Positions 1 to 64,000 of a stretch of 64,000 nucleotides of DNA are shown here, piece after piece. Each line of letters begins with the position of its first letter. The first letter of the stretch is position 1. The notes below the pieces were generated by a model that saw only the letters and a list, made by a program, of their open reading frames with translations, was not told the origin of the DNA and ran no database searches. The stretch covers positions 434,001 to 498,000 of the forward strand of contig NZ_WUWG01000001.1 in NCBI RefSeq assembly GCF_009833495.1. The letters are read 5' to 3'. This stretch comes from Oceanomicrobium pacificus (GTDB lineage Bacteria; Pseudomonadota; Alphaproteobacteria; Rhodobacterales; Rhodobacteraceae). The translations under genes and the position numbers were made by a program.

Positions 1-1544
1 TCCTCGAACGGGCTGCCACGGCCCAGCGGCGTCTTGTCGGTATGGCCGTCGACCCGCAGGATCCAGTTGATCCCGTCGGGTATCTCGGCCGCCACATCGC
101 GCAGAAGCCCGGCCACCTGGCTGACCTGACGCCGGCCGGCTAGGCCGAGTTCGTCCGATCCCGGTGCGAAGAGCACTTCGGAGGAGAAGACGAACCGGTC
201 GCCGACGATCTGCACGCCCTCTCGCGTGCCGAGGATTTCGCTCAGGCGGGCAAAAAACTCGGAGCGGAACTTGCGCAGGTCCTTGGCCTCTTCCTCCAGC
301 CGCGCACGTTCGCGTGCTTCCAGTTCCGCCCGCTTGCGCTCCTCGGAGGCCACGCGGGCCAACGCCGCGTTGAGGTTCGAGCCGAGGCTCTGGATCTGCA
401 CCTGCGCTGCCGCTTCGGCCGCCTCGGACGCATCCAGCAATCCCTGCAATTCCTGCAACTGGGTGCGCAGGGCCGCCGATTGCTGGTTCAGAAGCTCCAC
501 CTGACGGGCGCTGTCGGTTGAAATGTCGCGTTCCTCGGCCAGCAGACGCTGCGCTTCGGCCAGAAGCGCCGCCTGCCGCTCCGCTTCAGTCAGTTCGCGG
601 TCACGCAGGGCCTGCAAATCCGCCTCCGCCGCGCGGGAGGCGGCCAACAGTTCGAGCGTTTCCTCGGCCTTCTTGCGCTCGGCTTCCAGCCGCAGGGTCA
701 TGGCGGTCAGTTCGGCGGAGGAATTTTCCAGCCGCGCCCGCAGCGCCTCGGCCGCGGCAGCCTCGACCAACGTGGCCGCTTCCGCGTCAGTCAGCGCGGC
801 CTTGGTCTCGTCCAGTTCCGCGTCGAGCGCCGCGCGCCGCGTTTCCAGATCGGCGGCCTCGGATTCCAGATCGGCCACCAGCGCTTCAAGCGCCTCGCGC
901 CGGGCGGCAGCGAGACGCGCTGCCTCCACACCTTCGTCGATTTCCGCGCGCGCCTGCGCCAGCGCCAGTTGCAGCGCCTCTTTCTGCGAGATCTCGCGGG
1001 CATTGAGCGCTTCGAGATCGGCAATGCGCGCCACCGCGCCAGACAAGTCGCTCTCCCGCTCGGCCAGATCGGACCGGGTTGCGTCGAGATCCGCGACAAG
1101 CCCTGCATTGCGCGCGTCGAGATCGGCATTCTGCGCGATCAGCCCCGCCACCTGATCCTCGAAACTGGCGATCTGTCCGGCCTGCTCCTCGGTCTGGCGC
1201 GTCAGTGTCGCGATCAGCGTCGCCTGCGCCGCACGTTCGGCTTCCGACGCGGCGAGCGCGTCGTTCACGCCGCCGAGTTCTGTCTCCAGCCGGTCGGTTC
1301 GCTGCTGTTCCAGTCCGAGCGCCTGTGCCAGTCCGGCAAGCTGGTCCGACAGGGCGCCGAGTTCCTGATCCTTGGTGATGATCTCCGCATCCTTGCCGGT
1401 GATCGTTTCCTGCAGCACGAACTGGATGATCATGAAGATCGACAGGACAAACATCAGCACCAGCAGGAGCGCGGTCATCGCGTCCACGAAACCCGGCCAG
1501 ATATTGGCGGTAAACCTGCTGCCCGCGCGGCGGCTGAGCGCCAT
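1..1544 (-). CDS. OmpA/MotB-like peptidoglycan-binding protein with long coiled coil, partial
   Basis: This envelope protein probably anchors an ExbB/MotA-type proton channel to peptidoglycan. About 514 residues are visible and the C-terminus lies beyond the window. After the ATG at 1544 comes a short N-terminal stretch, then one transmembrane helix (about residues 15-42) in a MotB/ExbD-like position. About 350 residues of Ala/Glu/Leu-rich coiled coil follow. The OmpA/MotB domain begins near residue 430 and the signature VDGHTDKTPL is readable at the window edge. The start lies three bases after the stop of the upstream channel gene, so the two are co-transcribed. The domain order is clear. 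The energised process is not known. Confidence 0.85.
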   Translation of the reverse strand, partial: MALSRRAGSRFTANIWPGFVDAMTALLLVLMFVLSIFMIIQFVLQETITGKDAEIITKDQELGALSDQLAGLAQALGLEQQRTDRLETELGGVNDALAASEAERAAQATLIATLTRQTEEQAGQIASFEDQVAGLIAQNADLDARNAGLVADLDATRSDLAERESDLSGAVARIADLEALNAREISQKEALQLALAQARAEIDEGVEAARLAAARREALEALVADLESEAADLETRRAALDAELDETKAALTDAEAATLVEAAAAEALRARLENSSAELTAMTLRLEAERKKAEETLELLAASRAAEADLQALRDRELTEAERQAALLAEAQRLLAEERDISTDSARQVELLNQQSAALRTQLQELQGLLDASEAAEAAAQVQIQSLGSNLNAALARVASEERKRAELEARERARLEEEAKDLRKFRSEFFARLSEILGTREGVQIVGDRFVFSSEVLFAPGSDELGLAGRRQVSQVAGLLRDVAAEIPDGINWILRVDGHTDKTPLGRGSPFE

Positions 1545-1547
1545 GGC

Positions 1548-2858
1548 CTAGCCCCCCGTCTGCCCGCTGCGCAGCGCCTGCACCAGCGCGGCCATGTCCT
1601 GACGCAACTCCGCCAGCGTGTCCTGCCGTCCGGCGGACATTTCCTCCAGTATACGCAGAAGCTGCACGTCGATATTGCGCAGGCGCATCCGCATCTCGCT
1701 GTCGAGCGCGCCCGTATCCTCGCCCTGGGTTTCCAGCACCCGCGCCACGCGTTCCATGGCCTGCACGCCACGATCCTCTAGATGGGTGACATGGTCCTGA
1801 CCGGCAACCATCCGGCTCTGCCCCTCGATCAGCCGTTCCAGCGCGACCGAGAACCGCTCCTGCCCTGCCGCCAGACGGTCCTGAGACTCTGCCAGCCGCG
1901 ACACAAGCTGTGCGTCCACGGGCTGGCCCGACTGCGGCTGGTTCTGCGGGGCGGACTGCATCTGCATGGCCAGCGCGTTGACCGCGTCTGCCAGCGACCC
2001 GAGCTTGCCGTCGGTCTGGATGCGCCGTTCCTCGGCCCGCTGGATGAAGTCGCGCAGGCTCTCGATCTGGTAGGCCGACTGTTCGATCAGGTCTCCCACG
2101 CTCGACACGCTGTCATCCCCGTCACCGGACGAGAAGCTGATCCGCGTGATCGAGGAGAGCCATTCCTCCAACTCGCGGTAGAACCGGTTCTGCCCGTGGC
2201 CGGCGAACAGTTCCAGAAGCCCCACCACGAGCGACCCGGCAAGGCCGAGGAGCGAGGAGGCAAATGCGGTGCCCATGCCGCCCAGCTGCTGCTCCAGCCC
2301 GTTCATGAGCATGGAGAAGCCGCCCAGCGCGTTACCATCCTCCTGCGGGGCGAGCGTGCGGATCGTGTCCACCACCGCAGGCACGGTCGTGGCGAGGCCG
2401 TAGAATGTGCCGAGCAGGCCGAGGAAGATCAGCAGGTTGATGATGTAGCGCGTGATGTCGCGCGCCTCGTCGAGCCGCGTCGCCACACTGTCGAGGATCG
2501 AGCGTGTCGAGGTGGAGGTGAGCGCATTGCGCGCCCTCTGGTCCGACAGGAGCGCGGACAGCGAGGCCAGCAGAAGCGGCGCCTTGATGAACTCGTGGCC
2601 CGGTCGGTTGAGCGCGAACCCCTCGATCCAGTTGACCGACGAGACGAGCTGGAACACCTGCGCGAAACAGGCCAGCACGCCGAGCACGAACACCGCGACG
2701 ATCACGCCGTTCAGGTAGGGCGAGGCAAGGAACACCGGTGCGATGCTGGGATAGGCCAGCACCCCTCCGAAGGTCACCGCGCCAAGGATCATGAGCATGA
2801 TCACGATCTGGCGGATCGGCTGCGAAAATTGCGGCTCGTGGTGTGTGTCGAGTTTCAT
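1548..2858 (-). CDS. MotA/TolQ/ExbB-like proton channel protein
   Basis: This 436-residue inner-membrane protein is the channel half of a two-gene motor. Two N-terminal transmembrane helices (about 18-38 and 48-70) are followed by a cytoplasmic stretch. A second helix pair (about 137-160 and 195-220) contains the conserved small-residue pattern of MotA/TolQ/ExbB (GLLGTFYGL and GMGTAFASSLLGLAGS). The C-terminal 170 residues are hydrophilic, Gln-rich and probably helical. The downstream partner is the OmpA-like protein. The family uses proton flow to drive movement or force in the periplasm. It is longer than TolQ/ExbB and lacks flagellar or Tol neighbours, so the specific role is open. Confidence 0.85.
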   Translation of the reverse strand: MKLDTHHEPQFSQPIRQIVIMLMILGAVTFGGVLAYPSIAPVFLASPYLNGVIVAVFVLGVLACFAQVFQLVSSVNWIEGFALNRPGHEFIKAPLLLASLSALLSDQRARNALTSTSTRSILDSVATRLDEARDITRYIINLLIFLGLLGTFYGLATTVPAVVDTIRTLAPQEDGNALGGFSMLMNGLEQQLGGMGTAFASSLLGLAGSLVVGLLELFAGHGQNRFYRELEEWLSSITRISFSSGDGDDSVSSVGDLIEQSAYQIESLRDFIQRAEERRIQTDGKLGSLADAVNALAMQMQSAPQNQPQSGQPVDAQLVSRLAESQDRLAAGQERFSVALERLIEGQSRMVAGQDHVTHLEDRGVQAMERVARVLETQGEDTGALDSEMRMRLRNIDVQLLRILEEMSAGRQDTLAELRQDMAALVQALRSGQTGG

Positions 2859-3063
2859 CTGCCTGCCTGTCGTCCGGACCGCTCGGTGGTCCTGCCTCTT
2901 CTGCCCTGATTTTTTGGCAGCATTGTGTCTGGGGGAAGTTTATAACGCCGGTGGGCCGGTTGAGAAGCCCGCGCTGCCCCGTGGCGGGGGCAGCATCTTG
3001 AATATTCGCCATTGAATACCCAAGTATACAAAGTAAATGGAACAAAAATAGAGGGTTGTAGGG

Positions 3064-3987
3064 ATGATTGACGCATTCGGAGCACCGGCGATTGCCATAG
3101 CTGTTTTCGCCATTTTGATGATTTTCCTGATGGTCAAGTCCGTCCCGCAGGGCGAGCACTGGACTGTCGAACGCTTTGGCCGCTTTGTCCGCACCCTCAA
3201 ACCGGGTCTGCGGTTCCTGATCCCGCTGATCGACAAGGTCGGCACCAAGATCAACATGATGGAGACCGTGCTCGACATTGACAGCCAGGAGGTCATCACC
3301 CGCGACAATGCGATGGTGCTGGCCGACGCGGTGGCCTTCTATCAGGTGATCGACGCGGGCAAGGCCGCCTATGAGGTGCGCAATCTGGAACGCGCCCTGT
3401 CGAACCTCGCGCAGACCAACATCCGTGCGGTGATCGGTGCGATGGACCTCGACGAGAGCCTGTCGAACCGCGACGTGATCAACTCCAAACTGCTGACCGT
3501 GATCGATGAAGCGGCCCATCCGTGGGGCGTGAAAGTCACCCGCGTGGAGATCAAGGATCTGGCCCCGCCGGCGGACATCAACGAGGCCATGGCCCGCCAG
3601 ATGAAGGCCGAGCGCGAGAAGCGCGCCGAGGTTCTGATCGCCGAAGGCTTGAAACAGTCCGCGATCCTGAAAGCCGAGGGCGAGCGCGAAAGCCAGATCC
3701 GCGAGGCCGAGGGCCGGCGCGAGGCGGCCTTCCTCGATGCCGAGGCGCGCGAACGGTCGGCCGAAGCCGAAGCCCGCGCCACGAGCATGGTGTCCGAGGC
3801 CATCGCCAAGGGCGACATTCAGGCGATCAACTATTTCGTCGCGCAGAAATATACCGAGGCACTGCAGAATGTGGCCGCATCGCCCAATGCCAAGACGGTG
3901 ATGATCCCGCTCGAAGCGGCGAGCCTGATCGGCTCGGTCGCCGGCATTGCCGAGATCGCCAAGGCCACCGGCCTGAAGTCGGAGTAA
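3064..3987 (+). CDS. SPFH/band 7 protein, stomatin/paraslipin type
   Basis: This 307-residue membrane-anchored SPFH protein is related to QmcA and paraslipin. One N-terminal transmembrane segment (about residues 7-25) is followed by the band 7 domain, recognisable from VERFGRFVRTLKPGLRFLIP and the NAMVLADAVAFYQV region. A charged helical segment rich in Lys-Ala-Glu (about 170-245) and a hydrophobic tail follow. Such proteins form large oligomeric cages that organise membrane microdomains and often work with NfeD and FtsH-type proteases. The next gene, four bases on, encodes an NfeD-like protein, which is the classical pairing. A 205-bp region separates it from the divergent channel gene. Confidence 0.92.
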   Translation: MIDAFGAPAIAIAVFAILMIFLMVKSVPQGEHWTVERFGRFVRTLKPGLRFLIPLIDKVGTKINMMETVLDIDSQEVITRDNAMVLADAVAFYQVIDAGKAAYEVRNLERALSNLAQTNIRAVIGAMDLDESLSNRDVINSKLLTVIDEAAHPWGVKVTRVEIKDLAPPADINEAMARQMKAEREKRAEVLIAEGLKQSAILKAEGERESQIREAEGRREAAFLDAEARERSAEAEARATSMVSEAIAKGDIQAINYFVAQKYTEALQNVAASPNAKTVMIPLEAASLIGSVAGIAEIAKATGLKSE

Positions 3988-3991
3988 GGCG

Positions 3992-4465
3992 ATGGAACCG
4001 GGCTTCTTTTCCGCTCTGGCCAGTATCTCGCCCTGGTGGTGGGTCGCCTTCGCCATCGCGCTCGGCGCGGTGGAGATGCTGACCATGTCCTTCTTCCTGA
4101 TCTGGCCGGCGCTCGCTGCCCTTCTGACCGCGCTCGTGGTCGCGCTGGTGCCGGACCTGTCGGGCGAGATGGTGCTGACGATCTTCGCGCTGAGCGCATT
4201 GGCGCTCACCTTCGTTGGCCGCGCCCTGGTGGCACGGTTCGGCACCGGCCGGAGCGAGTCCCCCGCGCTCAACGAGCGCAGCGGCCAGATGGTCGGGCGT
4301 CGGGCGCGGGTCATCGCCTGTGACGGCGCGGAAGGCCACGTGGAGATCGACGGCATCCGCTGGCGCGCGGTCTGGGATGATGCGGGCGGCAGCCAGCCCG
4401 GAGAGACGGTTCAGGTCACAGCAGCAAGCGGCATGACCCTTACCGTCAGCGCCCTGCCCGCCTGA
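3992..4465 (+). CDS. NfeD-like membrane protein
   Basis: This 157-residue short NfeD (NfeD1b type) lacks the N-terminal ClpP-like protease domain of long NfeD. Two or three transmembrane helices occupy about residues 12-75. A C-terminal OB-fold domain (about 95-155) carries the typical RSGQMVGRRARVIA start and a VEIDGIRWRAVW strand. It is translated directly after the SPFH gene, with a four-base gap. In this family the OB domain contacts the SPFH partner at the membrane. The two genes probably form one operon that ends at the convergent hairpin before the ChaC gene. Confidence 0.88.
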   Translation: MEPGFFSALASISPWWWVAFAIALGAVEMLTMSFFLIWPALAALLTALVVALVPDLSGEMVLTIFALSALALTFVGRALVARFGTGRSESPALNERSGQMVGRRARVIACDGAEGHVEIDGIRWRAVWDDAGGSQPGETVQVTAASGMTLTVSALPA

Positions 4466-4481
4466 CAGATCCTGTGGCGCC

Positions 4482-4499
4482 GCGGCGGTCAGCCGCCGC
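4482..4499. terminator. GC hairpin between convergent genes
   Basis: A perfect 7-bp stem (GCGGCGG / CCGCCGC) with a four-base loop overlaps the stop codon of the ChaC gene and lies 17 bases past the nfeD-like stop. There is no T-tract on either strand. It may be a weak bidirectional terminator or an mRNA 3' stabiliser. Confidence 0.35.
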
Positions 4500-5025
4500 G
4501 CCGCGCCTCCACCAGATCCCGCAGGCGGTGCAGGTCGGGGTCGGAGATTCCCAGTCCTTCCAGCGAAGCCACCGTGTTGGACAGATATTCATGGTTCGGC
4601 CCCGCCGAGCCATGCGCGCGACAGATGATCTCCGCCTGATCCTCGAGCGGCAGACGGCCGGCATACTGGTCATGCGCCGTGTCCATCACGTAGCAGACCG
4701 CTTCCACCTCCGCGCCTGATGCAAGCGTCACGGCCGCCCGCGTCTCCCGATAGGCGTCGGAGACAAGTTCCCGCGCCCGCAGGTAGGCCAGCGCGGCTTC
4801 GGCCTCGGGCTCGGCCACACGGTAGGCGACACCCTGACAGGTGGCCCCCGCTTCGGGGTCGAGCGCCAGCACGAGGCCCGGCGCCTCTGCGGTGCCGCGA
4901 TAATGGATCGAGCGCATGCAGAAGGACCGATGATATCCGGTGAGAAGTGCGATTTCCCGCTCCGCATAGGCAAAGCCCGGCCGCCAGATCAAAGAGCCGT
5001 AGCCAAACACCCAGAATCCATCCAT
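4489..5025 (-). CDS. ChaC-like gamma-glutamylcyclotransferase
   Basis: This 178-residue cytoplasmic enzyme belongs to the ChaC family, which splits glutathione to 5-oxoproline and Cys-Gly. The N-terminal substrate loop FGYGSLIWRPGF (about residues 6-17) is the family hallmark, and YLRARE near residue 85 supplies the expected catalytic glutamate. Length matches the family (about 180-220). It is a single-gene unit convergent with the SPFH/NfeD pair and divergent from the DUF2125 gene. The 67-bp gap at its start must hold both promoters. Activity on glutathione is known for the family and inferred here. Confidence 0.88.
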   Translation of the reverse strand: MDGFWVFGYGSLIWRPGFAYAEREIALLTGYHRSFCMRSIHYRGTAEAPGLVLALDPEAGATCQGVAYRVAEPEAEAALAYLRARELVSDAYRETRAAVTLASGAEVEAVCYVMDTAHDQYAGRLPLEDQAEIICRAHGSAGPNHEYLSNTVASLEGLGISDPDLHRLRDLVEARRGG

Positions 5026-5092
5026 ACCGTCACCCGATGGTTATCGAAGAACACCTGATATAGTCCGTCGGGCAGGCAAGCGGGAGATCAAA

Positions 5093-6106
5093 ATGCGCGC
5101 ACTCATCATCGCGGTTCTTGTGGCGGCGCTCGGCTGGAGCACCTGGTGGCTGATCGGCTCGACCGCACATCAGCGCGCGCTCGACGGCTGGCTCGACGCA
5201 CAGGCCGCGCGCGGTTGGGTGGCCGAGCGCGAGGATCTCGACGTGAACGGCTATCCCAACCGGTTCGACACAACCGTGACCGGCCTGAAACTCGGCGATC
5301 CGGCGCAGGGCTGGCTCTGGGAAGCGCCCTTCTTCCAGATCCTGTCGCTGGCCTACAAACCCACCCATGTGATCGCCGTCTGGCCGAACGAGCAGCGCGT
5401 CACGGTGCCCGAAGGGCCGGTCGATATCCGCTCGGACCTGATGCGCGGCTCGGTGATCTTCACGCCCGATACCGGTCTGGCGCTGGAGCGGATGAACATC
5501 GAGATGGACAAGGTCGACATTGCCGCACCGGACGGCTGGGCGGCCGGTTTTGCCACCGCCAAACTCGCCACCGGACGCAATCCCGACCGCTACGAGACCG
5601 ACTTTGCCCATGATATCGGGTTCGACGCGGCAGACCTGCGCTTCCCGTCGCGGATCATGGAGATCATCGACCGGAAGGGCCGCCTGCCCGATACCCTGTC
5701 ATCAGCCAAGCTGTTCGTCACAGCCGGTTTCACCGGCCCGTGGGACCGCAAGGCGGTAGAAACCGTGGCACCCGGACTGACCGCACTCGACGTGAACGAA
5801 TTCTCGATCATCTGGGGCGAGCTGGAACTGGAAGCCAAGGGCAGCCTGACCTTCGATGCCGCCGGCGTGCCGACCGGATCGCTCTCGGTGCGGGCGAAAC
5901 AGTGGAAGCAGATGCTGGAACTGATGGTCGATGCAGGCGCCATCCCCGGCGGCACTGCGGGGACGCTCGAAACCGGACTGGGGCTCGTGGCGCGCCTGTC
6001 GGGGCGGCCCGACACGCTCGACGCACCGCTTGTCTTCGAGAACGGGCTGATGCGGCTCGGGCCGGTACCGATCGGCCCGGCGCCGCGCCTCATCCAGCAG
6101 CGCTAG
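5093..6106 (+). CDS. DUF2125 domain-containing envelope protein
   Basis: This 337-residue protein has one N-terminal hydrophobic segment (about residues 3-22: a signal anchor or uncleaved signal), so most of it should be periplasmic. The body matches the alphaproteobacterial DUF2125 family, with an early Gly-Tyr-Pro-Asn-Arg-Phe motif (about residue 53) and repeated beta-rich segments. No catalytic motif is apparent. The family has no established function. It stands alone between divergent ChaC and a convergent lipoprotein gene. Confidence 0.75.
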   Translation: MRALIIAVLVAALGWSTWWLIGSTAHQRALDGWLDAQAARGWVAEREDLDVNGYPNRFDTTVTGLKLGDPAQGWLWEAPFFQILSLAYKPTHVIAVWPNEQRVTVPEGPVDIRSDLMRGSVIFTPDTGLALERMNIEMDKVDIAAPDGWAAGFATAKLATGRNPDRYETDFAHDIGFDAADLRFPSRIMEIIDRKGRLPDTLSSAKLFVTAGFTGPWDRKAVETVAPGLTALDVNEFSIIWGELELEAKGSLTFDAAGVPTGSLSVRAKQWKQMLELMVDAGAIPGGTAGTLETGLGLVARLSGRPDTLDAPLVFENGLMRLGPVPIGPAPRLIQQR

Positions 6107-6127
6107 GCTGCCCCCGGTCTCCATCCG

Positions 6128-6736
6128 TCAGCGGCAGTAGGGGCCGCTGCGATAATCCGCCACGTCAAAGTGGAAATGGTCGCGATGGAACCGGTCCGAT
6201 CGCGGCCCGAGCACCGTCCCGAACGGCCCGCAGGCGGTTTTGTGCAGCGCCTGAACCGTCTTGGCATGTTTGCCCGAAGCCCAGTCGCCCAGCACGGTCA
6301 GCGTCTCGCCGTTGCGCAGGTTGAAGCCGGCAATGTCGACCGCATTGCCACGCGCATGTTCCGACAGTTTGCCCTGTGGCAGGTTGTTGCGCCGCCGGCA
6401 GGCATAGTGGGCCACGATATCGATGCTCTGCAGCCCGCCGCCGGTCTTGCCGATCGCCGGTTTGGCGCCCTCCCGCACATAGGTGTTGAGCGCGGTCGCG
6501 GCCTCGCAATTGAGGACCGGCTGCATTTGCAGCATCACGCCGGACACCGAACTGACCTTGACCGGATTGGCGATGCCGCAGCCGCCGCCAGTGCCGATCG
6601 GGTCGACCTTCACACCTCGGATCTGCTTGTTGCCGCAGATCGGGCCGTTCGAATCACGACTGGCATAATCGTCATCCTCACCGCAGGCGGCCAGCGCCAG
6701 CACAGCGAGCAGGGGCCAAACTAAAGCCGTCTTCAT
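6128..6736 (-). CDS. Extensin-like C-terminal domain lipoprotein
   Basis: This 202-residue predicted lipoprotein has a short signal peptide ending in the lipobox LALAAC at about residue 21, so it should be anchored to the outer or inner membrane facing the periplasm. The rest is the extensin-like C-terminal domain, whose bacterial members resemble M15-type zinc peptidases. SEHARGNAVDIAGF (about 125-138) and the terminal HRDHFHFDVA supply the His/Asp residues, and several Cys are spaced for disulfides. A role in peptidoglycan or cell-wall peptide cleavage is plausible but unproven. It lies 52 bases downstream of the prephenate dehydrogenase gene and may be co-transcribed. Confidence 0.82.
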   Translation of the reverse strand: MKTALVWPLLAVLALAACGEDDDYASRDSNGPICGNKQIRGVKVDPIGTGGGCGIANPVKVSSVSGVMLQMQPVLNCEAATALNTYVREGAKPAIGKTGGGLQSIDIVAHYACRRRNNLPQGKLSEHARGNAVDIAGFNLRNGETLTVLGDWASGKHAKTVQALHKTACGPFGTVLGPRSDRFHRDHFHFDVADYRSGPYCR

Positions 6737-6788
6737 CGTCACTCTCCTCCGTCCTGCGGGCCGGACTGGCGCCGGCCGCGTCAGATGT

Positions 6789-7766
6789 TCAGCCGCCCTG
6801 CGATCGTTTCGCCGGCGGCGTGTCTGCCGCCGGGGCGGCTTTGGACGTGTCGGGGCCGACACGTCCGAAATCCGGGGCATCCGTATCCTGCCCCGCATCG
6901 ATGATCCCGCGGCGAATGTCGCGTGTGCGGGTGAAATAATCGAAAAGATGGTCGCCATCGCCGGTCCGGATGGCCCGTTGCAGCGCGAACAATTCCTCGG
7001 TGAACCGGCCGAGGATTTCCAGCGTCGCCGCCTTGTTGTTGAGGAACACATCCCGCCACATGGTCGGGTCGGAGGCCGCGATGCGCGTGAAATCGCGAAA
7101 GCCCGCAGCGGAATAGTTGATCACCTCGGATGCGGTCACGCGGCGCAAGTCATCGGCCACACCCACCATCGTGTAGGCGATCAGGTGCGGTGCGTGGCTG
7201 GTGACGGCGAGCACCAGATCGTGGTGATCGGCATCCATCATGTCGACATTGGCGCCGATGCCGGTCCAGAACCGGTCGAGACGCGCGACCTCTGCCTCGG
7301 GCGTGCCCTCGATCGGGGTCATCAGGCACCAGCGGTTCTGGAAGAGCGTTGCGAACCCCGAGCGTGGACCGGAATGTTCGGTGCCGGCCAGCGGATGGGC
7401 GGGAATGAACCAGACCCCGTCGGGCAGATGCGGCGTCACGGCCTCGATCACCGCGCCCTTGACCGACCCGACATCGCTGACCGTGGCGCCGGGTTTCAGA
7501 TGCGGGGCGATCTCCTCCATCACGCCGCCCATTGCGCCCACGGGCACGCAGAGCACCACGAGGTCGGCGCCCTCTACCGCTTCGGCGGCGCTGTCGGTCA
7601 CCCGGTCGCAGAGCCCGATCTCGCGCGCGATGTCGCGGGTTTCGGCACTGCGGGCCGTGCCGGTGATCGTGCAGTCCCACCCGGCGGCGCGGATCGCGTG
7701 GCACATGGAGGAGGCGATGAGCCCGAGCCCGATGAAGGCAACGTGATCGTAAGGGGGGCGGCTCAT
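6789..7766 (-). CDS. tyrA: Prephenate/arogenate dehydrogenase
   Basis: This 325-residue NAD(P)-dependent dehydrogenase takes part in tyrosine biosynthesis, converting prephenate to 4-hydroxyphenylpyruvate (or arogenate to tyrosine). The Rossmann glycine motif GLGLIASS (about residues 12-19), the VGSVKG stretch (about 102) and the [12 protein letters not shown] substrate motif (about 128) are present. The C-terminal dimerisation domain is helical, with a Pro/Ala-rich tail of about 25 residues. The ATG overlaps the stop of the upstream hisC gene by three bases (ATGA), so translation is coupled. Which of the two substrates it prefers cannot be read from sequence. Confidence 0.9.
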
Positions 7767-8878
7767 GCGGCAGGCTCCGACCGGCCGAGGAAATCGGCAA
7801 TGATGCTGACGACGCGGCGGCAGGCCAGTTCGTCGCCAATGGTGATGCGCAGGGCGGCAGGCAGCTTGTAGCCGGTGACGCGCCGGACGAGCACGCCCCC
7901 TTCGCGGAGCGCCATATCGCAAGCGCCGGCCTGGTCGGGACTGTCGAACCGGGCCAGAATGAAATTCGCCTCCGACCGGTCGGACGGAATGCCGAGCGCG
8001 TCCAGTTCTGCCGCCAGCCAGTCGCGCCATTGCGCATTCAGCGCCACCGAGCGCGCGACATGGTCGCGGTCGCGGATCGCAGCCTCGCCCGCAGCCAGCC
8101 CGGCAGCGGAGACGTTGAACGGCCCGCGCACGCGGTTGAGCGCCTCGATCACATGGGCCGGACCGTAACCCCAGCCGACGCGCAAACCGCCCAGCCCGTG
8201 CACCTTGGAGAAGGTGCGTGTCATCACGACATTGTCCCGCGCCTCCACCAGCGCGCGACCGGCATCGAAGTCCGGGTCACGCACATATTCCGCATAGGCC
8301 CCGTCAAGCACCAGAAGTGCTGCCTCCGGCAGGCCCTCGGCCAGCCGCGCGACCTCCTCCGGCCCGATCATCGTGCCGGTCGGATTGTTGGGGTTGGCAA
8401 TGAAGACGAGCCGCGTGCGGTCCGTACAGACAGACAGGATCGCATCGACATCCGTGACCCGCACGCGCTCCGGCGCTTCGACCGGCGTTGCACCGGCCGC
8501 ACGGGCCGAGATCGGATACATGGCGAACCCGTGCTCGGTATGGACGACCTCGTCGCCCGGACCGGCATAGACCTGACAGAGGAAGGCGATGATCTCGTCC
8601 GATCCGGCGCCGCAGATGACCCGCGCGGGATCGAGCCCGTGGACCTCGGCAATCGCGCCGCGCAGTGCCGCATGGCCGCTGTCGGGATAAAGCTCCAGCG
8701 ACTCCGCCGCCGCGATCACGGCCGCTTTGGCCGCCGGGCTGGGGCCGTATGGATTTTCGTTGGAACTGAGTTTGGTGACGCTGTTCTGCGCGCCAGCAAG
8801 TTTGGATTCGCCGCTCACATAGAGCTCGATATCCAGAATGCCCGGTTGCGGCCGGATGGTCCGATGCGGCGTGCCCAT
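7763..8878 (-). CDS. hisC: Histidinol-phosphate/aromatic aminotransferase
   Basis: This 371-residue class I/II PLP aminotransferase is of the HisC type. [12 protein letters not shown] (about residues 41-52), the NPNNPTGT motif (about 160) and the PLP lysine in [14 protein letters not shown] (about 222) are all present. HisC converts imidazole-acetol phosphate and glutamate to histidinol phosphate. Because it is translationally coupled to prephenate dehydrogenase, this copy may instead, or also, serve as an aromatic aminotransferase for Tyr/Phe. The start at 8878 is chosen because the family begins near the conserved Ile-Pro-Gly-Ile-Leu region. An open extension further upstream is not conserved. 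Confidence 0.9.
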
Positions 8879-8994
8879 TTTACTCTGCCTCAGAGGGTGT
8901 TGCCGCGGTTTTAGCCAAGCCGCGCCTGCAAGGCCAGCATTTTGGCGCGCAAGGCCCTCCGGTCGGCAGACGGATGCCGACCGGGCGCCGCGCC

Positions 8995-11190
8995 TCAGTA
9001 GAAGCTCTGGGGGTCGATATCGATGGTGACGCGCAGCGTGCCGCCCAGTTTCAGACCCGCACGCCATGTCTGGAGCGCGGGTTGCAGCCGTGTGCCGCGC
9101 GGGGCCTTGACCAGAAGCCGCATCCGGTGCCGCCCGCGAATGCGCGCCACGGGCGCGGGCGCCGGACCGAAGAGCGTTGCGCCCACGCCAGACAGCAGGG
9201 GCGCACGGCGTGCCAGTTCGCGTGCCACTGCGGTCACCTGCGGCAAATCCGTGCCCGAGACGACCACGCCGGCCATCCGCCCGAAGGGCGGCGTCGCGGC
9301 AGCTTCCCGCATTGCGGCTTCGGCGGTGAAGAAGGCTTCGTCATCATTGGACAGGATCGCGCGGATCACCGGATGGTCCGGCTGGTGGGTCTGGATGAGC
9401 GCCTGCCCCGGCTTGTCCGCACGGCCTGCGCGCCCCGCCACCTGCCGGATCAGTTGATAGGTCTTCTCCGCCGCCCGCAGGTCGCCCCCCTGCAACCCCA
9501 GATCGGCGTCGATCACGCCGACAAGCGTCAGGAGCGGAAAATTGTGCCCCTTGGCGACCAGTTGCGTGCCCACGATCAGGTCGGCCTCGCCGCCCGCAAT
9601 CTGGTCGATCCGCTGCTTCATCGCGCGGGCCGACATGGCAAGGTCGGAGGAAAGGACCGCGATCCGCGCATCGGGGAAGAGCCCGCTGGCTTCCTCGGCC
9701 AGCCGCTCGACCCCCGGACCGATGGCGGCCAGCCGCCCGGCCACGCCGCAACTGGGGCAGGTTTCCGGAATCGGCGCCGTGGCCCCGCACTGGTGGCACA
9801 TGAGCCGGCGCTGGAACCGGTGTTCGACCATCCGCGCGTCGCAATCGGTGCAGCCGACCTGATGCCCGCAGGCACGGCAAATGGTGAGCGGTGCGAAGCC
9901 GCGACGGTTGATGAAAAGAAGCGCCTGCTCGCCATCCGCGATCCGGCGGCCGACCTCTGCCGCGAGGGGTTCCGATATCCAGCGCCCCGTCTCCAGCGTC
10001 TCGGCACGCATGTCGATGGCCTGCATGTCGGGCAGGCTTGCGGTGCCGAACCGCTCGGTCAGGTCGAGCCGCGCATATTTTCCCGCCCGCGCATTGGTCC
10101 AGCTTTCCAGCGACGGCGTGGCCGAGGCCAGAACCACCTGCCCGCGCGACAGGGATGCGCGCAGCACCGCCATGTCACGGGCACTGTAGAGCACGCCATC
10201 CTCCTGCTTGTAGGAACCGTCATGCTCCTCATCCACAATGATGAGGCCGGGATCGGTGAAGGGAAGGAAAAGCGCCGACCGCGCGCCCACGACAAGCTGC
10301 GCCTCGCCCGACGCCACGGCTTTCCAGGCGCGGCGGCGTTCGGCCTGCGTCACGCCCGAATGCCATTCCACCGGCCGCGCGCCGAAGCGGCGTTCCACAC
10401 GGTCGAGAAACTCCACCGTCAGGGCGATTTCAGGCAACAGAACCAGCGCCTGCCGGCCCTGTTCAAGCGCCGCGGCCACGGCTTCGAGATAGACCTCCGT
10501 CTTGCCCGATCCGGTGACCCCTTTCAGAAGCGTCGTGCCATAGCGGCGGCTGCGCACCGCTTCGCGCAGGATCCGCGCGGCCCGCGCCTGATCCTCGGAC
10601 AGGTCCCGCGCAGGGGCGGCAGGATCGAGCCTCGGGAACGGCGCGTCGCGCGGCAGGTCGATCCGCATCAGAACGCCCTGCGCCTCCAGCCCCTTGAGGA
10701 CCGAACTGCTGACACCGGACAGCGATGCCAATTCGCCCGGTGCGAAGCCCAGATTGCCATACTCTTTCATCGTCTCGACCACACGGCGACGCGCGTCCGT
10801 CCAGCGATCAGGCTCGGCTTCGGCCAGCTGGTAGACCTTGCGCGCCCCCGGCGCGTCGCCGAGACCCGGGACCCGTGTCGCCAGCCGGAGCACCGCGGGC
10901 AACGGGCTCAGCGTGTAATCCGCGACCTGCGTCAGAAAGGTCTGCATCTCGGGGCGCATCGGCGGCAGGTCGAGCACGCGGTGGACGGCGCGGATCTTCG
11001 ACGGATCGAAACCGCCCTCCCCCGGCCCCCAGACCGTGCCAAGCACCCGGCGCGGCCCGAGCGGCACCTCGACGAAGGCGCCCTGCCGCACCCCGCCTGC
11101 CGGTGCGCGATAGTCGAGCGTGCGGTCGAGCGGCTGTGTGGTCAGCACCGCGACCAGAGCGCCTTCCTCGAAATGGATCGGCATGCTCAC
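8995..11190 (-). CDS. priA: Primosomal protein N' (PriA helicase)
   Basis: This 731-residue 3'-5' helicase restarts stalled replication forks. The N-terminal DNA-binding region is followed by Walker A GVTGSGKT (about 224-231), the DEEH box (about 315), and a zinc-binding insertion with the paired CxxC motifs CRAC, CTDC, CHQC and CPSC. The C-terminal helicase half ([21 protein letters not shown]) is complete. Length is normal for the family. It is divergent from the transaldolase gene across a 114-bp gap. An alternative ATG two codons downstream (11184) is possible. Confidence 0.96.
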
Positions 11191-11304
11191 GCAGGCGCCC
11201 CCCCTGCCAAGGGCGGTTCCATCGCGGCGGCGCTTCGATTAAGGTGCGCGCGCGCGGGACCGCCCCGATGGGCCCGATGGGCAACTCCAAATGGAAAGTA
11301 CATC

Positions 11305-11958
11305 ATGAAATTCTTCGTAGACACGGCCGATATCGACGCCATCAAGGAACTCAACGATACCGGAATGGTCGACGGCGTCACCACCAATCCGTCGCTGATC
11401 CTGAAATCGGGTCGCGACATCCTCGAAGTGACCAAGGAAATCTGCGACATTGTCGACGGTCCGGTGAGCGCGGAAGTGACGGCGACCGAGGCAGACGAGA
11501 TGATCGCGGAGGGCCGCAAGCTGGCCAAGATCGCGAGCAACATCGCCGTGAAAGTGCCGCTGACCTGGGCCGGGCTCAAAGCCTGCAAGGTGCTGTCGGA
11601 CGAGGGCCAGATGGTCAATGTCACGCTCTGCTTCTCCGCCAACCAGGCGATCCTCGCCGCCAAGGCCGGCGCCACCTTCATCAGCCCGTTCATCGGCCGT
11701 CTCGACGATATCAACCTCGACGGGATGGAACTGATCGCCGACATCCGCACCATCTACGACAATTACGGGTTCGACACAGAAATCCTTGCGGCGTCGATCA
11801 GAACCGTCAATCATGTCACCGACAGCGCGCGGATCGGGGCTGACGTCATCACCGCACCGCCAGGCGTGCTGAAGAAACTGGCGGATCATCCGCTGACGGA
11901 CAAGGGGCTGGAAAGCTTCCTGGCCGACTGGGCGAAGACGGGACAGAAGATCCTGTAA
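11305..11958 (+). CDS. tal: Small transaldolase (fructose-6-phosphate aldolase/TalC family)
   Basis: This 217-residue cytosolic enzyme is of the short transaldolase/FSA type. [12 protein letters not shown] (about residues 27-38), the Schiff-base lysine in NIAVKVPLT (about 86) and [12 protein letters not shown] (about 131) are diagnostic. Short members function either as transaldolase in the pentose phosphate pathway or as fructose-6-phosphate aldolase, and the sequence alone does not decide. The ATG at 11305 begins the universal Met-Lys-Phe-Phe-Val-Asp start. A DUF484 gene follows 33 bases later on the same strand. Confidence 0.92.
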
Positions 11959-11991
11959 GCCCCGCCGACGAAGGGCAGCGAGGAGACAGGC

Positions 11992-12708
11992 ATGGCCGAC
12001 AAAGACGAGGCGTTGCGCGCCATCCGCGCGCATATTCTCTCCGATCCCGACATGATCCTGGAGGATCGGGATGTCATGCGGGCGCTCCTCAAGGCACAGG
12101 GCGGCGACGATGCGCGCAATGTCGTGGACCTGCGCGGCGTGCTGGTCGACCGGCTGGAAGACCGGCTCGACCGGCTGGAAGACACCCATCGCAACGTCAT
12201 TGCCGCTGCCTATGAGAATCTCGCGGGCACCAACCAGGTGCACCGTGCGGTGCTCGCGGTGCTCGACCCGGCGGATTTCAACGGGTTCCTGACCGCGCTC
12301 AGCCATGATGTGACGAACATCCTGTCGGTCGACGTGATCCGGCTGGGGCTGGAAAGCCCCGCCGTCGCGCCCGGCACGCCGCTCGGCCCGAAGGGCGACA
12401 TGCAATCCACCGTTGTCGCGCTGGCGCGCGGCGGCGTCGACGCCTACCTGACGCAGGACCGCGACGTGGTCAGCCGCAAAGTCACGCTGCGCCAATGCGC
12501 GCCCGACCAGAGCTCGGTCTACGGGCGCGATGCGACATGGATCAAGTCCGAGGCGCTTCTTCAGCTTGACCTCGGACCGGATTTCCAGCCCGGCCTGCTG
12601 GCCTTCGGATCGGAAGACCCGCACCGGTTCCACCCCGATCAGGGGGGCGATCTTCTGACCTTCTTTGCCGGGGTCTTCGAGCGCGTCCTGCGCCGCTGGC
12701 TGGCGTGA
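11992..12708 (+). CDS. DUF484 family protein
   Basis: This 238-residue cytoplasmic protein belongs to the DUF484 family, whose fold is GAF-like. The N-terminal helical part contains a short heptad repeat (RLEDRLDRLED, about residues 56-66), and the C-terminal half is the GAF-like domain. DUF484 genes are classically found immediately upstream of xerC, as here. Its stop TGA overlaps the GTG start of xerC by three bases. The biochemical role is not established. Genetic neighbourhood suggests a link with chromosome dimer resolution or cell division. Confidence 0.85.
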   Translation: MADKDEALRAIRAHILSDPDMILEDRDVMRALLKAQGGDDARNVVDLRGVLVDRLEDRLDRLEDTHRNVIAAAYENLAGTNQVHRAVLAVLDPADFNGFLTALSHDVTNILSVDVIRLGLESPAVAPGTPLGPKGDMQSTVVALARGGVDAYLTQDRDVVSRKVTLRQCAPDQSSVYGRDATWIKSEALLQLDLGPDFQPGLLAFGSEDPHRFHPDQGGDLLTFFAGVFERVLRRWLA

Positions 12709-13655
12709 CCGGCCCGGGCGACCCCGCACCGCATCCGGCCGCCGACGCGGCCGACGATTTCCTGAACCGCTGGCTGCGTGCCATGGCCGGCACCCGCGAT
12801 GCCTCGCCCCGCACGCTCGACGCCTATCGCCGTGACGTGGCGGGATTTCTGGGCTTTCTGACCGACCATCACGGCGCACGGCCCGGCCGCGCGGCCCTGT
12901 CGGCAGTGACGACGCAGGACATGCGGGCTTGGCTGGCACGCGAGCGCGGACGCGGCCTGTCGGCGCGCTCGGTCGCGCGCGCCCTGTCGGCGGTGCGCAG
13001 CTTCTACGGCTGGCTCGACACGGCCGAGGGGATCACCAATCCCGCCGTGACCGCGACCCGTGCCCCGCGGCCTGCCGCCCGTCTGCCCCGTCCGGTCGAT
13101 ACCGAGGCCGCACGCGCCCTGATCGACCGTGTGGAACTGCAAAACCCGCAGGACTGGATCGCCGCGCGCGATGTGGCGGTGGTCACGCTCCTTTATGCCT
13201 GCGGGCTGCGCATTTCCGAGGCGCTCGGCCTGCCCCGCCGCGCCGCACCGCTGCCCGAAGCGCTGACGATCCGCGGCAAGGGCGGCAAGGAGCGGATGGT
13301 GCCGGTCCTGCCGGCCGCCCGCGACGCGGTCGATGCCTATCTGCGGCTCTGCCCGCATGATCCGGGTCCGGACGGGCCGCTCTTCCTCGGCCAGCGTGGC
13401 GGTGCGCTGAACCCCCGGCTGGTGCAGAAAGTGCTGGAACAGGCGCGGATGCAACTCGGCCTGCCCGCCTCGGCCACGCCACATGCGTTGCGCCATTCCT
13501 TCGCGACCCACCTTCTGGAAGCGGGCGGCGACCTGCGCGCCATCCAGGAACTGCTCGGCCATGCCTCTCTGTCCACCACGCAGGCTTACACGGCCGTGGA
13601 TCAGGCGCGACTGATGGATATTTATGCACGCGCCCACCCCAAGGGCGCCGGATAG
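12705..13655 (+). CDS. xerC: Tyrosine recombinase XerC
   Basis: This 316-residue site-specific recombinase, with XerD, resolves chromosome dimers at dif. The N-terminal SAM-like core-binding domain (about 15-110) is followed by the catalytic domain with the full set of residues: Arg in CGLRISEAL (about 168), Lys in [11 protein letters not shown] (about 190), HALRH (about 262), His in LGHASLSTT and the nucleophile Tyr in QAYT (about 296). The GTG start overlaps the DUF484 stop. No dif-like site is evident nearby, which is expected because dif lies at the terminus. Confidence 0.94.
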
Positions 13656-13743
13656 GCCCGAAGCAGCATTTGCCGCTGGACGCGATCACGGCGCTTTGCC
13701 ATCCTCGCGCCCGGTTCATCACGCAGTCAAAAGGAGCGCTCCG

Positions 13744-14535
13744 ATGAAGACCCTCCCCATTCTTTCCGCCCTGACCGGGCTCATGATGTTCAGCCCCGCG
13801 CTGGCCGCCGACCTGCCGGATCTGGAGGGGCGCGAAGTGGTCGTGGTGACCGAAAACGCCTACCCGCCGCTGCAGTTTGTCGATCCGGCGACCGGCGATG
13901 CGATCGGCTGGGAATATGATGCGATGGAAGAGATCGCCAAGCGGATCAACATGACCGTGGTGATCGAGAACAGCTCCTGGGACGCGATGATCCCAGCGGT
14001 GAGCGAGGGCCAGTATGATGTCGGCATGACCGGCATCACCATCCGCGACGACCGCAAGGAGAAGGTCGATTTCTCGGACGCCTACATGCGCTCGGAAATG
14101 TTCATGCTGGTGCGCGCGGACGAGGACCGGTTCACCGATGGCGCGAGTTTCGCCGCGTTCGAGGACGGGCTTGTGGGCGCACAGGCGGGCACAACGCCCT
14201 TCTACGTCGCGGTCTACGACATGCTCGACGGGGACGAGGCCAACCCGCGCATCAAGCTGTTCGAGACTTTCGGCGCGTCGGTGCAGGCCCTGAAGGCGGG
14301 CGACGTGGACGTGGTGCTGACCGACGGCACGGCCGGCGAGGGTTATGTGCGGGCCAATCCCGACACGTTCAAGCTGACGGGCGACGCGATGGGCACCGAG
14401 GATTTCGGCTTCATCTTCCCCAAAGGTTCCGATCTGGTCGCGCCGATCAATGCCGCGATTGCCGACATGAAGGCCGACGGCACGCTCGACGCGCTGAACA
14501 AGAAATGGTTCCTCGACTACAAGCTCGGCGGCTGA
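13744..14535 (+). CDS. Amino-acid ABC transporter substrate-binding protein
   Basis: This 263-residue periplasmic binding protein belongs to SBP family 3. A cleavable signal peptide (about residues 1-21, ending Ala-Leu-Ala-Ala) is followed by the YPPLQFVD and [13 protein letters not shown] ligand-lobe motifs and the family signature [21 protein letters not shown]. These proteins bind polar amino acids. A good ribosome site (AAAGGAG) lies 8 bases before the ATG. A strong hairpin separates it from the permease gene, a layout typical where the binding protein is made in excess. No ATPase gene follows. Confidence 0.9.
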
Positions 14536-14547
14536 ACTGACAGGATA

Positions 14548-14576
14548 GCGCCCGGCCGCGACGCGTGGCCGGGCGC
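14548..14576 (+). terminator. Strong stem-loop between binding-protein and permease genes
   Basis: A perfect 10-bp GC stem (GCGCCCGGCC / GGCCGGGCGC) with a 9-base loop begins 12 bases after the binding-protein stop and ends just before the permease ATG at 14582. There is no T-tract. By analogy with other ABC operons it probably protects the upstream mRNA from 3' decay and lowers permease expression. Confidence 0.6.
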
Positions 14577-14581
14577 ATGAT

Positions 14582-15436
14582 ATGGCGCCGTCTCCCTCTC
14601 CTTCCGATCCGAACCGTGACTTTCCATGGTGGCTCGTCGCCGCGCTCGCGCTCGGCGCGTTCCTGACGTGGAAAATCCTGTCCGACCCGATCTACACCCA
14701 GATCCTGGAGATCGTCGGCAAGGGCGTGGGCATCACGATCTTCGTCACGCTGACCGCCTTCGCGCTGGCATCCGCACTTGGCCTCCTGCTTGCAGTCTGC
14801 GTGCTGTCGCCCTCGCTCCTGCTGCGCCAGATCGCGCGCTTCTATATCGAGATCGTGCGCGGCATCCCGATCCTCGTGCTCCTGTTCTACATCGCCTTTG
14901 TCGGCGCGCCGGCACTGGTGGCGGGCTGGAACGCGCTGGCGGAACCGCTCGGGCTGGACCCGATCCGCACCCGCGACCTGTCGCTCATGTGGCGGGCAAT
15001 CCTTGCGCTCACCATCGGCTATGCGGCCTTCATCGCGGAAGTGTTCCGCGCCGGCATTCAGGCCGTGGACCGCGGCCAGATCGAAGCCGCAAAGGCGCTC
15101 GGGCTCGGCCCTTGGCAGCGGTTCCGGCACATCGTCTTCCCGCAGGCGATCCGGATGATCCTGCCGCCGCTCGGCAATGATTTCATCGCGCTCATCAAGG
15201 ACAGCGCGCTTGTGTCCGTGCTTGGCGTCGCCGACATTACCCAGATGGGCAAGGTCTATGCTGCAGGCTCCTTCCGCTTTTTCGAGACCTACAATATCGT
15301 CGCGTTCATCTACCTGATCATGACGGTCGGCCTGTCGCTCGGACTGCGCGCGCTGGAGCGGCGGCTGCGCGACCGGACCGCGCGGCGCAATAAGGCTGGC
15401 CCGAATGCGGCCCAACATGTAGAGCTTGCCGAATGA
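14582..15436 (+). CDS. Amino-acid ABC transporter permease
   Basis: This 284-residue integral membrane permease is of the HisMQ type. An N-terminal helix (about 17-37) precedes the core of about five helices. The cytoplasmic coupling loop contains the EAA motif (about residues 160-180: EAAKALGLGPWQRFRHIVFPQA). It should pair with the binding protein encoded just upstream. The expected ATP-binding partner is absent. Instead the stop overlaps the ATG of a phosphatidylcholine synthase gene by four bases (ATGA). The substrate is unknown. Confidence 0.9.
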   Translation: MAPSPSPSDPNRDFPWWLVAALALGAFLTWKILSDPIYTQILEIVGKGVGITIFVTLTAFALASALGLLLAVCVLSPSLLLRQIARFYIEIVRGIPILVLLFYIAFVGAPALVAGWNALAEPLGLDPIRTRDLSLMWRAILALTIGYAAFIAEVFRAGIQAVDRGQIEAAKALGLGPWQRFRHIVFPQAIRMILPPLGNDFIALIKDSALVSVLGVADITQMGKVYAAGSFRFFETYNIVAFIYLIMTVGLSLGLRALERRLRDRTARRNKAGPNAAQHVELAE

Positions 15437-16140
15437 CCCGCCAGACCCTTGCCTTCTGCGTCCATCTCTTCACCGCCTCGGGCGCCGCGCTCGCGCTTTT
15501 TGCCATGCTCGAAGCCGGTGCAAACGACTGGAAGATGATGTTCTTCTTCCTGCTCCTCGCGCTCATTGTGGACGGGATCGACGGACCGCTCGCCCGTTGG
15601 GCACATGTGAAGAAGTTTGCCCCGCATTGGGACGGGGTGCTGCTCGACCTGATCATCGACTTCCTGACTTACGTGTTCATTCCGGCCTATGCGCTGGCGC
15701 AGGCCGGTTTGATGTCGGCCTGGGGCGGATGGCTTTGTGCGATCGCGATCGTGACGACGGGTGTCGTCTATTTCGCCGACACACGGATGAAGACCGAGGA
15801 CAACAGCTTCTCGGGTTTTCCGGGCTGCTGGAACATGGTGATGCTGGTGATCTTCGCCCTGCGCCCGAGCGAATGGGCGATCATCGGGATCGTCGGCACG
15901 CTCTGCGTGGCACAGTTCGTGCCGCTGAAATTCATCCATCCGGTGCGGACGGAACGCTGGCGACGCCTGTCCCTGCCCGTGATGCTCGCATGGTGCATGA
16001 TCGCGCTCTGGATCGGGCTGGAGGATTTCGAGACCCCGCCTCTTGCGGCTGCCGGACTGATCGCAACGACGCTCTACCTGACATTTGCGGGCATCGCGAT
16101 GCAGGTTGTGCCGGCGCGCAAACCGACTGCCGCCGAGTAA
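15433..16140 (+). CDS. pcs: Phosphatidylcholine synthase (CDP-alcohol phosphatidyltransferase)
   Basis: This 235-residue membrane enzyme condenses CDP-diacylglycerol with choline to give phosphatidylcholine, a one-step route known in rhizobia and other alphaproteobacteria. About seven or eight hydrophobic helices are visible. The CDP-alcohol motif is of the Pcs variety: DGIDGPLARWAHV (about residues 47-59) followed by WDGVLLDLIIDFLTYVFIPAY. It overlaps the permease gene by four bases and ends at a bidirectional terminator. Phosphatidylserine synthase is less likely, because the Asp-Phe-Leu-Thr-Tyr-Val-Phe segment is characteristic of Pcs. Confidence 0.85.
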   Translation: MTRQTLAFCVHLFTASGAALALFAMLEAGANDWKMMFFFLLLALIVDGIDGPLARWAHVKKFAPHWDGVLLDLIIDFLTYVFIPAYALAQAGLMSAWGGWLCAIAIVTTGVVYFADTRMKTEDNSFSGFPGCWNMVMLVIFALRPSEWAIIGIVGTLCVAQFVPLKFIHPVRTERWRRLSLPVMLAWCMIALWIGLEDFETPPLAAAGLIATTLYLTFAGIAMQVVPARKPTAAE

Positions 16141-16161
16141 GATTTCTCTCTACGACGAAAA

Positions 16162-16185
16162 AGACCGGCCGCATCGGGCCGGTCT
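16162..16185. terminator. Bidirectional intrinsic terminator between pcs and ileS
   Basis: A perfect 9-bp stem (AGACCGGCC / GGCCGGTCT) with a 6-base loop is followed on the plus strand by ATCTGTTTT. On the minus strand, read downstream of ileS, it runs into a TTTTT tract. It separates two convergent genes and should serve both. Confidence 0.8.
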
Positions 16186-16215
16186 ATCTGTTTTCGGGGT
16201 CGAAGACGCCCGGTG

Positions 16216-19122
16216 TCAGCCGAGCGCATCCGAACAGCGTTTGCAGGTGCCTGCATGGGCCGTATGGCCGACCTCGGGCAGGATCTTCCAGCAGCGTTGG
16301 CATTTCTCGCCCTGCGCGCGTTCGAAAACCACGCCGACGCCCGGCTGTTCGGTCAGGCGGAACGCATTGCCCGGCACCGGATCGTTTGAGAGCTGGATGC
16401 CTGACGTGATGCAGATATCAGCGAAATCCAGCCCGCGCAGTTGTGCCAGCACATCGGCATCTTCCACATGCACCACCGGGGCGGCTTCGAGCGACGCACC
16501 GATATTCTTCTCCCGCCGTTCGATCTCGATCGCGCCGGTCACGACGCGGCGCACGTCGCGGATTGCGGCCCAGCGGGCGGCAAGTGCGTCATCGCGCCAG
16601 TCCTGCGGCGTGTCGGGGAAGTCCACCAGATGCACCGAACTGTCATTGCCGGGGAACCGGTCGAGCCAGACATCCTCCATCGTGAAGACCAGCATCGGCG
16701 CGAGCCATGTGGTCAGGCGGTGGAACAGGATGTCGAGCACCGTGCGCGCGGCGCGGCGGCGCAGGCTGCCGTCCGCGTCGCAATAGAGCGCGTCCTTGCG
16801 GATGTCGAAATAGAAGGCCGACAGGTCGACGGTGCAGAACTGGAACAGGCTCTGGAACACGCCCTGGAAATCATAGGCCGCGTAGCCCTTGCGGACCGTC
16901 TCGTCGAGTTCGGCCAGCCGGTGCAGCACCCAGCGCTCCAGATCGGGCATCTCGGACGGGTCGACGGCTTCGGCCGCATCATAGCCCGACAGGTTGCCCA
17001 GCATGAAGCGCAGCGTGTTGCGCAGGCGGCGGTAGCTGTCGGCCACGTTTTTCAGGATTTCCGGCCCGATCCGCTGGTCGGCCGTATAGTCCGACTGCGC
17101 CACCCAGAGCCGCAGGATATCCGCGCCATACTGCTTGACGACCTGCTCGGGCACGATGGTGTTGCCGAGCGACTTGGACATTTTCATGCCCTTCTCGTCG
17201 AGCGTGAACCCGTGGGTCAGAACGCCCTTGTAGGGCGCGCGTCCCTTGGTCCCGCAGGATTGCAGCATCGAGGAGTGGAACCAGCCGCGATGCTGGTCGG
17301 TCCCTTCGAGATAGAGGTCCGCGATCCCGTCCGGCGTGCCGTCCACGCGGTCGCGCAGCACGAACGCATGGGTCGAGCCGCTGTCGAACCAGACGTCGAG
17401 AATGTCGGTCACCTTCTCCCAGCCCTCGGCCAGTTGCTCGGGCGACAGGAAGCGGGCGGCGGCGCCCGCGTCGAACCAGCAATCGGCGCCTTCCTCGCGG
17501 AAGGCGGCGACGATCTTCGCGTTCACATCCGGGTCGCGCAGGATCTCCACCGCGCCCTTCGCGCCGCGCTTGACGAAACAGGTGAGCGGCACACCCCAGG
17601 CGCGCTGGCGCGACAGCACCCAGTCGGGGCGCGCCTCGATCATCGAATGGAGCCGGTTGCGCCCGCTCTGCGGTGTCCATGTGACGAGTTCGTCGATGGA
17701 TGCCAGCGCGCGGGCGCGGATGGTCTTGCCATATTCGTCGCGCCCGTCGCCCAGTTCGCGGTCGATCGCCACGAACCATTGCGGCGTGTTGCGGAAAATG
17801 AGCGGCGCTTTCGAGCGCCAGCTGTGCGGATAGCTGTGCTTGATCCGCCCGCGCGCGATCAACGCGTCGCCCTCGACCATCTTGTCGATCACGGCGCGGT
17901 TGGCTTTGCCTTCCTTGCCCTTGTGGTCGAAGATTTTCAGCCCGCCGAAGAAAGGCATATCCTCCCGGAAGCTGCCATCTTCGAGCACATTGTGCGTCAT
18001 CACCAGCCCGTGCTTGACGCCGAGGATGTAATCGTCGGCACCATGGCTCGGCGCGGTATGGACGAAGCCGGTGCCGGCCTCGTCGGTCACATGGTCGCCC
18101 GGCAGCATCGGCACGTCATAGTCCCATTCGCCATCCGCGCCCTCGACACCGCGGAACGGATGCGCGCAGGTCAGAAGGTCGAGCTGCTCGGCGGTCACAT
18201 CGCGCAGGCGCGCGTATTTCTCGACACGTGCCGCGCCGAACACATCCGCCGCCAGATTGTCGGCGAGCAGGTAGCGGTCGCCCGTCTTCGCCCAATTGTC
18301 CTCGGGCGCTTCCGTGACCTCGTAGAGCCCGTAGGACAGGCCCGGGTTGAAGGCGACGGCACGGTTGGACGGGATCGTCCATGGCGTCGTCGTCCAGATC
18401 ACCACATTGACGCCGAGCAGGTCCGAACGCGCGCCGGTCTTCTCCACCGCGCGGATGACCGGGAATTTCACCCAGATCGTGTGGCTCTGATGGTCGTGAT
18501 ACTCGACCTCCGCCTCGGCCAGCGCGGTCTTTTCCACCACCGACCACATGACCGGCTTCGAGCCCTGATAGAGGCTGCCATTCATGACGAATTTCATGAA
18601 TTCCTCGGCGATCACCGCCTCGGCATCATAGTTCATCGTCAGATACGGATCGTCCCAGTTGCCGGTGACACCGAGCCGCTTGAACTCCTCGCGCTGGATA
18701 TCGACCCAGCCTTCAGCGAATTTCCGGCACTCGGCGCGGAAATCATTGATCGGCACCTCGTCCTTGTCCTGCCCCTTGGAGCGGTACTGTTCCTCGATCT
18801 TCCACTCGATCGGCAGACCGTGGCAGTCCCAGCCGGGCACATAGCGGCTGTCATGGCCCATCATCTGTTGCGAGCGGACGACCATGTCCTTCAGGATCTT
18901 GTTGAGCGCGTGGCCGATATGAAGATGGCCGTTCGCATAGGGCGGGCCGTCATGCAGGATGAAGGGGGTCCGGCCCTCCTTGGCGCGCAGGCGGCCGTAA
19001 ATGTCCATCTCGGCCCAGCGCGCCAGCCATTCCGGTTCGCGTTTGGGCAGGCCCGCGCGCATCGGGAATTCGGTCTGGGGCAGGTTCAGCGTGTCTTTGT
19101 AATCAGGTGTGTCGGCACACAT
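16216..19122 (-). CDS. ileS: Isoleucyl-tRNA synthetase
   Basis: This 968-residue class I aminoacyl-tRNA synthetase charges tRNA-Ile. The HIGH box (NGHLHIGHAL, about residues 64-73) and KMSKS (about 647) frame the Rossmann catalytic domain, with the CP1 editing domain in between. The anticodon-binding domain and the C-terminal zinc motif (CQRCW...CKRC, about 940-965) complete a normal-length bacterial enzyme. It is transcribed alone towards the shared terminator with pcs. The 209 bases upstream carry no gene and should hold its promoter. Confidence 0.97.
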   Translation of the reverse strand: MCADTPDYKDTLNLPQTEFPMRAGLPKREPEWLARWAEMDIYGRLRAKEGRTPFILHDGPPYANGHLHIGHALNKILKDMVVRSQQMMGHDSRYVPGWDCHGLPIEWKIEEQYRSKGQDKDEVPINDFRAECRKFAEGWVDIQREEFKRLGVTGNWDDPYLTMNYDAEAVIAEEFMKFVMNGSLYQGSKPVMWSVVEKTALAEAEVEYHDHQSHTIWVKFPVIRAVEKTGARSDLLGVNVVIWTTTPWTIPSNRAVAFNPGLSYGLYEVTEAPEDNWAKTGDRYLLADNLAADVFGAARVEKYARLRDVTAEQLDLLTCAHPFRGVEGADGEWDYDVPMLPGDHVTDEAGTGFVHTAPSHGADDYILGVKHGLVMTHNVLEDGSFREDMPFFGGLKIFDHKGKEGKANRAVIDKMVEGDALIARGRIKHSYPHSWRSKAPLIFRNTPQWFVAIDRELGDGRDEYGKTIRARALASIDELVTWTPQSGRNRLHSMIEARPDWVLSRQRAWGVPLTCFVKRGAKGAVEILRDPDVNAKIVAAFREEGADCWFDAGAAARFLSPEQLAEGWEKVTDILDVWFDSGSTHAFVLRDRVDGTPDGIADLYLEGTDQHRGWFHSSMLQSCGTKGRAPYKGVLTHGFTLDEKGMKMSKSLGNTIVPEQVVKQYGADILRLWVAQSDYTADQRIGPEILKNVADSYRRLRNTLRFMLGNLSGYDAAEAVDPSEMPDLERWVLHRLAELDETVRKGYAAYDFQGVFQSLFQFCTVDLSAFYFDIRKDALYCDADGSLRRRAARTVLDILFHRLTTWLAPMLVFTMEDVWLDRFPGNDSSVHLVDFPDTPQDWRDDALAARWAAIRDVRRVVTGAIEIERREKNIGASLEAAPVVHVEDADVLAQLRGLDFADICITSGIQLSNDPVPGNAFRLTEQPGVGVVFERAQGEKCQRCWKILPEVGHTAHAGTCKRCSDALG

Positions 19123-19331
19123 GGCAAGGCTCTCTCGTCACTGGAGAATTCTAGGTGGTTGGTCGGCGCGGTCGGCCCATGCGCCTGTTCCCCGGTCGCT
19201 CAGAGGCTGAGCGCCGGGCCAGTAATTCGGAAATCTATGCCGGTTCCTGTCCACATGGGCGGCTGTATAGACCGCCCCTGCCCGATATTCCAGCGTGGAG
19301 TTGCCGCGGGCGATGCAGGCCGGCGTACGGC

Positions 19332-20339
19332 TCACGCCTCTCGGCTGAAAAGCCCCGTGAGCGCCCGCTTCACGATGCCCGTCACGCTCGGGCGCTTCTG
19401 GGCGGCAAAGGGCATCGGGCGGCACACCTCGATCGCGGCCACGCCCACCCGCGCGGTCAGCGTCCCGTTGATGACCCCCTCGCCGAAGCGGCGCGACACG
19501 CGGCTGAGCGCCGAGCCGCCGGCGATGGAACTGATCATGTCGTCGCCCACGGCAACGGCCCCGGTGGCCAGCAGATGGGCGGCCACCGCGCGCAGGAGCC
19601 GCAGCGATCCGAGCGTGCCCGCCCGTCCGCCATAGACCTCGGCCAGCCGGCGGATCATCCGGATGTTGGCGCCCATCGCCACGGCCACGTCAGCCAGGGC
19701 AAGCGGCACCAGAGCCGTGGCGGCGGCGACGGTCCGCGCGGCGGCCTCCACCTCGCGCCGCGCCATCGCGTCGAGCGGGGCCATGAGCCGGGTCTCGGTA
19801 ACAGACAGCACCCCATCGGCGTCGAACTGGTCCTCCAGCATCCGGTCGAGATCCTGCCGCGACCAGCGCAGGTCCGGCCGCCCCTCGTAGAGATGCGACA
19901 GTTTTCGCGCCACAGCCTCCGCCGCCGCCTTGTCCCCGTCCCGTGTGGCGGCCTCCACCTCGCGCCGAAGCCCGTCGAGCCGCGACAGACGCCAGAGGCC
20001 CGCCAGTTCGCGCAGCACAAGCGCTACGAAGGTCACGGCGGCGGCGGCGCCGAGCAGGAGCGCGAGCCGTCCGAGCCAGATGTTGCGCGCCAGAAGTGTT
20101 GCGACGAAATCGAAGGCGGCCAGCCCGATCATCATCACCAGAAGCCCGGACAGGCTGGCCCAGAAGAGCCGCGCCAACCGGTTCGGCCTGCGGGCCGCGA
20201 TCCGGGTCACGGCCACCATGGCCGCGCCCCGATCCGCGCCGTCGAGATCGGGCACTGCGGGCGCGGCGCCGGGATCGACGCCTTGCGTGTCGCCCAGCGC
20301 CTCGCCTGTCAGGACGACCGGCTTGCGGGCCTCAGCCAT
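19332..20339 (-). CDS. TIGR01620/YcjF-like membrane protein
   Basis: This 335-residue inner-membrane protein is related to YcjF (DUF697). Two adjacent transmembrane helices (about residues 58-80 and 88-110) are followed by a long hydrophilic region and an amphipathic or hydrophobic C-terminal part. The start at 20339 overlaps the stop of the upstream acetyltransferase gene by eight bases. In other bacteria ycjF is directly next to ycjX and linked to the phage-shock response. Here a GNAT gene lies between them. Function beyond membrane association is unknown. Confidence 0.78.
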
Positions 20340-20937
20340 CGCCCTTGGCTCCACTGTCGGGCTTGGCGGGTGCCGAGGGTTTGCCGCTGTCCGGTGCCGT
20401 CTGCTTCTTCTCACCGTCGGGTTTCACATCCGGCCCAGCGGCTTTGTCCTTGCCGGTCTGGTCCTTTTTGCCATCACCCGCCTTCGGCCGCTCCGGCGCC
20501 CAGCGAAACCGCATGTCGGGCAGTTTTTCCGCGTTCCGCGCCCCATCCGTGCGCTCCACCTCCGCGAACCCTTCGCGGGTATAGAATTTCTGCGCCCCGA
20601 GATTGGCCTGGAAGCACCAGAGTTCCAGCCCGTCCGGCGACAGGCGCTTGGCATCGTCGATCAGCGCCGCGCCGATGCCACGCCCGCGCAGGCCACGCCC
20701 GACGTAAAGGCACGGCACCTCCTGCCCTTCGAGCACCAGAAAGCCCGCGATTCCGTCGGGGCGCATCGCGACCCGCACGCGGTTCTCGGCGATATGGCGG
20801 GCGACGAAGGCGCGGTCCTCATAATGGGTATACCAGTGGGGAAACCACGGCGTGTCATCGGCCCAGTCGCGCAGGATACCGGCGCAGGCGCGCACATCTT
20901 CAGGGATGGCGTCGCGGATTCGGATCGAACGGCTCAC
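20332..20937 (-). CDS. GNAT-family acetyltransferase with low-complexity tail
   Basis: This 201-residue protein has a GNAT fold in residues 1-145, including the acetyl-CoA loop [12 protein letters not shown] (about 89-100), followed by a roughly 55-residue tail made almost only of Lys, Asp, Gly, Pro and Ala. The GTG start overlaps the stop of ycjX (GTGA) and its own stop overlaps the TIGR01620 gene, so all three are translationally coupled. The target could be a small molecule or a protein. Nothing in the sequence decides. Confidence 0.82.
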
Positions 20938-22358
20938 AATTTGTCTCCCAGCAAGAATTCGGCCGCCCGGTCGAGCCGGATATGCGGCGGACCCATATCG
21001 GGCGGCAGGGTCAGGACCGGCGGGGCAAAGCGCATCAGGGTGAAATCCTGATCGAGCCAACTGTCCGCCCCCTGCCCGGCCGGCGTCAGCAGATGGGCCG
21101 GATCCTCGGGCAGATCGCCGGCAAACATGGCGGCGGGGGTGCCTTCTTCTTCCAGTATACCGCGCACGCAATCGAGTTGCGCCCCGTCATGGGTCACAGT
21201 CTGCTCCACCGTCGCCCGCAAGCTCGCCAAGGACAGCGCAGCGGTGCGTGCCCCCTTGAAATCGGCCCGTGCGCGGGCTTCGCGCACCAGCGCCTCGGTG
21301 ATCCGGGTCAAACGCGGATGCTGGCTGTGATGCAGAAGATCGGCCTTTGTCGCGGCAAACAGGATCCGGTCAGCGCGGCGCTGGCCAAGGATCGAGGCGA
21401 GCCAGCTGCTGCGGCCGGGCCGGAAACAGGCAAGGATATCCTGCATCGCCTCGGCCAGATCGTTCACTGCCTGCGGTCCGTCATGGACCGCACCCAGCGC
21501 GTCGATCAGCACGATCTGCCGGTCGATCCGCGCGAAATGGTTCCGGAAGAACGGTTTGACGACGATTTTCTTGTAGGCCTCGAACCGGCGTTCGAATTCG
21601 CGGTAGAGCGTGCCCGAACGTGCGCGATCGAGTGGCGCCAGCGGCGCGAAGGTCAGCGCGGGCGACCCGTCCAGATCACCGGGCAGCAGGAACCGCCCCG
21701 GCGCACAGGCCGAAAAACCGGCAGCGCGGCTTTCGCGCAGATAATCGCGGAACCGGGCGGCAAGGATTTGCGCCTGCGCCTCGTCGAGCGGCTGGCTGCC
21801 ATCTGCCGTCGCATCGACCGCAATCCAGTCGGCGGCATGGTCGGCCCGCCCCGGCGACAGGGCCAGCGCCCGCGCGCTTGCGGACCAGTCGGCGAAACTC
21901 TGGTCGAGAAGCGGCAGGTCGAGGAGCCATTCGCCCGGATAGTCGACAATGTCGAGATGCACCGTCCGGGCGCCCGTCAGTCCCGAGAGCATCCCGCGGG
22001 GCCGCACCCGGAGCGACAGCCGCAACTGGCTGACAGCGCGCGTCGATTCGGGCCAGCGCGGCGCCTTGCCCGTCAGGTCGCGCAGATGGGTCTCATAGTC
22101 GAACCGCGGCACGTCATCGTCGGGCTGGGGTTGCAGGAAGGCCGCCTCGATCCGCCCCGAAGAGGCCGCCGACAGGTGCGGCATCCGCCCGCGATCGATC
22201 AGGTTGGCAACGAGCGAGGTGATGAAGACCGTCTTGCCCGCCCGCGACAGGCCGGTCACGCCGAGACGGATCACCGGCTCGAAGAGCAATTCCTCCACCC
22301 CGCCCTGCGCATCTTCGATGACGCGCACGATCTGATCTGTAACCCGTCCCAGAACCAC
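20934..22358 (-). CDS. ycjX: YcjX-family P-loop GTPase-like protein
   Basis: This protein of about 474 residues belongs to the DUF463/YcjX family. The P-loop is GLSRAGKT (about residues 32-39), followed by a [14 protein letters not shown] switch-like segment that is strongly conserved in the family. I chose the GTG at 22358 because a GGGAGG ribosome site lies 10 bases upstream and because family members begin shortly before the conserved [11 protein letters not shown]. An open extension further upstream overlaps truA on the other strand and is unlikely. YcjX proteins are linked to membrane-stress (Psp) regulons, but the mechanism is unclear. Confidence 0.82.
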
Positions 22359-22481
22359 GTTTTGCGCGGCCTCCCCGTGATTGAAGTTCCAAACATAGGG
22401 CCGCCCCCCGGCAATGAACAGGGGCAGGCGCCCCGGTGCTTTGGGATTGGCAAACCGGTCCTGTCGGGCTACGGGGGCGGC

Positions 22482-23288
22482 ATGGCACGATATGCTTTGA
22501 AACTGGAATATGACGGCACCGGCTATGCCGGCTGGCAGAAACAGGCCGATCATCCGAGCGTCCAGACGGCGCTGGAAACGGCCCTGTCGAAGCTCGAACC
22601 GGGCCATGCGGGCGTGACGGCCGCGGGCCGGACGGATGCGGGCGTGCATGCGACCGGTCAGGTGGCCCATGTCGATCTGGCCCGCCCATGGACACCGTTC
22701 CGTCTGATGGAAGCGCTGAACGCGCATCTGAAGAACACCGGTGTTGCCGTGCTCGACCTCGCCATCGTGCCCGACGATTTCAGCGCCCGCTTCTCCGCCG
22801 TCGAGCGGCAGTATCTCTACCGGATCATCAACCGGCGCTCGCCCGCACCGCTGGAGGCCGGGCGGGTCTGGCGGATCGGCCACAGGCTCGACACCGAAGC
22901 GATGCAGGCGGGCGCGAACCACCTCATCGGCCGGCATGATTTCACCACCTTCCGCTCGACGCTCTGTCAGGCGGCGTCACCGGTGAAGACCCTCGATGCG
23001 CTCGACGTGGAAGCGGTACCGCTCGCGCAGGGACAGGAGATACGGATCCACGTGCGGGCGCGGTCTTTCCTGCACAATCAGGTGCGCAGCTTCGTCGGCA
23101 CGCTGGCCCGCGTCGGCTCCGGCTCATGGCCGCCGGAAAAGGTGGCGGAAATACTGGCCGCCCGCGACCGCCGTGCCTGCGGTCCCGTGAGCCCGCCGCA
23201 GGGGCTATATCTGGCCGAGGTGCGCTATCCCGATCCGGTCTTCAGCGGCTTCCCCTCCGGCGATCCGCCGGACCCAGCGGCGGGCTGA
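22482..23288 (+). CDS. truA: tRNA pseudouridine(38-40) synthase
   Basis: This 268-residue enzyme converts U38-U40 of the tRNA anticodon arm to pseudouridine. The catalytic aspartate sits in [16 protein letters not shown] (Asp about 54), and the SFLHNQVR and FTTFRS motifs are present. The ATG at 22482 starts the usual Met-Ala-Arg-Tyr-(x)n-Glu-Tyr-Asp-Gly sequence. It is divergent from ycjX and convergent with the DUF3726 gene. A GC hairpin (23280-23296) covers its stop codon. Confidence 0.95.
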
Positions 23289-23297
23289 ACGCCCGCA

Positions 23298-23894
23298 TCA
23301 GTGGCGCGGCCCGTCCGGCGGGGCCATGTCTTCCGCCAGACCGGCGAGACGTGAGGCGCGCAGCCAGTCGAGCGGATCCACTTCCGTTTCCGTCACGATC
23401 CGCACCGGCGAGAGCCAGGGCTCGGGCGTCCAGTATTCGATCCGGATCGGATCGAGCACCAGCACGTAGGGACCGCTCACATAATGGGTGCCGTCGGGCG
23501 CGATCATCGCGTTGAAGGCCCGCGAGCGCAGCGCCAGCCCGCGCCCGAGCCGCGATGCGGCCACCCCCGCATAGCCCAGAAGCAGAAGCGGCGCGTCCAC
23601 ATCCACAAGTTCCAGCGTGCGCCCCGAACGGGCCGCATCCGAGAGCGCGTTGAGCGCGACACCCGCGGTGTGCAGGATCGGCGCGGGGGAGAAGCGGACC
23701 GTTTCGGCACTGTCGCTGCGATGCGGGGCCGGACGCGGCTGGAGCGCGGTCACCGCCGCGGCGACCCCGTCGAGATCCCGCGCCGCCAGCCAGCCGACAG
23801 CCGCGGCAAGATAATCCGCGGCCGGGTCCGTCATGCCCGCGCCGCGGCCCGCCGCCGCCAGCATCGCCTCGATGTCGGAAACAGATTTGAGCAT
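23298..23894 (-). CDS. DUF3726-like hypothetical protein
   Basis: This 198-residue cytoplasmic protein has no signal or transmembrane segment. Its N-terminus (Ser-(x)2-Asp-Ile-Glu-Ala-Met, then RGAGM and a Trp-Leu segment near residue 34) resembles DUF3726 proteins of Rhodobacteraceae. I recognise the family only from these motifs. It lies one base downstream of argE and is surely co-transcribed with it. No catalytic motif is visible and no function can be assigned. Confidence 0.6.
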   Translation of the reverse strand: MLKSVSDIEAMLAAAGRGAGMTDPAADYLAAAVGWLAARDLDGVAAAVTALQPRPAPHRSDSAETVRFSPAPILHTAGVALNALSDAARSGRTLELVDVDAPLLLLGYAGVAASRLGRGLALRSRAFNAMIAPDGTHYVSGPYVLVLDPIRIEYWTPEPWLSPVRIVTETEVDPLDWLRASRLAGLAEDMAPPDGPRH

Positions 23895-23895
23895 G

Positions 23896-25080
23896 TCAGG
23901 CCGCGTGATCGGCGATCAGCCGGTCGAGAAACGCGCCGCAAGCCGCCATCTGGGCGCGGGTGATGAACTCGTCGGGCTGGTGGGCCTGCGCGATCGACCC
24001 CGGCCCGCAGACAACGGTGCTGAAACCCGCCTCCTGGAACTGCCCCGCCTCGGTCGCGTAAGAGACGACGTTGCGGCTGTTGTCACCGGTCAGCCGCCGG
24101 GCCAGTTCCTCGGCCGCGCCGCCCTCTTCCGGCCGGCAGCCCGGAACGGTGGCATGCAGGTCGATCGAGACGCCTGTTTCGGGGTGGATGGCCTGCATCC
24201 GCGCCGCGACCCGCGCACATTCGGCGCGATATTTCGCCAGCAGATCGTCGATCCGGTCGGTCGGCACGGTCCGGATGTCGGTCGAGAAGGCACAATCGCG
24301 CGCGGTGATGTTGTGCGCGGTCCCGCCATGGATCTTGCCGACATGGAGCGTCGAGTAGGGCGGATCGAAATCCGCGTTGCCCGCAGCCATCGGCGCGGCG
24401 GCCAGCGCCGCCATCCGCGCTTCGAGCCATGTGATGAGGTGGGCGGCTTCCATGACCGCAGAGACGCCTTTGTGCACAAGCGAGCTGTGCACTTCGTAGC
24501 CGCGCAGATGCGTCGTCATTTCGGCAATGCCCTTATGCGCGCTGACCACGCGCATTTCTGTCGGCTCGCCCACGATCACCGCCCGCGCGGGCCCAAGGGC
24601 AGCCGCCATATGGGCGATCATCGGGGGCGCGCCGAGGCAGCCCACCTCCTCGTCATAGCTGAGCGCGATGCGGATCGGGCGGCGCAGACCGGCGGCGGCC
24701 ATGTCGGGCACCCGGCTCAGCACGCAGGCGAGAAACCCTTTCATGTCGCAGGCCCCGCGCCCGTAGAGCCGCCCGTCCCGCTCCACCAGCGTGAACGGAT
24801 CGGAGCTCCAGTCCTGCCCCTCCACCGGCACCACGTCGCTATGGGCTGACAGGACCGTCGCGCCGGGCAGGTCGGGGCCGATCTGGGTGTAGATCGCGGC
24901 TTTCTCGCCTGTCTCGTCGAGCACCCGCGTCGCGCTGATCCCGTGGCTGGCCAGATAGTCCTCCACATAGGCGATCAGGTCGAGATTGCTGCGGTCCGAA
25001 ACGGTTGGAAAGGCCACCAGATGGGCGAGCAACGCCGCCGCACGGGCATCGGGATCGGTCGGTGCGGATGAAGCAGGCAT
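23896..25080 (-). CDS. argE: Acetylornithine deacetylase
   Basis: This 394-residue M20 metallohydrolase is of the ArgE type and releases acetate from N-acetylornithine in arginine synthesis. The two zinc sites are visible: LSAHSDVVPVEGQDW (His about 85, Asp bridging), the catalytic EEVGCLGA (about 143) and the C-terminal GSIAQAHQPDEF. The start at 25080 fits family length (380-390). An N-terminal open extension is not conserved. It is followed immediately by the DUF3726 gene and is divergent from gltS. M20 paralogues acting on other N-acyl amino acids cannot be fully excluded. Confidence 0.87.
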   Translation of the reverse strand: MPASSAPTDPDARAAALLAHLVAFPTVSDRSNLDLIAYVEDYLASHGISATRVLDETGEKAAIYTQIGPDLPGATVLSAHSDVVPVEGQDWSSDPFTLVERDGRLYGRGACDMKGFLACVLSRVPDMAAAGLRRPIRIALSYDEEVGCLGAPPMIAHMAAALGPARAVIVGEPTEMRVVSAHKGIAEMTTHLRGYEVHSSLVHKGVSAVMEAAHLITWLEARMAALAAAPMAAGNADFDPPYSTLHVGKIHGGTAHNITARDCAFSTDIRTVPTDRIDDLLAKYRAECARVAARMQAIHPETGVSIDLHATVPGCRPEEGGAAEELARRLTGDNSRNVVSYATEAGQFQEAGFSTVVCGPGSIAQAHQPDEFITRAQMAACGAFLDRLIADHAA

Positions 25081-25255
25081 TCTGGGTCCGGGGCTTGGCT
25101 GGCAATCGGGTCGCGCCGGTCCGCGAAAGCGGGCGCGTCTGGGGACCGATGTTAGGCGCTTTGCCGGGCGGCGCAAGCGCAACCCGCCGCCACCCTTGCC
25201 AAAATCGGGAAGCTGCCGCCTTATGGCGGGCAGGAAGATCGGACCGGAGGACAGG

Positions 25256-26452
25256 ATGACCGAATGGGTCGTGGACGATTTCATGGCGATGACGCTCGGG
25301 ATCGTCGTCTATTTCCTGGGCATCTGGCTGAACAGCCGGCTGGCCGTCCTGCGCCGCTTCACAATTCCTGCACCGGTCTCGGGCGGGCTTCTGACCGCTT
25401 TGGCGATGCTCGGCTTCTACCTTGTGACCGGCATCTCCGTCAGTTTCGAGATGGAAACGCGCGACCTGCTCCTGCTCTATTTTTTCTCCGCCATCGGGCT
25501 GAACGCCAAGGTGAGCGACCTGCTGGCGGGCGGCAAGGCGCTGGCGATCCTCGTCGGGCTGACGGTCACGTTCATCGTGGCGCAAAACATTGTCGGCATC
25601 ACCGTGATGGGCGTCTCGGGGCAGCCGCGCGAGCTTGGCGTCCTTGTCGGATCGGCGGCGCTTCTCGGCGGGCATGGCACGGCGATTGCATGGGCGCCCG
25701 AAGTGGCACGGCTCACCGGCGTGCCCAACGCGATGGAAATCGGCATCGCCGCCGCGACGCTCGGGCTGGTCGCAGCCAGCCTGATCGGCGGGCCCATTGC
25801 CACCTTCCTGATTGCACGGAACCGGCTCAACGGCCCGGACCTCGACCCGATCACCGAGGAACCGACAGCCCGTGGCGGGACCGACCGGGTGATTTCCGTC
25901 GACGATTTCTTCCGGGCGCTTCTGGCGCTCCATCTCGCGATCATCGCGGGGTCTTTCCTGAACGAGGCACTCGAATATGCGGGCATCCGCCTGCCGCTCT
26001 TCGTTTCCTGCCTGCTCTGCGCAATTCTCCTGTCCAACACGCTCGGGCGCTGGCTGCCGGCGTCCGGGCGGGCCGCGAACAGCCCGGCGCTCAATCTGGT
26101 CAGCCAATATTCGCTCGGCCTGTTCCTCAGCATGTCGCTGATGGCGATGCAGCTCTGGACCATTGCCGATCTGGCCGGGACCATGCTGATGGCAATCGGC
26201 GCGCAGGTCGTTATGACGGCCGCTTTCATCCTGCTGCTCGTCTATCCGCTGATGGGGCGCAACTATGATGCCGCGGTCCTGAGCGCCGGTTTCGGCGGGT
26301 TCGCCCTTGGCGCGACGCCGACAGCAATCGCCAACATGACTGCGGTGACAGAGAAGCACGGACCGGCGCCGCAGGCGTTCCTGATCCTGCCGCTGGTCTC
26401 CGCCTTCTTCGTGGACATCGCCAACGCGATTGTTCTGCAGGCGATACTTTAA
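25256..26452 (+). CDS. gltS: Sodium/glutamate symporter, GltS family
   Basis: This 398-residue secondary transporter is of the ESS (GltS) family with about ten transmembrane helices in two inverted halves. The family re-entrant-loop sequences GGHGTAIAW (about residues 140-148) and GFGGFALGATPTAIANM (about 345-361) are both present. It imports glutamate with sodium. A GGAGG ribosome site lies 7 bases before the ATG. It directly precedes a locus containing glutamate-related enzymes (a GS-like ligase and an N-formylglutamate amidohydrolase-like protein), which may not be accidental. Confidence 0.9.
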   Translation: MTEWVVDDFMAMTLGIVVYFLGIWLNSRLAVLRRFTIPAPVSGGLLTALAMLGFYLVTGISVSFEMETRDLLLLYFFSAIGLNAKVSDLLAGGKALAILVGLTVTFIVAQNIVGITVMGVSGQPRELGVLVGSAALLGGHGTAIAWAPEVARLTGVPNAMEIGIAAATLGLVAASLIGGPIATFLIARNRLNGPDLDPITEEPTARGGTDRVISVDDFFRALLALHLAIIAGSFLNEALEYAGIRLPLFVSCLLCAILLSNTLGRWLPASGRAANSPALNLVSQYSLGLFLSMSLMAMQLWTIADLAGTMLMAIGAQVVMTAAFILLLVYPLMGRNYDAAVLSAGFGGFALGATPTAIANMTAVTEKHGPAPQAFLILPLVSAFFVDIANAIVLQAIL

Positions 26453-26457
26453 TCCCG

Positions 26458-26482
26458 GAAAATTTTCGAAACGAAAGATTTC
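26458..26482. promoter_or_regulatory. Two GAAA-nn-TTTC dyads, putative RpiR operator
   Basis: A perfect 10-bp palindrome GAAAATTTTC (26458-26467) and a second dyad GAAAGATTTC (26473-26482) are centred 15 bp apart between gltS and the class V aminotransferase gene. Similar TGAAA/TTTCA arms occur in the divergent promoter region of the nearby rpiR gene. RpiR proteins bind such A/T-rich dyads, but binding here is inferred. Confidence 0.5.
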
Positions 26483-26582
26483 ATCCCAATAAATCGGCAA
26501 TCCCACCAATGTTTGGGACATGCTCTGCGCAGTCATGCGGCATTGTCGGGTCACCTGAACCCAGACTGCCCCGGAGACCCGC

Positions 26583-28064
26583 ATGCACCCCGAAGCCGCT
26601 ACCACATCCGACGCCCGCCCGCTCCTGAGCCGCATCCAGTCCGGCGTGATCGGCGAAGGCCGGATGCTCGACGGACCCTTCGGGCCGGTGCCTCTCACCT
26701 ATGCCGACTATACCGCGTCCGGCCGCGCGCTCGACATGATCGAGGATCACATCCGCGACGCGGTGCTGCCGCTCTATGCCAACACCCATTCGGAGGCGTC
26801 CCGCTGCGGTGCGGCGACCACGCGGCTGCGTGAAAGCGCCCGCGCCGAGATTGCGCGGATCGTCAATGCCGGGCCGCGCGACGCGGTGATTTTCACGGGC
26901 GCCGGCGCGACGGCTGCCGTCAACCGGCTGGTCGCCCTGTCGGGCCTGCGCGAAATGCTGGCCCGCGGACGCCGCGTGACCGTCTTCATCGGACCCTACG
27001 AGCATCACTCGAACATCCTGCCGTGGCGCGAATCGGGCGCAGAGGTTGTCGAGATTGCCGAATTGCCATCGGGCGGGCTCGATCAGGCGGCCTTGACCGC
27101 CGCACTTCTCGACCACAGCGACGCGGACCTGAAGATCGGCAGCTTTTCTGCGGCGTCCAACGTGACCGGCGTTCTCGAAGAGGTCGATGCCGTGACCCGC
27201 ATCCTGAAGGCACACGGCGCCCTGTCCTTCTGGGATTATGCGGCCGGTGCACCCTATCTGGAGATCGACATGAACCCGCCGGGGGCGGAAAAGGATGCCG
27301 TCTTCCTGTCGCCGCACAAGTTCGTCGGCGGCCCGGGCGCATCGGGCCTTCTGGTCGTGAAATCGGCCATTGCCCGGTCGCTGAAGCCCACCGCACCGGG
27401 CGGCGGCACGGTGACCTATGTCTCGCCCTGGGCGCATGACTATTCCAAGTCGCTCGAAGTGCGCGAGGAAGCCGGCACGCCCAACATCCTCGGTGATATC
27501 CGGGCAGCGCTGGCGCTTGGCCTGAAAGACCGGATCGGGCAGGCCGCGATCGACCGGCGCGAGGCGCAGTTGATGGCGCGGGCCAATGCGGTCTGGCAGC
27601 AGAATGCGCGGCTGGAGATTTTCGGCAGTGGCTACGCACACCGGCTGCCGATCTACTCGTTCCGCGTGCGTGACGGGGCCGGTGGCCATGTGCATCACCA
27701 GCTTTTCACCCGCATGCTGAGCGACCGCTACGGCATTCAGGTGCGCAGCGGCTGCGCCTGCGCCGGACCGTATGCGCATACGCTTCTCAGGCTCGGTCAG
27801 GATGTGTCCGAAGATATCCGCCGTGCCATCATGACCGGGGCAGAAGACCGCAAGCCCGGCTGGGTGCGGCTGAACCTCAGCTACGCGATGAGCGATGCCG
27901 CCGCCGAGCGCGTCATTGCAGCCGTGAACGAGTTGAGCCGCATCGCGCCCGCGCTTGCCGATGAGTACCGGTTCGACCCGCGCACGGCACGCTGGTCACA
28001 TCGTGCCGAGCCGCTGCGTGCGGATACCGGATTTGCCGAAGGGTTTTTTGCCAGCCTCGGCTGA
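26583..28064 (+). CDS. Class V aminotransferase (cysteine-desulfurase-like fold)
   Basis: This 493-residue PLP enzyme has the class V fold. It shows an EHHSNILPWRESGAEVV stretch (about residues 139-155) typical of SufS/CsdA relatives, a WDYAAGAPY segment and the PLP lysine in SPHKFVGGPGASG (about 246). A cysteine-rich VRSGCACAGPYAH element (about 382-394) sits where desulfurases carry their reactive Cys. It is about 90 residues longer than SufS and has no suf/isc genes nearby. It is convergent with rpiR and preceded by putative RpiR boxes. Aminotransferase, lyase or desulfurase activity is possible, and no substrate can be named. Confidence 0.75.
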   Translation: MHPEAATTSDARPLLSRIQSGVIGEGRMLDGPFGPVPLTYADYTASGRALDMIEDHIRDAVLPLYANTHSEASRCGAATTRLRESARAEIARIVNAGPRDAVIFTGAGATAAVNRLVALSGLREMLARGRRVTVFIGPYEHHSNILPWRESGAEVVEIAELPSGGLDQAALTAALLDHSDADLKIGSFSAASNVTGVLEEVDAVTRILKAHGALSFWDYAAGAPYLEIDMNPPGAEKDAVFLSPHKFVGGPGASGLLVVKSAIARSLKPTAPGGGTVTYVSPWAHDYSKSLEVREEAGTPNILGDIRAALALGLKDRIGQAAIDRREAQLMARANAVWQQNARLEIFGSGYAHRLPIYSFRVRDGAGGHVHHQLFTRMLSDRYGIQVRSGCACAGPYAHTLLRLGQDVSEDIRRAIMTGAEDRKPGWVRLNLSYAMSDAAAERVIAAVNELSRIAPALADEYRFDPRTARWSHRAEPLRADTGFAEGFFASLG

Positions 28065-28973
28065 TCAGACGAACTTGCGGAACATCTTGGTCTGGTCGAA
28101 CAGGTCCTCGAGCCGTTTGACCCGGTCGCGGCTGTCATCCCAGAGCCGGTTCTGGACCGCGGCGATGAGCGTCTCCACGACGGTCATCGTCACCACCGAA
28201 CTGTCCCAGGCGGATGGTGCTTCGATGCGGATGTTGAACGAAAATTCGGCATGCCGCGCGGCAGGTGACCCCCACTGGTCGGTCAGAAGGATGATGCGCA
28301 CGCCCTGTGCCTGCGCCATTTCCGCCAGTTTCAGGATGTCATGTTCGTAGCGGCGCACATCGAACATCACCAGCACATCGCCGGGCTGCATGTTCAGCAC
28401 ATAATGCGGCCAGGCGTTCGAGTTGCTCGCGACCAGCGTCACGCCGGGACGGATCACCTGCATATGGGTGAAGAAATAATCCGCCAGCGCGCGTGAGATG
28501 CGCCCGCCCACCACGTGAACGGCATGGGCTTCTTCGGCAAGCAGGTCGGCGGCCGCGTCGAACATCTTCGGGTCGAGCTGGGCCAGCGTCTGGCGCATGT
28601 TGGCCATCACCGCATCGGCAAACCGGTTGAGGATATGCGCGTCGGGCACATCCGTGGCCCAGCGGTCATGTTTCGCGATCGGATTGGAAATCGCCGCTTC
28701 CAGTTCCTGCCGCAACCGGGCCTGAAACTCCGGAAAGCCGGAACATCCGAGTTTCTTGACCATCCGCGCGACCGTCGGCGTGGACACTTTGGCATTGTCG
28801 GCCACGGTCGTGATGCTGCCGAGGCCGGAGACGGGATAGTTATCCAGAAGCGAATGGGCGAGCTGTTTTTCCGCCCGCGTCAGCGTCGGCATGAGGCTGC
28901 GGATCGCTTCCGATATGGTCTGTTCGCTGGCAATCTGGTCGCCTGTCACGGGTTCGCCTTCGCGTGGTTTCAC
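28065..28973 (-). CDS. RpiR/MurR-family transcriptional regulator
   Basis: This 302-residue regulator has an N-terminal HTH_6 domain (about residues 20-95, with TVADNAKVSTPTVARMVKKLG as the recognition region) and a C-terminal SIS domain (about 125-260). SIS domains usually bind sugar phosphates, although RpiR proteins in TRAP and amino-acid loci respond to other ligands. It is divergent from the catabolic operon that starts at 29104, with several TGAAA dyads between. It is convergent with the class V aminotransferase, their stops abutting. It probably represses both flanking units. Confidence 0.88.
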   Translation of the reverse strand: MKPREGEPVTGDQIASEQTISEAIRSLMPTLTRAEKQLAHSLLDNYPVSGLGSITTVADNAKVSTPTVARMVKKLGCSGFPEFQARLRQELEAAISNPIAKHDRWATDVPDAHILNRFADAVMANMRQTLAQLDPKMFDAAADLLAEEAHAVHVVGGRISRALADYFFTHMQVIRPGVTLVASNSNAWPHYVLNMQPGDVLVMFDVRRYEHDILKLAEMAQAQGVRIILLTDQWGSPAARHAEFSFNIRIEAPSAWDSSVVTMTVVETLIAAVQNRLWDDSRDRVKRLEDLFDQTKMFRKFV

Positions 28974-29010
28974 CCCAGAAGCGTCGACCCGAAGTGCACG
29001 GATGTCAAAT

Positions 29011-29047
29011 ATTTTTCACTTGCCTGAAAAATGTAATGAAAGTTTCA
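29011..29047. promoter_or_regulatory. Inverted TGAAA repeats in the rpiR divergent region
   Basis: ATTTTTCA (29011-29018) and TGAAAAAT (29025-29032) form a perfect 8-bp inverted repeat. TGAAAGTTTCA (29037-29047) is a second, odd-centred palindrome. Both lie in the 130-bp gap between rpiR and the downstream operon. A TTGACA-like element follows at 29056-29061. They are good candidates for RpiR operators. Confidence 0.55.
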
Positions 29048-29103
29048 GAAACCAATTGACACCGGCACCCCGGCTGAAGAAACCTGCGGGCGAAAGGGAC
29101 AGC

Positions 29104-29955
29104 ATGCGCGGAATGGACAGCCAGAAAGCGAACCACGGCCTGCTCGGTCGCGGGGACCCGCCACCGGTGCAGATCGTGCGCCAGACGGGGCGCGCGCCGG
29201 TCCTGCTCGTCTGCGAACATGCGGGCCGCAAGATCCCGGCCGCGCTGGGCGATCTGGGCCTGTCGGCCGAAGCCCGGATGAGCCATGTGGCCTGGGACCC
29301 GGGCGCGATGGCGCTGGCACAGGACCTGTCGGCCATGCTCGACGCGCCCCTCGTCGCACAGAGCTATTCGCGGCTCGTCTATGACTGCAACCGGCCGCCC
29401 GAGTCGCCCGAGGCGATGCGGGCACATAGCGAAATCCATGCCGTGCCCGGCAATGCACATCTTGGCGCCGAGGACCGCGAGGCGCGGATTGCCGAGGTGT
29501 ACCGTCCGTTCGAGGCCGCGGTCGGCGCCGCCGCCGAACGGATCGCCGCCGCCCACAAGACCCCGCTTCTTGTCACCGTGCACAGTTTCACACCGGTCTA
29601 TGACGGCGCGCCGCGCGAGGTCGAGATCGGCATCCTCCATGATGCGGACAGCCGTGCAGCGGACCTGATGCTGGCCCATGACTGGCAGGGCCGGATCGTG
29701 CGCCGCAACGCGCCCTACGGACCGGAAGACGGCGTGACCCATACGCTCCTGCGCCACGCGCTGCCGCGCCGCCTGCCCAACGTGATGCTGGAGGTCCGCA
29801 ACGACCTCTTGGGCGATGCCGATGCGGTTTATGCCATGGCCGGGCTGATCGCGCCTGCGCTCGCCGCCGCGCAAGCGGCCCTCACTGCCACAGCTGCCGC
29901 CAAGGCGCCGCCGACGCGTCAGGACAGCCCGTCACCGGAGCCTGGAAATGCCTGA
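29104..29955 (+). CDS. N-formylglutamate amidohydrolase-like protein
   Basis: This 283-residue enzyme is of the FGase (HutG-like) fold. LVCEHAGRKIPAALGDLG (about residues 33-50), VTVHSFTPVYDG (about 156-167) and LEVRNDLL (about 222) match the family metal and substrate motifs. Known members release formate from N-formyl-glutamate in histidine breakdown. No other hut gene is present. It leads an operon with a TRAP importer and a glutamine-synthetase-like ligase, so it may hydrolyse a different N-acyl or gamma-glutamyl compound. Its last eight bases overlap the dctQ-type gene. The C-terminal 25 residues are Ala/Thr/Pro-rich. Confidence 0.82.
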   Translation: MRGMDSQKANHGLLGRGDPPPVQIVRQTGRAPVLLVCEHAGRKIPAALGDLGLSAEARMSHVAWDPGAMALAQDLSAMLDAPLVAQSYSRLVYDCNRPPESPEAMRAHSEIHAVPGNAHLGAEDREARIAEVYRPFEAAVGAAAERIAAAHKTPLLVTVHSFTPVYDGAPREVEIGILHDADSRAADLMLAHDWQGRIVRRNAPYGPEDGVTHTLLRHALPRRLPNVMLEVRNDLLGDADAVYAMAGLIAPALAAAQAALTATAAAKAPPTRQDSPSPEPGNA

Positions 29956-30454
29956 GTGGATCAAGAGCTATGTCCGCGTGGCCGAGCGCGTGAACCGCGC
30001 CGTGGGCCGGGCCGCGATGTATCTGATCTTCGTGATGATGGGCATCCTGCTCTACTCCTCGATCTCCAAGACCTTCTTCGTCCCCTCGCTCTGGACGCTG
30101 GAGATGGCGCAGTTCACCATGGTCGCCTACTACATTCTCGGCGGCCCCTATTCGCTGCAGCTTGGCAGCAATGTGCGGATGGACCTGCTCTATGGCAGCT
30201 GGTCGGACCGGACCAAGGCCTGGGCGGATGCGATCACCATCCTGTGCCTGATCTTCTATCTTGTCGTGCTGCTCTATGGCGGCCTGACCTCGACCGCCTA
30301 TGCGCTTGAATATGGCGAGCGCAGCTATTCGGCATGGCGGCCCTACATGGCGCCCATCAAGATCGTGATGTGTGTCGGAATATTCCTGATGATCCTGCAG
30401 GCGTTCGCCGTCTTCTTCCGGGACATCGCCAAGATCCGCGGAGACGAGATCTGA
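29948..30454 (+). CDS. TRAP transporter small permease (DctQ type)
   Basis: This 168-residue inner-membrane protein has four predicted helices, as in DctQ subunits, and the typical WTLEMAQFTMVAYYILGGPYSL segment (about residues 50-70). It pairs with the DctM-type subunit encoded next, whose ATG overlaps its stop by one base (TGATG). It is part of a complete TRAP importer with the DctP-type protein at 31864. These systems use sodium gradients to import organic acids, amino acids or similar solutes. Confidence 0.9.
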   Translation: MPEWIKSYVRVAERVNRAVGRAAMYLIFVMMGILLYSSISKTFFVPSLWTLEMAQFTMVAYYILGGPYSLQLGSNVRMDLLYGSWSDRTKAWADAITILCLIFYLVVLLYGGLTSTAYALEYGERSYSAWRPYMAPIKIVMCVGIFLMILQAFAVFFRDIAKIRGDEI

Positions 30455-31776
30455 TGTCCTACGAGATGATCGCCCTTCTGATGTTCGCATCGATGATGCT
30501 GATGATGATGACCGGCCAGCGGGTCTTTGCCGCGATCGGGTTCGTCGGCACCGGCGCGGCGCTCCTGCTCTGGGGCACCGGTGGCGGGGATATTCCCTTC
30601 ACCGCCGCGATGAAGCTGATGAAATGGTATCCGCTGCTGACGCTGCCGCTCTTCATCTATATGGGCTACATCCTGTCGGAGAGCCGGATTGCCGACGATC
30701 TCTACAAGATGTTCCATGTCTGGATGGGGCCGCTCAACGGCGGTCTGGCGATCGGGACGATCGGGCTGATGGTGCTGATCTCGGCCATGAACGGCCTGTC
30801 GGTGGCGGGCATGGCGATCGGCGCCACCATTGCGCTGCCCGAGCTTCTGCGCCGCGGCTATGACAAGCGGATGGTGACCGGCGTCATACAGGCGGGCTCG
30901 TCACTCGGCATCCTCGTGCCACCGTCCGTCGTGCTGGTCCTTTATGCAATGATCGCGCGCCAGCCGGTCGGCCAGCTCTGGCTCGCGGGCGTCTTCCCGG
31001 GCCTGATGATGGCGACGCTCTTCATCCTCTATATCGTGATCCGCTGCCGCATCCAGCCGGAGCTTGGCCCCGCCCTGCCGCCCGAGGAACGCAATGTGCC
31101 TCTGTCGGAGAAGCTGCGCCTGCTGCGCGCGGGCCTTCTGCCGATCATCATCTTCGCCTCGATGATGGTGCCCTTCGTCAACGGCTGGACCTCGCTGGTG
31201 GAAAGCTCGGCCATCGGGGCGCTGACCGCGACCATCGCGGCCATCGTCAAGCGCCGCCTGACGCGGGAGGTGTTCGAGACCACCGTCCGCCAGACGCTCG
31301 CGATATCCTGCATGTTCATGTGGATTATCCTTGCTGCGCTCTGTTTCGGCGCCGTCTTCGACGGGCTGGGTGCGGTGCGCGCGATCGAGGGCTTCTTCCT
31401 CGACCGGCTCGGACTCGGCCCGTGGGAAGTGCTGATCCTGATGCAGCTGAGCTACCTGATCATGGGCACCTTCCTCGATGATACGGCGATGCTGGTGATC
31501 GTGGCCCCGCTCTATGTGCCGCTTGTCGGCGCGCTCGGCTTTGATCTGATCTGGTATGGCGTGCTCTACACGATCACCTGCCAGATTGCCTACATGACCC
31601 CGCCATTTGGCTATAACCTCTTCCTGATGCGCGCCATGGCGCCGTCGGAAGTGAGTTTGGGCGACATCTACCGGTCCATCGTGCCTTTCGTGCTGGTGAT
31701 GCTGCTCGGGCTGGTGCTGGTCACCGTCTTTCCGCAGATCGCGCTCTGGCTGCCGGAGACCGTCTATGGAAAATAA
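30454..31776 (+). CDS. TRAP transporter large permease (DctM type)
   Basis: This 440-residue protein of the DctM/ion-transporter superfamily has about twelve hydrophobic segments. Family features include the early GLSVAGMAIGATIALPELLRRGYDKRM region (about residues 113-138) and the conserved QAGSSLGILVPPSVVL loop (about 144-159). A DDTAMLVIVAPLYVP segment marks the second half. The start at 30454 is fixed by the one-base overlap with the small permease stop. It forms the transport core of the locus. Confidence 0.92.
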   Translation: MSYEMIALLMFASMMLMMMTGQRVFAAIGFVGTGAALLLWGTGGGDIPFTAAMKLMKWYPLLTLPLFIYMGYILSESRIADDLYKMFHVWMGPLNGGLAIGTIGLMVLISAMNGLSVAGMAIGATIALPELLRRGYDKRMVTGVIQAGSSLGILVPPSVVLVLYAMIARQPVGQLWLAGVFPGLMMATLFILYIVIRCRIQPELGPALPPEERNVPLSEKLRLLRAGLLPIIIFASMMVPFVNGWTSLVESSAIGALTATIAAIVKRRLTREVFETTVRQTLAISCMFMWIILAALCFGAVFDGLGAVRAIEGFFLDRLGLGPWEVLILMQLSYLIMGTFLDDTAMLVIVAPLYVPLVGALGFDLIWYGVLYTITCQIAYMTPPFGYNLFLMRAMAPSEVSLGDIYRSIVPFVLVMLLGLVLVTVFPQIALWLPETVYGK

Positions 31777-31863
31777 GAGGCAGCCCGGCACGGACCGGAG
31801 CCGCCCGACAAGGAGGATCGACGCAATCCCCGGGGGCGACCCCACCCAACAAGGAGAGTAAAA

Positions 31864-32898
31864 ATGACCAACAGACGTCAATTCCTGAAAACCGCCGGGA
31901 TCGCCGGCGCCGCCACGCTGGCCGCTCCGGCGGTGCACAGCCAGTCCGTCATCAAGTGGCGCATGCAGACCTATGCCGGCCCGGCGCTGGCCGAGCATGT
32001 GGTCAAGCCCGCCATCGACAGCTTCAACAAGGTCGCCGAAGGGCAGATGGAAATCGAGCTCTACTATGCCGACCAGCTGGTGCCGACGGGCGAACTGTTC
32101 CGCGCCATGCAGCGCGGCACGATCGACGCGGTGCAGTCCGATGATGACAGCATGGCCTCGCCGACCGAAGTGACCGTGTTCGGCGGCTATTTCCCCTTCG
32201 CCAGCCGCTACTCGCTCGACGTGCCGGTGCTCTTCAACCAGTGGGGTCTGGGCGAGATCTGGGACGAGGAATATTCCAAGGTCGGTGTGAAGCACCTGTC
32301 AGCCGGCGCATGGGATCCGTGCCACTTCGCCACCAAGGACCCGATCAACTCGCTGGAGGACCTGAAGGGCAAGCGCGTCTTCACCTTCCCGACCGCGGGC
32401 CGGTTCCTCAGCCAGTTCGGCGTGGTGCCTGTCACCCTGCCGTGGGAAGATATCGAGGTGGCCGTGCAGACGGGCGAGCTTGACGGCATCGCCTGGTCGG
32501 GGATCACCGAGGATTACACGGTCGGCTGGGCCGACGTGACCAACTACTTCCTCACCAACAACATCTCCGGCGCATGGTGCGGCTCCTTCTTCGCCAACAT
32601 GGACCGGTACGAGGAGCTTCCCGAGCATCTGAAGGAACTGCTCAAGCTGACCATGGACAGCTCGCACTATTACCGCCAGCACTGGTACTGGGGTGGCGAG
32701 GCAAAACTGCGCACCGAAGGCACCAAGATGGAACTGACCACTATCCCCGACGAGGAATGGGCACAGGTCGAATCGGCTGCCAAAGTGTTCTGGGACGAGA
32801 TCGCCGCGGAAAGCGAAACCAAAGCGAAGATCGTGCAGATCCTGAAGGACTACAACGCCTCGATGGAAAAAGCCGGCCGCCCGTACCGCTACTCCTGA
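31864..32898 (+). CDS. TRAP transporter substrate-binding protein with Tat-type signal
   Basis: This 344-residue periplasmic binding protein carries a twin-arginine signal (RRQFLKTAG, residues 4-12) followed by a hydrophobic stretch and probable cleavage near Ala-Val-His-Ser (about 30). The mature part resembles the TakP-like TRAP binding proteins that bind 2-oxoacids or related carboxylates (WRMQTYAG start, YADQLVPTGELFRAMQRGTID, HYYRQHWYWGGEAKLR near residue 275). An AAGGAG ribosome site precedes the ATG. The ligand cannot be deduced and is the key unknown of this locus. Confidence 0.88.
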   Translation: MTNRRQFLKTAGIAGAATLAAPAVHSQSVIKWRMQTYAGPALAEHVVKPAIDSFNKVAEGQMEIELYYADQLVPTGELFRAMQRGTIDAVQSDDDSMASPTEVTVFGGYFPFASRYSLDVPVLFNQWGLGEIWDEEYSKVGVKHLSAGAWDPCHFATKDPINSLEDLKGKRVFTFPTAGRFLSQFGVVPVTLPWEDIEVAVQTGELDGIAWSGITEDYTVGWADVTNYFLTNNISGAWCGSFFANMDRYEELPEHLKELLKLTMDSSHYYRQHWYWGGEAKLRTEGTKMELTTIPDEEWAQVESAAKVFWDEIAAESETKAKIVQILKDYNASMEKAGRPYRYS

Positions 32899-32956
32899 CG
32901 GGCAGCCTTGCACCCCCACGTCTGCGATGGCGGGGGCGCGAAGGCACCACAGCAAC

Positions 32957-32984
32957 CGGAGGTCCGGCCTTGGCCGGGCCTCCG
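32957..32984 (+). terminator. Stem-loop after the TRAP binding-protein gene
   Basis: A 13-bp stem (CGGAGG-T-CCGGCC pairing with GGCCGG-G-CCTCCG, one T-G pair) with a two-base loop lies 59 bases past the binding-protein stop and 55 bases before the GS-like gene. There is no T-tract. It probably acts as a partial terminator or mRNA protector that favours binding-protein output. Confidence 0.5.
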
Positions 32985-33038
32985 CACCGAACGGTTCCGA
33001 TGCGGGACCCATACCGACCCTGACAAGCGAGACAATCC

Positions 33039-34409
33039 ATGACCGGCACCCTGACTCTGGACACGTTGAAAGCGGCCGCAGCCGCGGGCGAGATCGATAC
33101 GGTGCTCGTCTGCCAGGTCGACATGCAGGGCCGGCTGATGGGCAAGCGGTTCCACGTGCAGAACTTCCTCGATACGGGCCACGAGGAAACCCACAGCTGC
33201 AACTATCTGCTTGCCACCGACCTGCCGATGGAAACCGTGCAGGGCTACAAGTCCACCAGCTGGGAATCGGGCTATGGCGACTATGTGATGAAGCCCGACC
33301 TGTCCACGCTGCGCCGCCTGCCATGGCTGGACGGCACGGCCATGGTCCTGTGCGACATGCTCGACCATCACAGCCACCAGCCGGTGCCCCATTCGCCGCG
33401 CCAGATGCTGAAGCGTCAGATCGCGCGGCTCGCCGACATGGGCATGAAACCCATGATGGCGACCGAGCTTGAATTCTACCTGTTCCGCGAAAGCTTCGAG
33501 CAACTGTTCGACAACGGCTATCGCGACATGACGCCGCTCAGCATGTTCAATCAGGATTACGCGATCCACCTGACCACACGCGAAGATGCCGTGATGCGCG
33601 ACATCCGCAACGGGCTTTTCGGCGCCGGTATCCCGGTGGAAAACTCCAAAGGCGAAGCCTATGCCGGGCAGGAGGAAATCAACATCCGCTATGCCGCCGC
33701 GCTCGATACGGCGGACTTCCATACGATCGTCAAGACCGCCTGCAAGGACATTGCGTGGCAGCATGGTCGCGCCGTCACCTTCATGGCGAAATATGACACC
33801 GAGGTCGCCGGCTCTTCGAGCCATGTGCACCAGTCGCTCTGGTCCGACGACGGGCGCACGCCGCTGTTCCATGACCCGGACGGCCGGTTCGGCATGTCGA
33901 AACTGATGGAACATTATGTGGCGGGCCTGCTGAAACATGCGGCCGCCAACACATGGTTCCTCGCGCCCTATGCCAACAGCTACAAGCGCTTCACCACTGG
34001 CCTTTTCGCGCCGACCAAGGCGATCTGGTCGAACGACAACCGCACTGCTGGCTTCCGCCTCTGCGGGGAGAATTCCAAGGCGATCCGCATCGAATGCCGG
34101 ATCGGCGGCGCCGATCTGAACCCCTATCTGGCGCTGGCCACCCAGCTGGCCGCCGGGATCGACGGGATCGAGCAGGAATTGGCGCTTGAAGAGCCCCATT
34201 CGGGCGACGCATATGAAGCACGGGACGTGCGCGAGATTCCCGGCACCCTGCGGGATGCCACCGTCGCGTTGGACCGGTCCGACATGTTGCGCGCCGCTTT
34301 CGGCGACGATGTGATCGACCATTATGTCCATGCGGCGCGCTGGGAACAGGCAGAGACCGACCGCACGGTCACGGATTGGGACCGGCTGCGCGGCTTTGAC
34401 CGCGGCTGA
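33039..34409 (+). CDS. Glutamine-synthetase-family gamma-glutamyl ligase
   Basis: This 456-residue GS-fold enzyme has the N-terminal beta-grasp part (about 15-115) and the catalytic ATP-grasp-like domain with MATELEFYLFRE (about 141), GQEEINIRYAAAL (about 210) and the SSHVHQSLW metal/ATP motif (about 263). It lacks the C-terminal adenylylation-loop pattern of housekeeping GlnA. Such relatives (PuuA, IpuC, GlnA4-type) link glutamate to amines such as putrescine, isopropylamine or ethanolamine. With the aldehyde and alcohol dehydrogenases that follow, a gamma-glutamyl amine or amino alcohol is the likely product. The amine is not known. Confidence 0.82.
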   Translation: MTGTLTLDTLKAAAAAGEIDTVLVCQVDMQGRLMGKRFHVQNFLDTGHEETHSCNYLLATDLPMETVQGYKSTSWESGYGDYVMKPDLSTLRRLPWLDGTAMVLCDMLDHHSHQPVPHSPRQMLKRQIARLADMGMKPMMATELEFYLFRESFEQLFDNGYRDMTPLSMFNQDYAIHLTTREDAVMRDIRNGLFGAGIPVENSKGEAYAGQEEINIRYAAALDTADFHTIVKTACKDIAWQHGRAVTFMAKYDTEVAGSSSHVHQSLWSDDGRTPLFHDPDGRFGMSKLMEHYVAGLLKHAAANTWFLAPYANSYKRFTTGLFAPTKAIWSNDNRTAGFRLCGENSKAIRIECRIGGADLNPYLALATQLAAGIDGIEQELALEEPHSGDAYEARDVREIPGTLRDATVALDRSDMLRAAFGDDVIDHYVHAARWEQAETDRTVTDWDRLRGFDRG

Positions 34410-34483
34410 CCCCGACCGACATTAATTAAAGACCGCCGTCTGCCTGCACATGTCAGGCATCCGGCCCATCCAGGACTGTCACC

Positions 34484-35872
34484 ATGACCAAGACCATCAC
34501 CTGCATTTCTCCCGTTGACGGCAGCGTCTTTGCCGAACGGCCCGCCTTGCCCTTCGACGAGGCCGCCGCCGCGATTGCGGATTGCCGCGCCGCCCAGAAA
34601 GAATGGGCCGCCCGCCCGCTGGCCGACCGTGTCGCGCTCGTGAACAAGGGCGTCGCGCGGCTGGTCGAGATGACCGATGAGGCCGTGCCTGAAATTGCCC
34701 GCATGATGGGCCGCCCGGTCCGCTATGGCGGCGAGTTCGGCGGCGTTGTCGAGCGTGCCGACTATATGGGCGAGATCGCGGCCGAGGCGCTCGCCCCCAT
34801 CGTGATCGAGAAGAGCGACCAGTTCGAGCGCCGGATCATCCGCGAACCGCATGGCGTGGTCTTCGTGGTGGCGCCGTGGAACTACCCCTATCTCACCGCG
34901 ATCAACACCGTCGCACCGGCGCTCATTGCGGGCAATGTGGTCGTCATCAAACATGCCAGCCAGACGCTTCTGGCGGGCGAGCGAATGGTGCAGGCCTTTA
35001 CCGAAGCCGGCGTGCCGGAAGATGTGTTCATCAACCTCTTCCTCGACCATGAGACCACGTCTGCGCTGATCGGCGCACGGGCTTTCGACTTCATCAACTT
35101 CACCGGCTCTGTCGGTGGCGGTCAGGCGATGGAGCGCGCGGCGGCAGGCACCTTCACCCCGCTCGGGCTGGAGCTTGGCGGCAAGGACCCGGCCTATGTG
35201 ATGGAGGATGCCGATCTCGACGCGGCCGTGGCCACGCTCGTGGATGCCGGCATGTACAATTCCGGCCAGTGCTGCTGCGGGATCGAGCGGATCTATGTCC
35301 ACGAGTCGCTCTATGACGCATTCGTCGAGAAGGCCGTGGCCACCGTGTCTGACTACAAGCTTGGCAATCCGCTCGACGAGGCAACGACGCTCGGCCCGAT
35401 GGCCCACAAGCGGTTCGCGGCCGAGGTGCGCGCGCAGGTGGCCGAAGCCGTGGCTGATGGCGCAACGGCGATGATCGACCCCGCGCTTTTCCCCGAAGAT
35501 GATGGCGGTGCCTATCTGATGCCGCAGGTCCTGACCGGCGTGACCCATGACATGCGGGTCATGCGCGACGAGAGCTTCGGCCCGGTTTTCGGCATCATGA
35601 AAGTGTCGAACGATGACGAGGCACTGGAGCTGATGAACGACTGCCAATACGGGCTGACCGCGTCGCTCTGGACGCAGGATGCCGCGCGCGCCGCCGCGAT
35701 CGGCGCACAGATCGAGACCGGCACCGTCTTCATGAACCGCGCCGACTATCTCGACCCTGCGCTCTGCTGGACCGGTTGCAAGGATACCGGCCGCGGCGGC
35801 TCGCTGTCGGTCATCGGGTTCCAGAACCTCACCCGTCCGAAATCCTATCACCTGAAGAAAGTCACCGCATGA
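34484..35872 (+). CDS. NAD(P)-dependent aldehyde dehydrogenase
   Basis: This 462-residue ALDH-superfamily enzyme shows the cofactor segment VAPWNYPY (about residues 126-133), the general-base motif LELGGKDPAYV (about 228) and the catalytic cysteine in NSGQCCCGIERIYV (about 260), which here is one of three consecutive Cys. PSxGPVxxI-like substrate residues appear near 375. It oxidises an aldehyde to its acid and probably follows the alcohol dehydrogenase encoded next, whose ATG overlaps its TGA by four bases. The aldehyde is likely made by that neighbour. Confidence 0.9.
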   Translation: MTKTITCISPVDGSVFAERPALPFDEAAAAIADCRAAQKEWAARPLADRVALVNKGVARLVEMTDEAVPEIARMMGRPVRYGGEFGGVVERADYMGEIAAEALAPIVIEKSDQFERRIIREPHGVVFVVAPWNYPYLTAINTVAPALIAGNVVVIKHASQTLLAGERMVQAFTEAGVPEDVFINLFLDHETTSALIGARAFDFINFTGSVGGGQAMERAAAGTFTPLGLELGGKDPAYVMEDADLDAAVATLVDAGMYNSGQCCCGIERIYVHESLYDAFVEKAVATVSDYKLGNPLDEATTLGPMAHKRFAAEVRAQVAEAVADGATAMIDPALFPEDDGGAYLMPQVLTGVTHDMRVMRDESFGPVFGIMKVSNDDEALELMNDCQYGLTASLWTQDAARAAAIGAQIETGTVFMNRADYLDPALCWTGCKDTGRGGSLSVIGFQNLTRPKSYHLKKVTA

Positions 35873-37014
35873 ATCTGGTCGGAAACTGGTCCTATCCCAC
35901 CGCCATCCGCTTCGGCGCGGGGCGGATCAAGGAACTGGGCGATGCCTGCAAGGCCGCAGGCATCTCCAACCCGCTCTTTGTCACCGACAGGGGGCTTGCG
36001 AGCCTTCCGGTCACCGCCACCGCGCTCGACATTCTCGACGCGGCAGGCCTTGGGCGTGCGCTCTTCTCCGAGGTCGACCCGAACCCGAACGAGAAGAACC
36101 TCGCCGCCGGTGTCGCCGCCTTCAAGGCGGGCGGGCATGACGGCGTCGTGGCTTTCGGCGGCGGCTCGGGGCTCGACCTTGGGAAAGCGGTCGCCTTCAT
36201 GGCCGGCCAGACCCGCCCGGTCTGGGATTTCGAGGATGTGGACGACTGGTGGACGCGCGCGAATGCTGACGCGATTGCCCCGATTATCGCTGTGCCGACC
36301 ACGGCGGGGACCGGCTCGGAAGTGGGGCGCGCCAGCGTCATCACCAATTCCGAAACCCATGTGAAGAAGATCATCTTCCACCCCAAATTCCTGCCCACCA
36401 TCGTCATCGCCGACCCCGAACTGACGGTCGGCATGCCGAAGGCGATCACCGCAGGCACGGGCATGGACGCGTTTGCCCATTGTCTGGAAGCCTTCTCTTC
36501 CCCCATCTACCATCCGATGAGCCAGGGCATCGCGCTTGAGGGGATGCGGCTCGTGAAGGAGAACCTGTCCCGCGCCTTCGCCGACGGGACAGACCTGGAG
36601 GCGCGCGCCCACATGATGAGCGCAGCCGCGATGGGCGCCGTGGCATTCCAGAAGGGGCTGGGTGCGGTGCACGCGCTCTCGCATCCCGTGGGTGCGGTCT
36701 ACAACACCCATCACGGCACGACCAATGCCGTCGTCATTCCGCCGGTGCTGCGCTTCAACCGGCCCGCGATCGAGGACCGGATTGCGCAGGCTGCAGCCTA
36801 TCTGGGCATCGCGGGCGGGTTTGACGGGTTCTACGACTATGTCGTGGCGCTGAATGCGGAGCTTGGCATTCCGGACCGGCTCGCCGCGCTCGGCGTGGGC
36901 ACCGACCGGATCGACGAAATGGCCGCCATGGCCATCGAGGACCCGAGCGCCGGCGGCAACCCGGTCGAGCTGACGCTCGACGCGGCGCGCGACCTGTTCA
37001 AGGCGTCGATCTGA
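35869..37014 (+). CDS. Iron-containing alcohol dehydrogenase
   Basis: This 381-residue group III (Fe-dependent) dehydrogenase has GGGSGLDLGKAVAF (about residues 95-108, NAD binding), VPTTAGTGSEVG (about 140) and metal-binding histidines in GMDAFAHCLEAF (about 198) and AVHALSHPVGAVYNTHHG (about 263-280). It interconverts an alcohol and aldehyde, and is the last gene of the putative amine/amino-alcohol operon. The start at 35869 is fixed by the ATGA overlap with the aldehyde dehydrogenase gene. A GC hairpin follows the stop. Confidence 0.92.
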   Translation: MNLVGNWSYPTAIRFGAGRIKELGDACKAAGISNPLFVTDRGLASLPVTATALDILDAAGLGRALFSEVDPNPNEKNLAAGVAAFKAGGHDGVVAFGGGSGLDLGKAVAFMAGQTRPVWDFEDVDDWWTRANADAIAPIIAVPTTAGTGSEVGRASVITNSETHVKKIIFHPKFLPTIVIADPELTVGMPKAITAGTGMDAFAHCLEAFSSPIYHPMSQGIALEGMRLVKENLSRAFADGTDLEARAHMMSAAAMGAVAFQKGLGAVHALSHPVGAVYNTHHGTTNAVVIPPVLRFNRPAIEDRIAQAAAYLGIAGGFDGFYDYVVALNAELGIPDRLAALGVGTDRIDEMAAMAIEDPSAGGNPVELTLDAARDLFKASI

Positions 37015-37023
37015 CCGACATGC

Positions 37024-37046
37024 GCCGGGGCCGTTCAGGCCCCGGC
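37024..37046. terminator. GC hairpin between convergent alcohol dehydrogenase and SulP genes
   Basis: A perfect 9-bp stem (GCCGGGGCC / GGCCCCGGC) with a 5-base loop starts 10 bases after the alcohol dehydrogenase stop and overlaps the last codons of the SulP gene. No T-tract is present. It may limit read-through in both directions. Confidence 0.4.
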
Positions 37047-38768
37047 CAGTTTCAGGTCGGGCGCACCGGCCGCACCCAGCCGTGTCACGGCCTCATGCTG
37101 CGACAGGAAGACCTGCCCGCTCAGATGTGACAGGAAATCCGTCCGCTCCAGCCGGTCCATCACCGGGCCCTTGACCTCCGACAGGTGCAGGCGGATGCCG
37201 GCATCCTGCAAACGGTGGTCGATCATCTCGAGGCTCTCGAGCGCGGAACTGTCGATGAAGTTCACCGCCGAACACATGAGCACCACGTCGCGCAACGCGG
37301 GGTCGGCCGCGGCGGCATCGTTGACCAGATCCTCCAGATAGCGCGCATTCGGGAAATAGAGGCTTTCGTCGACGCGGATCGACAGCAGGCCCGGCACGGT
37401 CTCCACCTTGTGACGCGCCACATTGCGGAAATGCTCGGTCCCCGGCACCCGGCCAACCACGGCGTGATGCGGGCGCGAGGTGCGCCAGAGATAGAGGATC
37501 AGCGACAGGACCACGCCCGCCAGAATGCCCGCCTCGACCCCGATCCCGAGCGTCAGGAGGATCGTCGCAAGCATGGCCGAGAAATCGGCCTTGGAATAGA
37601 CCCACGTCCGCTTGAGCGCTCCGAGGTCGACGAGCGTCAGCACCGCCACGATGATGGTGGCCGCGAGCGTCGCCTTCGGCAGGAAGAAGAGGAGCGGCGT
37701 CAGGAACAGCGTCGCGAGCGCCATGCCTACGGCCGCGAAAGCCCCAGCAGCGGGCGTCTGCGCGCCGGCGTCGAAATTGACCACCGAGCGGGAAAAGCCG
37801 CCAGTGACCGGAAACCCGCCCGACAGGGCCGAGCCGATGTTGGACGCCCCGAGCGCCACCAGTTCCTGATCGGGATCGATCCGCTGGCGCCGCTTTGCGG
37901 CGAGCGTCTGGGCCACGGAGACGCTTTCCACATAGCCCACGACCGAGATCAGGAGCGCCGGCACCGCAAGATCGCGCCAGAGCGCCACATCGAGCGGCGG
38001 CAGGGCCGGGGTCGGCAGGCCGGACGGCACGTCGCCCACAATCGCCACGCCGCGCGCATCGAGCCCCAGCATCCAGACAAGCCCGGTCGTCACGATCACC
38101 GCCAGCACCGGACCGGCCTTGGCCAGTCCGCCGGCCATCGCGTCAGACAGGCCGAACCGCATCAGGAGCGGTTTCAGCGCACCGCGCACCCAGACAAGGA
38201 ACAGCACGGCCCCGCCGCCGATGGCGAGTGTCGGCAGGTTGATGTCGCCGAGATGCGCGATCAGGTCGCCGCCCAGTTCGATCAGGGAATGGCCGTGGGC
38301 AGAGATGCCCATGATATGGGCCAGCTGGCTCGCCGCGATCAGCAGACCGGAGGCAGAGATGAAGCCCGAGATGACCGGGTGGCTGAGGAAGTTTGCCAGA
38401 AAGCCCAGCCGCAACATGCCCATCACCGCGAGCATCAGGCCCGAAAGAGCCGCCAGCGCAATGGCCGCGCCCAGATATTCGGGCGTGCCGGTGGCCACGA
38501 GGTTGCCGACCGCCGCCGCTGTCATCAGCGACACGACCGCGACCGGCCCCACGGCCAGCGTCCGCGAGGTGCCGAAGATGGCATAGAGCAGGAGCGGCGC
38601 GATCGAGGCATAGAGCCCGACTTCCGCGGGCAGACCCGCGAGCAGCGCATAGGCCAGCGATTGCGGGATCAGCATGATCGTAACGATGAGCGCGGCCATC
38701 GCGTCCTGCGCGAAGGCGGGCCGGTTGTAGCCCGGCGCCCAGTCGAGGATGGGAAAGAAACGGCGCAT
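37035..38768 (-). CDS. SulP-family anion transporter with STAS domain
   Basis: This 577-residue SLC26/SulP transporter has about fourteen membrane segments in residues 25-430 with the family start MLIPQSLAYALLAGLPAEVGLYAS (about 37-60). The C-terminal STAS domain (about 450-560) carries the FIDSSALESLEM loop. SulP proteins move sulfate, bicarbonate or other anions. As the last gene of the sulfur-oxidation cluster beginning at 41043, sulfate or sulfite/thiosulfate transport is the most likely job. A 117-bp gap with a strong GC hairpin separates it from the preceding sulfurtransferase gene. Confidence 0.88.
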   Translation of the reverse strand: MRRFFPILDWAPGYNRPAFAQDAMAALIVTIMLIPQSLAYALLAGLPAEVGLYASIAPLLLYAIFGTSRTLAVGPVAVVSLMTAAAVGNLVATGTPEYLGAAIALAALSGLMLAVMGMLRLGFLANFLSHPVISGFISASGLLIAASQLAHIMGISAHGHSLIELGGDLIAHLGDINLPTLAIGGGAVLFLVWVRGALKPLLMRFGLSDAMAGGLAKAGPVLAVIVTTGLVWMLGLDARGVAIVGDVPSGLPTPALPPLDVALWRDLAVPALLISVVGYVESVSVAQTLAAKRRQRIDPDQELVALGASNIGSALSGGFPVTGGFSRSVVNFDAGAQTPAAGAFAAVGMALATLFLTPLLFFLPKATLAATIIVAVLTLVDLGALKRTWVYSKADFSAMLATILLTLGIGVEAGILAGVVLSLILYLWRTSRPHHAVVGRVPGTEHFRNVARHKVETVPGLLSIRVDESLYFPNARYLEDLVNDAAAADPALRDVVLMCSAVNFIDSSALESLEMIDHRLQDAGIRLHLSEVKGPVMDRLERTDFLSHLSGQVFLSQHEAVTRLGAAGAPDLKLAGA

Positions 38769-38799
38769 GATAGGCTCCTCAGCGCAAAGCGGGGGCGGT

Positions 38800-38824
38800 C
38801 CGGCGCCGCGTGAACGGGCGCCGG
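38800..38824 (-). other. GC stem-loop in the SulP leader
   Basis: CCGGCGCC (38800-38807) and GGCGCCGG (38817-38824) form a perfect 8-bp stem with a 9-base loop in the 117-bp gap between the DUF442 gene and the SulP gene. There is no T-tract. It could reduce transcription into the transporter gene or stabilise the upstream mRNA. Confidence 0.4.
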
Positions 38825-38885
38825 CCGGAATATCTTGGTCTGTCAGGGGCGGGCCGCGCGAGGGGCGCAGCCCGGTCTCAGCGGC

Positions 38886-39311
38886 TCAGCCGGCGGCCTG
38901 CGCGGCCAGCATGGGCTGCATGCCGCTCAGGTCGTAGCCGGCTTTCGCGGCGCGGTCGACGATCTCGCCCGCCTCGCGGGTCGGGGCTTCGGCCAGCGCC
39001 CAGAGCGTGGCCGAGCGCGTGCCCGACCGGCAATAGGCGAGGATCGGACCGGATGCGCCCTTGATCACGTCGCGCAGTGCCGCCACCTCGGCCGGGCCCA
39101 TCTGTCCGGGCACGATCGGGATATAGTGGTAGGCAAGGCCGGCACGTTCGGCCGCCGCTGCCATGTCCGCGCTTTGCAGACCGTCAGGCACTTCGCCGTC
39201 GGGGCGGTTGTTCACCAGCGTGGTGAAGCCCGTCTGGGCCACATGCGACACCTCTTCCGCCGCGATCTGCGGAGCGACGCTGAACGTCTCGGTCAGGGAT
39301 TTCACAAGCAT
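38886..39311 (-). CDS. TIGR01244/DUF442 family sulfurtransferase
   Basis: This 141-residue cytoplasmic protein has a dual-specificity-phosphatase-like fold. The NNRPDGEVPDG segment (about residues 34-44) and the active-site loop YCRSGTRS with Cys 94 are typical of DUF442. In many Rhizobiales and Rhodobacterales this domain is fused to, or co-transcribed with, a persulfide dioxygenase and is thought to handle sulfane sulfur. Here it is a separate gene in the same operon. An AAGGAA ribosome site lies 6 bases before the ATG. Confidence 0.87.
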   Translation of the reverse strand: MLVKSLTETFSVAPQIAAEEVSHVAQTGFTTLVNNRPDGEVPDGLQSADMAAAAERAGLAYHYIPIVPGQMGPAEVAALRDVIKGASGPILAYCRSGTRSATLWALAEAPTREAGEIVDRAAKAGYDLSGMQPMLAAQAAG

Positions 39312-39324
39312 GGGGATTCCTTTC

Positions 39325-39750
39325 TCAGACAGGGGCTTCGAGCCGGGACTTGACCGGCACCGCCGCGACCATACCGGCGATCATCGCCACGAGGAAGAGG
39401 GCGCCGTTCCAGCCGCCGTAGCTCAGCGAGGCCATGGCCGGTCCGGGGCACAGGCCCGCCAGACCCCAGCCCATCCCGAAGAGGAAGGACCCGAGGGTCA
39501 GGTTGCGCCCGAGTTTAGGATCGGGCATCGCCGGGATGGGTGTCCCGAGCACGGCCGTTTCGCGTTTCGCGGCGAAGCGCCAGGCGAAAAACATCGGGAT
39601 GATCGCCCCGCCCAGCACGAAGGCCAGCGTCGGGTCCCAGTTGCCAAAAATGTCGAGCCAGCCCTGCACCTTGGTCGTGTCGGTCATGCCCGACACCATC
39701 AGGCCGAGGCCGAACAGGCCGCCGGAAAATGCGGAAATCAACAGGCGCAT
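39325..39750 (-). CDS. YeeE/YedE-family half permease (second)
   Basis: This 141-residue membrane protein of the YeeE/YedE (DUF6691-type) family has four hydrophobic helices. The conserved GLAGLCPGPAM motif places a cysteine at residue 101, the position used for sulfur relay in thiosulfate transport by YeeE. Its ATG overlaps the stop of the first half permease by one base (39750). Together the two halves should form one sulfur-compound transporter (PmpA/PmpB-like). Confidence 0.87.
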   Translation of the reverse strand: MRLLISAFSGGLFGLGLMVSGMTDTTKVQGWLDIFGNWDPTLAFVLGGAIIPMFFAWRFAAKRETAVLGTPIPAMPDPKLGRNLTLGSFLFGMGWGLAGLCPGPAMASLSYGGWNGALFLVAMIAGMVAAVPVKSRLEAPV

Positions 39751-40178
39751 CAGATCACCTCCAGAACATGGCGGAAGGCCAGAACGGTCAGGCCGCCGCC
39801 GAGCAGATAGAAAACGGTCGCGACGATGCCGCGCAGCGACAGGCGCGAGATCCCGCAGACCCCGTGGCCCGAGGTGCAGCCGTTGGCGAGGCGCGTGCCG
39901 ATGCCGACGAGCAGGCCCGCCGCGATGATGACCGCGACATTGCTTGTCAGATGCGTGTCGGGCTGACCGGTGAAAAGCGTCACCGCCGCCGGCACCGCGA
40001 CGAGCGCGCCGATAAAGGCCGCCCGCTCGGTCCAGTTGCCGCGGCCGGTGCCGTCCACAAGGCCGCCGAGCAGCCCGCTCGCGCCCATGATCCGCCCGTT
40101 GAAGAGCAGGAAGGTGGCCGCGGCGGCGCCGATCATCAGGCCGCCGATCAGGCCGTAAATCCAGTCGATCTCGATCAT
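39750..40178 (-). CDS. YeeE/YedE-family half permease (first)
   Basis: This 142-residue membrane protein has about four helices and the YeeE signature [12 protein letters not shown] (Cys 101 and Cys 108). It belongs to the sulfur-compound transporter group. It lies one base downstream of the persulfide-dioxygenase-like gene and upstream of its partner half. The cysteine set supports movement of thiosulfate or sulfane sulfur. The exact species moved is not decided by sequence. Confidence 0.88.
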
Positions 40179-40179
40179 G

Positions 40180-41043
40180 TCAAAGTCCGTTCACAGGCAG
40201 TTTCAGGTAGGAGGTGCCGTTCTCTTCCGGTTCGGGCATCTGGCCCGCGCGCATGTTCACCTGCAACGAGGGAATGATGAGTTTCGGCATGCCCAGTTGG
40301 GCGTCCCGCGCGGTGCGCATCTTGACGAACTCGTCCTTGTCGCGGGCCTGCCCGACATGGACATTCGCGGCCTTCTGCGCGCCCACGGTGGTTTCCCATG
40401 CATAATCGTCGCGGCCCGGCGCCTTGTAGTCGTGGCCGACGAAGATCCGGGTCTCGTCCGGCAGGGCGAGGATCTTCTGGATCGAATCGTAGAGCATCTC
40501 TGCCGAGCCGCCGGGGAAATCGGCGCGTGCCGTCCCGAAGTCGGGCATGAAGAGCGTATCGCCCACGAAAGCGGCATCCTCGATCACATAGGTCAGGCAG
40601 GCCGGTGTATGGCCCGGCGTGTGCAGGACCGCACCTTCAAGCCCACCGATCGTGAACGTGTCGCCCTCGACAAAAAGCTGGTCGAACTGCGAGCCGTCGC
40701 GCTGGAATTCCGTGCCCTCGTTGAAGATCTTGCCGAACGTGTCCTGCACGACGGTGATCTTCTCGCCGATGCCGATCTTGCCCCCCAGCCGCTCCTGCAG
40801 ATAGGGCGCGGCCGACAGGTGGTCGGCATGGACGTGGCTCTCCAGGATCCAGTCGACGGTGAGACCCTTCTCTTTCACATAGGCGACGATTTCGTCCGCC
40901 GAGGCCGTGTCGGTCCGGCCCGAAGCGTGGTCAAAGTCGAGAACCGAGTCGATGATCGCGCAGGACGTGCTTTCAGGGTCCTTCACGACAAAGGAAACGG
41001 TGTTGGTAGCCTCATCGAAAAAGGCGGTAACTTCAGGTGCCAT
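40180..41043 (-). CDS. blh: Persulfide dioxygenase-like metallo-beta-lactamase (Blh/ETHE1 type)
   Basis: This 287-residue MBL-fold enzyme has the metal motif HVHADH (His70, His72, Asp74, His75), HTPGHTPACLTY (about 160-171), GDTLFMPDFGTAR (about 180) and GHDY near residue 220, the pattern of ETHE1-like non-haem iron persulfide dioxygenases. These oxidise glutathione persulfide to sulfite. It is first in a minus-strand sulfur operon and divergent from an ArsR-family regulator. The ATG at 41043 is chosen because GGAG lies 8 bases upstream. A Met four codons earlier is less likely. Confidence 0.87.
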   Translation of the reverse strand: MAPEVTAFFDEATNTVSFVVKDPESTSCAIIDSVLDFDHASGRTDTASADEIVAYVKEKGLTVDWILESHVHADHLSAAPYLQERLGGKIGIGEKITVVQDTFGKIFNEGTEFQRDGSQFDQLFVEGDTFTIGGLEGAVLHTPGHTPACLTYVIEDAAFVGDTLFMPDFGTARADFPGGSAEMLYDSIQKILALPDETRIFVGHDYKAPGRDDYAWETTVGAQKAANVHVGQARDKDEFVKMRTARDAQLGMPKLIIPSLQVNMRAGQMPEPEENGTSYLKLPVNGL

Positions 41044-41093
41044 GTCACTCTCCATGGGTTGTCTGTCCCGATCCAATATGGTCATAGATAGAA

Positions 41094-41105
41094 ATATTGC
41101 AATAT
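41094..41105. promoter_or_regulatory. Palindromic operator candidate for the ArsR/BigR-type repressor
   Basis: ATATTGCAATAT is a perfect 12-bp palindrome in a strikingly AT-rich island of about 40 bp in otherwise GC-rich DNA, in the gap between the divergent persulfide dioxygenase and repressor genes. BigR-type repressors bind AT-rich dyads in exactly this position and control both directions. Confidence 0.6.
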
Positions 41106-41237
41106 ATAAATTTGCAGAATATGCTCGGCACAACGCGGGCATTGAAAATCATAGCGAAATCTCTATGTGATGTCCCGATGACGGGCGCCGGTCGCCCCAG
41201 AGGCGCATGTGTGCGCCACAGGAAAGGAAGGCATCCG

Positions 41238-41567
41238 ATGCGCGATTCTGCTGCGCTCGACATTCAGGACAAGGCTCCGGCCATGGCCGCGCAAGCGGCG
41301 GAGGCGGCCGAATTCATCAAGACGCTCGGGCATGAGGGGCGGCTGATGCTTCTGTGTCTGCTTTCGCAAGGCGAGCGCACCGTGTCGGAACTGGAGGCCG
41401 AGACCGGCGCGCGCCAGGCCATCGTGTCCCAGCATCTGGCGCGGCTGCGGCAGGAGGGCTTCGTCTCCACCCGCCGCGACGGGCGGCAGATCTTCTACAG
41501 CCTTGCCGATCCGCGCGTGGCCAAACTGATCTCCACGCTTTACGAAATCTTCTGCGATCCGGCATGA
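41238..41567 (+). CDS. ArsR-family sulfide/persulfide-responsive repressor (BigR/SqrR type)
   Basis: This 109-residue winged-helix regulator has a recognition region (VSELEAETGARQAIVSQHLARL, about 49-70) and wing (TRRDGRQIFYSLAD, about 78-91) typical of ArsR. Two cysteines, Cys40 in LLCLL and Cys106 near the C-terminus, sit at the positions that form a di- or tetrasulfide in BigR and SqrR. No metal-binding ELCVCDL motif is present. The ATG at 41238 follows AAGGAAGG. An open extension upstream crosses the AT-rich operator and is not part of the family. It should sense reactive sulfur and control the divergent operon and itself. Confidence 0.87.
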   Translation: MRDSAALDIQDKAPAMAAQAAEAAEFIKTLGHEGRLMLLCLLSQGERTVSELEAETGARQAIVSQHLARLRQEGFVSTRRDGRQIFYSLADPRVAKLISTLYEIFCDPA

Positions 41568-41634
41568 CCGCTTGCCAGCCCCGCCACGGGCTGGTTTCCT
41601 GACGCGCGAGCACGAACCGGAGCCGCGCAATCCC

Positions 41635-42978
41635 ATGACCACCCTCCTGATCCGCAAGGCCGCCCATCTGGTCACGATGGACGATGACCGCCGCGAATTG
41701 GCCGATTTCGACATCCTGATCCGCGACGGCGTGATCGCTGAAATCGGGCCGGACCTGACCGCGGCGGATGCGCGGATCATCGATGCGTCCGGCTGCGTGG
41801 TGACACCGGGGCTCGTCAACACGCACCATCATCTCTACCAGAGCCTGACCCGCGCCGTGCCGGGCGGGCAGGATGCGCTGCTCTTCGGCTGGCTACAGAC
41901 GCTCTATCCGATCTGGGGCCGGATGCGGCCCGAAGATTTCCGGCTGGCGACCGAGATCGGATTGGCGGAACTGGCCCTGTCGGGCTGCACGCTCAGCTCC
42001 GATCACCTTTACATCTTTCCCAACGGCACCCGGCTGGAGGACAGTATCGAGGCGGCGGTGCAGGTCGGTCTGCGGTTTCATGCGACACGCGGCTCGATGA
42101 GCATCGGGGAAAGCGACGGCGGCCTGCCGCCCGACGCGCTCGTGGAACGCGAGGCCGATATCCTGAAGGACAGCGAGCGGCTCATCGCCGCCCATCACGA
42201 TCCGGCCGACGGCGCGATGCTGCGCATCGGGCTCGCTCCGTGCTCGCCCTTCTCCGTGTCCCGCGAACTGATGCGCGACAGTGCGGTTCTGGCGCGCGAA
42301 AAGGGCGTCATGCTGCACACGCATCTGGCCGAAAACGAGGAGGATATCGCCTACAGTCTGGAGAAATTCGGCTGCCGCCCGGGCGACTATGCCGAGGAAC
42401 TGGGCTGGACGGGCGCGGATGTCTGGCACGCCCATTGCGTGCGGCTCGACGCGGCGGAGATCGACCTTTTTGCCCGCAGCGGCACCGGTGTCGCCCACTG
42501 TCCCTGCTCCAACTGCCGGCTCGGCTCGGGTATCGCGCCGGTCCGCGCCATGCGCGACGCAGGCGTGAAAGTCGGGCTCGGCGTCGACGGGTCGGCCTCC
42601 AATGATGCGGCCCACCTTCTGTCGGAGGCACGGCAGGCGATGCTCCTGCAACGGGTGGCGCACGGGGCCGACGCCATGGCCGCGCGCGAGGCGCTGGAGA
42701 TCGCGACGCGCGGCGGCGCGGATGTGCTCGGGCGGCCCGACTGCGGCCGGATCGCCGTTGGCAAACGCGCCGATATTGCCGTCTGGGATCTGCGCGACAC
42801 GGTCGCGGCAGCGGGCCAATGGGACCCGGTGGCAGCTCTTGTATTGTGCGGGCCCTTCACCGTCCGCGACCTGATTGTCGAGGGGCGGGAAATCGTCTCC
42901 GACGGGCGGATCACCACCGTCGACCCGCGCGCGCTGGCCGCACAGGCCCGCGACGCGGTCGCGCGGCTCGCCGGTTAG
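41635..42978 (+). CDS. 8-oxoguanine deaminase-like amidohydrolase
   Basis: This 447-residue zinc hydrolase is of the TRZ/ATZ (cog0402) group. NTHHHLYQSLTRAVPG (about residues 61-76), HTHLAENEED (about 223-232), HAHCVRL and GVDGSASNDAAHLL (about 319) are the metal and substrate motifs of 8-oxoguanine deaminase and hydroxy-atrazine ethylaminohydrolase. 8-oxoguanine deaminase yields urate, which fits the urate-degradation genes 10-17 kb downstream. It is followed after 8 bases by a sensor kinase gene. Guanine deaminase or a related deaminase remains possible. Confidence 0.78.
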   Translation: MTTLLIRKAAHLVTMDDDRRELADFDILIRDGVIAEIGPDLTAADARIIDASGCVVTPGLVNTHHHLYQSLTRAVPGGQDALLFGWLQTLYPIWGRMRPEDFRLATEIGLAELALSGCTLSSDHLYIFPNGTRLEDSIEAAVQVGLRFHATRGSMSIGESDGGLPPDALVEREADILKDSERLIAAHHDPADGAMLRIGLAPCSPFSVSRELMRDSAVLAREKGVMLHTHLAENEEDIAYSLEKFGCRPGDYAEELGWTGADVWHAHCVRLDAAEIDLFARSGTGVAHCPCSNCRLGSGIAPVRAMRDAGVKVGLGVDGSASNDAAHLLSEARQAMLLQRVAHGADAMAAREALEIATRGGADVLGRPDCGRIAVGKRADIAVWDLRDTVAAAGQWDPVAALVLCGPFTVRDLIVEGREIVSDGRITTVDPRALAAQARDAVARLAG

Positions 42979-42986
42979 CCGGTCGC

Positions 42987-44798
42987 ATGGGGGGGCCGTC
43001 CGACAGTGCCACAAGCGCGGTGCAAGACCCGACACGGCGCCGCCGCTGGCGGTTTGCCGGGCTTGGTGCGGTCGCGCTTCTGCTGCTCGCCGTCTTCTTC
43101 TGGGGGGCCTATCTCTATGTGCTGCGGGCCGAGACGCAGCGGGCGGAAAGCCGCGCCTCGCTCTACCGCTCGACGCTGTTGGGCAGCCTCGACCGGTTCC
43201 AGCACCTGCCTTTCATTCTGGCCCGCGACCCGTTCGTGATCGCCGCCGCCACTGGCGCCGAGCGCAGCCGGACGATTCTGAACGAACGGCTTGCAGCATT
43301 TTCCGACCAGTCCGACCTCGACGCGATCTACCTGATGTCCCTGTCGGGCCTGACCATCGCCGCCTCGAACCATGCCGAGCCGCTGACCTTTCTGGGCCAG
43401 AATTACGGGTTCCGGCCCTATTTCAAAGAGGCCGCGGCAGGCGGCCATGGCGAGTTTTTCGCCATCGGCGCGACCACCTCTCAGCCCGGCTATTTCGTGG
43501 CCGATCCGGTGCGCGGACCGACCGGCGACATTCAGGGCGTGATCGCGCTGAAGCTTGACCTCAGTTCGCTGACCGACACCTGGGCGGCAGGGGGCGAGAC
43601 GGTCCTTGTCACCAACCGCGACGGAATCGTGGTGCTCGCCACGGAACCGGACTGGCCCTATCGCAGCATCACGCCGCTCGATCCCGCCCGGCGGGCGGAC
43701 ATCGCCGCGGAACGCCAGTTCGGACAGGAACCGCTGGCGCCGCTCGACTGGACGCCCGGCCGGACGGGCCCGACCGTCGAAGGCCGGCGCTACCTGCAGG
43801 CAAGCGTGCCTGTGGGGCGGCTCGACTGGCAACTCCATTTCCTGACCGACCGCGCGCGCGTCTGGCAGCAGGCCGCGAGCCTGACCATCGCCGCGGCGGT
43901 CGTGATGGCGCTGCTGCTGGCGCTTGGCCTTTTCCTGCGTTCCGAGCGGATCGCCGCGGCGCTCCGCGTCTCCGACCGCGACCGGCAGGACCTGAGCCGC
44001 GTCAACATGCGCCTGCGGCAGGAGGTGGAGGACCGCCGCCGCGCGGAAGCCGCGCTGGCGCGCACCCGCGCCGATCTGGACCGCGCGAGCAAGCTTGCGG
44101 CGCTTGGGCAGGTCTCGGCCTCCGTCACGCATGAGTTGGGACAGCCCATCGCGGCGCTCAAGACCCAGATCGCGGCGGCGGAGATGGCGCGCGACCGGCT
44201 CGATACGCCCCGCCTGCTCGACCGCCTGTCGGGCATCGCGACCCGGATGGAGGCCATCACCCGCCAGCTTCGTTTCTTCGCCGCACCCGATACCGATCCG
44301 ATGCGCGCGGTCCCCTTCGAGGACGTGATTGCCGGTGCGCGGGACCTGGTCGAAGCCGATTTCGCGACGCAGGGTGTCACCATCCGGCGCAGCGGCGCGC
44401 CGGTGCAGGCCGCCGTTCGCGGGTCGCGCTTCCGGCTGGAACAGGTGCTGGTGAACCTGTTGCGCAATGCCCGCGACGCGATGGGGGGGCAGGACAATCC
44501 GCAGATCGATCTGGAGGTGGCGCAGGACGGCCGCACTGTTCTGGCACGGGTCGCGGATCGTGGCCACGGGTTGCAGGACCAGCCGCTCGACCGGCTGCAG
44601 GAGCCCTTCCATTCCACCCGCGCCTCGGGTGAGGGGATGGGGCTCGGGCTGGCGATCTCGACGGCGATCCTGAAGGAACATGGCGGGCACCTCGCCGCCG
44701 CCGAACGCCCCGATGGCGGCGCTGTTTTCACCGTCACCTTGCCTGTGGCGGATGATCCCGCACCGCAGCGGGACAAGCAGGAAGGGGCAACGGCATGA
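42987..44798 (+). CDS. DctB-like sensor histidine kinase
   Basis: This 603-residue membrane kinase has an N-terminal helix (about 20-42), a periplasmic PAS-like double Cache domain (about 45-280, with LGQNYGFRPYFKEA), a second helix (about 288-310) and a coiled coil. The HisKA motif is SVTHELGQPIAALKTQ (His about 381). The ATPase domain carries the LLRNARDAM N-box, DRGHG and GMGLGLAIS boxes. DctB proteins sense C4-dicarboxylates outside the cell. The stop overlaps the start of the response-regulator gene by four bases, and a TRAP operon follows. The stimulus may be a dicarboxylate or another ligand of that transporter. Confidence 0.88.
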   Translation: MGGPSDSATSAVQDPTRRRRWRFAGLGAVALLLLAVFFWGAYLYVLRAETQRAESRASLYRSTLLGSLDRFQHLPFILARDPFVIAAATGAERSRTILNERLAAFSDQSDLDAIYLMSLSGLTIAASNHAEPLTFLGQNYGFRPYFKEAAAGGHGEFFAIGATTSQPGYFVADPVRGPTGDIQGVIALKLDLSSLTDTWAAGGETVLVTNRDGIVVLATEPDWPYRSITPLDPARRADIAAERQFGQEPLAPLDWTPGRTGPTVEGRRYLQASVPVGRLDWQLHFLTDRARVWQQAASLTIAAAVVMALLLALGLFLRSERIAAALRVSDRDRQDLSRVNMRLRQEVEDRRRAEAALARTRADLDRASKLAALGQVSASVTHELGQPIAALKTQIAAAEMARDRLDTPRLLDRLSGIATRMEAITRQLRFFAAPDTDPMRAVPFEDVIAGARDLVEADFATQGVTIRRSGAPVQAAVRGSRFRLEQVLVNLLRNARDAMGGQDNPQIDLEVAQDGRTVLARVADRGHGLQDQPLDRLQEPFHSTRASGEGMGLGLAISTAILKEHGGHLAAAERPDGGAVFTVTLPVADDPAPQRDKQEGATA

Positions 44799-46144
44799 GC
44801 ATGATCCGCCACGCTTTCGTGATCGACGACGACCGCGCGATGCGCGGTGCGCTCGAGGACCTGCTGACCTCAGCCGGCTGGAAGGTGACCCTGTTTGCAG
44901 GCATCGACAAAGCGGCGCGGGCGCTGCCGTCAGACCCGCCGGACGTGATCCTGTCGGACATGCGGATGCCGGGCGGCAGCGGGCTTGATCTGCTGGAGAG
45001 CCTGCGCGACGCACCGTCCGCCGTGCCGCCTGTGATCCTGATCTCGGCCCATGGCGACATTCCGCTGGCCGTCGAGGCGATGCAGGCCGGGGCCTACAGT
45101 TTCCTCGAAAAGCCCTTCGATCCGCGCCGCCTTCTGACCGTGCTCGACCATGCCGCCGATCAGGCGCGGCTGGGGCGCGACAATGCACGGCTCCGGGCGC
45201 GGCTCGCACGGCTCGGCGGGCTCGACCGGTTGCTTGTCGGGGACAGCCCCACGATCCGCGATCTGCGGCGCGAAGTGCTCGATCTGGCCGATGCGCCGCT
45301 GCCGGTCATGGTTCTGGGCGAGACAGGGACGGGCAAGGATCTGGTGGCCCGGGCGCTCCATGACCTGTCGGACCGGGCGGCGGGGCCGTTCATCGCGCTC
45401 AATTGCGCCGCCCTGCCCGCCGACCATTTCGAGGCCGGTATTTTCGGGCGCGTGGGTGGCGACAGCCCGCAACAGGGCGCGTTCGCCCGCGCCGATGGCG
45501 GCACGCTTTTCCTTGACGAGGTGACCGCCTGCCCGATCGACCTGCAGCCGAAACTGCTGCGCGCGCTCGACACGCAGGAGGTCACACCCGTCGGCAGCGA
45601 CAGCCCACGACGCGTGGATATCCGCATCCTGTCGGCCAGCAACGAAGCGCTGGACCGTGCAGTTGCGGAAAACCGGCTGCGCGAGGACCTGATGTTCCGC
45701 CTGAACGCGGTGGAGTTGCACCTGCCGCCGCTGCGCGAGCGCGGCGACGATATCGTGCTCCTGTTCACCCGGTTCATGGCCGAACAGGCCGAGGTGCTGG
45801 GCAGCGACATGCCCGAACTGACGCCAGAGGACATTGCCGCGATGCTGGCCCATGACTGGCCGGGCAATGTGCGCGAGTTGCGCAACGTGGCGGCACGGAC
45901 CGTGCTGGCGCGCCGCCGCGCGGCGGTGCCTGTGGCCGACATCCTGTCGCCCGGCGGTGACCTCGGCGACATGCCCGCGACCCTGCGCGAGGCCGTCGCC
46001 GCCTTCGAGCGGCAGATGATCGCCCGTGCGTTGCGTGCCGAGGGCGGGCGCATGGACGCGGTGGCGGATGCGCTCGGCATCGGACGGCGGACGCTGAACG
46101 AGAAGATTGTGAAGCTCGGGCTCCACAAAGACGAACTCCTCTGA
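44795..46144 (+). CDS. DctD-like AAA+ response regulator without GAFTGA
   Basis: This 449-residue protein has three parts: receiver (about 1-120, acidic pocket IDDD, phospho-Asp55 in LSDMRMP, Lys in LEKPF), AAA+ domain (about 145-370, Walker A GETGTGKD, Walker B GGTLFLDEV, arginine-finger region FRLNAVELHLPPLRERGDD) and a Fis-like HTH (about 410-445). Where DctD/NtrC proteins have GAFTGA, this one reads IFGRVGGDSPQQGAFARADGG and is about five residues shorter, so the sigma-54 contact loop is missing. It probably acts with another sigma factor, as in rhodobacterial NtrC. Confidence 0.85.
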   Translation: MSMIRHAFVIDDDRAMRGALEDLLTSAGWKVTLFAGIDKAARALPSDPPDVILSDMRMPGGSGLDLLESLRDAPSAVPPVILISAHGDIPLAVEAMQAGAYSFLEKPFDPRRLLTVLDHAADQARLGRDNARLRARLARLGGLDRLLVGDSPTIRDLRREVLDLADAPLPVMVLGETGTGKDLVARALHDLSDRAAGPFIALNCAALPADHFEAGIFGRVGGDSPQQGAFARADGGTLFLDEVTACPIDLQPKLLRALDTQEVTPVGSDSPRRVDIRILSASNEALDRAVAENRLREDLMFRLNAVELHLPPLRERGDDIVLLFTRFMAEQAEVLGSDMPELTPEDIAAMLAHDWPGNVRELRNVAARTVLARRRAAVPVADILSPGGDLGDMPATLREAVAAFERQMIARALRAEGGRMDAVADALGIGRRTLNEKIVKLGLHKDELL

Positions 46145-46162
46145 CACCGCGCGACGGCACTT

Positions 46163-46195
46163 TGCGGAAATCCGCAGGCCCTGCGGAAATCCGCA
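46163..46195. promoter_or_regulatory. Two identical 14-bp dyads upstream of the second TRAP operon
   Basis: TGCGGAAATCCGCA occurs at 46163-46176 and again at 46182-46195. Each copy is an inverted repeat (TGCGGA-AA-TCCGCA), and the centres are 19 bp apart, nearly two helical turns. They lie 18 bases after the regulator stop and about 100 bases before the TRAP binding-protein gene. They are probably the binding sites of the DctD-like regulator. Confidence 0.7.
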
Positions 46196-46296
46196 GGCGG
46201 AATATCTCATGCGCGCACCGGCCGTTTTGCGGTTAAAGTCTGGCCATCCGTCCGCCAACGCGCGGACCGGCAATGACTGCAAGGGAGAGAAACGGA

Positions 46297-47304
46297 ATGA
46301 AGAACACCTGGCTCAAGACCGCCGCGATCGGCGCGCTGACGCTCGGCTTCGCCACAGAGGCGATGGCCACCGAATGGAACGTGTCCCTGTGGGGCAAGCG
46401 CCGCGCCTTCACGGAACATGTGGAAAAGCTGGCCGAACTGGTGAGCGAGAAGACGGGCGGCGAGTTCACGCTCAACATCTCCTATGGCGGCCTGTCCAAG
46501 AACACGGAGAATCTCGACGGCATCTCCATCGGCGCCTTCGAGATGGCCCAGTTCTGCGCCGGCTACCATGCCGACAAGAACCCCTCCATCACCGTGCTGG
46601 AGCTGCCCTTCCTCGGCGTTGATTCGCTGGAGAAGGAGATCGAGGCCTCGATGGCGGTCTACAACCACCCCGCCGCACAGGAAGATCTGGGCCGCTGGAA
46701 CGCCACGCTGCTCATGCCCTCGCCGCTGCCGCAGTACAATATTGTCGGCGTGGGCGACGGTCCGAAGACCCTGTCCGAATATGAGGGCCTGACCGTGCGC
46801 GCCACTGGCGGCATCGGCAAGGCCATGGCAGCTGTCGGCGCGGTGCCGACCTCCATGTCCGCCTCCGAGGTCCGGCAGGCCATGGACAGCGGCGTGGTGA
46901 AGGCCGTGTCCTTCGCCCCGCACGCGCATATGTCCTTCGGCACCGTGGAAAACGCGACCTGGTGGACCACCAACCTCAACCCCGGCACGGTCAACTGCCC
47001 GGTCGTGGTGAACACCGACGCGCTGAACGCCCTGACGGACGCGGAGCGCGAAGCGCTGATGAGCTCCGTCGACGAGGCGCTCGCCCATTATGTCGACTAT
47101 TACAACAACCAGACGATGAAGGCCTGGGGGCCGCTGCTTGAGGAGAAGGGGATCGAGCAGATCACCTATTCCGACGAGGAACTGGCCGCCTTCCGCGAGG
47201 CTGTAGCCGGACCGGCCGCCGCCGCCTGGATCGAGGAGAACAGCGCCCGCAATCTGCCCGCGCAGGAACTCTACGATCTGGTGATCGCGACGATCGGCGA
47301 GTGA
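46297..47304 (+). CDS. TRAP transporter substrate-binding protein (DctP family)
   Basis: This 335-residue periplasmic protein has a Sec signal (about residues 1-24, ending Ala-Met-Ala). The mature part shows the family features: the TEHVEKLAELVSEKTGGEFTLNI start, the GAFEMAQFC segment, and VRATGGIGKAMAAVGAVPTSM (about 168-188), where the conserved ligand-binding arginine sits. It differs clearly from the TakP-like protein at 31864. It is the first gene of a dctPQM operon placed just after a DctB/DctD-like pair, so its expression is probably under their control. The ATG at 46297 follows AGGGAGAG. Confidence 0.88.
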   Translation: MKNTWLKTAAIGALTLGFATEAMATEWNVSLWGKRRAFTEHVEKLAELVSEKTGGEFTLNISYGGLSKNTENLDGISIGAFEMAQFCAGYHADKNPSITVLELPFLGVDSLEKEIEASMAVYNHPAAQEDLGRWNATLLMPSPLPQYNIVGVGDGPKTLSEYEGLTVRATGGIGKAMAAVGAVPTSMSASEVRQAMDSGVVKAVSFAPHAHMSFGTVENATWWTTNLNPGTVNCPVVVNTDALNALTDAEREALMSSVDEALAHYVDYYNNQTMKAWGPLLEEKGIEQITYSDEELAAFREAVAGPAAAAWIEENSARNLPAQELYDLVIATIGE

Positions 47305-47390
47305 TCGCACGGCGTCTGACCTGACTGCGGCGCCCGGCCCTTTGCTGCCGGGCGCCGTTTCCCCTTTCCCGATCCAACCGGAGGTGGCCC

Positions 47391-48074
47391 ATGGCCGGCG
47401 CATCCGCCGTCCGTACGGACGACACCCTTCTGAGCCGGCTCGACCGCGCCTTGTTCCGTGTCGAGACCCTGCTCGCGCTCATCAGCGGCCTTGCCGTATT
47501 CTCGCTCATGCTGCTTGCCGTGGTGAGCGTCGGCGGGCGCAACATCTTCAATCAGCCACTGCCGGGCTATGTCGACTGGATCGAGCAGGCCATGCCGCTG
47601 ATCGCCTTCCTCGGCATTGCCTATTGCCAGCGGCTTGGCGGGCATATCCGGATGGACATTCTGGTGGGCCAGTTGCGCGGACGCGCCCTCTGGATCACCG
47701 AGTTCCTGACCACGGCTGTCATTCTTCTTCTGATGGTGTTGCTGGTCTGGGGCTCCTGGGCGCATTTCCAGCGCAGCTTCGATTTCAACGCACCGCTCTG
47801 GAGCCGCGACAGCAGCTTCGACATCCGCCTGCCGCTCTGGCCCGCAAAACTGCTGGTGCCGGTGGCCTTCTCGGTGCTTTGCGCGCGGCTGGTCCTGCAA
47901 CTCTGGGGCTACGGCCGCGCGATCCTGACGGGCGATCCGGCCCCTGTGGCCGTGCCGCTCATAGAGGATGCCGCGACCGTCGCGGCCAACGAGGCCGCCC
48001 ATGTGTCGGGCTTCGAGGCAGCCGAAGAGCCGGATGCGGTTGGTGACCGGCGTGACGGACGGGGAGCCGACTGA
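47391..48074 (+). CDS. TRAP transporter small permease (DctQ type)
   Basis: This 227-residue protein has four membrane helices (about residues 25-180) and the DctQ segment YVDWIEQAMPLIAFLGIAYCQRLGGHIRMDI (about 58-88). The last 45 residues form an Ala/Glu/Asp-rich cytoplasmic tail not seen in minimal DctQ. The stop overlaps the ATG of the large permease by one base. It belongs to the TRAP system whose binding protein is encoded 86 bases upstream. Confidence 0.9.
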   Translation: MAGASAVRTDDTLLSRLDRALFRVETLLALISGLAVFSLMLLAVVSVGGRNIFNQPLPGYVDWIEQAMPLIAFLGIAYCQRLGGHIRMDILVGQLRGRALWITEFLTTAVILLLMVLLVWGSWAHFQRSFDFNAPLWSRDSSFDIRLPLWPAKLLVPVAFSVLCARLVLQLWGYGRAILTGDPAPVAVPLIEDAATVAANEAAHVSGFEAAEEPDAVGDRRDGRGAD

Positions 48075-49480
48075 TGGACTCGATTGATATCGGCATTGTC
48101 GTCACGAGCGTGATGCTCGTCTTCGTGGTGCTCGGCATGCGCGTCGCGTTTGCCGCCGCCGGAGCAGGGCTTGCCGGCCTCATCTGGATTTTCTGGGCCA
48201 AGAAAGGCTACGACCCGGCACAATTCACCTGGGCGCTCGGCGTGGCGGTGAAGACCGCCGGACAGGTACCGCATTCGAAGATTGCGAGCCAGGCGCTGTC
48301 GCTCATCCCGACCTTCATCCTGATCGGCTATCTGGCCTATTATGCAGGTCTGACCAAGGCGCTGTTCGAGGCGGCCAAGCGCTGGGTCGGCTGGCTGCCG
48401 GGCGGGCTGGCCGTGTCGACCGTCTTCGCCACGGCGGGGTTCGCCGCCGTCTCGGGCGCATCTGTCGCGACCTCCGCCGTCTTTGCCCGCATCGCGATCC
48501 CCGAGATGTTGAAGGAAGGCTATGACAAGCGGTTCGCAGCCGGCGTCGTGGCGTCTGCGGGCACGCTCGCCTCGCTCATCCCGCCCTCGGCCATCCTCGT
48601 GATCTACGCAATCATCGTCGAACAGGATGTCGGCATGCTGCTGCTCGCAGGCTTCCTGCCCGGTGCGGTCTCGGCGCTCATCTATGGCGGGCTGGTCGTG
48701 GGCATGGCGCTCGTCTTCCCGAAATTCGGTCCGCCGGTCGGCGGGTTCAGCTGGAAGGAGCGGTTCGTCTCCCTGCCGCCGGCCCTGCCGATCCTCTTCG
48801 TCGTCGTGATCATCATCTTCTTCATCTACAACCCGTTCGGCGGCGATGCCTGGGGCACACCGACCGAAGGCGGGGCGCTCGGGGCATTCGTGGTCTTCTG
48901 CATGGCGCTCTGGCGGGGGATGCGCTGGCCGCAGCTGCGCGACGCGCTTCTGGAGACCGCGAAACTGTCGGTGATGATCTTCACCATCATCTGGGGCGTG
49001 CTGATCTATGTGCGGTTCCTCGGCTTTGCCAACCTGCCGGGCGCGTTCGCCGACTGGATTTCTGGGCTGGAACAGAGCCCGATGCTGACATTGATCCTGA
49101 TCCTGCTCGCCTATGCGGTGCTCGGCATGTTCATGGACGCGATCGGGATGCTGCTCCTGACGCTGCCGGTCGTCTATCCGGCGGTCATCGCGCTCAATGG
49201 CGGGCCGGATGTGACCGCGGCGGACAGCGCCTTCGGTGTCTCGGGCGTCGGCTGTGCGATCTGGTTCGGGATCATCGTGGTGAAAATGGCGGAGCTCTGC
49301 CTCATCACGCCACCAATAGGGCTCAACTGTTTCGTGGTGGCCGGTGTCCGACCCGACATATCGGTGCAGGATGTGTTCAAGGGTGCCTCGCCCTTCTTCG
49401 TGGCCGATGCGCTCACCATCGCGACCCTGATCGCACTACCGCAGATCGTGCTCTTCCTGCCGGGGCTCCTGATCGGGTAA
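48074..49480 (+). CDS. TRAP transporter large permease (DctM type)
   Basis: This 468-residue DctM-type core subunit has about twelve to fourteen helices. Characteristic loops are SGASVATSAVFARIAIPEMLKEGYDKRFAAG (about residues 132-162), SAGTLASLIPPSAILVIYAII (about 165-185) and a C-terminal MAELCLITPPIGLNCFVVAG (about 400-420). It completes the dctPQM set. After its stop a long inverted repeat covers the leader of the mscS-like gene. Confidence 0.92.
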   Translation: MDSIDIGIVVTSVMLVFVVLGMRVAFAAAGAGLAGLIWIFWAKKGYDPAQFTWALGVAVKTAGQVPHSKIASQALSLIPTFILIGYLAYYAGLTKALFEAAKRWVGWLPGGLAVSTVFATAGFAAVSGASVATSAVFARIAIPEMLKEGYDKRFAAGVVASAGTLASLIPPSAILVIYAIIVEQDVGMLLLAGFLPGAVSALIYGGLVVGMALVFPKFGPPVGGFSWKERFVSLPPALPILFVVVIIIFFIYNPFGGDAWGTPTEGGALGAFVVFCMALWRGMRWPQLRDALLETAKLSVMIFTIIWGVLIYVRFLGFANLPGAFADWISGLEQSPMLTLILILLAYAVLGMFMDAIGMLLLTLPVVYPAVIALNGGPDVTAADSAFGVSGVGCAIWFGIIVVKMAELCLITPPIGLNCFVVAGVRPDISVQDVFKGASPFFVADALTIATLIALPQIVLFLPGLLIG

Positions 49481-49505
49481 CGGCCTGTCAGGGAACAACT
49501 GCGAC

Positions 49506-49539
49506 CCTCCGCGCGTTGTCTTGCGACGTTGCGCGGAGG
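49506..49539 (+). promoter_or_regulatory. Hairpin that sequesters the mscS-like ribosome binding site
   Basis: CCTCCGCGC (49506-49514) pairs perfectly with GCGCGGAGG (49531-49539). A short inner GTC/GAC stem closes the loop. The right arm contains the GGAGG ribosome site for the GTG at 49548, so translation would be blocked while the stem is closed. It could also attenuate read-through from the TRAP operon. Confidence 0.5.
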
Positions 49540-49547
49540 AGGGCCCG

Positions 49548-50486
49548 GTGGAAGAAGCCGCACTGACATTGCAGGAGCAGGTGGAAGGCTACTGGATCGC
49601 CGCGGTGGAAGCCTCGCCACGGCTCGCGGTTGCGCTTGTCCTGCTGGCGATCACCTGGCTTGCGGCACGTGCCGTCAAATATCTGGTGGAGCGGATCACG
49701 CGCCGGATGCGGTTCCGCACCAATCTCGTCGATGTGCTCACCATGTTGAGCGGTCTGCTGATCTGGATCGCGGGCACGCTGGTTGCGCTGACGGTTGTCT
49801 TCCCGTCGATCACACCCGGCCGCGCGCTGACCACGCTCGGCCTCGGGTCGGTGGCGATCGGCTTTGCCTTCAAGGACACGTTCGAGAATTTTCTTGCCGG
49901 GCTGCTCATCCTGATCCGCGAACCGTTCGCCATCGGCGACCATGTGGAATGCGAGGATGTGGAGGGCCAGATCGAGGAAATCACCATCCGTGACAGCCGC
50001 ATCCGCCGCACCGACGGCCAGTTGGTCGTGATGCCGAACCACGAACTGTTCCAGAACCCCGTGACCGTGCGCACGGATCGCGAATTGCGCCGCACGACGA
50101 TCATTGTCGGGGTCGCCTATGGCGAGGATGTGGACGATGCCCGCACCGTCATCCGCGACGCGGTGGAGGCCGTGGACAGCGTGCGGGACGATGTGAAGGA
50201 TGTGCAGGTCTTCGCCAAGACCTTCAATTCCTCCTCGATCGACTTTGAAGTGTCCTGGTGGACGGGGTCGAAGCCCGTCGATATCCGCCGCTCCCGCGAC
50301 CAGGTGGTGGCCGCCGTGAAACGTGCGCTCGACGAAGCCGGGATCGAGATCCCCTTCCCCTACACGACCCTCACCTTCAAAGAGCCCCTGCCCCTGCGCC
50401 CCGAAGCGCAAGGTGCGGGCGGCGGCGATGGCGCGGACGGGTCTGGCGGTGATGCGCCCGCACCCACGGCGGCGGGCAACGGATGA
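49548..50486 (+). CDS. Mechanosensitive ion channel, MscS family
   Basis: This 312-residue small MscS-type channel has three membrane helices (about residues 22-45, 60-82 and 88-125). The pore-lining third helix and beta domain carry LGLGSVAIGFAFKDTFENFLAGLLILIREPFAIGD (about 97-131), the family signature. The cytoplasmic alpha/beta part extends to about 285, followed by a Gly/Ala/Asp-rich tail. The GTG at 49548 is chosen over an in-frame TTG nine codons earlier because GGAGGAGGG lies just upstream. It overlaps the DUF2254 gene by four bases. It should open under membrane tension on osmotic downshift. Confidence 0.9.
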   Translation: MEEAALTLQEQVEGYWIAAVEASPRLAVALVLLAITWLAARAVKYLVERITRRMRFRTNLVDVLTMLSGLLIWIAGTLVALTVVFPSITPGRALTTLGLGSVAIGFAFKDTFENFLAGLLILIREPFAIGDHVECEDVEGQIEEITIRDSRIRRTDGQLVVMPNHELFQNPVTVRTDRELRRTTIIVGVAYGEDVDDARTVIRDAVEAVDSVRDDVKDVQVFAKTFNSSSIDFEVSWWTGSKPVDIRRSRDQVVAAVKRALDEAGIEIPFPYTTLTFKEPLPLRPEAQGAGGGDGADGSGGDAPAPTAAGNG

Positions 50487-51724
50487 ACCCGCTCAGCTGG
50501 CTGCCGAAGCTCGCACAGGACATCCGTGCAAGCTACTGGTTCATCCCCTCCGTCCTGACGGTGCTTGCCATTGTCGCGGCGCAGTTCTCGATCTGGTTCG
50601 ACCATGATACGGAACTGATGGACACGCTCCTGCCCGACAGCGCCAGCGACACGCAGGCCGAGGGTGCGCGCACCACGCTCGCGGTCATCTCGCAATCGGT
50701 GATCGGCGTGACCGGGGTCATGTTTTCCATGACGCTTGTGGCCGTGTCCTTCGCGTCGGGCAATTTCGGTCCGCGGCTCATCGGCAATTTCATGCGCGAC
50801 CGGGGAAACCAATGGTCGCTGGGCATCCTGATCTCGACCTTCGTCTATGCGCTCATCATCCTGCGCGCGGTCCAGAGCCCGGTGGGCGAGGATGTGGACC
50901 TGTTCGTGCCGCAACTGTCGCTCATCGTGGCGCTCGGCCTCACCTTCGTTTCGGTCGGCACGGTGATCTATTTCGTCCACCATGTGCCCGAGACAATCAA
51001 TGTCGCCAATATCACCGCAGCACTCGGCAAGGCGCTCTGCGCGGATGTGCGCGCCCTGATCGACAGCCGCCGCGACCGGGCGGAGACCGCACCCGTCGCG
51101 CTGCCGGACCGCGCACCCGACAGGGAGGTCCGCCTCGACCGCGCAGGCTATGTGCAGACGCTGGACCATGACCGGATTGACCGGCTGGCGGAGGAGGAAG
51201 GCTGGATCGTCGAGATCACCGCCGATCCGGGCCAGTTCGTCAGCCCCCACACGCCGGTTGCGCGGCTCTGGACGGCCAGCGCGCCCGGTGACGATCCGCT
51301 GGAGGAATTGCGCGGCAGCTTCATCCTCGGCGATATCCAGACCGAGGCGCAGAATCTCGAATTCATCGTCGCCCAACTGGTGGAGATGCTGGCCCGGGCC
51401 CTCTCGCCCGGGGTCAACGACCCGTTCACCGCCATGTCCTGCCTCGACTGGCTCTATGCCGGAACGGAGGCCGCAATTTGCCATCGCGGCGGATTGTCGG
51501 TGCCACCGGCGGGGCGCGTGCACCACCGCCAGCTCGACGCGGCCATCCTGCTGGACGCGGGGCTCGGGGCGAGCCGCGCCTATGTGGCCGGTGACCGTCT
51601 GGCGACCGATCATTTCAACATGCTGCTCGACCGGCTGCTCGATCGCACCGGCCAGGGAGACCTGGCCGACCGGATCGCGGGGCTGCGGATCGCGGCGCCG
51701 CCGAAGGCCGACGCGCCCGTCTGA
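50483..51724 (+). CDS. DUF2254 predicted membrane protein
   Basis: This 413-residue protein has four N-terminal membrane helices (about residues 17-40, 65-95, 110-135 and 145-170) and a large soluble C-terminal part (about 200-400), matching DUF2254 length and layout. The motif VISQSVIGVTGVMFSMTLVAVSFASGNFGPR (about 68-98) is strongly conserved in the family. The start is coupled to the mscS-like gene (ATGA overlap). Function is unknown. Location suggests a role in membrane tension or ion balance. It is convergent with puuD, the stops abutting. Confidence 0.85.
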   Translation: MNPLSWLPKLAQDIRASYWFIPSVLTVLAIVAAQFSIWFDHDTELMDTLLPDSASDTQAEGARTTLAVISQSVIGVTGVMFSMTLVAVSFASGNFGPRLIGNFMRDRGNQWSLGILISTFVYALIILRAVQSPVGEDVDLFVPQLSLIVALGLTFVSVGTVIYFVHHVPETINVANITAALGKALCADVRALIDSRRDRAETAPVALPDRAPDREVRLDRAGYVQTLDHDRIDRLAEEEGWIVEITADPGQFVSPHTPVARLWTASAPGDDPLEELRGSFILGDIQTEAQNLEFIVAQLVEMLARALSPGVNDPFTAMSCLDWLYAGTEAAICHRGGLSVPPAGRVHHRQLDAAILLDAGLGASRAYVAGDRLATDHFNMLLDRLLDRTGQGDLADRIAGLRIAAPPKADAPV

Positions 51725-52981
51725 TCAGTCGCTGGCCATCAGGAATGGCATTGTGGACCGCCCTGCCCGATACCAGTCACGGATCGCGCGGCGCTCTTCC
51801 TCTTCCATGTAGGTCAGGTTCGCAGGCGGCATCGCATGGCTCGCGCCCGATTGCAGGAAGATCGGTCCGGCTGCACGGGCGATATCGACGGGCGTTTCCA
51901 GCAGCACGGCTTTCGGTGCGCGGTGGATTCCCTCCCAGACCGGTTCGCGGGCATGGCACATGGAACAGCGGCCGAGCACGATATCGGTCACATCCTCGAA
52001 CCCGTCCGCTTCGGCAAAATGCTGCGCGGCCCCGGTCAGCACGGATAGGTCCTCCTGCGGCTCGTCCTGCATCAACGGTGCGGTCGAGAGCCACATGATC
52101 CCGATGAAGAGGATCACGGTCGCAGCCCATGTCCATGTCGGGTTGCCGGCGCGCGCGTGGCGGGTGTTGAAATAGTGCCGGATGGTGACACCCATCAGGA
52201 AGACGAGCGCCGCGATCAGCCAGTTGTACTCGGTGGCGAAGGCCAGCGGGTAATGGTTCGACAGCATCAGGAAGATGACCGGCAGCGTCAGGTAATTGTT
52301 ATGCGTAGAACGCAGCTTGGCGATCTTGCCATATTTCGGGTCGGGGCTGCGGCCGGCCTGCAGGTCGGCCACCACGATCCGCTGGTTCGGCATGATGATG
52401 AAGAAGACATTGGCCGTCATGATCGTCGCGGTGAAGGCCCCCAGATGCAGGAGCGCCGCGCGTCCGGTGAAAATCTGGTCATAGCCCCAGGCCATTGCGA
52501 CGAGCAGCACGAAGAGCAGCACCATCAGAACCGTCGGCCGTTCCGCCAGCCCCGACTTGCAAAGCCGGTCATAGATGATCCAACCCACGGTCAGCGACGC
52601 GGCCGAAATCAGGATCGCCTGCCAGACCGCCAGATCGGCCTTGGCCGGATCGATCAGATACAGTTCCGCACCCGCCCAATAGACGATCATCAGGAGCGCC
52701 GCACCACTCAGCCAGGTTGAATAGCTCTCCCATTTGAACCATGTCAGATGTTCGGGCATCGCCTCGGGCGCCACGAGGAACTTGCGGATATGGTAAAAAC
52801 CGCCGCCATGCACCTGCCATTCCTCGCCATGCGCGCCGGGCGGCAGGTCGGGGGCCTTGCGCAGCCCCAGATCGAGCGCGACGAAATAGAAGGAACTGCC
52901 GATCCACGCGATCGCCGTGATCACGTGCAGCCAGCGGACGGCAAAGCCGATCCAGTCCCAGATGATGGCAAATTCGTACAT
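51725..52981 (-). CDS. puuD: Membrane urate oxidase PuuD with C-terminal cytochrome c
   Basis: This 418-residue protein has about eight or nine membrane helices in residues 10-305. They contain conserved histidines (HVITAIAWIGSSFYFVALD near 20, STHNNYLTLPVIFLMLSNHY near 233) that probably bind haem. A C-terminal cytochrome c domain carries CSMCH at about 340. PuuD oxidises urate to 5-hydroxyisourate and passes electrons to the respiratory chain rather than to oxygen directly. The ATG at 52981 starts the usual Met-Tyr-Glu-Phe. It is divergent from a LysR regulator that probably controls it. Confidence 0.9.
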   Translation of the reverse strand: MYEFAIIWDWIGFAVRWLHVITAIAWIGSSFYFVALDLGLRKAPDLPPGAHGEEWQVHGGGFYHIRKFLVAPEAMPEHLTWFKWESYSTWLSGAALLMIVYWAGAELYLIDPAKADLAVWQAILISAASLTVGWIIYDRLCKSGLAERPTVLMVLLFVLLVAMAWGYDQIFTGRAALLHLGAFTATIMTANVFFIIMPNQRIVVADLQAGRSPDPKYGKIAKLRSTHNNYLTLPVIFLMLSNHYPLAFATEYNWLIAALVFLMGVTIRHYFNTRHARAGNPTWTWAATVILFIGIMWLSTAPLMQDEPQEDLSVLTGAAQHFAEADGFEDVTDIVLGRCSMCHAREPVWEGIHRAPKAVLLETPVDIARAAGPIFLQSGASHAMPPANLTYMEEEERRAIRDWYRAGRSTMPFLMASD

Positions 52982-53034
52982 GCGGCACTCCGTTCCGGTC
53001 AGCGCCACGCTAGCGCAGCGCGAGCTTTCAGTGT

Positions 53035-53051
53035 ATGGAGAAAATCTCCAT
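53035..53051. promoter_or_regulatory. LysR-type operator dyad
   Basis: ATGGAGA-AAA-TCTCCAT is a perfect 17-bp dyad with the T-N11-A pattern of LysR boxes. It lies in the gap between divergent puuD and the lysR gene, 41 bases before the preferred regulator start. Its first three bases are themselves an in-frame ATG, but use as a start is unlikely because the operator would then be coding. Confidence 0.65.
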
Positions 53052-53091
53052 TCAGCTTCAAAAAAAGCCGATAAAACAGCGCGCAGCCCCG

Positions 53092-54018
53092 ATGGCCTAT
53101 CTCGACAATATCCGCACATTCGTCCGCGTCTACGAGTTGGGCAGCATGTCTGCCGCGGCCCGCGACCAGCGCATCTCTGCAGCCGTTGCCTCCGCCCGGA
53201 TCGCGCAGTTGGAGGACCATCTGTCTGTGCGGCTCTTCCAGCGCACCACGCGGATGCTGAGCCCGACGGAAGCCGGACAGATCTTCTACCGCGGGGCCTG
53301 TGGGATCCTCGACCGTGTGGCGGAGGCCGAGGCCGAGATCAGTGCGGTGACGCAAGCGCCCTCGGGCACGCTGCATGTGGCCGCGCCACTGGGGCTCGGG
53401 CGGCGGCTCGTCGCGCCGCTCATCCCCGCTTTCAAGGCCGCCTATCCGCGCGTATCGGTGCGGCTGCGCCTGTCGGACCGCAAGCTCGATCCGGCCGCCG
53501 AGGGGCTGGATCTGGTGCTCTTTCTCGGCACGCCCGAGGATTCGAGCCTGCGGATGCGCAAGATCGCGGATTGTCCGCGGCTCCTGTGCGCCGCGCCGCG
53601 CTATCTGGCGGCCAACGGCACGCCGCGCTCGCCTGACGATCTGGCAGGCGGCGACCATGTCTGCCTGACGCTCCGCTACCCCGGCGCTCCGGAAGGACAG
53701 TGGCCGCTTCAGGAGGGCGGTCAGGTGCGGCAGGTGCCGGTGTCCGGCCCCTTTGAAAGCGACGATGGCGATGTGCTGACCCAATGGGCGCTTGACGGGC
53801 ACGGGATCATCCTCAAGCCCGTGTTCGAGGTTGCCCACCATCTCGACAGCGGCGCGCTCGTGCCGGTTCTGCCCGACACGCCGCCGGTGCCGATCCAGTT
53901 GGCCTGCCTCTTCAGCCACCACCGCCAGCAGGATCCGAAGAGCCGGCTCTTCATCGACCATGTGGTTGCCCATATCGGCGCGGAACTGGCCAGAACGGCA
54001 CCGCGCCCCGCGGCCTGA
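53092..54018 (+). CDS. LysR-family transcriptional regulator
   Basis: This 308-residue LTTR has an N-terminal winged helix (about residues 1-62: LDNIRTFVRVYELGSMSAAARDQRIS, then LEDHLSVRLFQRTTRMLSPTEAG) and a periplasmic-binding-like effector domain (about 90-298). It sits between puuD and the puuE fusion gene, so it is the likely regulator of urate and allantoin breakdown, with a purine intermediate as inducer. The ATG at 53092 matches the LTTR domain start. An earlier in-frame ATG at 53035 falls in the operator dyad. Confidence 0.88.
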   Translation: MAYLDNIRTFVRVYELGSMSAAARDQRISAAVASARIAQLEDHLSVRLFQRTTRMLSPTEAGQIFYRGACGILDRVAEAEAEISAVTQAPSGTLHVAAPLGLGRRLVAPLIPAFKAAYPRVSVRLRLSDRKLDPAAEGLDLVLFLGTPEDSSLRMRKIADCPRLLCAAPRYLAANGTPRSPDDLAGGDHVCLTLRYPGAPEGQWPLQEGGQVRQVPVSGPFESDDGDVLTQWALDGHGIILKPVFEVAHHLDSGALVPVLPDTPPVPIQLACLFSHHRQQDPKSRLFIDHVVAHIGAELARTAPRPAA

Positions 54019-54130
54019 CGGGCGCTGCCAGCGGCGTCATCTGCGCTGCGGTGCGACAGGAGTTTTCGGAAAATCAAGAAGACCGAAACCGTTTTCATCG
54101 TCTATAACCTTAAAAACGAAGGAGATTGCC

Positions 54131-55552
54131 TTGCCCCGCTATCTGCGTGACATGCGCGGCTACGGGCCGGTCCCGCCGGACCCGAAATGGCCGAACGGCG
54201 CGAAGATCGCCGTTCAGATCGTCGTCAATTACGAGGAAGGCGGCGAGAATTGCGTGCTGCATGGCGATGCCGCATCCGAAGCCTTCCTGTCTGAAATCGT
54301 CGGCGCGGCACCCTGGCCCGGCCAGCGGCACTGGAACATGGAATCCATCTATGAATATGGCGCGCGGGCCGGCTTCTGGCGGCTGCATCGCCTGTTCACC
54401 GACCGCGATATTCCCGTCACCGTCTATGGCGTCGCCACAGCCCTTGCACGCAGCCCCGAACAGGTCGGCGCAATGCAGGCGGCCGGGTGGGAGATTGCGA
54501 GCCACGGACTGAAATGGATCGAATATAAGGACGCGGAACCGGAGGCCGAACGCGCGGACATGCTTGCCGCGGTCAAGCTCCATCAGGAGGTGACGGGCAC
54601 GCGCCCGACCGGCTGGTATACGGGCCGCTGCTCGGCCAACACCGTAGCGCTCGCCGCGGAAGAGGGCGGCTTCGCCTATGTCGCCGACAGCTATGCGGAC
54701 GACCTGCCCTACTGGGTGGAGGCAGGCGGCCGCGACCAGTTGATCGTGCCCTACACGCTCGATTGCAACGACATGCGTTTTGCCACGCCGCAGGGGTTCA
54801 ATTCCGGCGACCAGTTCTTTGCCTACCTGCGCGACACGTTCGACGCGCTCTATGCCGAAGGCACGGCCGGACAGCCGAAGATGATGTCGGTCGGTCTGCA
54901 TTGCCGCCTTGTCGGGCGGCCGGGGCGGATCCGCGCGCTGGAACGGTTCCTCGACCACGCTGCGTCCCATGCAGATGTCTGGTTCGCCCGGCGGATCGAG
55001 ATTGCCGAACATTGGGCGCGCACCCATCCGCCCGCGAAGCCCGCGCTGCGCCCGTCGCAGATGGACCGCGACGCCTTTGTCGCGGCATTTGGCGGCATTT
55101 TCGAGCATTCGCCGTGGATCGCGGAGGGCGCACATGCGCTGGAACTGGGGCCAGCGCATGACAGTGCGGACGGATTGCACAACGCGCTGGCGCGCGTCTT
55201 CCGCGCCGCGCCGGACGAGAAACGCCTTGCGGTCCTCAATGCGCATCCCGATCTGGCGGGAAAACTGGCGCAGGCCCAGCGTCTGACAGCCGAGAGCACG
55301 TCGGAACAGGCCAGTGCCGGGCTCGACGCACTGACAGACGCGGAGCGCGACGCCTTCACCCGCCTCAATGCAGCCTATGTGGACCGGCACGGCTTTCCCT
55401 TCATCATCGCGGTGCGCGACCATGACAAGGCGTCGATCCGCGCGGCCTTCGAGCGGCGGCTCGATCAGGACAGCGCGACCGAATTTGCCGAAGCCTGCCG
55501 TCAGGTGGAGCGGATCGCGCAGTTGCGGCTCCAGAGCCTGTTGCCCGACTGA
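54131..55552 (+). CDS. puuE: Allantoinase PuuE fused to OHCU decarboxylase
   Basis: This 473-residue protein joins two purine enzymes. Residues 1-305 are a polysaccharide-deacetylase-like allantoinase (PuuE; VNYEEGGENCVLHGD, about 31-45), which hydrolyses allantoin to allantoate. Residues about 310-470 are 2-oxo-4-hydroxy-4-carboxy-5-ureidoimidazoline decarboxylase, with NAHPDLAGKLA (about 373), STSEQASAGLD (about 391) and YVDRHGFPFIIAV (about 416-428). That domain makes (S)-allantoin. I chose the TTG at 54131: it follows AAGGAG by 7 bases and starts the family's Pro-Arg-Tyr-x-Arg-Asp-Met. The stop overlaps allA by one base. Confidence 0.88.
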   Translation: MPRYLRDMRGYGPVPPDPKWPNGAKIAVQIVVNYEEGGENCVLHGDAASEAFLSEIVGAAPWPGQRHWNMESIYEYGARAGFWRLHRLFTDRDIPVTVYGVATALARSPEQVGAMQAAGWEIASHGLKWIEYKDAEPEAERADMLAAVKLHQEVTGTRPTGWYTGRCSANTVALAAEEGGFAYVADSYADDLPYWVEAGGRDQLIVPYTLDCNDMRFATPQGFNSGDQFFAYLRDTFDALYAEGTAGQPKMMSVGLHCRLVGRPGRIRALERFLDHAASHADVWFARRIEIAEHWARTHPPAKPALRPSQMDRDAFVAAFGGIFEHSPWIAEGAHALELGPAHDSADGLHNALARVFRAAPDEKRLAVLNAHPDLAGKLAQAQRLTAESTSEQASAGLDALTDAERDAFTRLNAAYVDRHGFPFIIAVRDHDKASIRAAFERRLDQDSATEFAEACRQVERIAQLRLQSLLPD

Positions 55553-56037
55553 TGGCACGGATCGCCCCCCAGCCGCTCACCGCAGCCGCATTCGCGGCTT
55601 TCGGGGATGTGCTGGAGGTGGCAGGCCAGCCCGACAAGATGATCAATCAGGGCCTGTGCGGTCGCCATCACGACCGCGCACAGCTTGACTTTGCGGACGG
55701 GCGTGCGGGCATCAGCATCTTCGACGCCGAACCCCGCCACCTGCCCTACCGGCTGGAGATGATGGAGCGCCATCCGCTCGGCAGCCAGGCCTTCGTGCCG
55801 ATGAACGGGGTGCCGTTCCTTGTGACCGTGGCGCCCGACGCAGGCGCCCGGCCCGGCCCGGTGTCGGCCTTCGTCACCGGCGCGGCGCAGGGCATCAACC
55901 TACATCGCGGGGTCTGGCACGGCGTGCTGGCCCCGCTGCAATTCCGCGGGATCTATGCCGTTGTCGACCGGATCGGCCCGGGCAGCAATCTCGAGGAATA
56001 CTGGTTCGATACACCAAGGGAGGTCGGACCGGACTGA
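55552..56037 (+). CDS. allA: Ureidoglycolate lyase
   Basis: This 161-residue cupin-like enzyme splits ureidoglycolate to glyoxylate and urea at the end of allantoin breakdown. LTAAAFAAFGDVLEV at the start, MERHPLGSQAFVPM (about 71-84) and LHRGVWHGVLAPL (about 120-132) are the AllA motifs. Length is normal. It is coupled to the puuE fusion by a one-base overlap and followed by the NCS2 permease gene 58 bases downstream. Its presence with the ureidoglycine aminohydrolase argues for the ureidoglycolate route to glyoxylate. Confidence 0.9.
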   Translation: MARIAPQPLTAAAFAAFGDVLEVAGQPDKMINQGLCGRHHDRAQLDFADGRAGISIFDAEPRHLPYRLEMMERHPLGSQAFVPMNGVPFLVTVAPDAGARPGPVSAFVTGAAQGINLHRGVWHGVLAPLQFRGIYAVVDRIGPGSNLEEYWFDTPREVGPD

Positions 56038-56095
56038 TGCAGGCCGCCGCAAGAAGCGGCCGGCACACCAACAGTGGACAGGAGTACCATCACCC

Positions 56096-57520
56096 ATGAC
56101 AGATCAATCGATCGGGACCGCAGAACAGCTGAAGGATCCCAATTACACACCCTCGCTCGGGCGGGCCGTGCCGCTCGGCATCCAGCATGTGCTGGCCATG
56201 TTCGTCTCCAACGTCACGCCCGCGATCATCGTTGCGGGCGCGGCGGGGTTCGGTTTCGGCTCCAACTCGCCGGACTTTCCCGAACTGCTTTACATGATCC
56301 AGATGTCGATGCTCTTTGCCGGCGTCGCCACGCTCTTGCAGACCGTGTCCATCGGGCCGGTCGGGGCCAAGCTGCCCATCGTGCAGGGCACGAGTTTCGC
56401 CTTCCTGCCCATCATGATCCCACTGGTGGCGGGCAAGGGCGTTGACGGACTCGCCGCACTCTTCACCGGCGTCCTGATCGGCGGCCTTTTCCATGCCGCG
56501 CTCGGCACCGTGATCGGCAAGATCCGTTTCGCGCTGCCGCCGCTCGTGACCGGGCTGGTGGTGACGATGATCGGGCTCGCGCTCGTGAAGGTCGGCATCC
56601 AGTACGCCGCCGGCGGTGTTCCGGCGATCGGCACACCGGAATATGGCTCGCTCCTGAACTGGTCGGCTGCGCTCATCGTCATCATCGTGACGCTGGGGCT
56701 GAAATTCTTCACCCGCGGGATGCTGTCGGTTTCGGCCGTGCTGGTCGGCCTGATCGTCGGCTATGTCTATGCGATCCTTGTCGGCATGCTGCCGGTGGCG
56801 AGCATCGCAGGCTCGTGGAACAACGCTTCTGCCTTCGCGCTTCCGATGCCGTTCAAATACGGGTTCGAGATGTCCGCAGCCGCAATCATCGGCTTCTGCC
56901 TTATGGCCTTCATCTCGGCCATTGAGACGGTCGGTGACGTGAGCGGGATCGCCAAGGGCGGCGCCGGACGCGAAGCGACCGAGGAAGAGATCAAGGGCGC
57001 GACCTATGCCGACGGTTTCGGCACGGCCGTGGCCGGTATCTTCGGCGGCCTGCCCAACACCTCGTTCAGCCAGAATGTCGGACTGATCGCGATGACCGGC
57101 GTCATGAGCCGCCATGTGGTCACCATCGGCGCGATCTTCCTGATCATTTGCGGCCTGATCCCGAAAGTCGGCGGCGTTATCCGCACGGTGCCGATCGAGG
57201 TGCTGGGCGGCGGCGTGATCGTGATGTTCGGCATGGTCGTGGCCGCGGGCATCTCGATGCTGTCGGACGTGGACTGGAACCGGCGCAACATGGTGATCTT
57301 CGCGATCTCCCTCTCGGTCGGTCTCGGGCTGCAGCTGGAACCGGGTGCGGTGCAGTACCTGCCTGATACGCTGCGCATCCTGATGACGAGCGGCCTGCTG
57401 CCCGCCGCCTTCCTTGCCATCGTGCTGAACCTCGTCCTGCCGCAGGAACTGAGCGCGGAATCGACCGAGGAAGTCTCCGGCGGTCTGGCCGGCGACAGCA
57501 AGGGCTCTCTGCCCGGCTGA
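56096..57520 (+). CDS. NCS2-family purine permease (urate/xanthine type)
   Basis: This 474-residue transporter has about fourteen helices. It shows the family segment VQGTSFAFLPIMIP (about residues 99-112), a helix-8 glutamate in FISAIETVGDVSG (about 275-287) and the NAT signature FSQNVGLIAMTGVMSR (about 323-338). In NCS2 proteins the QNxGxxxxTG form is found in xanthine and urate carriers. Location after allA supports uptake of urate or xanthine. The ATG at 56096 is chosen from the family start. An open extension upstream lies within allA. A strong terminator follows. Confidence 0.88.
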   Translation: MTDQSIGTAEQLKDPNYTPSLGRAVPLGIQHVLAMFVSNVTPAIIVAGAAGFGFGSNSPDFPELLYMIQMSMLFAGVATLLQTVSIGPVGAKLPIVQGTSFAFLPIMIPLVAGKGVDGLAALFTGVLIGGLFHAALGTVIGKIRFALPPLVTGLVVTMIGLALVKVGIQYAAGGVPAIGTPEYGSLLNWSAALIVIIVTLGLKFFTRGMLSVSAVLVGLIVGYVYAILVGMLPVASIAGSWNNASAFALPMPFKYGFEMSAAAIIGFCLMAFISAIETVGDVSGIAKGGAGREATEEEIKGATYADGFGTAVAGIFGGLPNTSFSQNVGLIAMTGVMSRHVVTIGAIFLIICGLIPKVGGVIRTVPIEVLGGGVIVMFGMVVAAGISMLSDVDWNRRNMVIFAISLSVGLGLQLEPGAVQYLPDTLRILMTSGLLPAAFLAIVLNLVLPQELSAESTEEVSGGLAGDSKGSLPG

Positions 57521-57544
57521 TCCCGCTCGCAGCGTTCAATACCG

Positions 57545-57570
57545 GCCCCCGCAACCAAAGTTGCGGGGGC
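57545..57570 (+). terminator. Intrinsic terminator of the puuE-allA-permease operon
   Basis: A perfect 11-bp stem (GCCCCCGCAAC / GTTGCGGGGGC) with the loop CAAA is followed by ATTTTC. It lies 24 bases after the permease stop. The rest of the gap to the convergent aminohydrolase gene (57571-57760) holds nothing I recognise apart from a 7-bp GC stem at 57746-57763 beside that gene's stop. Confidence 0.85.
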
Positions 57571-57760
57571 ATTTTCATGTCCGCACGCGACGCCTGCGGA
57601 ACCTTGTCCGAAAAACTCCGGAACAAAATGATCTGTTTGCGGTTAACTTCACGAAACCGTGATCAAAGGTTCCCCGAAGCCATGCTGAGGGGCGCCGGGT
57701 GCGGCGGATCGGGTCGGATGTGGCGAGGTCACTGGCCCGGTCCGCTGGCCCCGGTTGGGG

Positions 57761-58585
57761 TCAGAGGCCCAGCGCCATGTGCCGGTTCACATCCTTGTAG
57801 AGCAGGTAGCGGAACGGCTCCGGCCCGCCGGCATAGCAGGCCTGCGGGCAGAAGGCGCGGAGCCACATGTAATCGCCGGCCTCCACCTCCACCCAATCCT
57901 GGTTGAGCCGGTAGACTGCCTTGCCCTGCAACACATAGAGCCCGTGCTCCATCACATGGGTTTCAGCGAACGGAATCGTGCCGCCGGGCTGGAAGGTCAC
58001 GATAGTGATGTGCATGTCGTGGCGCATGTCAGACGGGTCCATGAACCGCGTCGTCGCCCAGGCGCCATTTGTATCCGGCATCGGTGTGGGCGCGATATCC
58101 TGATCGCGTGTCACGAAGGCGGCAGGCTCGTCCAGACCGTCCACCGCGCGCCAGGCCTTGCGGATCCAGTGGAAACCCGCGCGCACCTTTCCGGTCGCGC
58201 GCAGGCGCCAGGCCTGCGACGGGGGCAGATAGGCGAAGCTGCCCGGCTCCAGCCTGTGCACGTCGGCGCCGAGCGTCAGTTCCAGCGTGCCTTGCGTGAC
58301 GAAAAGCGCCGCCTCGACGCCGGCTTCGGTCTCGGGCCGGTCGGACCCGCCACCCGGTTCCAGATCCCCGATATAATGGGAAAAGGTTTCCGCGAAACCG
58401 GTCAGCGGGCGGGCGATGACCCAGAAGCGCGCGCCCTCCCAATGCGGCAGGGCGCTCGTCACGATGTCTGTCATCGTGCCGCGCGGGATCACCGCATAAG
58501 CGTCGGTGAACATTGCGCGGTCGGTCAGAAGCTGGCTCTGCGGCGGCAGGCCGCCTGCGGGCACGTGGTAGCGGTGATCGGTCAT
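57761..58585 (-). CDS. allE: (S)-ureidoglycine aminohydrolase
   Basis: This 274-residue double-cupin enzyme converts (S)-ureidoglycine to (S)-ureidoglycolate plus ammonia, feeding AllA. Two cupin repeats are visible: the first carries GVEAALFVTQGTLELTLG (about 88-105). The second carries FAETHVMEHGLYVLQGKAVYRLNQDW (about 204-229), whose His and Glu side chains bind the manganese. The product of allantoate hydrolysis (ureidoglycine) must come from an enzyme outside the window. It is transcribed towards the permease gene and has its own promoter in the 163-bp gap upstream. Confidence 0.88.
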   Translation of the reverse strand: MTDHRYHVPAGGLPPQSQLLTDRAMFTDAYAVIPRGTMTDIVTSALPHWEGARFWVIARPLTGFAETFSHYIGDLEPGGGSDRPETEAGVEAALFVTQGTLELTLGADVHRLEPGSFAYLPPSQAWRLRATGKVRAGFHWIRKAWRAVDGLDEPAAFVTRDQDIAPTPMPDTNGAWATTRFMDPSDMRHDMHITIVTFQPGGTIPFAETHVMEHGLYVLQGKAVYRLNQDWVEVEAGDYMWLRAFCPQACYAGGPEPFRYLLYKDVNRHMALGL

Positions 58586-58748
58586 CGGGTCCTCCCTGCC
58601 CGCCTATTGAACGCCGCAGGCGGCGCTGGCGCAACCAGAAGGCCACAGCACGGGGACCGGAGCATCTGCTTGAAAAGCCGAAAAGTCGGGTCTCAAGCGC
58701 GGTCCGACCGAAGACCACCCGCCCGCCGCGAGCGTCGCGCGGAGCGGG

Positions 58749-59201
58749 TCAGGATTTGCCGTCACCATCACCCGGGTCATCGCCGCCGGCCGGCCCGGCG
58801 CGTGGCGCAACAGGGCTGTCGGCTGAGCCGGTCTCATCCGGCAGGTCGGTCCCATTGCCCTTTGGCTCCGTTGCATCGGACCCATCGTAATGCAGCATCG
58901 CCCGCGCGAAATGGGCGAAGAGAACGACGAAGACGCCGACCCCGGCAAAGACATAGAGCGTCGTGAAGATCTTGCCGATGGTGGTTGCGGGTTCCAGTTG
59001 CGACTGGCCGACCGTGGAGGCCGTCATCACCGCGAAATAGAAAGCATCGACGGGCGCCCATCCCTCGACCGTGCTGTAGAAGATCGTGGCCGAGACAAGT
59101 GCCGCGATGACGAGCAGGAGCGAGGCCCGGAAATAGGGCCGCGACCAGCTGGCCTTGATCGCCGACAGGAGCCGCCCCAGCGTGATGAAAAACGACATCA
59201 T
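58749..59201 (-). CDS. Two-TM ion channel protein with non-canonical filter
   Basis: This 150-residue protein has the Ion_trans_2 (KcsA-like) plan: TM1 (about 26-45), pore loop (about 50-71), TM2 (about 75-98) and a Gly/Asp/Pro-rich tail. The filter region reads TASTVGQSQLEP (60-71), whereas potassium channels carry TVGYGD followed by P. The Tyr-Gly-Asp part is therefore replaced by Gln-Ser-Gln. ATG 59201 is chosen because GGAGA lies 9 bases upstream. A tetrameric channel is likely, but potassium selectivity is doubtful. It is divergent from the exporter operon. Confidence 0.72.
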   Translation of the reverse strand: MMSFFITLGRLLSAIKASWSRPYFRASLLLVIAALVSATIFYSTVEGWAPVDAFYFAVMTASTVGQSQLEPATTIGKIFTTLYVFAGVGVFVVLFAHFARAMLHYDGSDATEPKGNGTDLPDETGSADSPVAPRAGPAGGDDPGDGDGKS

Positions 59202-59238
59202 GTTCAAAGTCTCCTGTCCGGACGCCACCCGTTTGAGG

Positions 59239-59272
59239 CCCGCAAGACCGTTCCATCGTAACGGCTTGCGGG
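59239..59272. other. Long stem-loop in a divergent promoter region
   Basis: CCCGCAAG-(A)-CCGTT pairs with AACGG-CTTGCGGG: 13 base pairs, one bulged A and a 7-base loop. It lies between the channel gene and the HlyD-type gene, where promoters for both are expected. It could be a large operator dyad or an RNA leader structure. Confidence 0.5.
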
Positions 59273-59330
59273 ATCAGGCAGCGCCAGTCTACGCTGCCCG
59301 GACAGTGAAGCAAAAGCATGGAATTCCGAC

Positions 59331-60296
59331 ATGGCTCTGCCCCTCGCACCGACAGGTCTTGCGCTGGCGCTCCTTCTGCCTGCCCTCGTGCTCGACCAGT
59401 GCATTTGGCAGAACGGGAACCAGGCACTTGGTATCCTCGCGCGCGAACGTGTCGCGCTGACCGCCACCGCCAACGAAACCGTCGTCGACCTGCCGGTGGC
59501 CGAAGGAAGCAAGGTGTCGCGTGGCGACGTTCTGGTGCGGCTCGACGACCGGATTCAGCTGGCGCAGGTGGAACGGTCCAAGGCCGAACTGGCGCGCGCG
59601 CAGGCCAATCTGGAGAAGCTGCGCACCGGCGCGCGGCCCGAGGAAATCACCATTGCGCGGTCCCGCGTGGCCGGCGCGCAGGCCACGCTGACCGAGGCGC
59701 AGGACGATTACGAGCGCAACCGCATCCTGGCCGAACGCGACACGATTTCCGAGGCGCGGCTCTTGCGCGACCTTGCACGCCGCGATCAGGCGCAGGCCGA
59801 ACTGGACGGTGCGCGCGAACAGTTGCAGGAACTGATCAACGGCGCGCGCCCCGAGGATATCCGCATCGCCGAGGCCGAACTGGCCGCCGCCAAGGCAACC
59901 GTCAACGCCGAGGAACGCCGGCTTGAAGATCTGGTCGTCACCGCGTCGCGCGACGGAATGCTCGACAGCCTGCCGTGGAACCTTGGCGAACGGGTGACAA
60001 TCGGCAGCCCCGTGGCGATCATTCTGGCCGGCGCGGTGCCCTATGCGCGGGTTTATGTACCGGAACCGTTCCGCGCCAGCATCAAAGAGGGCGACCGGCT
60101 GGAAGTTCGGGTCGACGGGATAGACGCGCCGTTCGAGGGCACGGTGCGCTGGATCAGCTTGGAGCCGGCCTTCACCCCCTATTACGCGCTCAATCAGGAG
60201 GACCGGAGCCGCCTGATGTATCTGGCCGAGATCGACCTGCCCGAGAGCGCGGCGGACCTGCCCGTGGGCATGCCGGCACAGGCGATCATGCCTTGA
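59331..60296 (+). CDS. HlyD-family periplasmic adaptor protein
   Basis: This 321-residue membrane fusion protein has an N-terminal hydrophobic anchor (about 5-22). A biotinyl-lipoyl half (VVDLPVAEGSKVSRGDVLVRLDD, about 51-73) precedes a long helical hairpin (about 78-195), which contains two similar segments beginning GARPEEITIA and GARPEDIRIA. The second lipoyl half (DGMLDSLPWNLGERVTIGSP) and a beta-barrel follow. It couples an inner-membrane pump to the outer membrane. The stop overlaps the ATPase gene. This matches YbhG/HlyD exporters of the ABC-2 type. The cargo is unknown. Confidence 0.9.
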   Translation: MALPLAPTGLALALLLPALVLDQCIWQNGNQALGILARERVALTATANETVVDLPVAEGSKVSRGDVLVRLDDRIQLAQVERSKAELARAQANLEKLRTGARPEEITIARSRVAGAQATLTEAQDDYERNRILAERDTISEARLLRDLARRDQAQAELDGAREQLQELINGARPEDIRIAEAELAAAKATVNAEERRLEDLVVTASRDGMLDSLPWNLGERVTIGSPVAIILAGAVPYARVYVPEPFRASIKEGDRLEVRVDGIDAPFEGTVRWISLEPAFTPYYALNQEDRSRLMYLAEIDLPESAADLPVGMPAQAIMP

Positions 60297-61222
60297 CCGG
60301 GACGGTTGTCGAAACCCGCGGCCTGACCCGACGCTTCGGCGACAAGACCGCCGTCGACCATGTGGACCTGCGCATCGCGCCCGGCGAGATCTACGGTTTC
60401 CTCGGCCCCAACGGATCCGGCAAGACGACGCTCATGCGGATGATGACCGGACTTCTGACCCCGTCAGAGGGCAGCGCGACCGTGCTCGGCACCGACTTGC
60501 CGGGCAATGCGGAGCCGCTCAAACAGGCGATCGGTTACATGACGCAGAATTTCTCCCACTACCGCGACCTGACGGTGCGGGAAAATCTCGGCTTCGTGGG
60601 CAATATCTATGGTGTCCCGCGGCGGGACCTGTCGGCGCGGATCGACGAATTGCTCGTCACCTATGACCTTGTCGGGCAGGCCGACCAGCGGGTCGGCGGC
60701 ATGAGCGGCGGGCAGCGGCAGAAAATGGCGCTCGCCGCGGCTGTCCTGCACCGCCCGAAGCTTCTTTTTCTCGACGAGCCGACATCGGCGGTCGATCCCG
60801 AGACCCGCCGGAATTTCTGGGAACAGCTGTTCGATCTGGTGGATGAGGGCGCGAGCATCATCGTTTCCACCCATTTCATGGACGAGGCCGAACGCTGCCA
60901 CCGCATCGCCATTCTGGAACGTGGCGTGAAGCGGATCGACGGTGCGCCGCCCGCCCTGATGCGCGACCTGCCCGCGCAGGTGGTGGAGGTGACAGGCCGC
61001 GACATGCGGGGGGCCAAGGCGCGGCTCGATCCGGCGCCCGAGGTCTTGTCCACCGCCCAAATCGGCGCGCGGCTGCGGGTGCTGCTGCGGCCCGATCTCG
61101 ACCGGCCGGAAGCCGTGGTGCGGACAATTCTCGGTGCGCGTGAAGATGTTTCAGCCGAACAGGTCGATCCCAATCTGGAAGATGTGTTCGTGGCCGCCAC
61201 AACGCCGGAGCTGGCCGCATGA
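60293..61222 (+). CDS. ABC transporter ATP-binding protein
   Basis: This 309-residue ATPase has Walker A GPNGSGKTT (about 37-45), the signature MSGGQRQK (about 135-142), Walker B LLFLDEPTS (about 156-164) and the H-loop STHFMDEAE (about 190). The C-terminal 70 residues are the extra domain seen in ABC-2 drug and polymer exporters. I place the start at the TTG 60293, which overlaps the HlyD stop (TTGA) and gives the usual distance to Walker A. It powers the permease encoded next, whose ATG overlaps its stop by four bases. Confidence 0.9.
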   Translation: MTGTVVETRGLTRRFGDKTAVDHVDLRIAPGEIYGFLGPNGSGKTTLMRMMTGLLTPSEGSATVLGTDLPGNAEPLKQAIGYMTQNFSHYRDLTVRENLGFVGNIYGVPRRDLSARIDELLVTYDLVGQADQRVGGMSGGQRQKMALAAAVLHRPKLLFLDEPTSAVDPETRRNFWEQLFDLVDEGASIIVSTHFMDEAERCHRIAILERGVKRIDGAPPALMRDLPAQVVEVTGRDMRGAKARLDPAPEVLSTAQIGARLRVLLRPDLDRPEAVVRTILGAREDVSAEQVDPNLEDVFVAATTPELAA

Positions 61223-62364
61223 TCTCGCCTCGCCGCATCCTCGCGATCATGAAGAAGGAACTGCTGCAATTGCGGCGCGACCGGATGACCTTCGGCATGG
61301 TCATCATGATCCCGCTCGTGCAGCTTCTGCTCTTCGGCTACGCGATCAACACCGACATCCGGCATATCCCTGCGGGGCTTGTCGACCAGAGCCGTACCGG
61401 CCTCAGCCGGGCGCTGGCCCAGATGGTCGAGGCCACGCAGGTTGTGGATTTCACCCATGTCTATGCCACGCCCGAAGAGGCCGAGAAGGCGCTCACCGTC
61501 TCTGAAGTGCGGGCCGTTCTGATCATCCCGCCCGACCTGCTGTCGCGCGCGGTGCGCAGCCCCTCGATCGGCGCCGCCCCGCCGCCGGCGACCGACATGC
61601 CCGCCGCGCGTCCCGTCGCGCAATGGATCGTCGACGGGTCCGACACGATGATCGCGGCCGGCATCCGCGGCCTGCGCGGCATGCCGCTCGGCGAACTGTT
61701 CCGCAAGTCCGTCAACACGCCCGTGCCGACCTTCGAGGTGGCACTCTTCTACAATCCCGAGCAACGCTCGGAGGTGAATATCGTGCCGGGCCTCGTCGGC
61801 ATCATCCTGACCATGACGATGATCATGTTCACATCCGCCGCCATCGTGCGCGAAAGCGAGCGCGGCAATATGGAGATGCTCATCAACACGCCGGTGCGCC
61901 CCATCGAACTGATGGTGGGCAAGGTGATCCCCTATCTGTTGATCGGGCTGGTGCAGGTGGCGATCATTCTGGGGCTCGGCTACGTGCTATTCGACGTGGC
62001 CGTGCAGGGCAGCCTCTGGGTGCTGTTCGTGGTCACGCTGGCCTTCATCGGCGCCAGCCTGTCGCTCGGGCTGGTCCTGTCCACGATCGCGAAAAACCAG
62101 TTGCAGGCAATGCAGATGACGGTCTTCGTGCTCCTGCCCTCGATCCTGCTCTCGGGCTTCATGTTTCCCTTCGACGGGATGCCGGTGCCCGCGCAATGGC
62201 TGGCGCAGTTCCTGCCCGCCACCCATTTCATGCTTATGATCCGGGGCGTGGTGCTGCGCGACGCGGCCCTGATGGACATGGCCGACGGGCTGATCTGGCT
62301 CGGCGCCTTCACGCTGGTGGGGCTGATCGTGGCGTCGCTGAGGTTCCGCAAGCGGCTCGACTGA
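61219..62364 (+). CDS. ABC-2 type permease
   Basis: This 381-residue ABC-2 membrane subunit has an N-terminal helix (about 24-44), a large extracytoplasmic domain (about 45-180) and five C-terminal helices (about 190-375). Conserved points are ERGNMEMLINTPVRPIELMVGKVIPY (about 214-239) and the QWLAQFLPATHFM segment (about 330). With the adaptor and ATPase it forms a YhhJ/YbhFSR-like exporter, but only one permease is present, so it should homodimerise. Substrate could be drugs, lipids or another compound. Confidence 0.9.
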   Translation: MISPRRILAIMKKELLQLRRDRMTFGMVIMIPLVQLLLFGYAINTDIRHIPAGLVDQSRTGLSRALAQMVEATQVVDFTHVYATPEEAEKALTVSEVRAVLIIPPDLLSRAVRSPSIGAAPPPATDMPAARPVAQWIVDGSDTMIAAGIRGLRGMPLGELFRKSVNTPVPTFEVALFYNPEQRSEVNIVPGLVGIILTMTMIMFTSAAIVRESERGNMEMLINTPVRPIELMVGKVIPYLLIGLVQVAIILGLGYVLFDVAVQGSLWVLFVVTLAFIGASLSLGLVLSTIAKNQLQAMQMTVFVLLPSILLSGFMFPFDGMPVPAQWLAQFLPATHFMLMIRGVVLRDAALMDMADGLIWLGAFTLVGLIVASLRFRKRLD

Positions 62365-62367
62365 CGG

Positions 62368-62751
62368 TCAGAACATCCCGTTGGGATTTCGGCTGGTCGC
62401 GGGCAGTTCCTGCAGCACGTCCCAATGCTCGACCACGCGGCCCTGTGCGTCGAAGCGGAAAATGTCGATCCCGGCATAGTCCGGCCCGTTCGGCCAGATC
62501 TGGTGGCAATGAAGGACCACGAGGTCGCCCTCGGCAATGGCGCGCTTTACCTCGACCCGTTTGCCCGGATGCTCGCGCGCCATGCGCTCGAAATAGGCGA
62601 TAAACCCGTCCGGCCCGCTCTCCACATGCGGATTGTGCTGGATGTAGGTGTCGCCCACGAACTGCGCGACCGCGTCGCGCGGCCGGCAGTCGTTGAACAT
62701 CATCTCGTAGAAGGCAATCGCGTTGGCCTTGTTGCGCGCCGGGTCCGACAT
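62368..62751 (-). CDS. SnoaL/NTF2-like small protein
   Basis: This 127-residue cytoplasmic protein has the cone-shaped NTF2-like fold: the N-terminal helix [44 protein letters not shown] (about 51-72), and a C-terminal [22 protein letters not shown] (about 94-115), as in SnoaL-like polyketide cyclases and related isomerases. The His/Asp pocket residues are present. No specific reaction can be assigned. It follows the amidohydrolase gene by 16 bases on the minus strand and is probably co-transcribed with it. It is convergent with the exporter operon. Confidence 0.82.
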
Positions 62752-62767
62752 TGCCCTTCCCTTCCGT

Positions 62768-64000
62768 TCAGTCGTCGGCGAGCGTGTCCTTGTAGATCAC
62801 GCCGTCTTTCATGATCAGGTCGAACCGCTCCTCATATTCGGTCATCACCGACATGTCCTGAAGCGGGTTGCCATCGATCAGGAGCAGGTCCGCATAGGCC
62901 CCTTCCGCGATGACACCCAGATCGCCGGGATAGGGATTGCGCGGGCCAGACAGTTTCAGCAGTTCCGCCGATTTCGATGTGGCTTGCCGCAGGATTTCCA
63001 GATTGTCGAACCATTCGGTCCGGAAGATGAACTCCTCGTTCGCGCGTGCAAGCATTTCGGGCGAGGTGATGACATCCGTGCCGAAGACGATCTTTTCGAA
63101 CCCCAGTTCCTTGGCCATGGTGAACATCTGGTCGATGCCGTCATAGGCCTCGTCGTGCCGGGCTTTCTGCTCCTCGTTATAGCCATCGGGATGGAACGTG
63201 TAGACGATCACCTGCGGTGACAGCCAAGTGTCGTTCTCCATCATCACGCGCATGGCTTCCTCGCTCATAAGGTTGCCATGTTCGATGGATTTCACGCCAT
63301 TCTCGACCGCGCGGATAATGCCATCGGAATTATAGGCATGCGCGGTGACATAGGTGTTCCAGTCCTCGGCCGCTTCCACCGCGGCGCGGATCTCGTCAGC
63401 CGTATATTGCAGCGTGTCGAGCGGGTCGGCATAGGAGCCTGTCCCGCCGCCTACGGAAATCTTGATCTGAGAGGCCCGCCGGCGCAACACCTCGCGCACT
63501 GTGCGCAGAACTTCGGCGCGACCGTCGGCGATCGCCGCCTGAAAATATTTCATCGGCGTGCTGGGGTCGAATTCCAGCGTAGACGGCTGTTCCGCGTCGG
63601 TCCGGTGGTCGGAATGACCCGAGCTTTGCGAGATCATCGGACCGGACGGATAGACGCGCGGGCCGACAAGAACGCCCTCGTCGATGGCGCGTTTGAGAGA
63701 AAAGGAGTTGCCTCCCACGTCACGCACGGTCGTGAAGCCCTGCATCAGATACTGTTTCGCGCTGGTCGAGGCGACATAGGCCCAATATTCGCGGTCCGAA
63801 GTGAATGCGACGCCGAAGGGCATCTGGAACATCAGATGCGCATGCATGTCGGCAAAGCCGGGCATCAGAAACCTGCCATCCGCGTCGATCACCCTGGTCC
63901 CATCGGGCACGTCGAGGTCCGCCCCAATCGCCGCGATCCTGCCCTCCTGCACCAACAGGTCCTGCCCCTCGATCAGGTCGGCATTGACCCCGTCGAAGAT
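62768..64000 (-). CDS. Amidohydrolase-family protein (imidazolonepropionase/prolidase-like), partial
   Basis: The visible 410 residues form a metal-dependent amidohydrolase whose N-terminus runs past the window end. Metal motifs are MHAHLMFQ (near the visible start), a lysine in [43 protein letters not shown], and [19 protein letters not shown] near the C-terminus. Relatives include Xaa-Pro/Xaa-Arg dipeptidases of the Sgx/Cc2672 type, which hydrolyse peptides or imides. The reading frame is open to base 64000, so the true start lies outside. The NTF2-like gene follows. Confidence 0.85.

Follow-up and report, generated by a model that had tools for sequence, protein, structure and literature searches.

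A run of genes on one strand of the window (the whole 64,000-nucleotide stretch of Oceanomicrobium pacificus DNA that was analysed) combines a TRAP importer with a ligase of the glutamine synthetase (GS) fold, an aldehyde dehydrogenase (ALDH), an iron alcohol dehydrogenase (Fe-ADH), and a hydrolase of the N-formylglutamate amidohydrolase (FGase) family, which raises the question of what compound this gene set imports and degrades, and whether the route is a new one. A sequence-only reading had placed the importer (29948-32898) in one run with these enzymes. Coordinates, family assignments, and spacing bear this out: every gene that it named has an open frame that lies in or close to the expected place and belongs to the expected family (Table 1). 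Neighbouring genes overlap (FGase/EtoV by 8 bases, EtoV/EtoW by 1, ALDH/Fe-ADH by 4), and the remaining gaps within the plus-strand run are 87, 140, and 74 bases long. Given such close spacing and overlaps, the seven plus-strand genes look like one transcription unit, which faces away from a divergent RpiR-family regulator gene across ~130 bases. No RNA family reached its gathering score between positions 25000 and 39000, and no tRNA was found in the window.

Table 1. Features of the locus, in window coordinates.
Feature	Position	Strand	Basis
GltS, sodium/glutamate symporter	25256-26452		377.3 bits, over the curated cut-off of 310.75
Class V aminotransferase-fold protein	26583-28064	+	Open frame, family search
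MurR/RpiR-family regulator, divergent from operon	28065-28973	-	PF01418 and PF01380
Divergent promoter region	28974-29103		Sequence
FGase-family hydrolase, proposed gamma-glutamylglycine amidohydrolase (GGAH)	29104 (or 29113)-29955	+	PF05013, E 3e-42
EtoV, TRAP small permease, DctQ	29948-30454	+	PF04290
EtoW, TRAP large permease, DctM	30454-31776	+	PF06808
EtoX, TRAP solute-binding protein, DctP, Tat-type signal	31864-32898	+	4uab/4xf5, E 5.7e-182
GS-fold ligase, Gln-synt_C, proposed ethanolamine gamma-glutamylase (ETAGA)	33039-34409	+	PF00120
Aldehyde dehydrogenase, proposed gamma-glutamylacetaldehydeamide dehydrogenase	34484-35872	+	PF00171, position as in the MED193 cluster
Iron alcohol dehydrogenase, proposed gamma-glutamylethanolamide dehydrogenase	35869-37014	+	PF00465/PF25137, position as in the MED193 cluster
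Long downstream ORF on the opposite strand, read as SulP-type transporter	37035-38768		Reading without family search

The unit is very probably a known etoVWX-type ethanolamine operon, that is, an ordinary further copy of a system that has already been described. The published operon of Phaeobacter sp. MED193 comprises genes for RpiR, GGAH, EtoV, EtoW, EtoX, ETAGA, GAADDH, and GETADH (Westermann et al. 2023, PMC10132767), the last three standing for ethanolamine gamma-glutamylase, gamma-glutamylacetaldehydeamide dehydrogenase, and gamma-glutamylethanolamide dehydrogenase. According to the same paper, five operon proteins were raised on phosphorylethanolamine (its Table 2), and MED193 EtoX binds ethanolamine with a Kd of 7.9 uM. 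The table also gives EtoX as raised under plain phosphorus lack; induction is therefore not by ethanolamine alone. Gene set and order in the window (RpiR-GGAH-EtoV-EtoW-EtoX-ligase-ALDH-FeADH) match the etoVWX type. The sequence-only reading knew of no described pathway with exactly this gene set, a statement that has to be given up, since the set is shown in the MED193 paper and the FGase-family step is proposed in a paper on Streptomyces (PMC6529630).

EtoX had 4uab/4xf5 as its top PDB match (E 5.7e-182, with the runner-up at 4e-15), and 256 of 319 aligned residues were identical to those of the Csal_0678 chain. Entry 4UAB is described as the crystal structure of Csal_0678 of Chromohalobacter salexigens with ethanolamine, in which a glutamate forms a platform for both the amine and the hydroxyl of the ligand (PMC12410723), and Csal_0678 is reported to be without the arginine that usually holds the carboxylate in TRAP proteins (PMC4646407). 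The EtoX stretch GELDGIAWSGITED is the same in the Csal_0678 chain. In an alignment of 81 sequences (the window and the best 80 of at least 589 relatives, chosen for similarity), the Glu of ITED was conserved in 81/81; in the same similarity-chosen set the position aligned to the carboxylate-binding Arg was, as we read the alignment, Phe in every sequence, in line with the reported absence of Arg in Csal_0678. The two Glu residues around the published Glu220 both fall within the stretch identical to Csal_0678; in the numbering of the PDB chain sequence, the published Glu220 comes closest to residue 217, for which a numbering offset is presumed. EtoX thus appears to contain the acidic platform residue, with its exact counterpart to Glu220 depending on the presumed offset, and can be assigned by sequence to the Csal_0678/EtoX group. 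The binding protein points to ethanolamine as the substrate, which is narrower than the amines, amino alcohols, and polyamines that had been proposed for the locus.

Conservation of the operon was studied in the best 80 of at least 589 relatives confirmed in genome contigs; 39 of these 80 loci were shorter than 18 kb, which lowers the counts, and 41 were 18 kb or longer. Matches were found to EtoX in 80 loci, EtoW in 78, EtoV in 72, the ligase in 56, FGase in 49, ALDH and Fe-ADH in 48 each, and RpiR in 45. All eight genes were consecutive and in the same order in 30/80 loci (24 of the 41 longer ones), where the count refers to consecutive matched genes irrespective of intervening ORFs that had no match. 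Co-occurrence was evaluated in a less similarity-biased sample, 61 genomes of the same family taken one per genus. Here, 34 genomes had EtoX (E 1e-100) and 35 had the ligase (E 1e-120); 30 genomes had both, 4 only EtoX, 5 only the ligase, and 22 neither (Fisher p = 4e-8). EtoX and ligase genes lay within 1 kb of each other in 24 of the 30 genomes with both, and in one of the four EtoX-only genomes the ligase was cut by a contig end. Because of the eight-gene order in 30/80 loci and the co-occurrence at p = 4e-8, grouping of the operon genes by chance is ruled out. The order itself can change, and in at least one relative (locus L016) the enzymes precede the transporter.

The genes that flank the operon behaved differently: at E 1e-15, class V aminotransferase, GltS, and SulP matched in 0 of the best 80 loci, 41 of which were at least 18 kb long. 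The aminotransferase and GltS were rejected as pathway members on this count, and both are probably bystanders. An RpiR regulator and a class V aminotransferase had been pointed out beside the operon; both are indeed present, but the aminotransferase does not accompany the operon in these loci. Its best match was to SufS-type cysteine desulfurases, far under the cut-off (149.7 vs 475.1 bits). GltS adjoins the operon but is not conserved with it.

The importer can be exchanged, as seen in five named plasmids that we chose from 20 listed of 682 records. The importer is of the TRAP type in the Paracoccus denitrificans and Qingshengfaniella plasmids, whereas an amino acid permease takes its place in the Sinorhizobium meliloti plasmid and an EamA transporter in that of Ruegeria conchae. 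On the conjugative plasmid pMET3 of Aminobacter sp. NyZ550 (L089, 6157-17359), an RpiR-FGase-ligase-ALDH-FeADH cluster, with no TRAP importer listed, adjoins bhcRABCD. The bhcABCD genes of this plasmid are annotated for glyoxylate catabolism, and their adjacency would suit glycine as the pathway product.

The same route might have another small amino alcohol (alaninol, serinol, or 1-amino-2-propanol) as its main natural substrate. The Csal_0678 sequence is found in a second PDB entry, 4xf5, which presumably holds 2-amino-1-propanol. Moreover, crystal structures of CqsR, an unrelated receptor for ethanolamine, were obtained with serinol and L-alaninol as well (PMC12410723), and ethanolamine sites can therefore be permissive. 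We nevertheless regard this alternative as quite improbable: MED193 EtoX has micromolar affinity for ethanolamine, the operon proteins rise on phosphorylethanolamine, and the passage reporting these data mentions no test of any further amino alcohol (PMC10132767).

A route for polyamines or methylamine, of the PuuA or GmaS type and served by a TRAP importer, would account for the GS fold and for the weak match of the ligase to the gamma-glutamylputrescine synthetase profile NF045547, but the 212.6 bits obtained are far short of the 650-bit cut-off for PuuA, the match to the structure of a glutamate-methylamine ligase (9qur) is a distant one (E 1.1e-40), and the binding protein is Csal_0678-like, so that this already disfavoured reading retains hardly any probability. 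The ligase had 5dm3 (E 1.8e-189), which we take to be the C. salexigens ligase, and 11zs (E 9.7e-183) as its top PDB matches, with the third at 2.4e-51. Going by family names only, one could also take the ligase for a plain glutamine synthetase and the hydrolase for the N-formylglutamate hydrolase of the histidine route, both being chance neighbours of the TRAP importer. Against this stand the scores of the ligase, which is under the cut-offs of both the type I glutamine synthetase GlnA (TIGR00653, 245.9 vs 429.15 bits) and the type III enzyme (TIGR03105, 231.9 vs 469.6 bits), and of the hydrolase, which is far under that of HutG (TIGR02017, 34.8 vs 278.75 bits). The source genome has three further GS proteins, one of which scores 448.8 bits on PF00120, and two further FGase proteins that score higher than the operon hydrolase (245.4 and 162.8 vs 146 bits). 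Since, in addition, gene order is conserved and EtoX and the ligase co-occur, we give this interpretation next to no credence. The sole solved relative of the hydrolase at E 0.001 was Atu2144 (2odf, E 1.5e-72). The ALDH was below the cut-offs of all 25 families listed of the 45 matched, and the Fe-ADH below those of all 15 NCBIfam families matched.

For an etoVWX-type ethanolamine operon, the most likely route leads from ethanolamine through gamma-glutamylethanolamide, the aldehyde derived from it, and gamma-glutamylglycine to glutamate and glycine. EtoX would bind periplasmic ethanolamine and EtoVW would import it; the GS-fold ligase would then use ATP to join ethanolamine and glutamate into gamma-glutamylethanolamide, the alcohol of which would be converted to an aldehyde by the Fe-ADH and on to gamma-glutamylglycine by the ALDH. 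The FGase-family hydrolase would split gamma-glutamylglycine into glycine and glutamate, the latter being recycled, and RpiR would control the divergent promoter. The substrates assigned to each enzyme are predictions that we draw from gene content, order, homology, and co-occurrence, all of which were observed here. The logic put forward in the sequence-only reading (an amino alcohol entering through a TRAP importer and being glutamylated by a GS relative, then oxidised by ADH and ALDH in turn, with FGase-type cleavage at the end) fits this evidence and is in the literature already. EutB (PF06751), the ammonia-lyase of the eut route, had no match in the source genome, which is 99.43% complete, while the E. 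coli control was positive; the eut (EutBC) ethanolamine ammonia-lyase route was not found there. Ethanolamine is a phospholipid head group, and the organism is one more bacterium that can probably draw nitrogen and carbon from it without EutB. Ethanolamine binding and induction are in print for relatives. For the pathway of C. salexigens and Agrobacterium tumefaciens, Westermann et al. cite Vetting et al. 2015 and call it demonstrated (PMC10132767), while the C. salexigens pathway is called predicted in silico in the Streptomyces paper (PMC6529630); the published enzyme assignments may therefore themselves be predictions in part.

RpiR is probably ethanolamine-responsive, ethanolamine being its presumed ligand. 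The divergent promoter region contains TTGACA at 29056-29061, with an 11-base palindrome, TGAAAGTTTCA, just upstream at 29037-29047, and the palindrome is a possible candidate for the RpiR operator. Among 12 regions picked by hand from 49, the window included, TTGAC was counted by eye in 12/12 and TTGACA in 9/12. The sequence GAAANTTTC was present in 7/49 regions, compared to 0.002 per shuffled region (shuffles kept base content only). The full palindrome and TGAAANTTTCA were each found in 1/49 regions, that of the window itself, and the related regions share GAAA/TTTC elements in part. One palindromic operator shared by all was rejected, the sharing being partial only; with TGAAANTTTCA in 1/49 and GAAANTTTC in 7/49 regions, no single operator is proved.

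One point against the reading as an etoVWX-type ethanolamine operon is that a nearby ligase was missing in 9 of the 41 etoX loci of at least 18 kb. Seven genomes were searched among those with etoX but without a ligase nearby: two had a close ligase elsewhere (62% and 56%), four had distant ones only (31-34%), and one had none at E 1e-50, while EutB was absent from all seven. A relative of the Fe-ADH was present in 9/12 etoX genomes without a nearby ligase (E 1e-60). An alternative ethanolamine route beside lone etoVWX genes was considered and dropped, as Pfam scans (E 1e-10) of 30 chosen neighbouring ORFs from nine loci gave nothing consistent; in one locus, L031, an ALDH (55% to the window ALDH) adjoins etoV.

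Of the five genomes that have etoVWX and lack a close ligase, three carry a GS ~30% identical to the window ligase near an ALDH (53-56%) and an Fe-ADH (57-63%) (L131, 1808-9312; L132, 8019-16140; L133, 5439-10317). Two of these distant-ligase clusters start with an FGase relative (~40%), and the third has a class I glutamine amidotransferase after the Fe-ADH. L131 further encodes a short-chain dehydrogenase and a protein with an FGE-sulfatase domain, and similarly sized ORFs occur in L132. At their etoVWX loci, the first two genomes retain RpiR and FGase (L013 and L005), and the third lacks them (L083). The pathway might be more modular than the cited papers describe, with two unlike ligase branches serving the same ethanolamine route and the hydrolase being an FGase in some bacteria and a class I glutamine amidotransferase in others. 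We consider this unlikely, and slightly more so than at the outset, because one genome holds both branches: the genome of L015 has the close ligase (L093) as well as a second-branch GS with an FGase and an Fe-ADH ~5 kb away. In addition, relatives of the second-branch GS (53-54% to the L131 GS) lie, on two plasmids, beside aminotransferases and importers annotated as being of the spermidine/putrescine type; a third region with such a relative, L148, carries no annotation. Together, the importer neighbours and the presence of both branches in the L015 genome suggest that the second-branch GS may have another substrate. If two branches do serve the route, this would matter for annotation, as the annotated records examined call such ligases simply glutamine synthetase.

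Among known systems, the putrescine route PuuABCD, which includes an amine oxidase step and hydrolysis by the amidase PuuD, has the glutamylate-oxidise-hydrolyse logic in common with the window pathway; in the latter, alcohol dehydrogenase replaces the amine oxidase and FGase replaces PuuD. The likeness to the C. salexigens Csal_0678 pathway lies in the binding protein (256/319 identical) and in the window ligase, which is closest to 5dm3. Ethanolamine and GlnA4 of Streptomyces are the subject of a 2019 paper in mBio, reportedly by Krysenko et al. For S. coelicolor GlnA4, the same chemistry was proposed there, with an FGase-family gamma-glutamylglycine amidohydrolase acting last (mBio 2019, PMC6529630), so that gamma-glutamylation, two oxidations, and this proposed amidohydrolase are shared with the window route. 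Unlike the window, the S. coelicolor cluster has no TRAP importer in its published legend, which names orf5 as a glutamine amidotransferase, and a short-chain dehydrogenase stands where the window has the Fe-ADH. Closest of all in gene content is the MED193 EtoVWX operon, which, compared by its printed gene set, agrees with the window in all eight genes and in their order; we noticed no difference in content from that list, from which the adjoining class V aminotransferase and gltS of the window are absent. The window operon adds no new principle to these systems.
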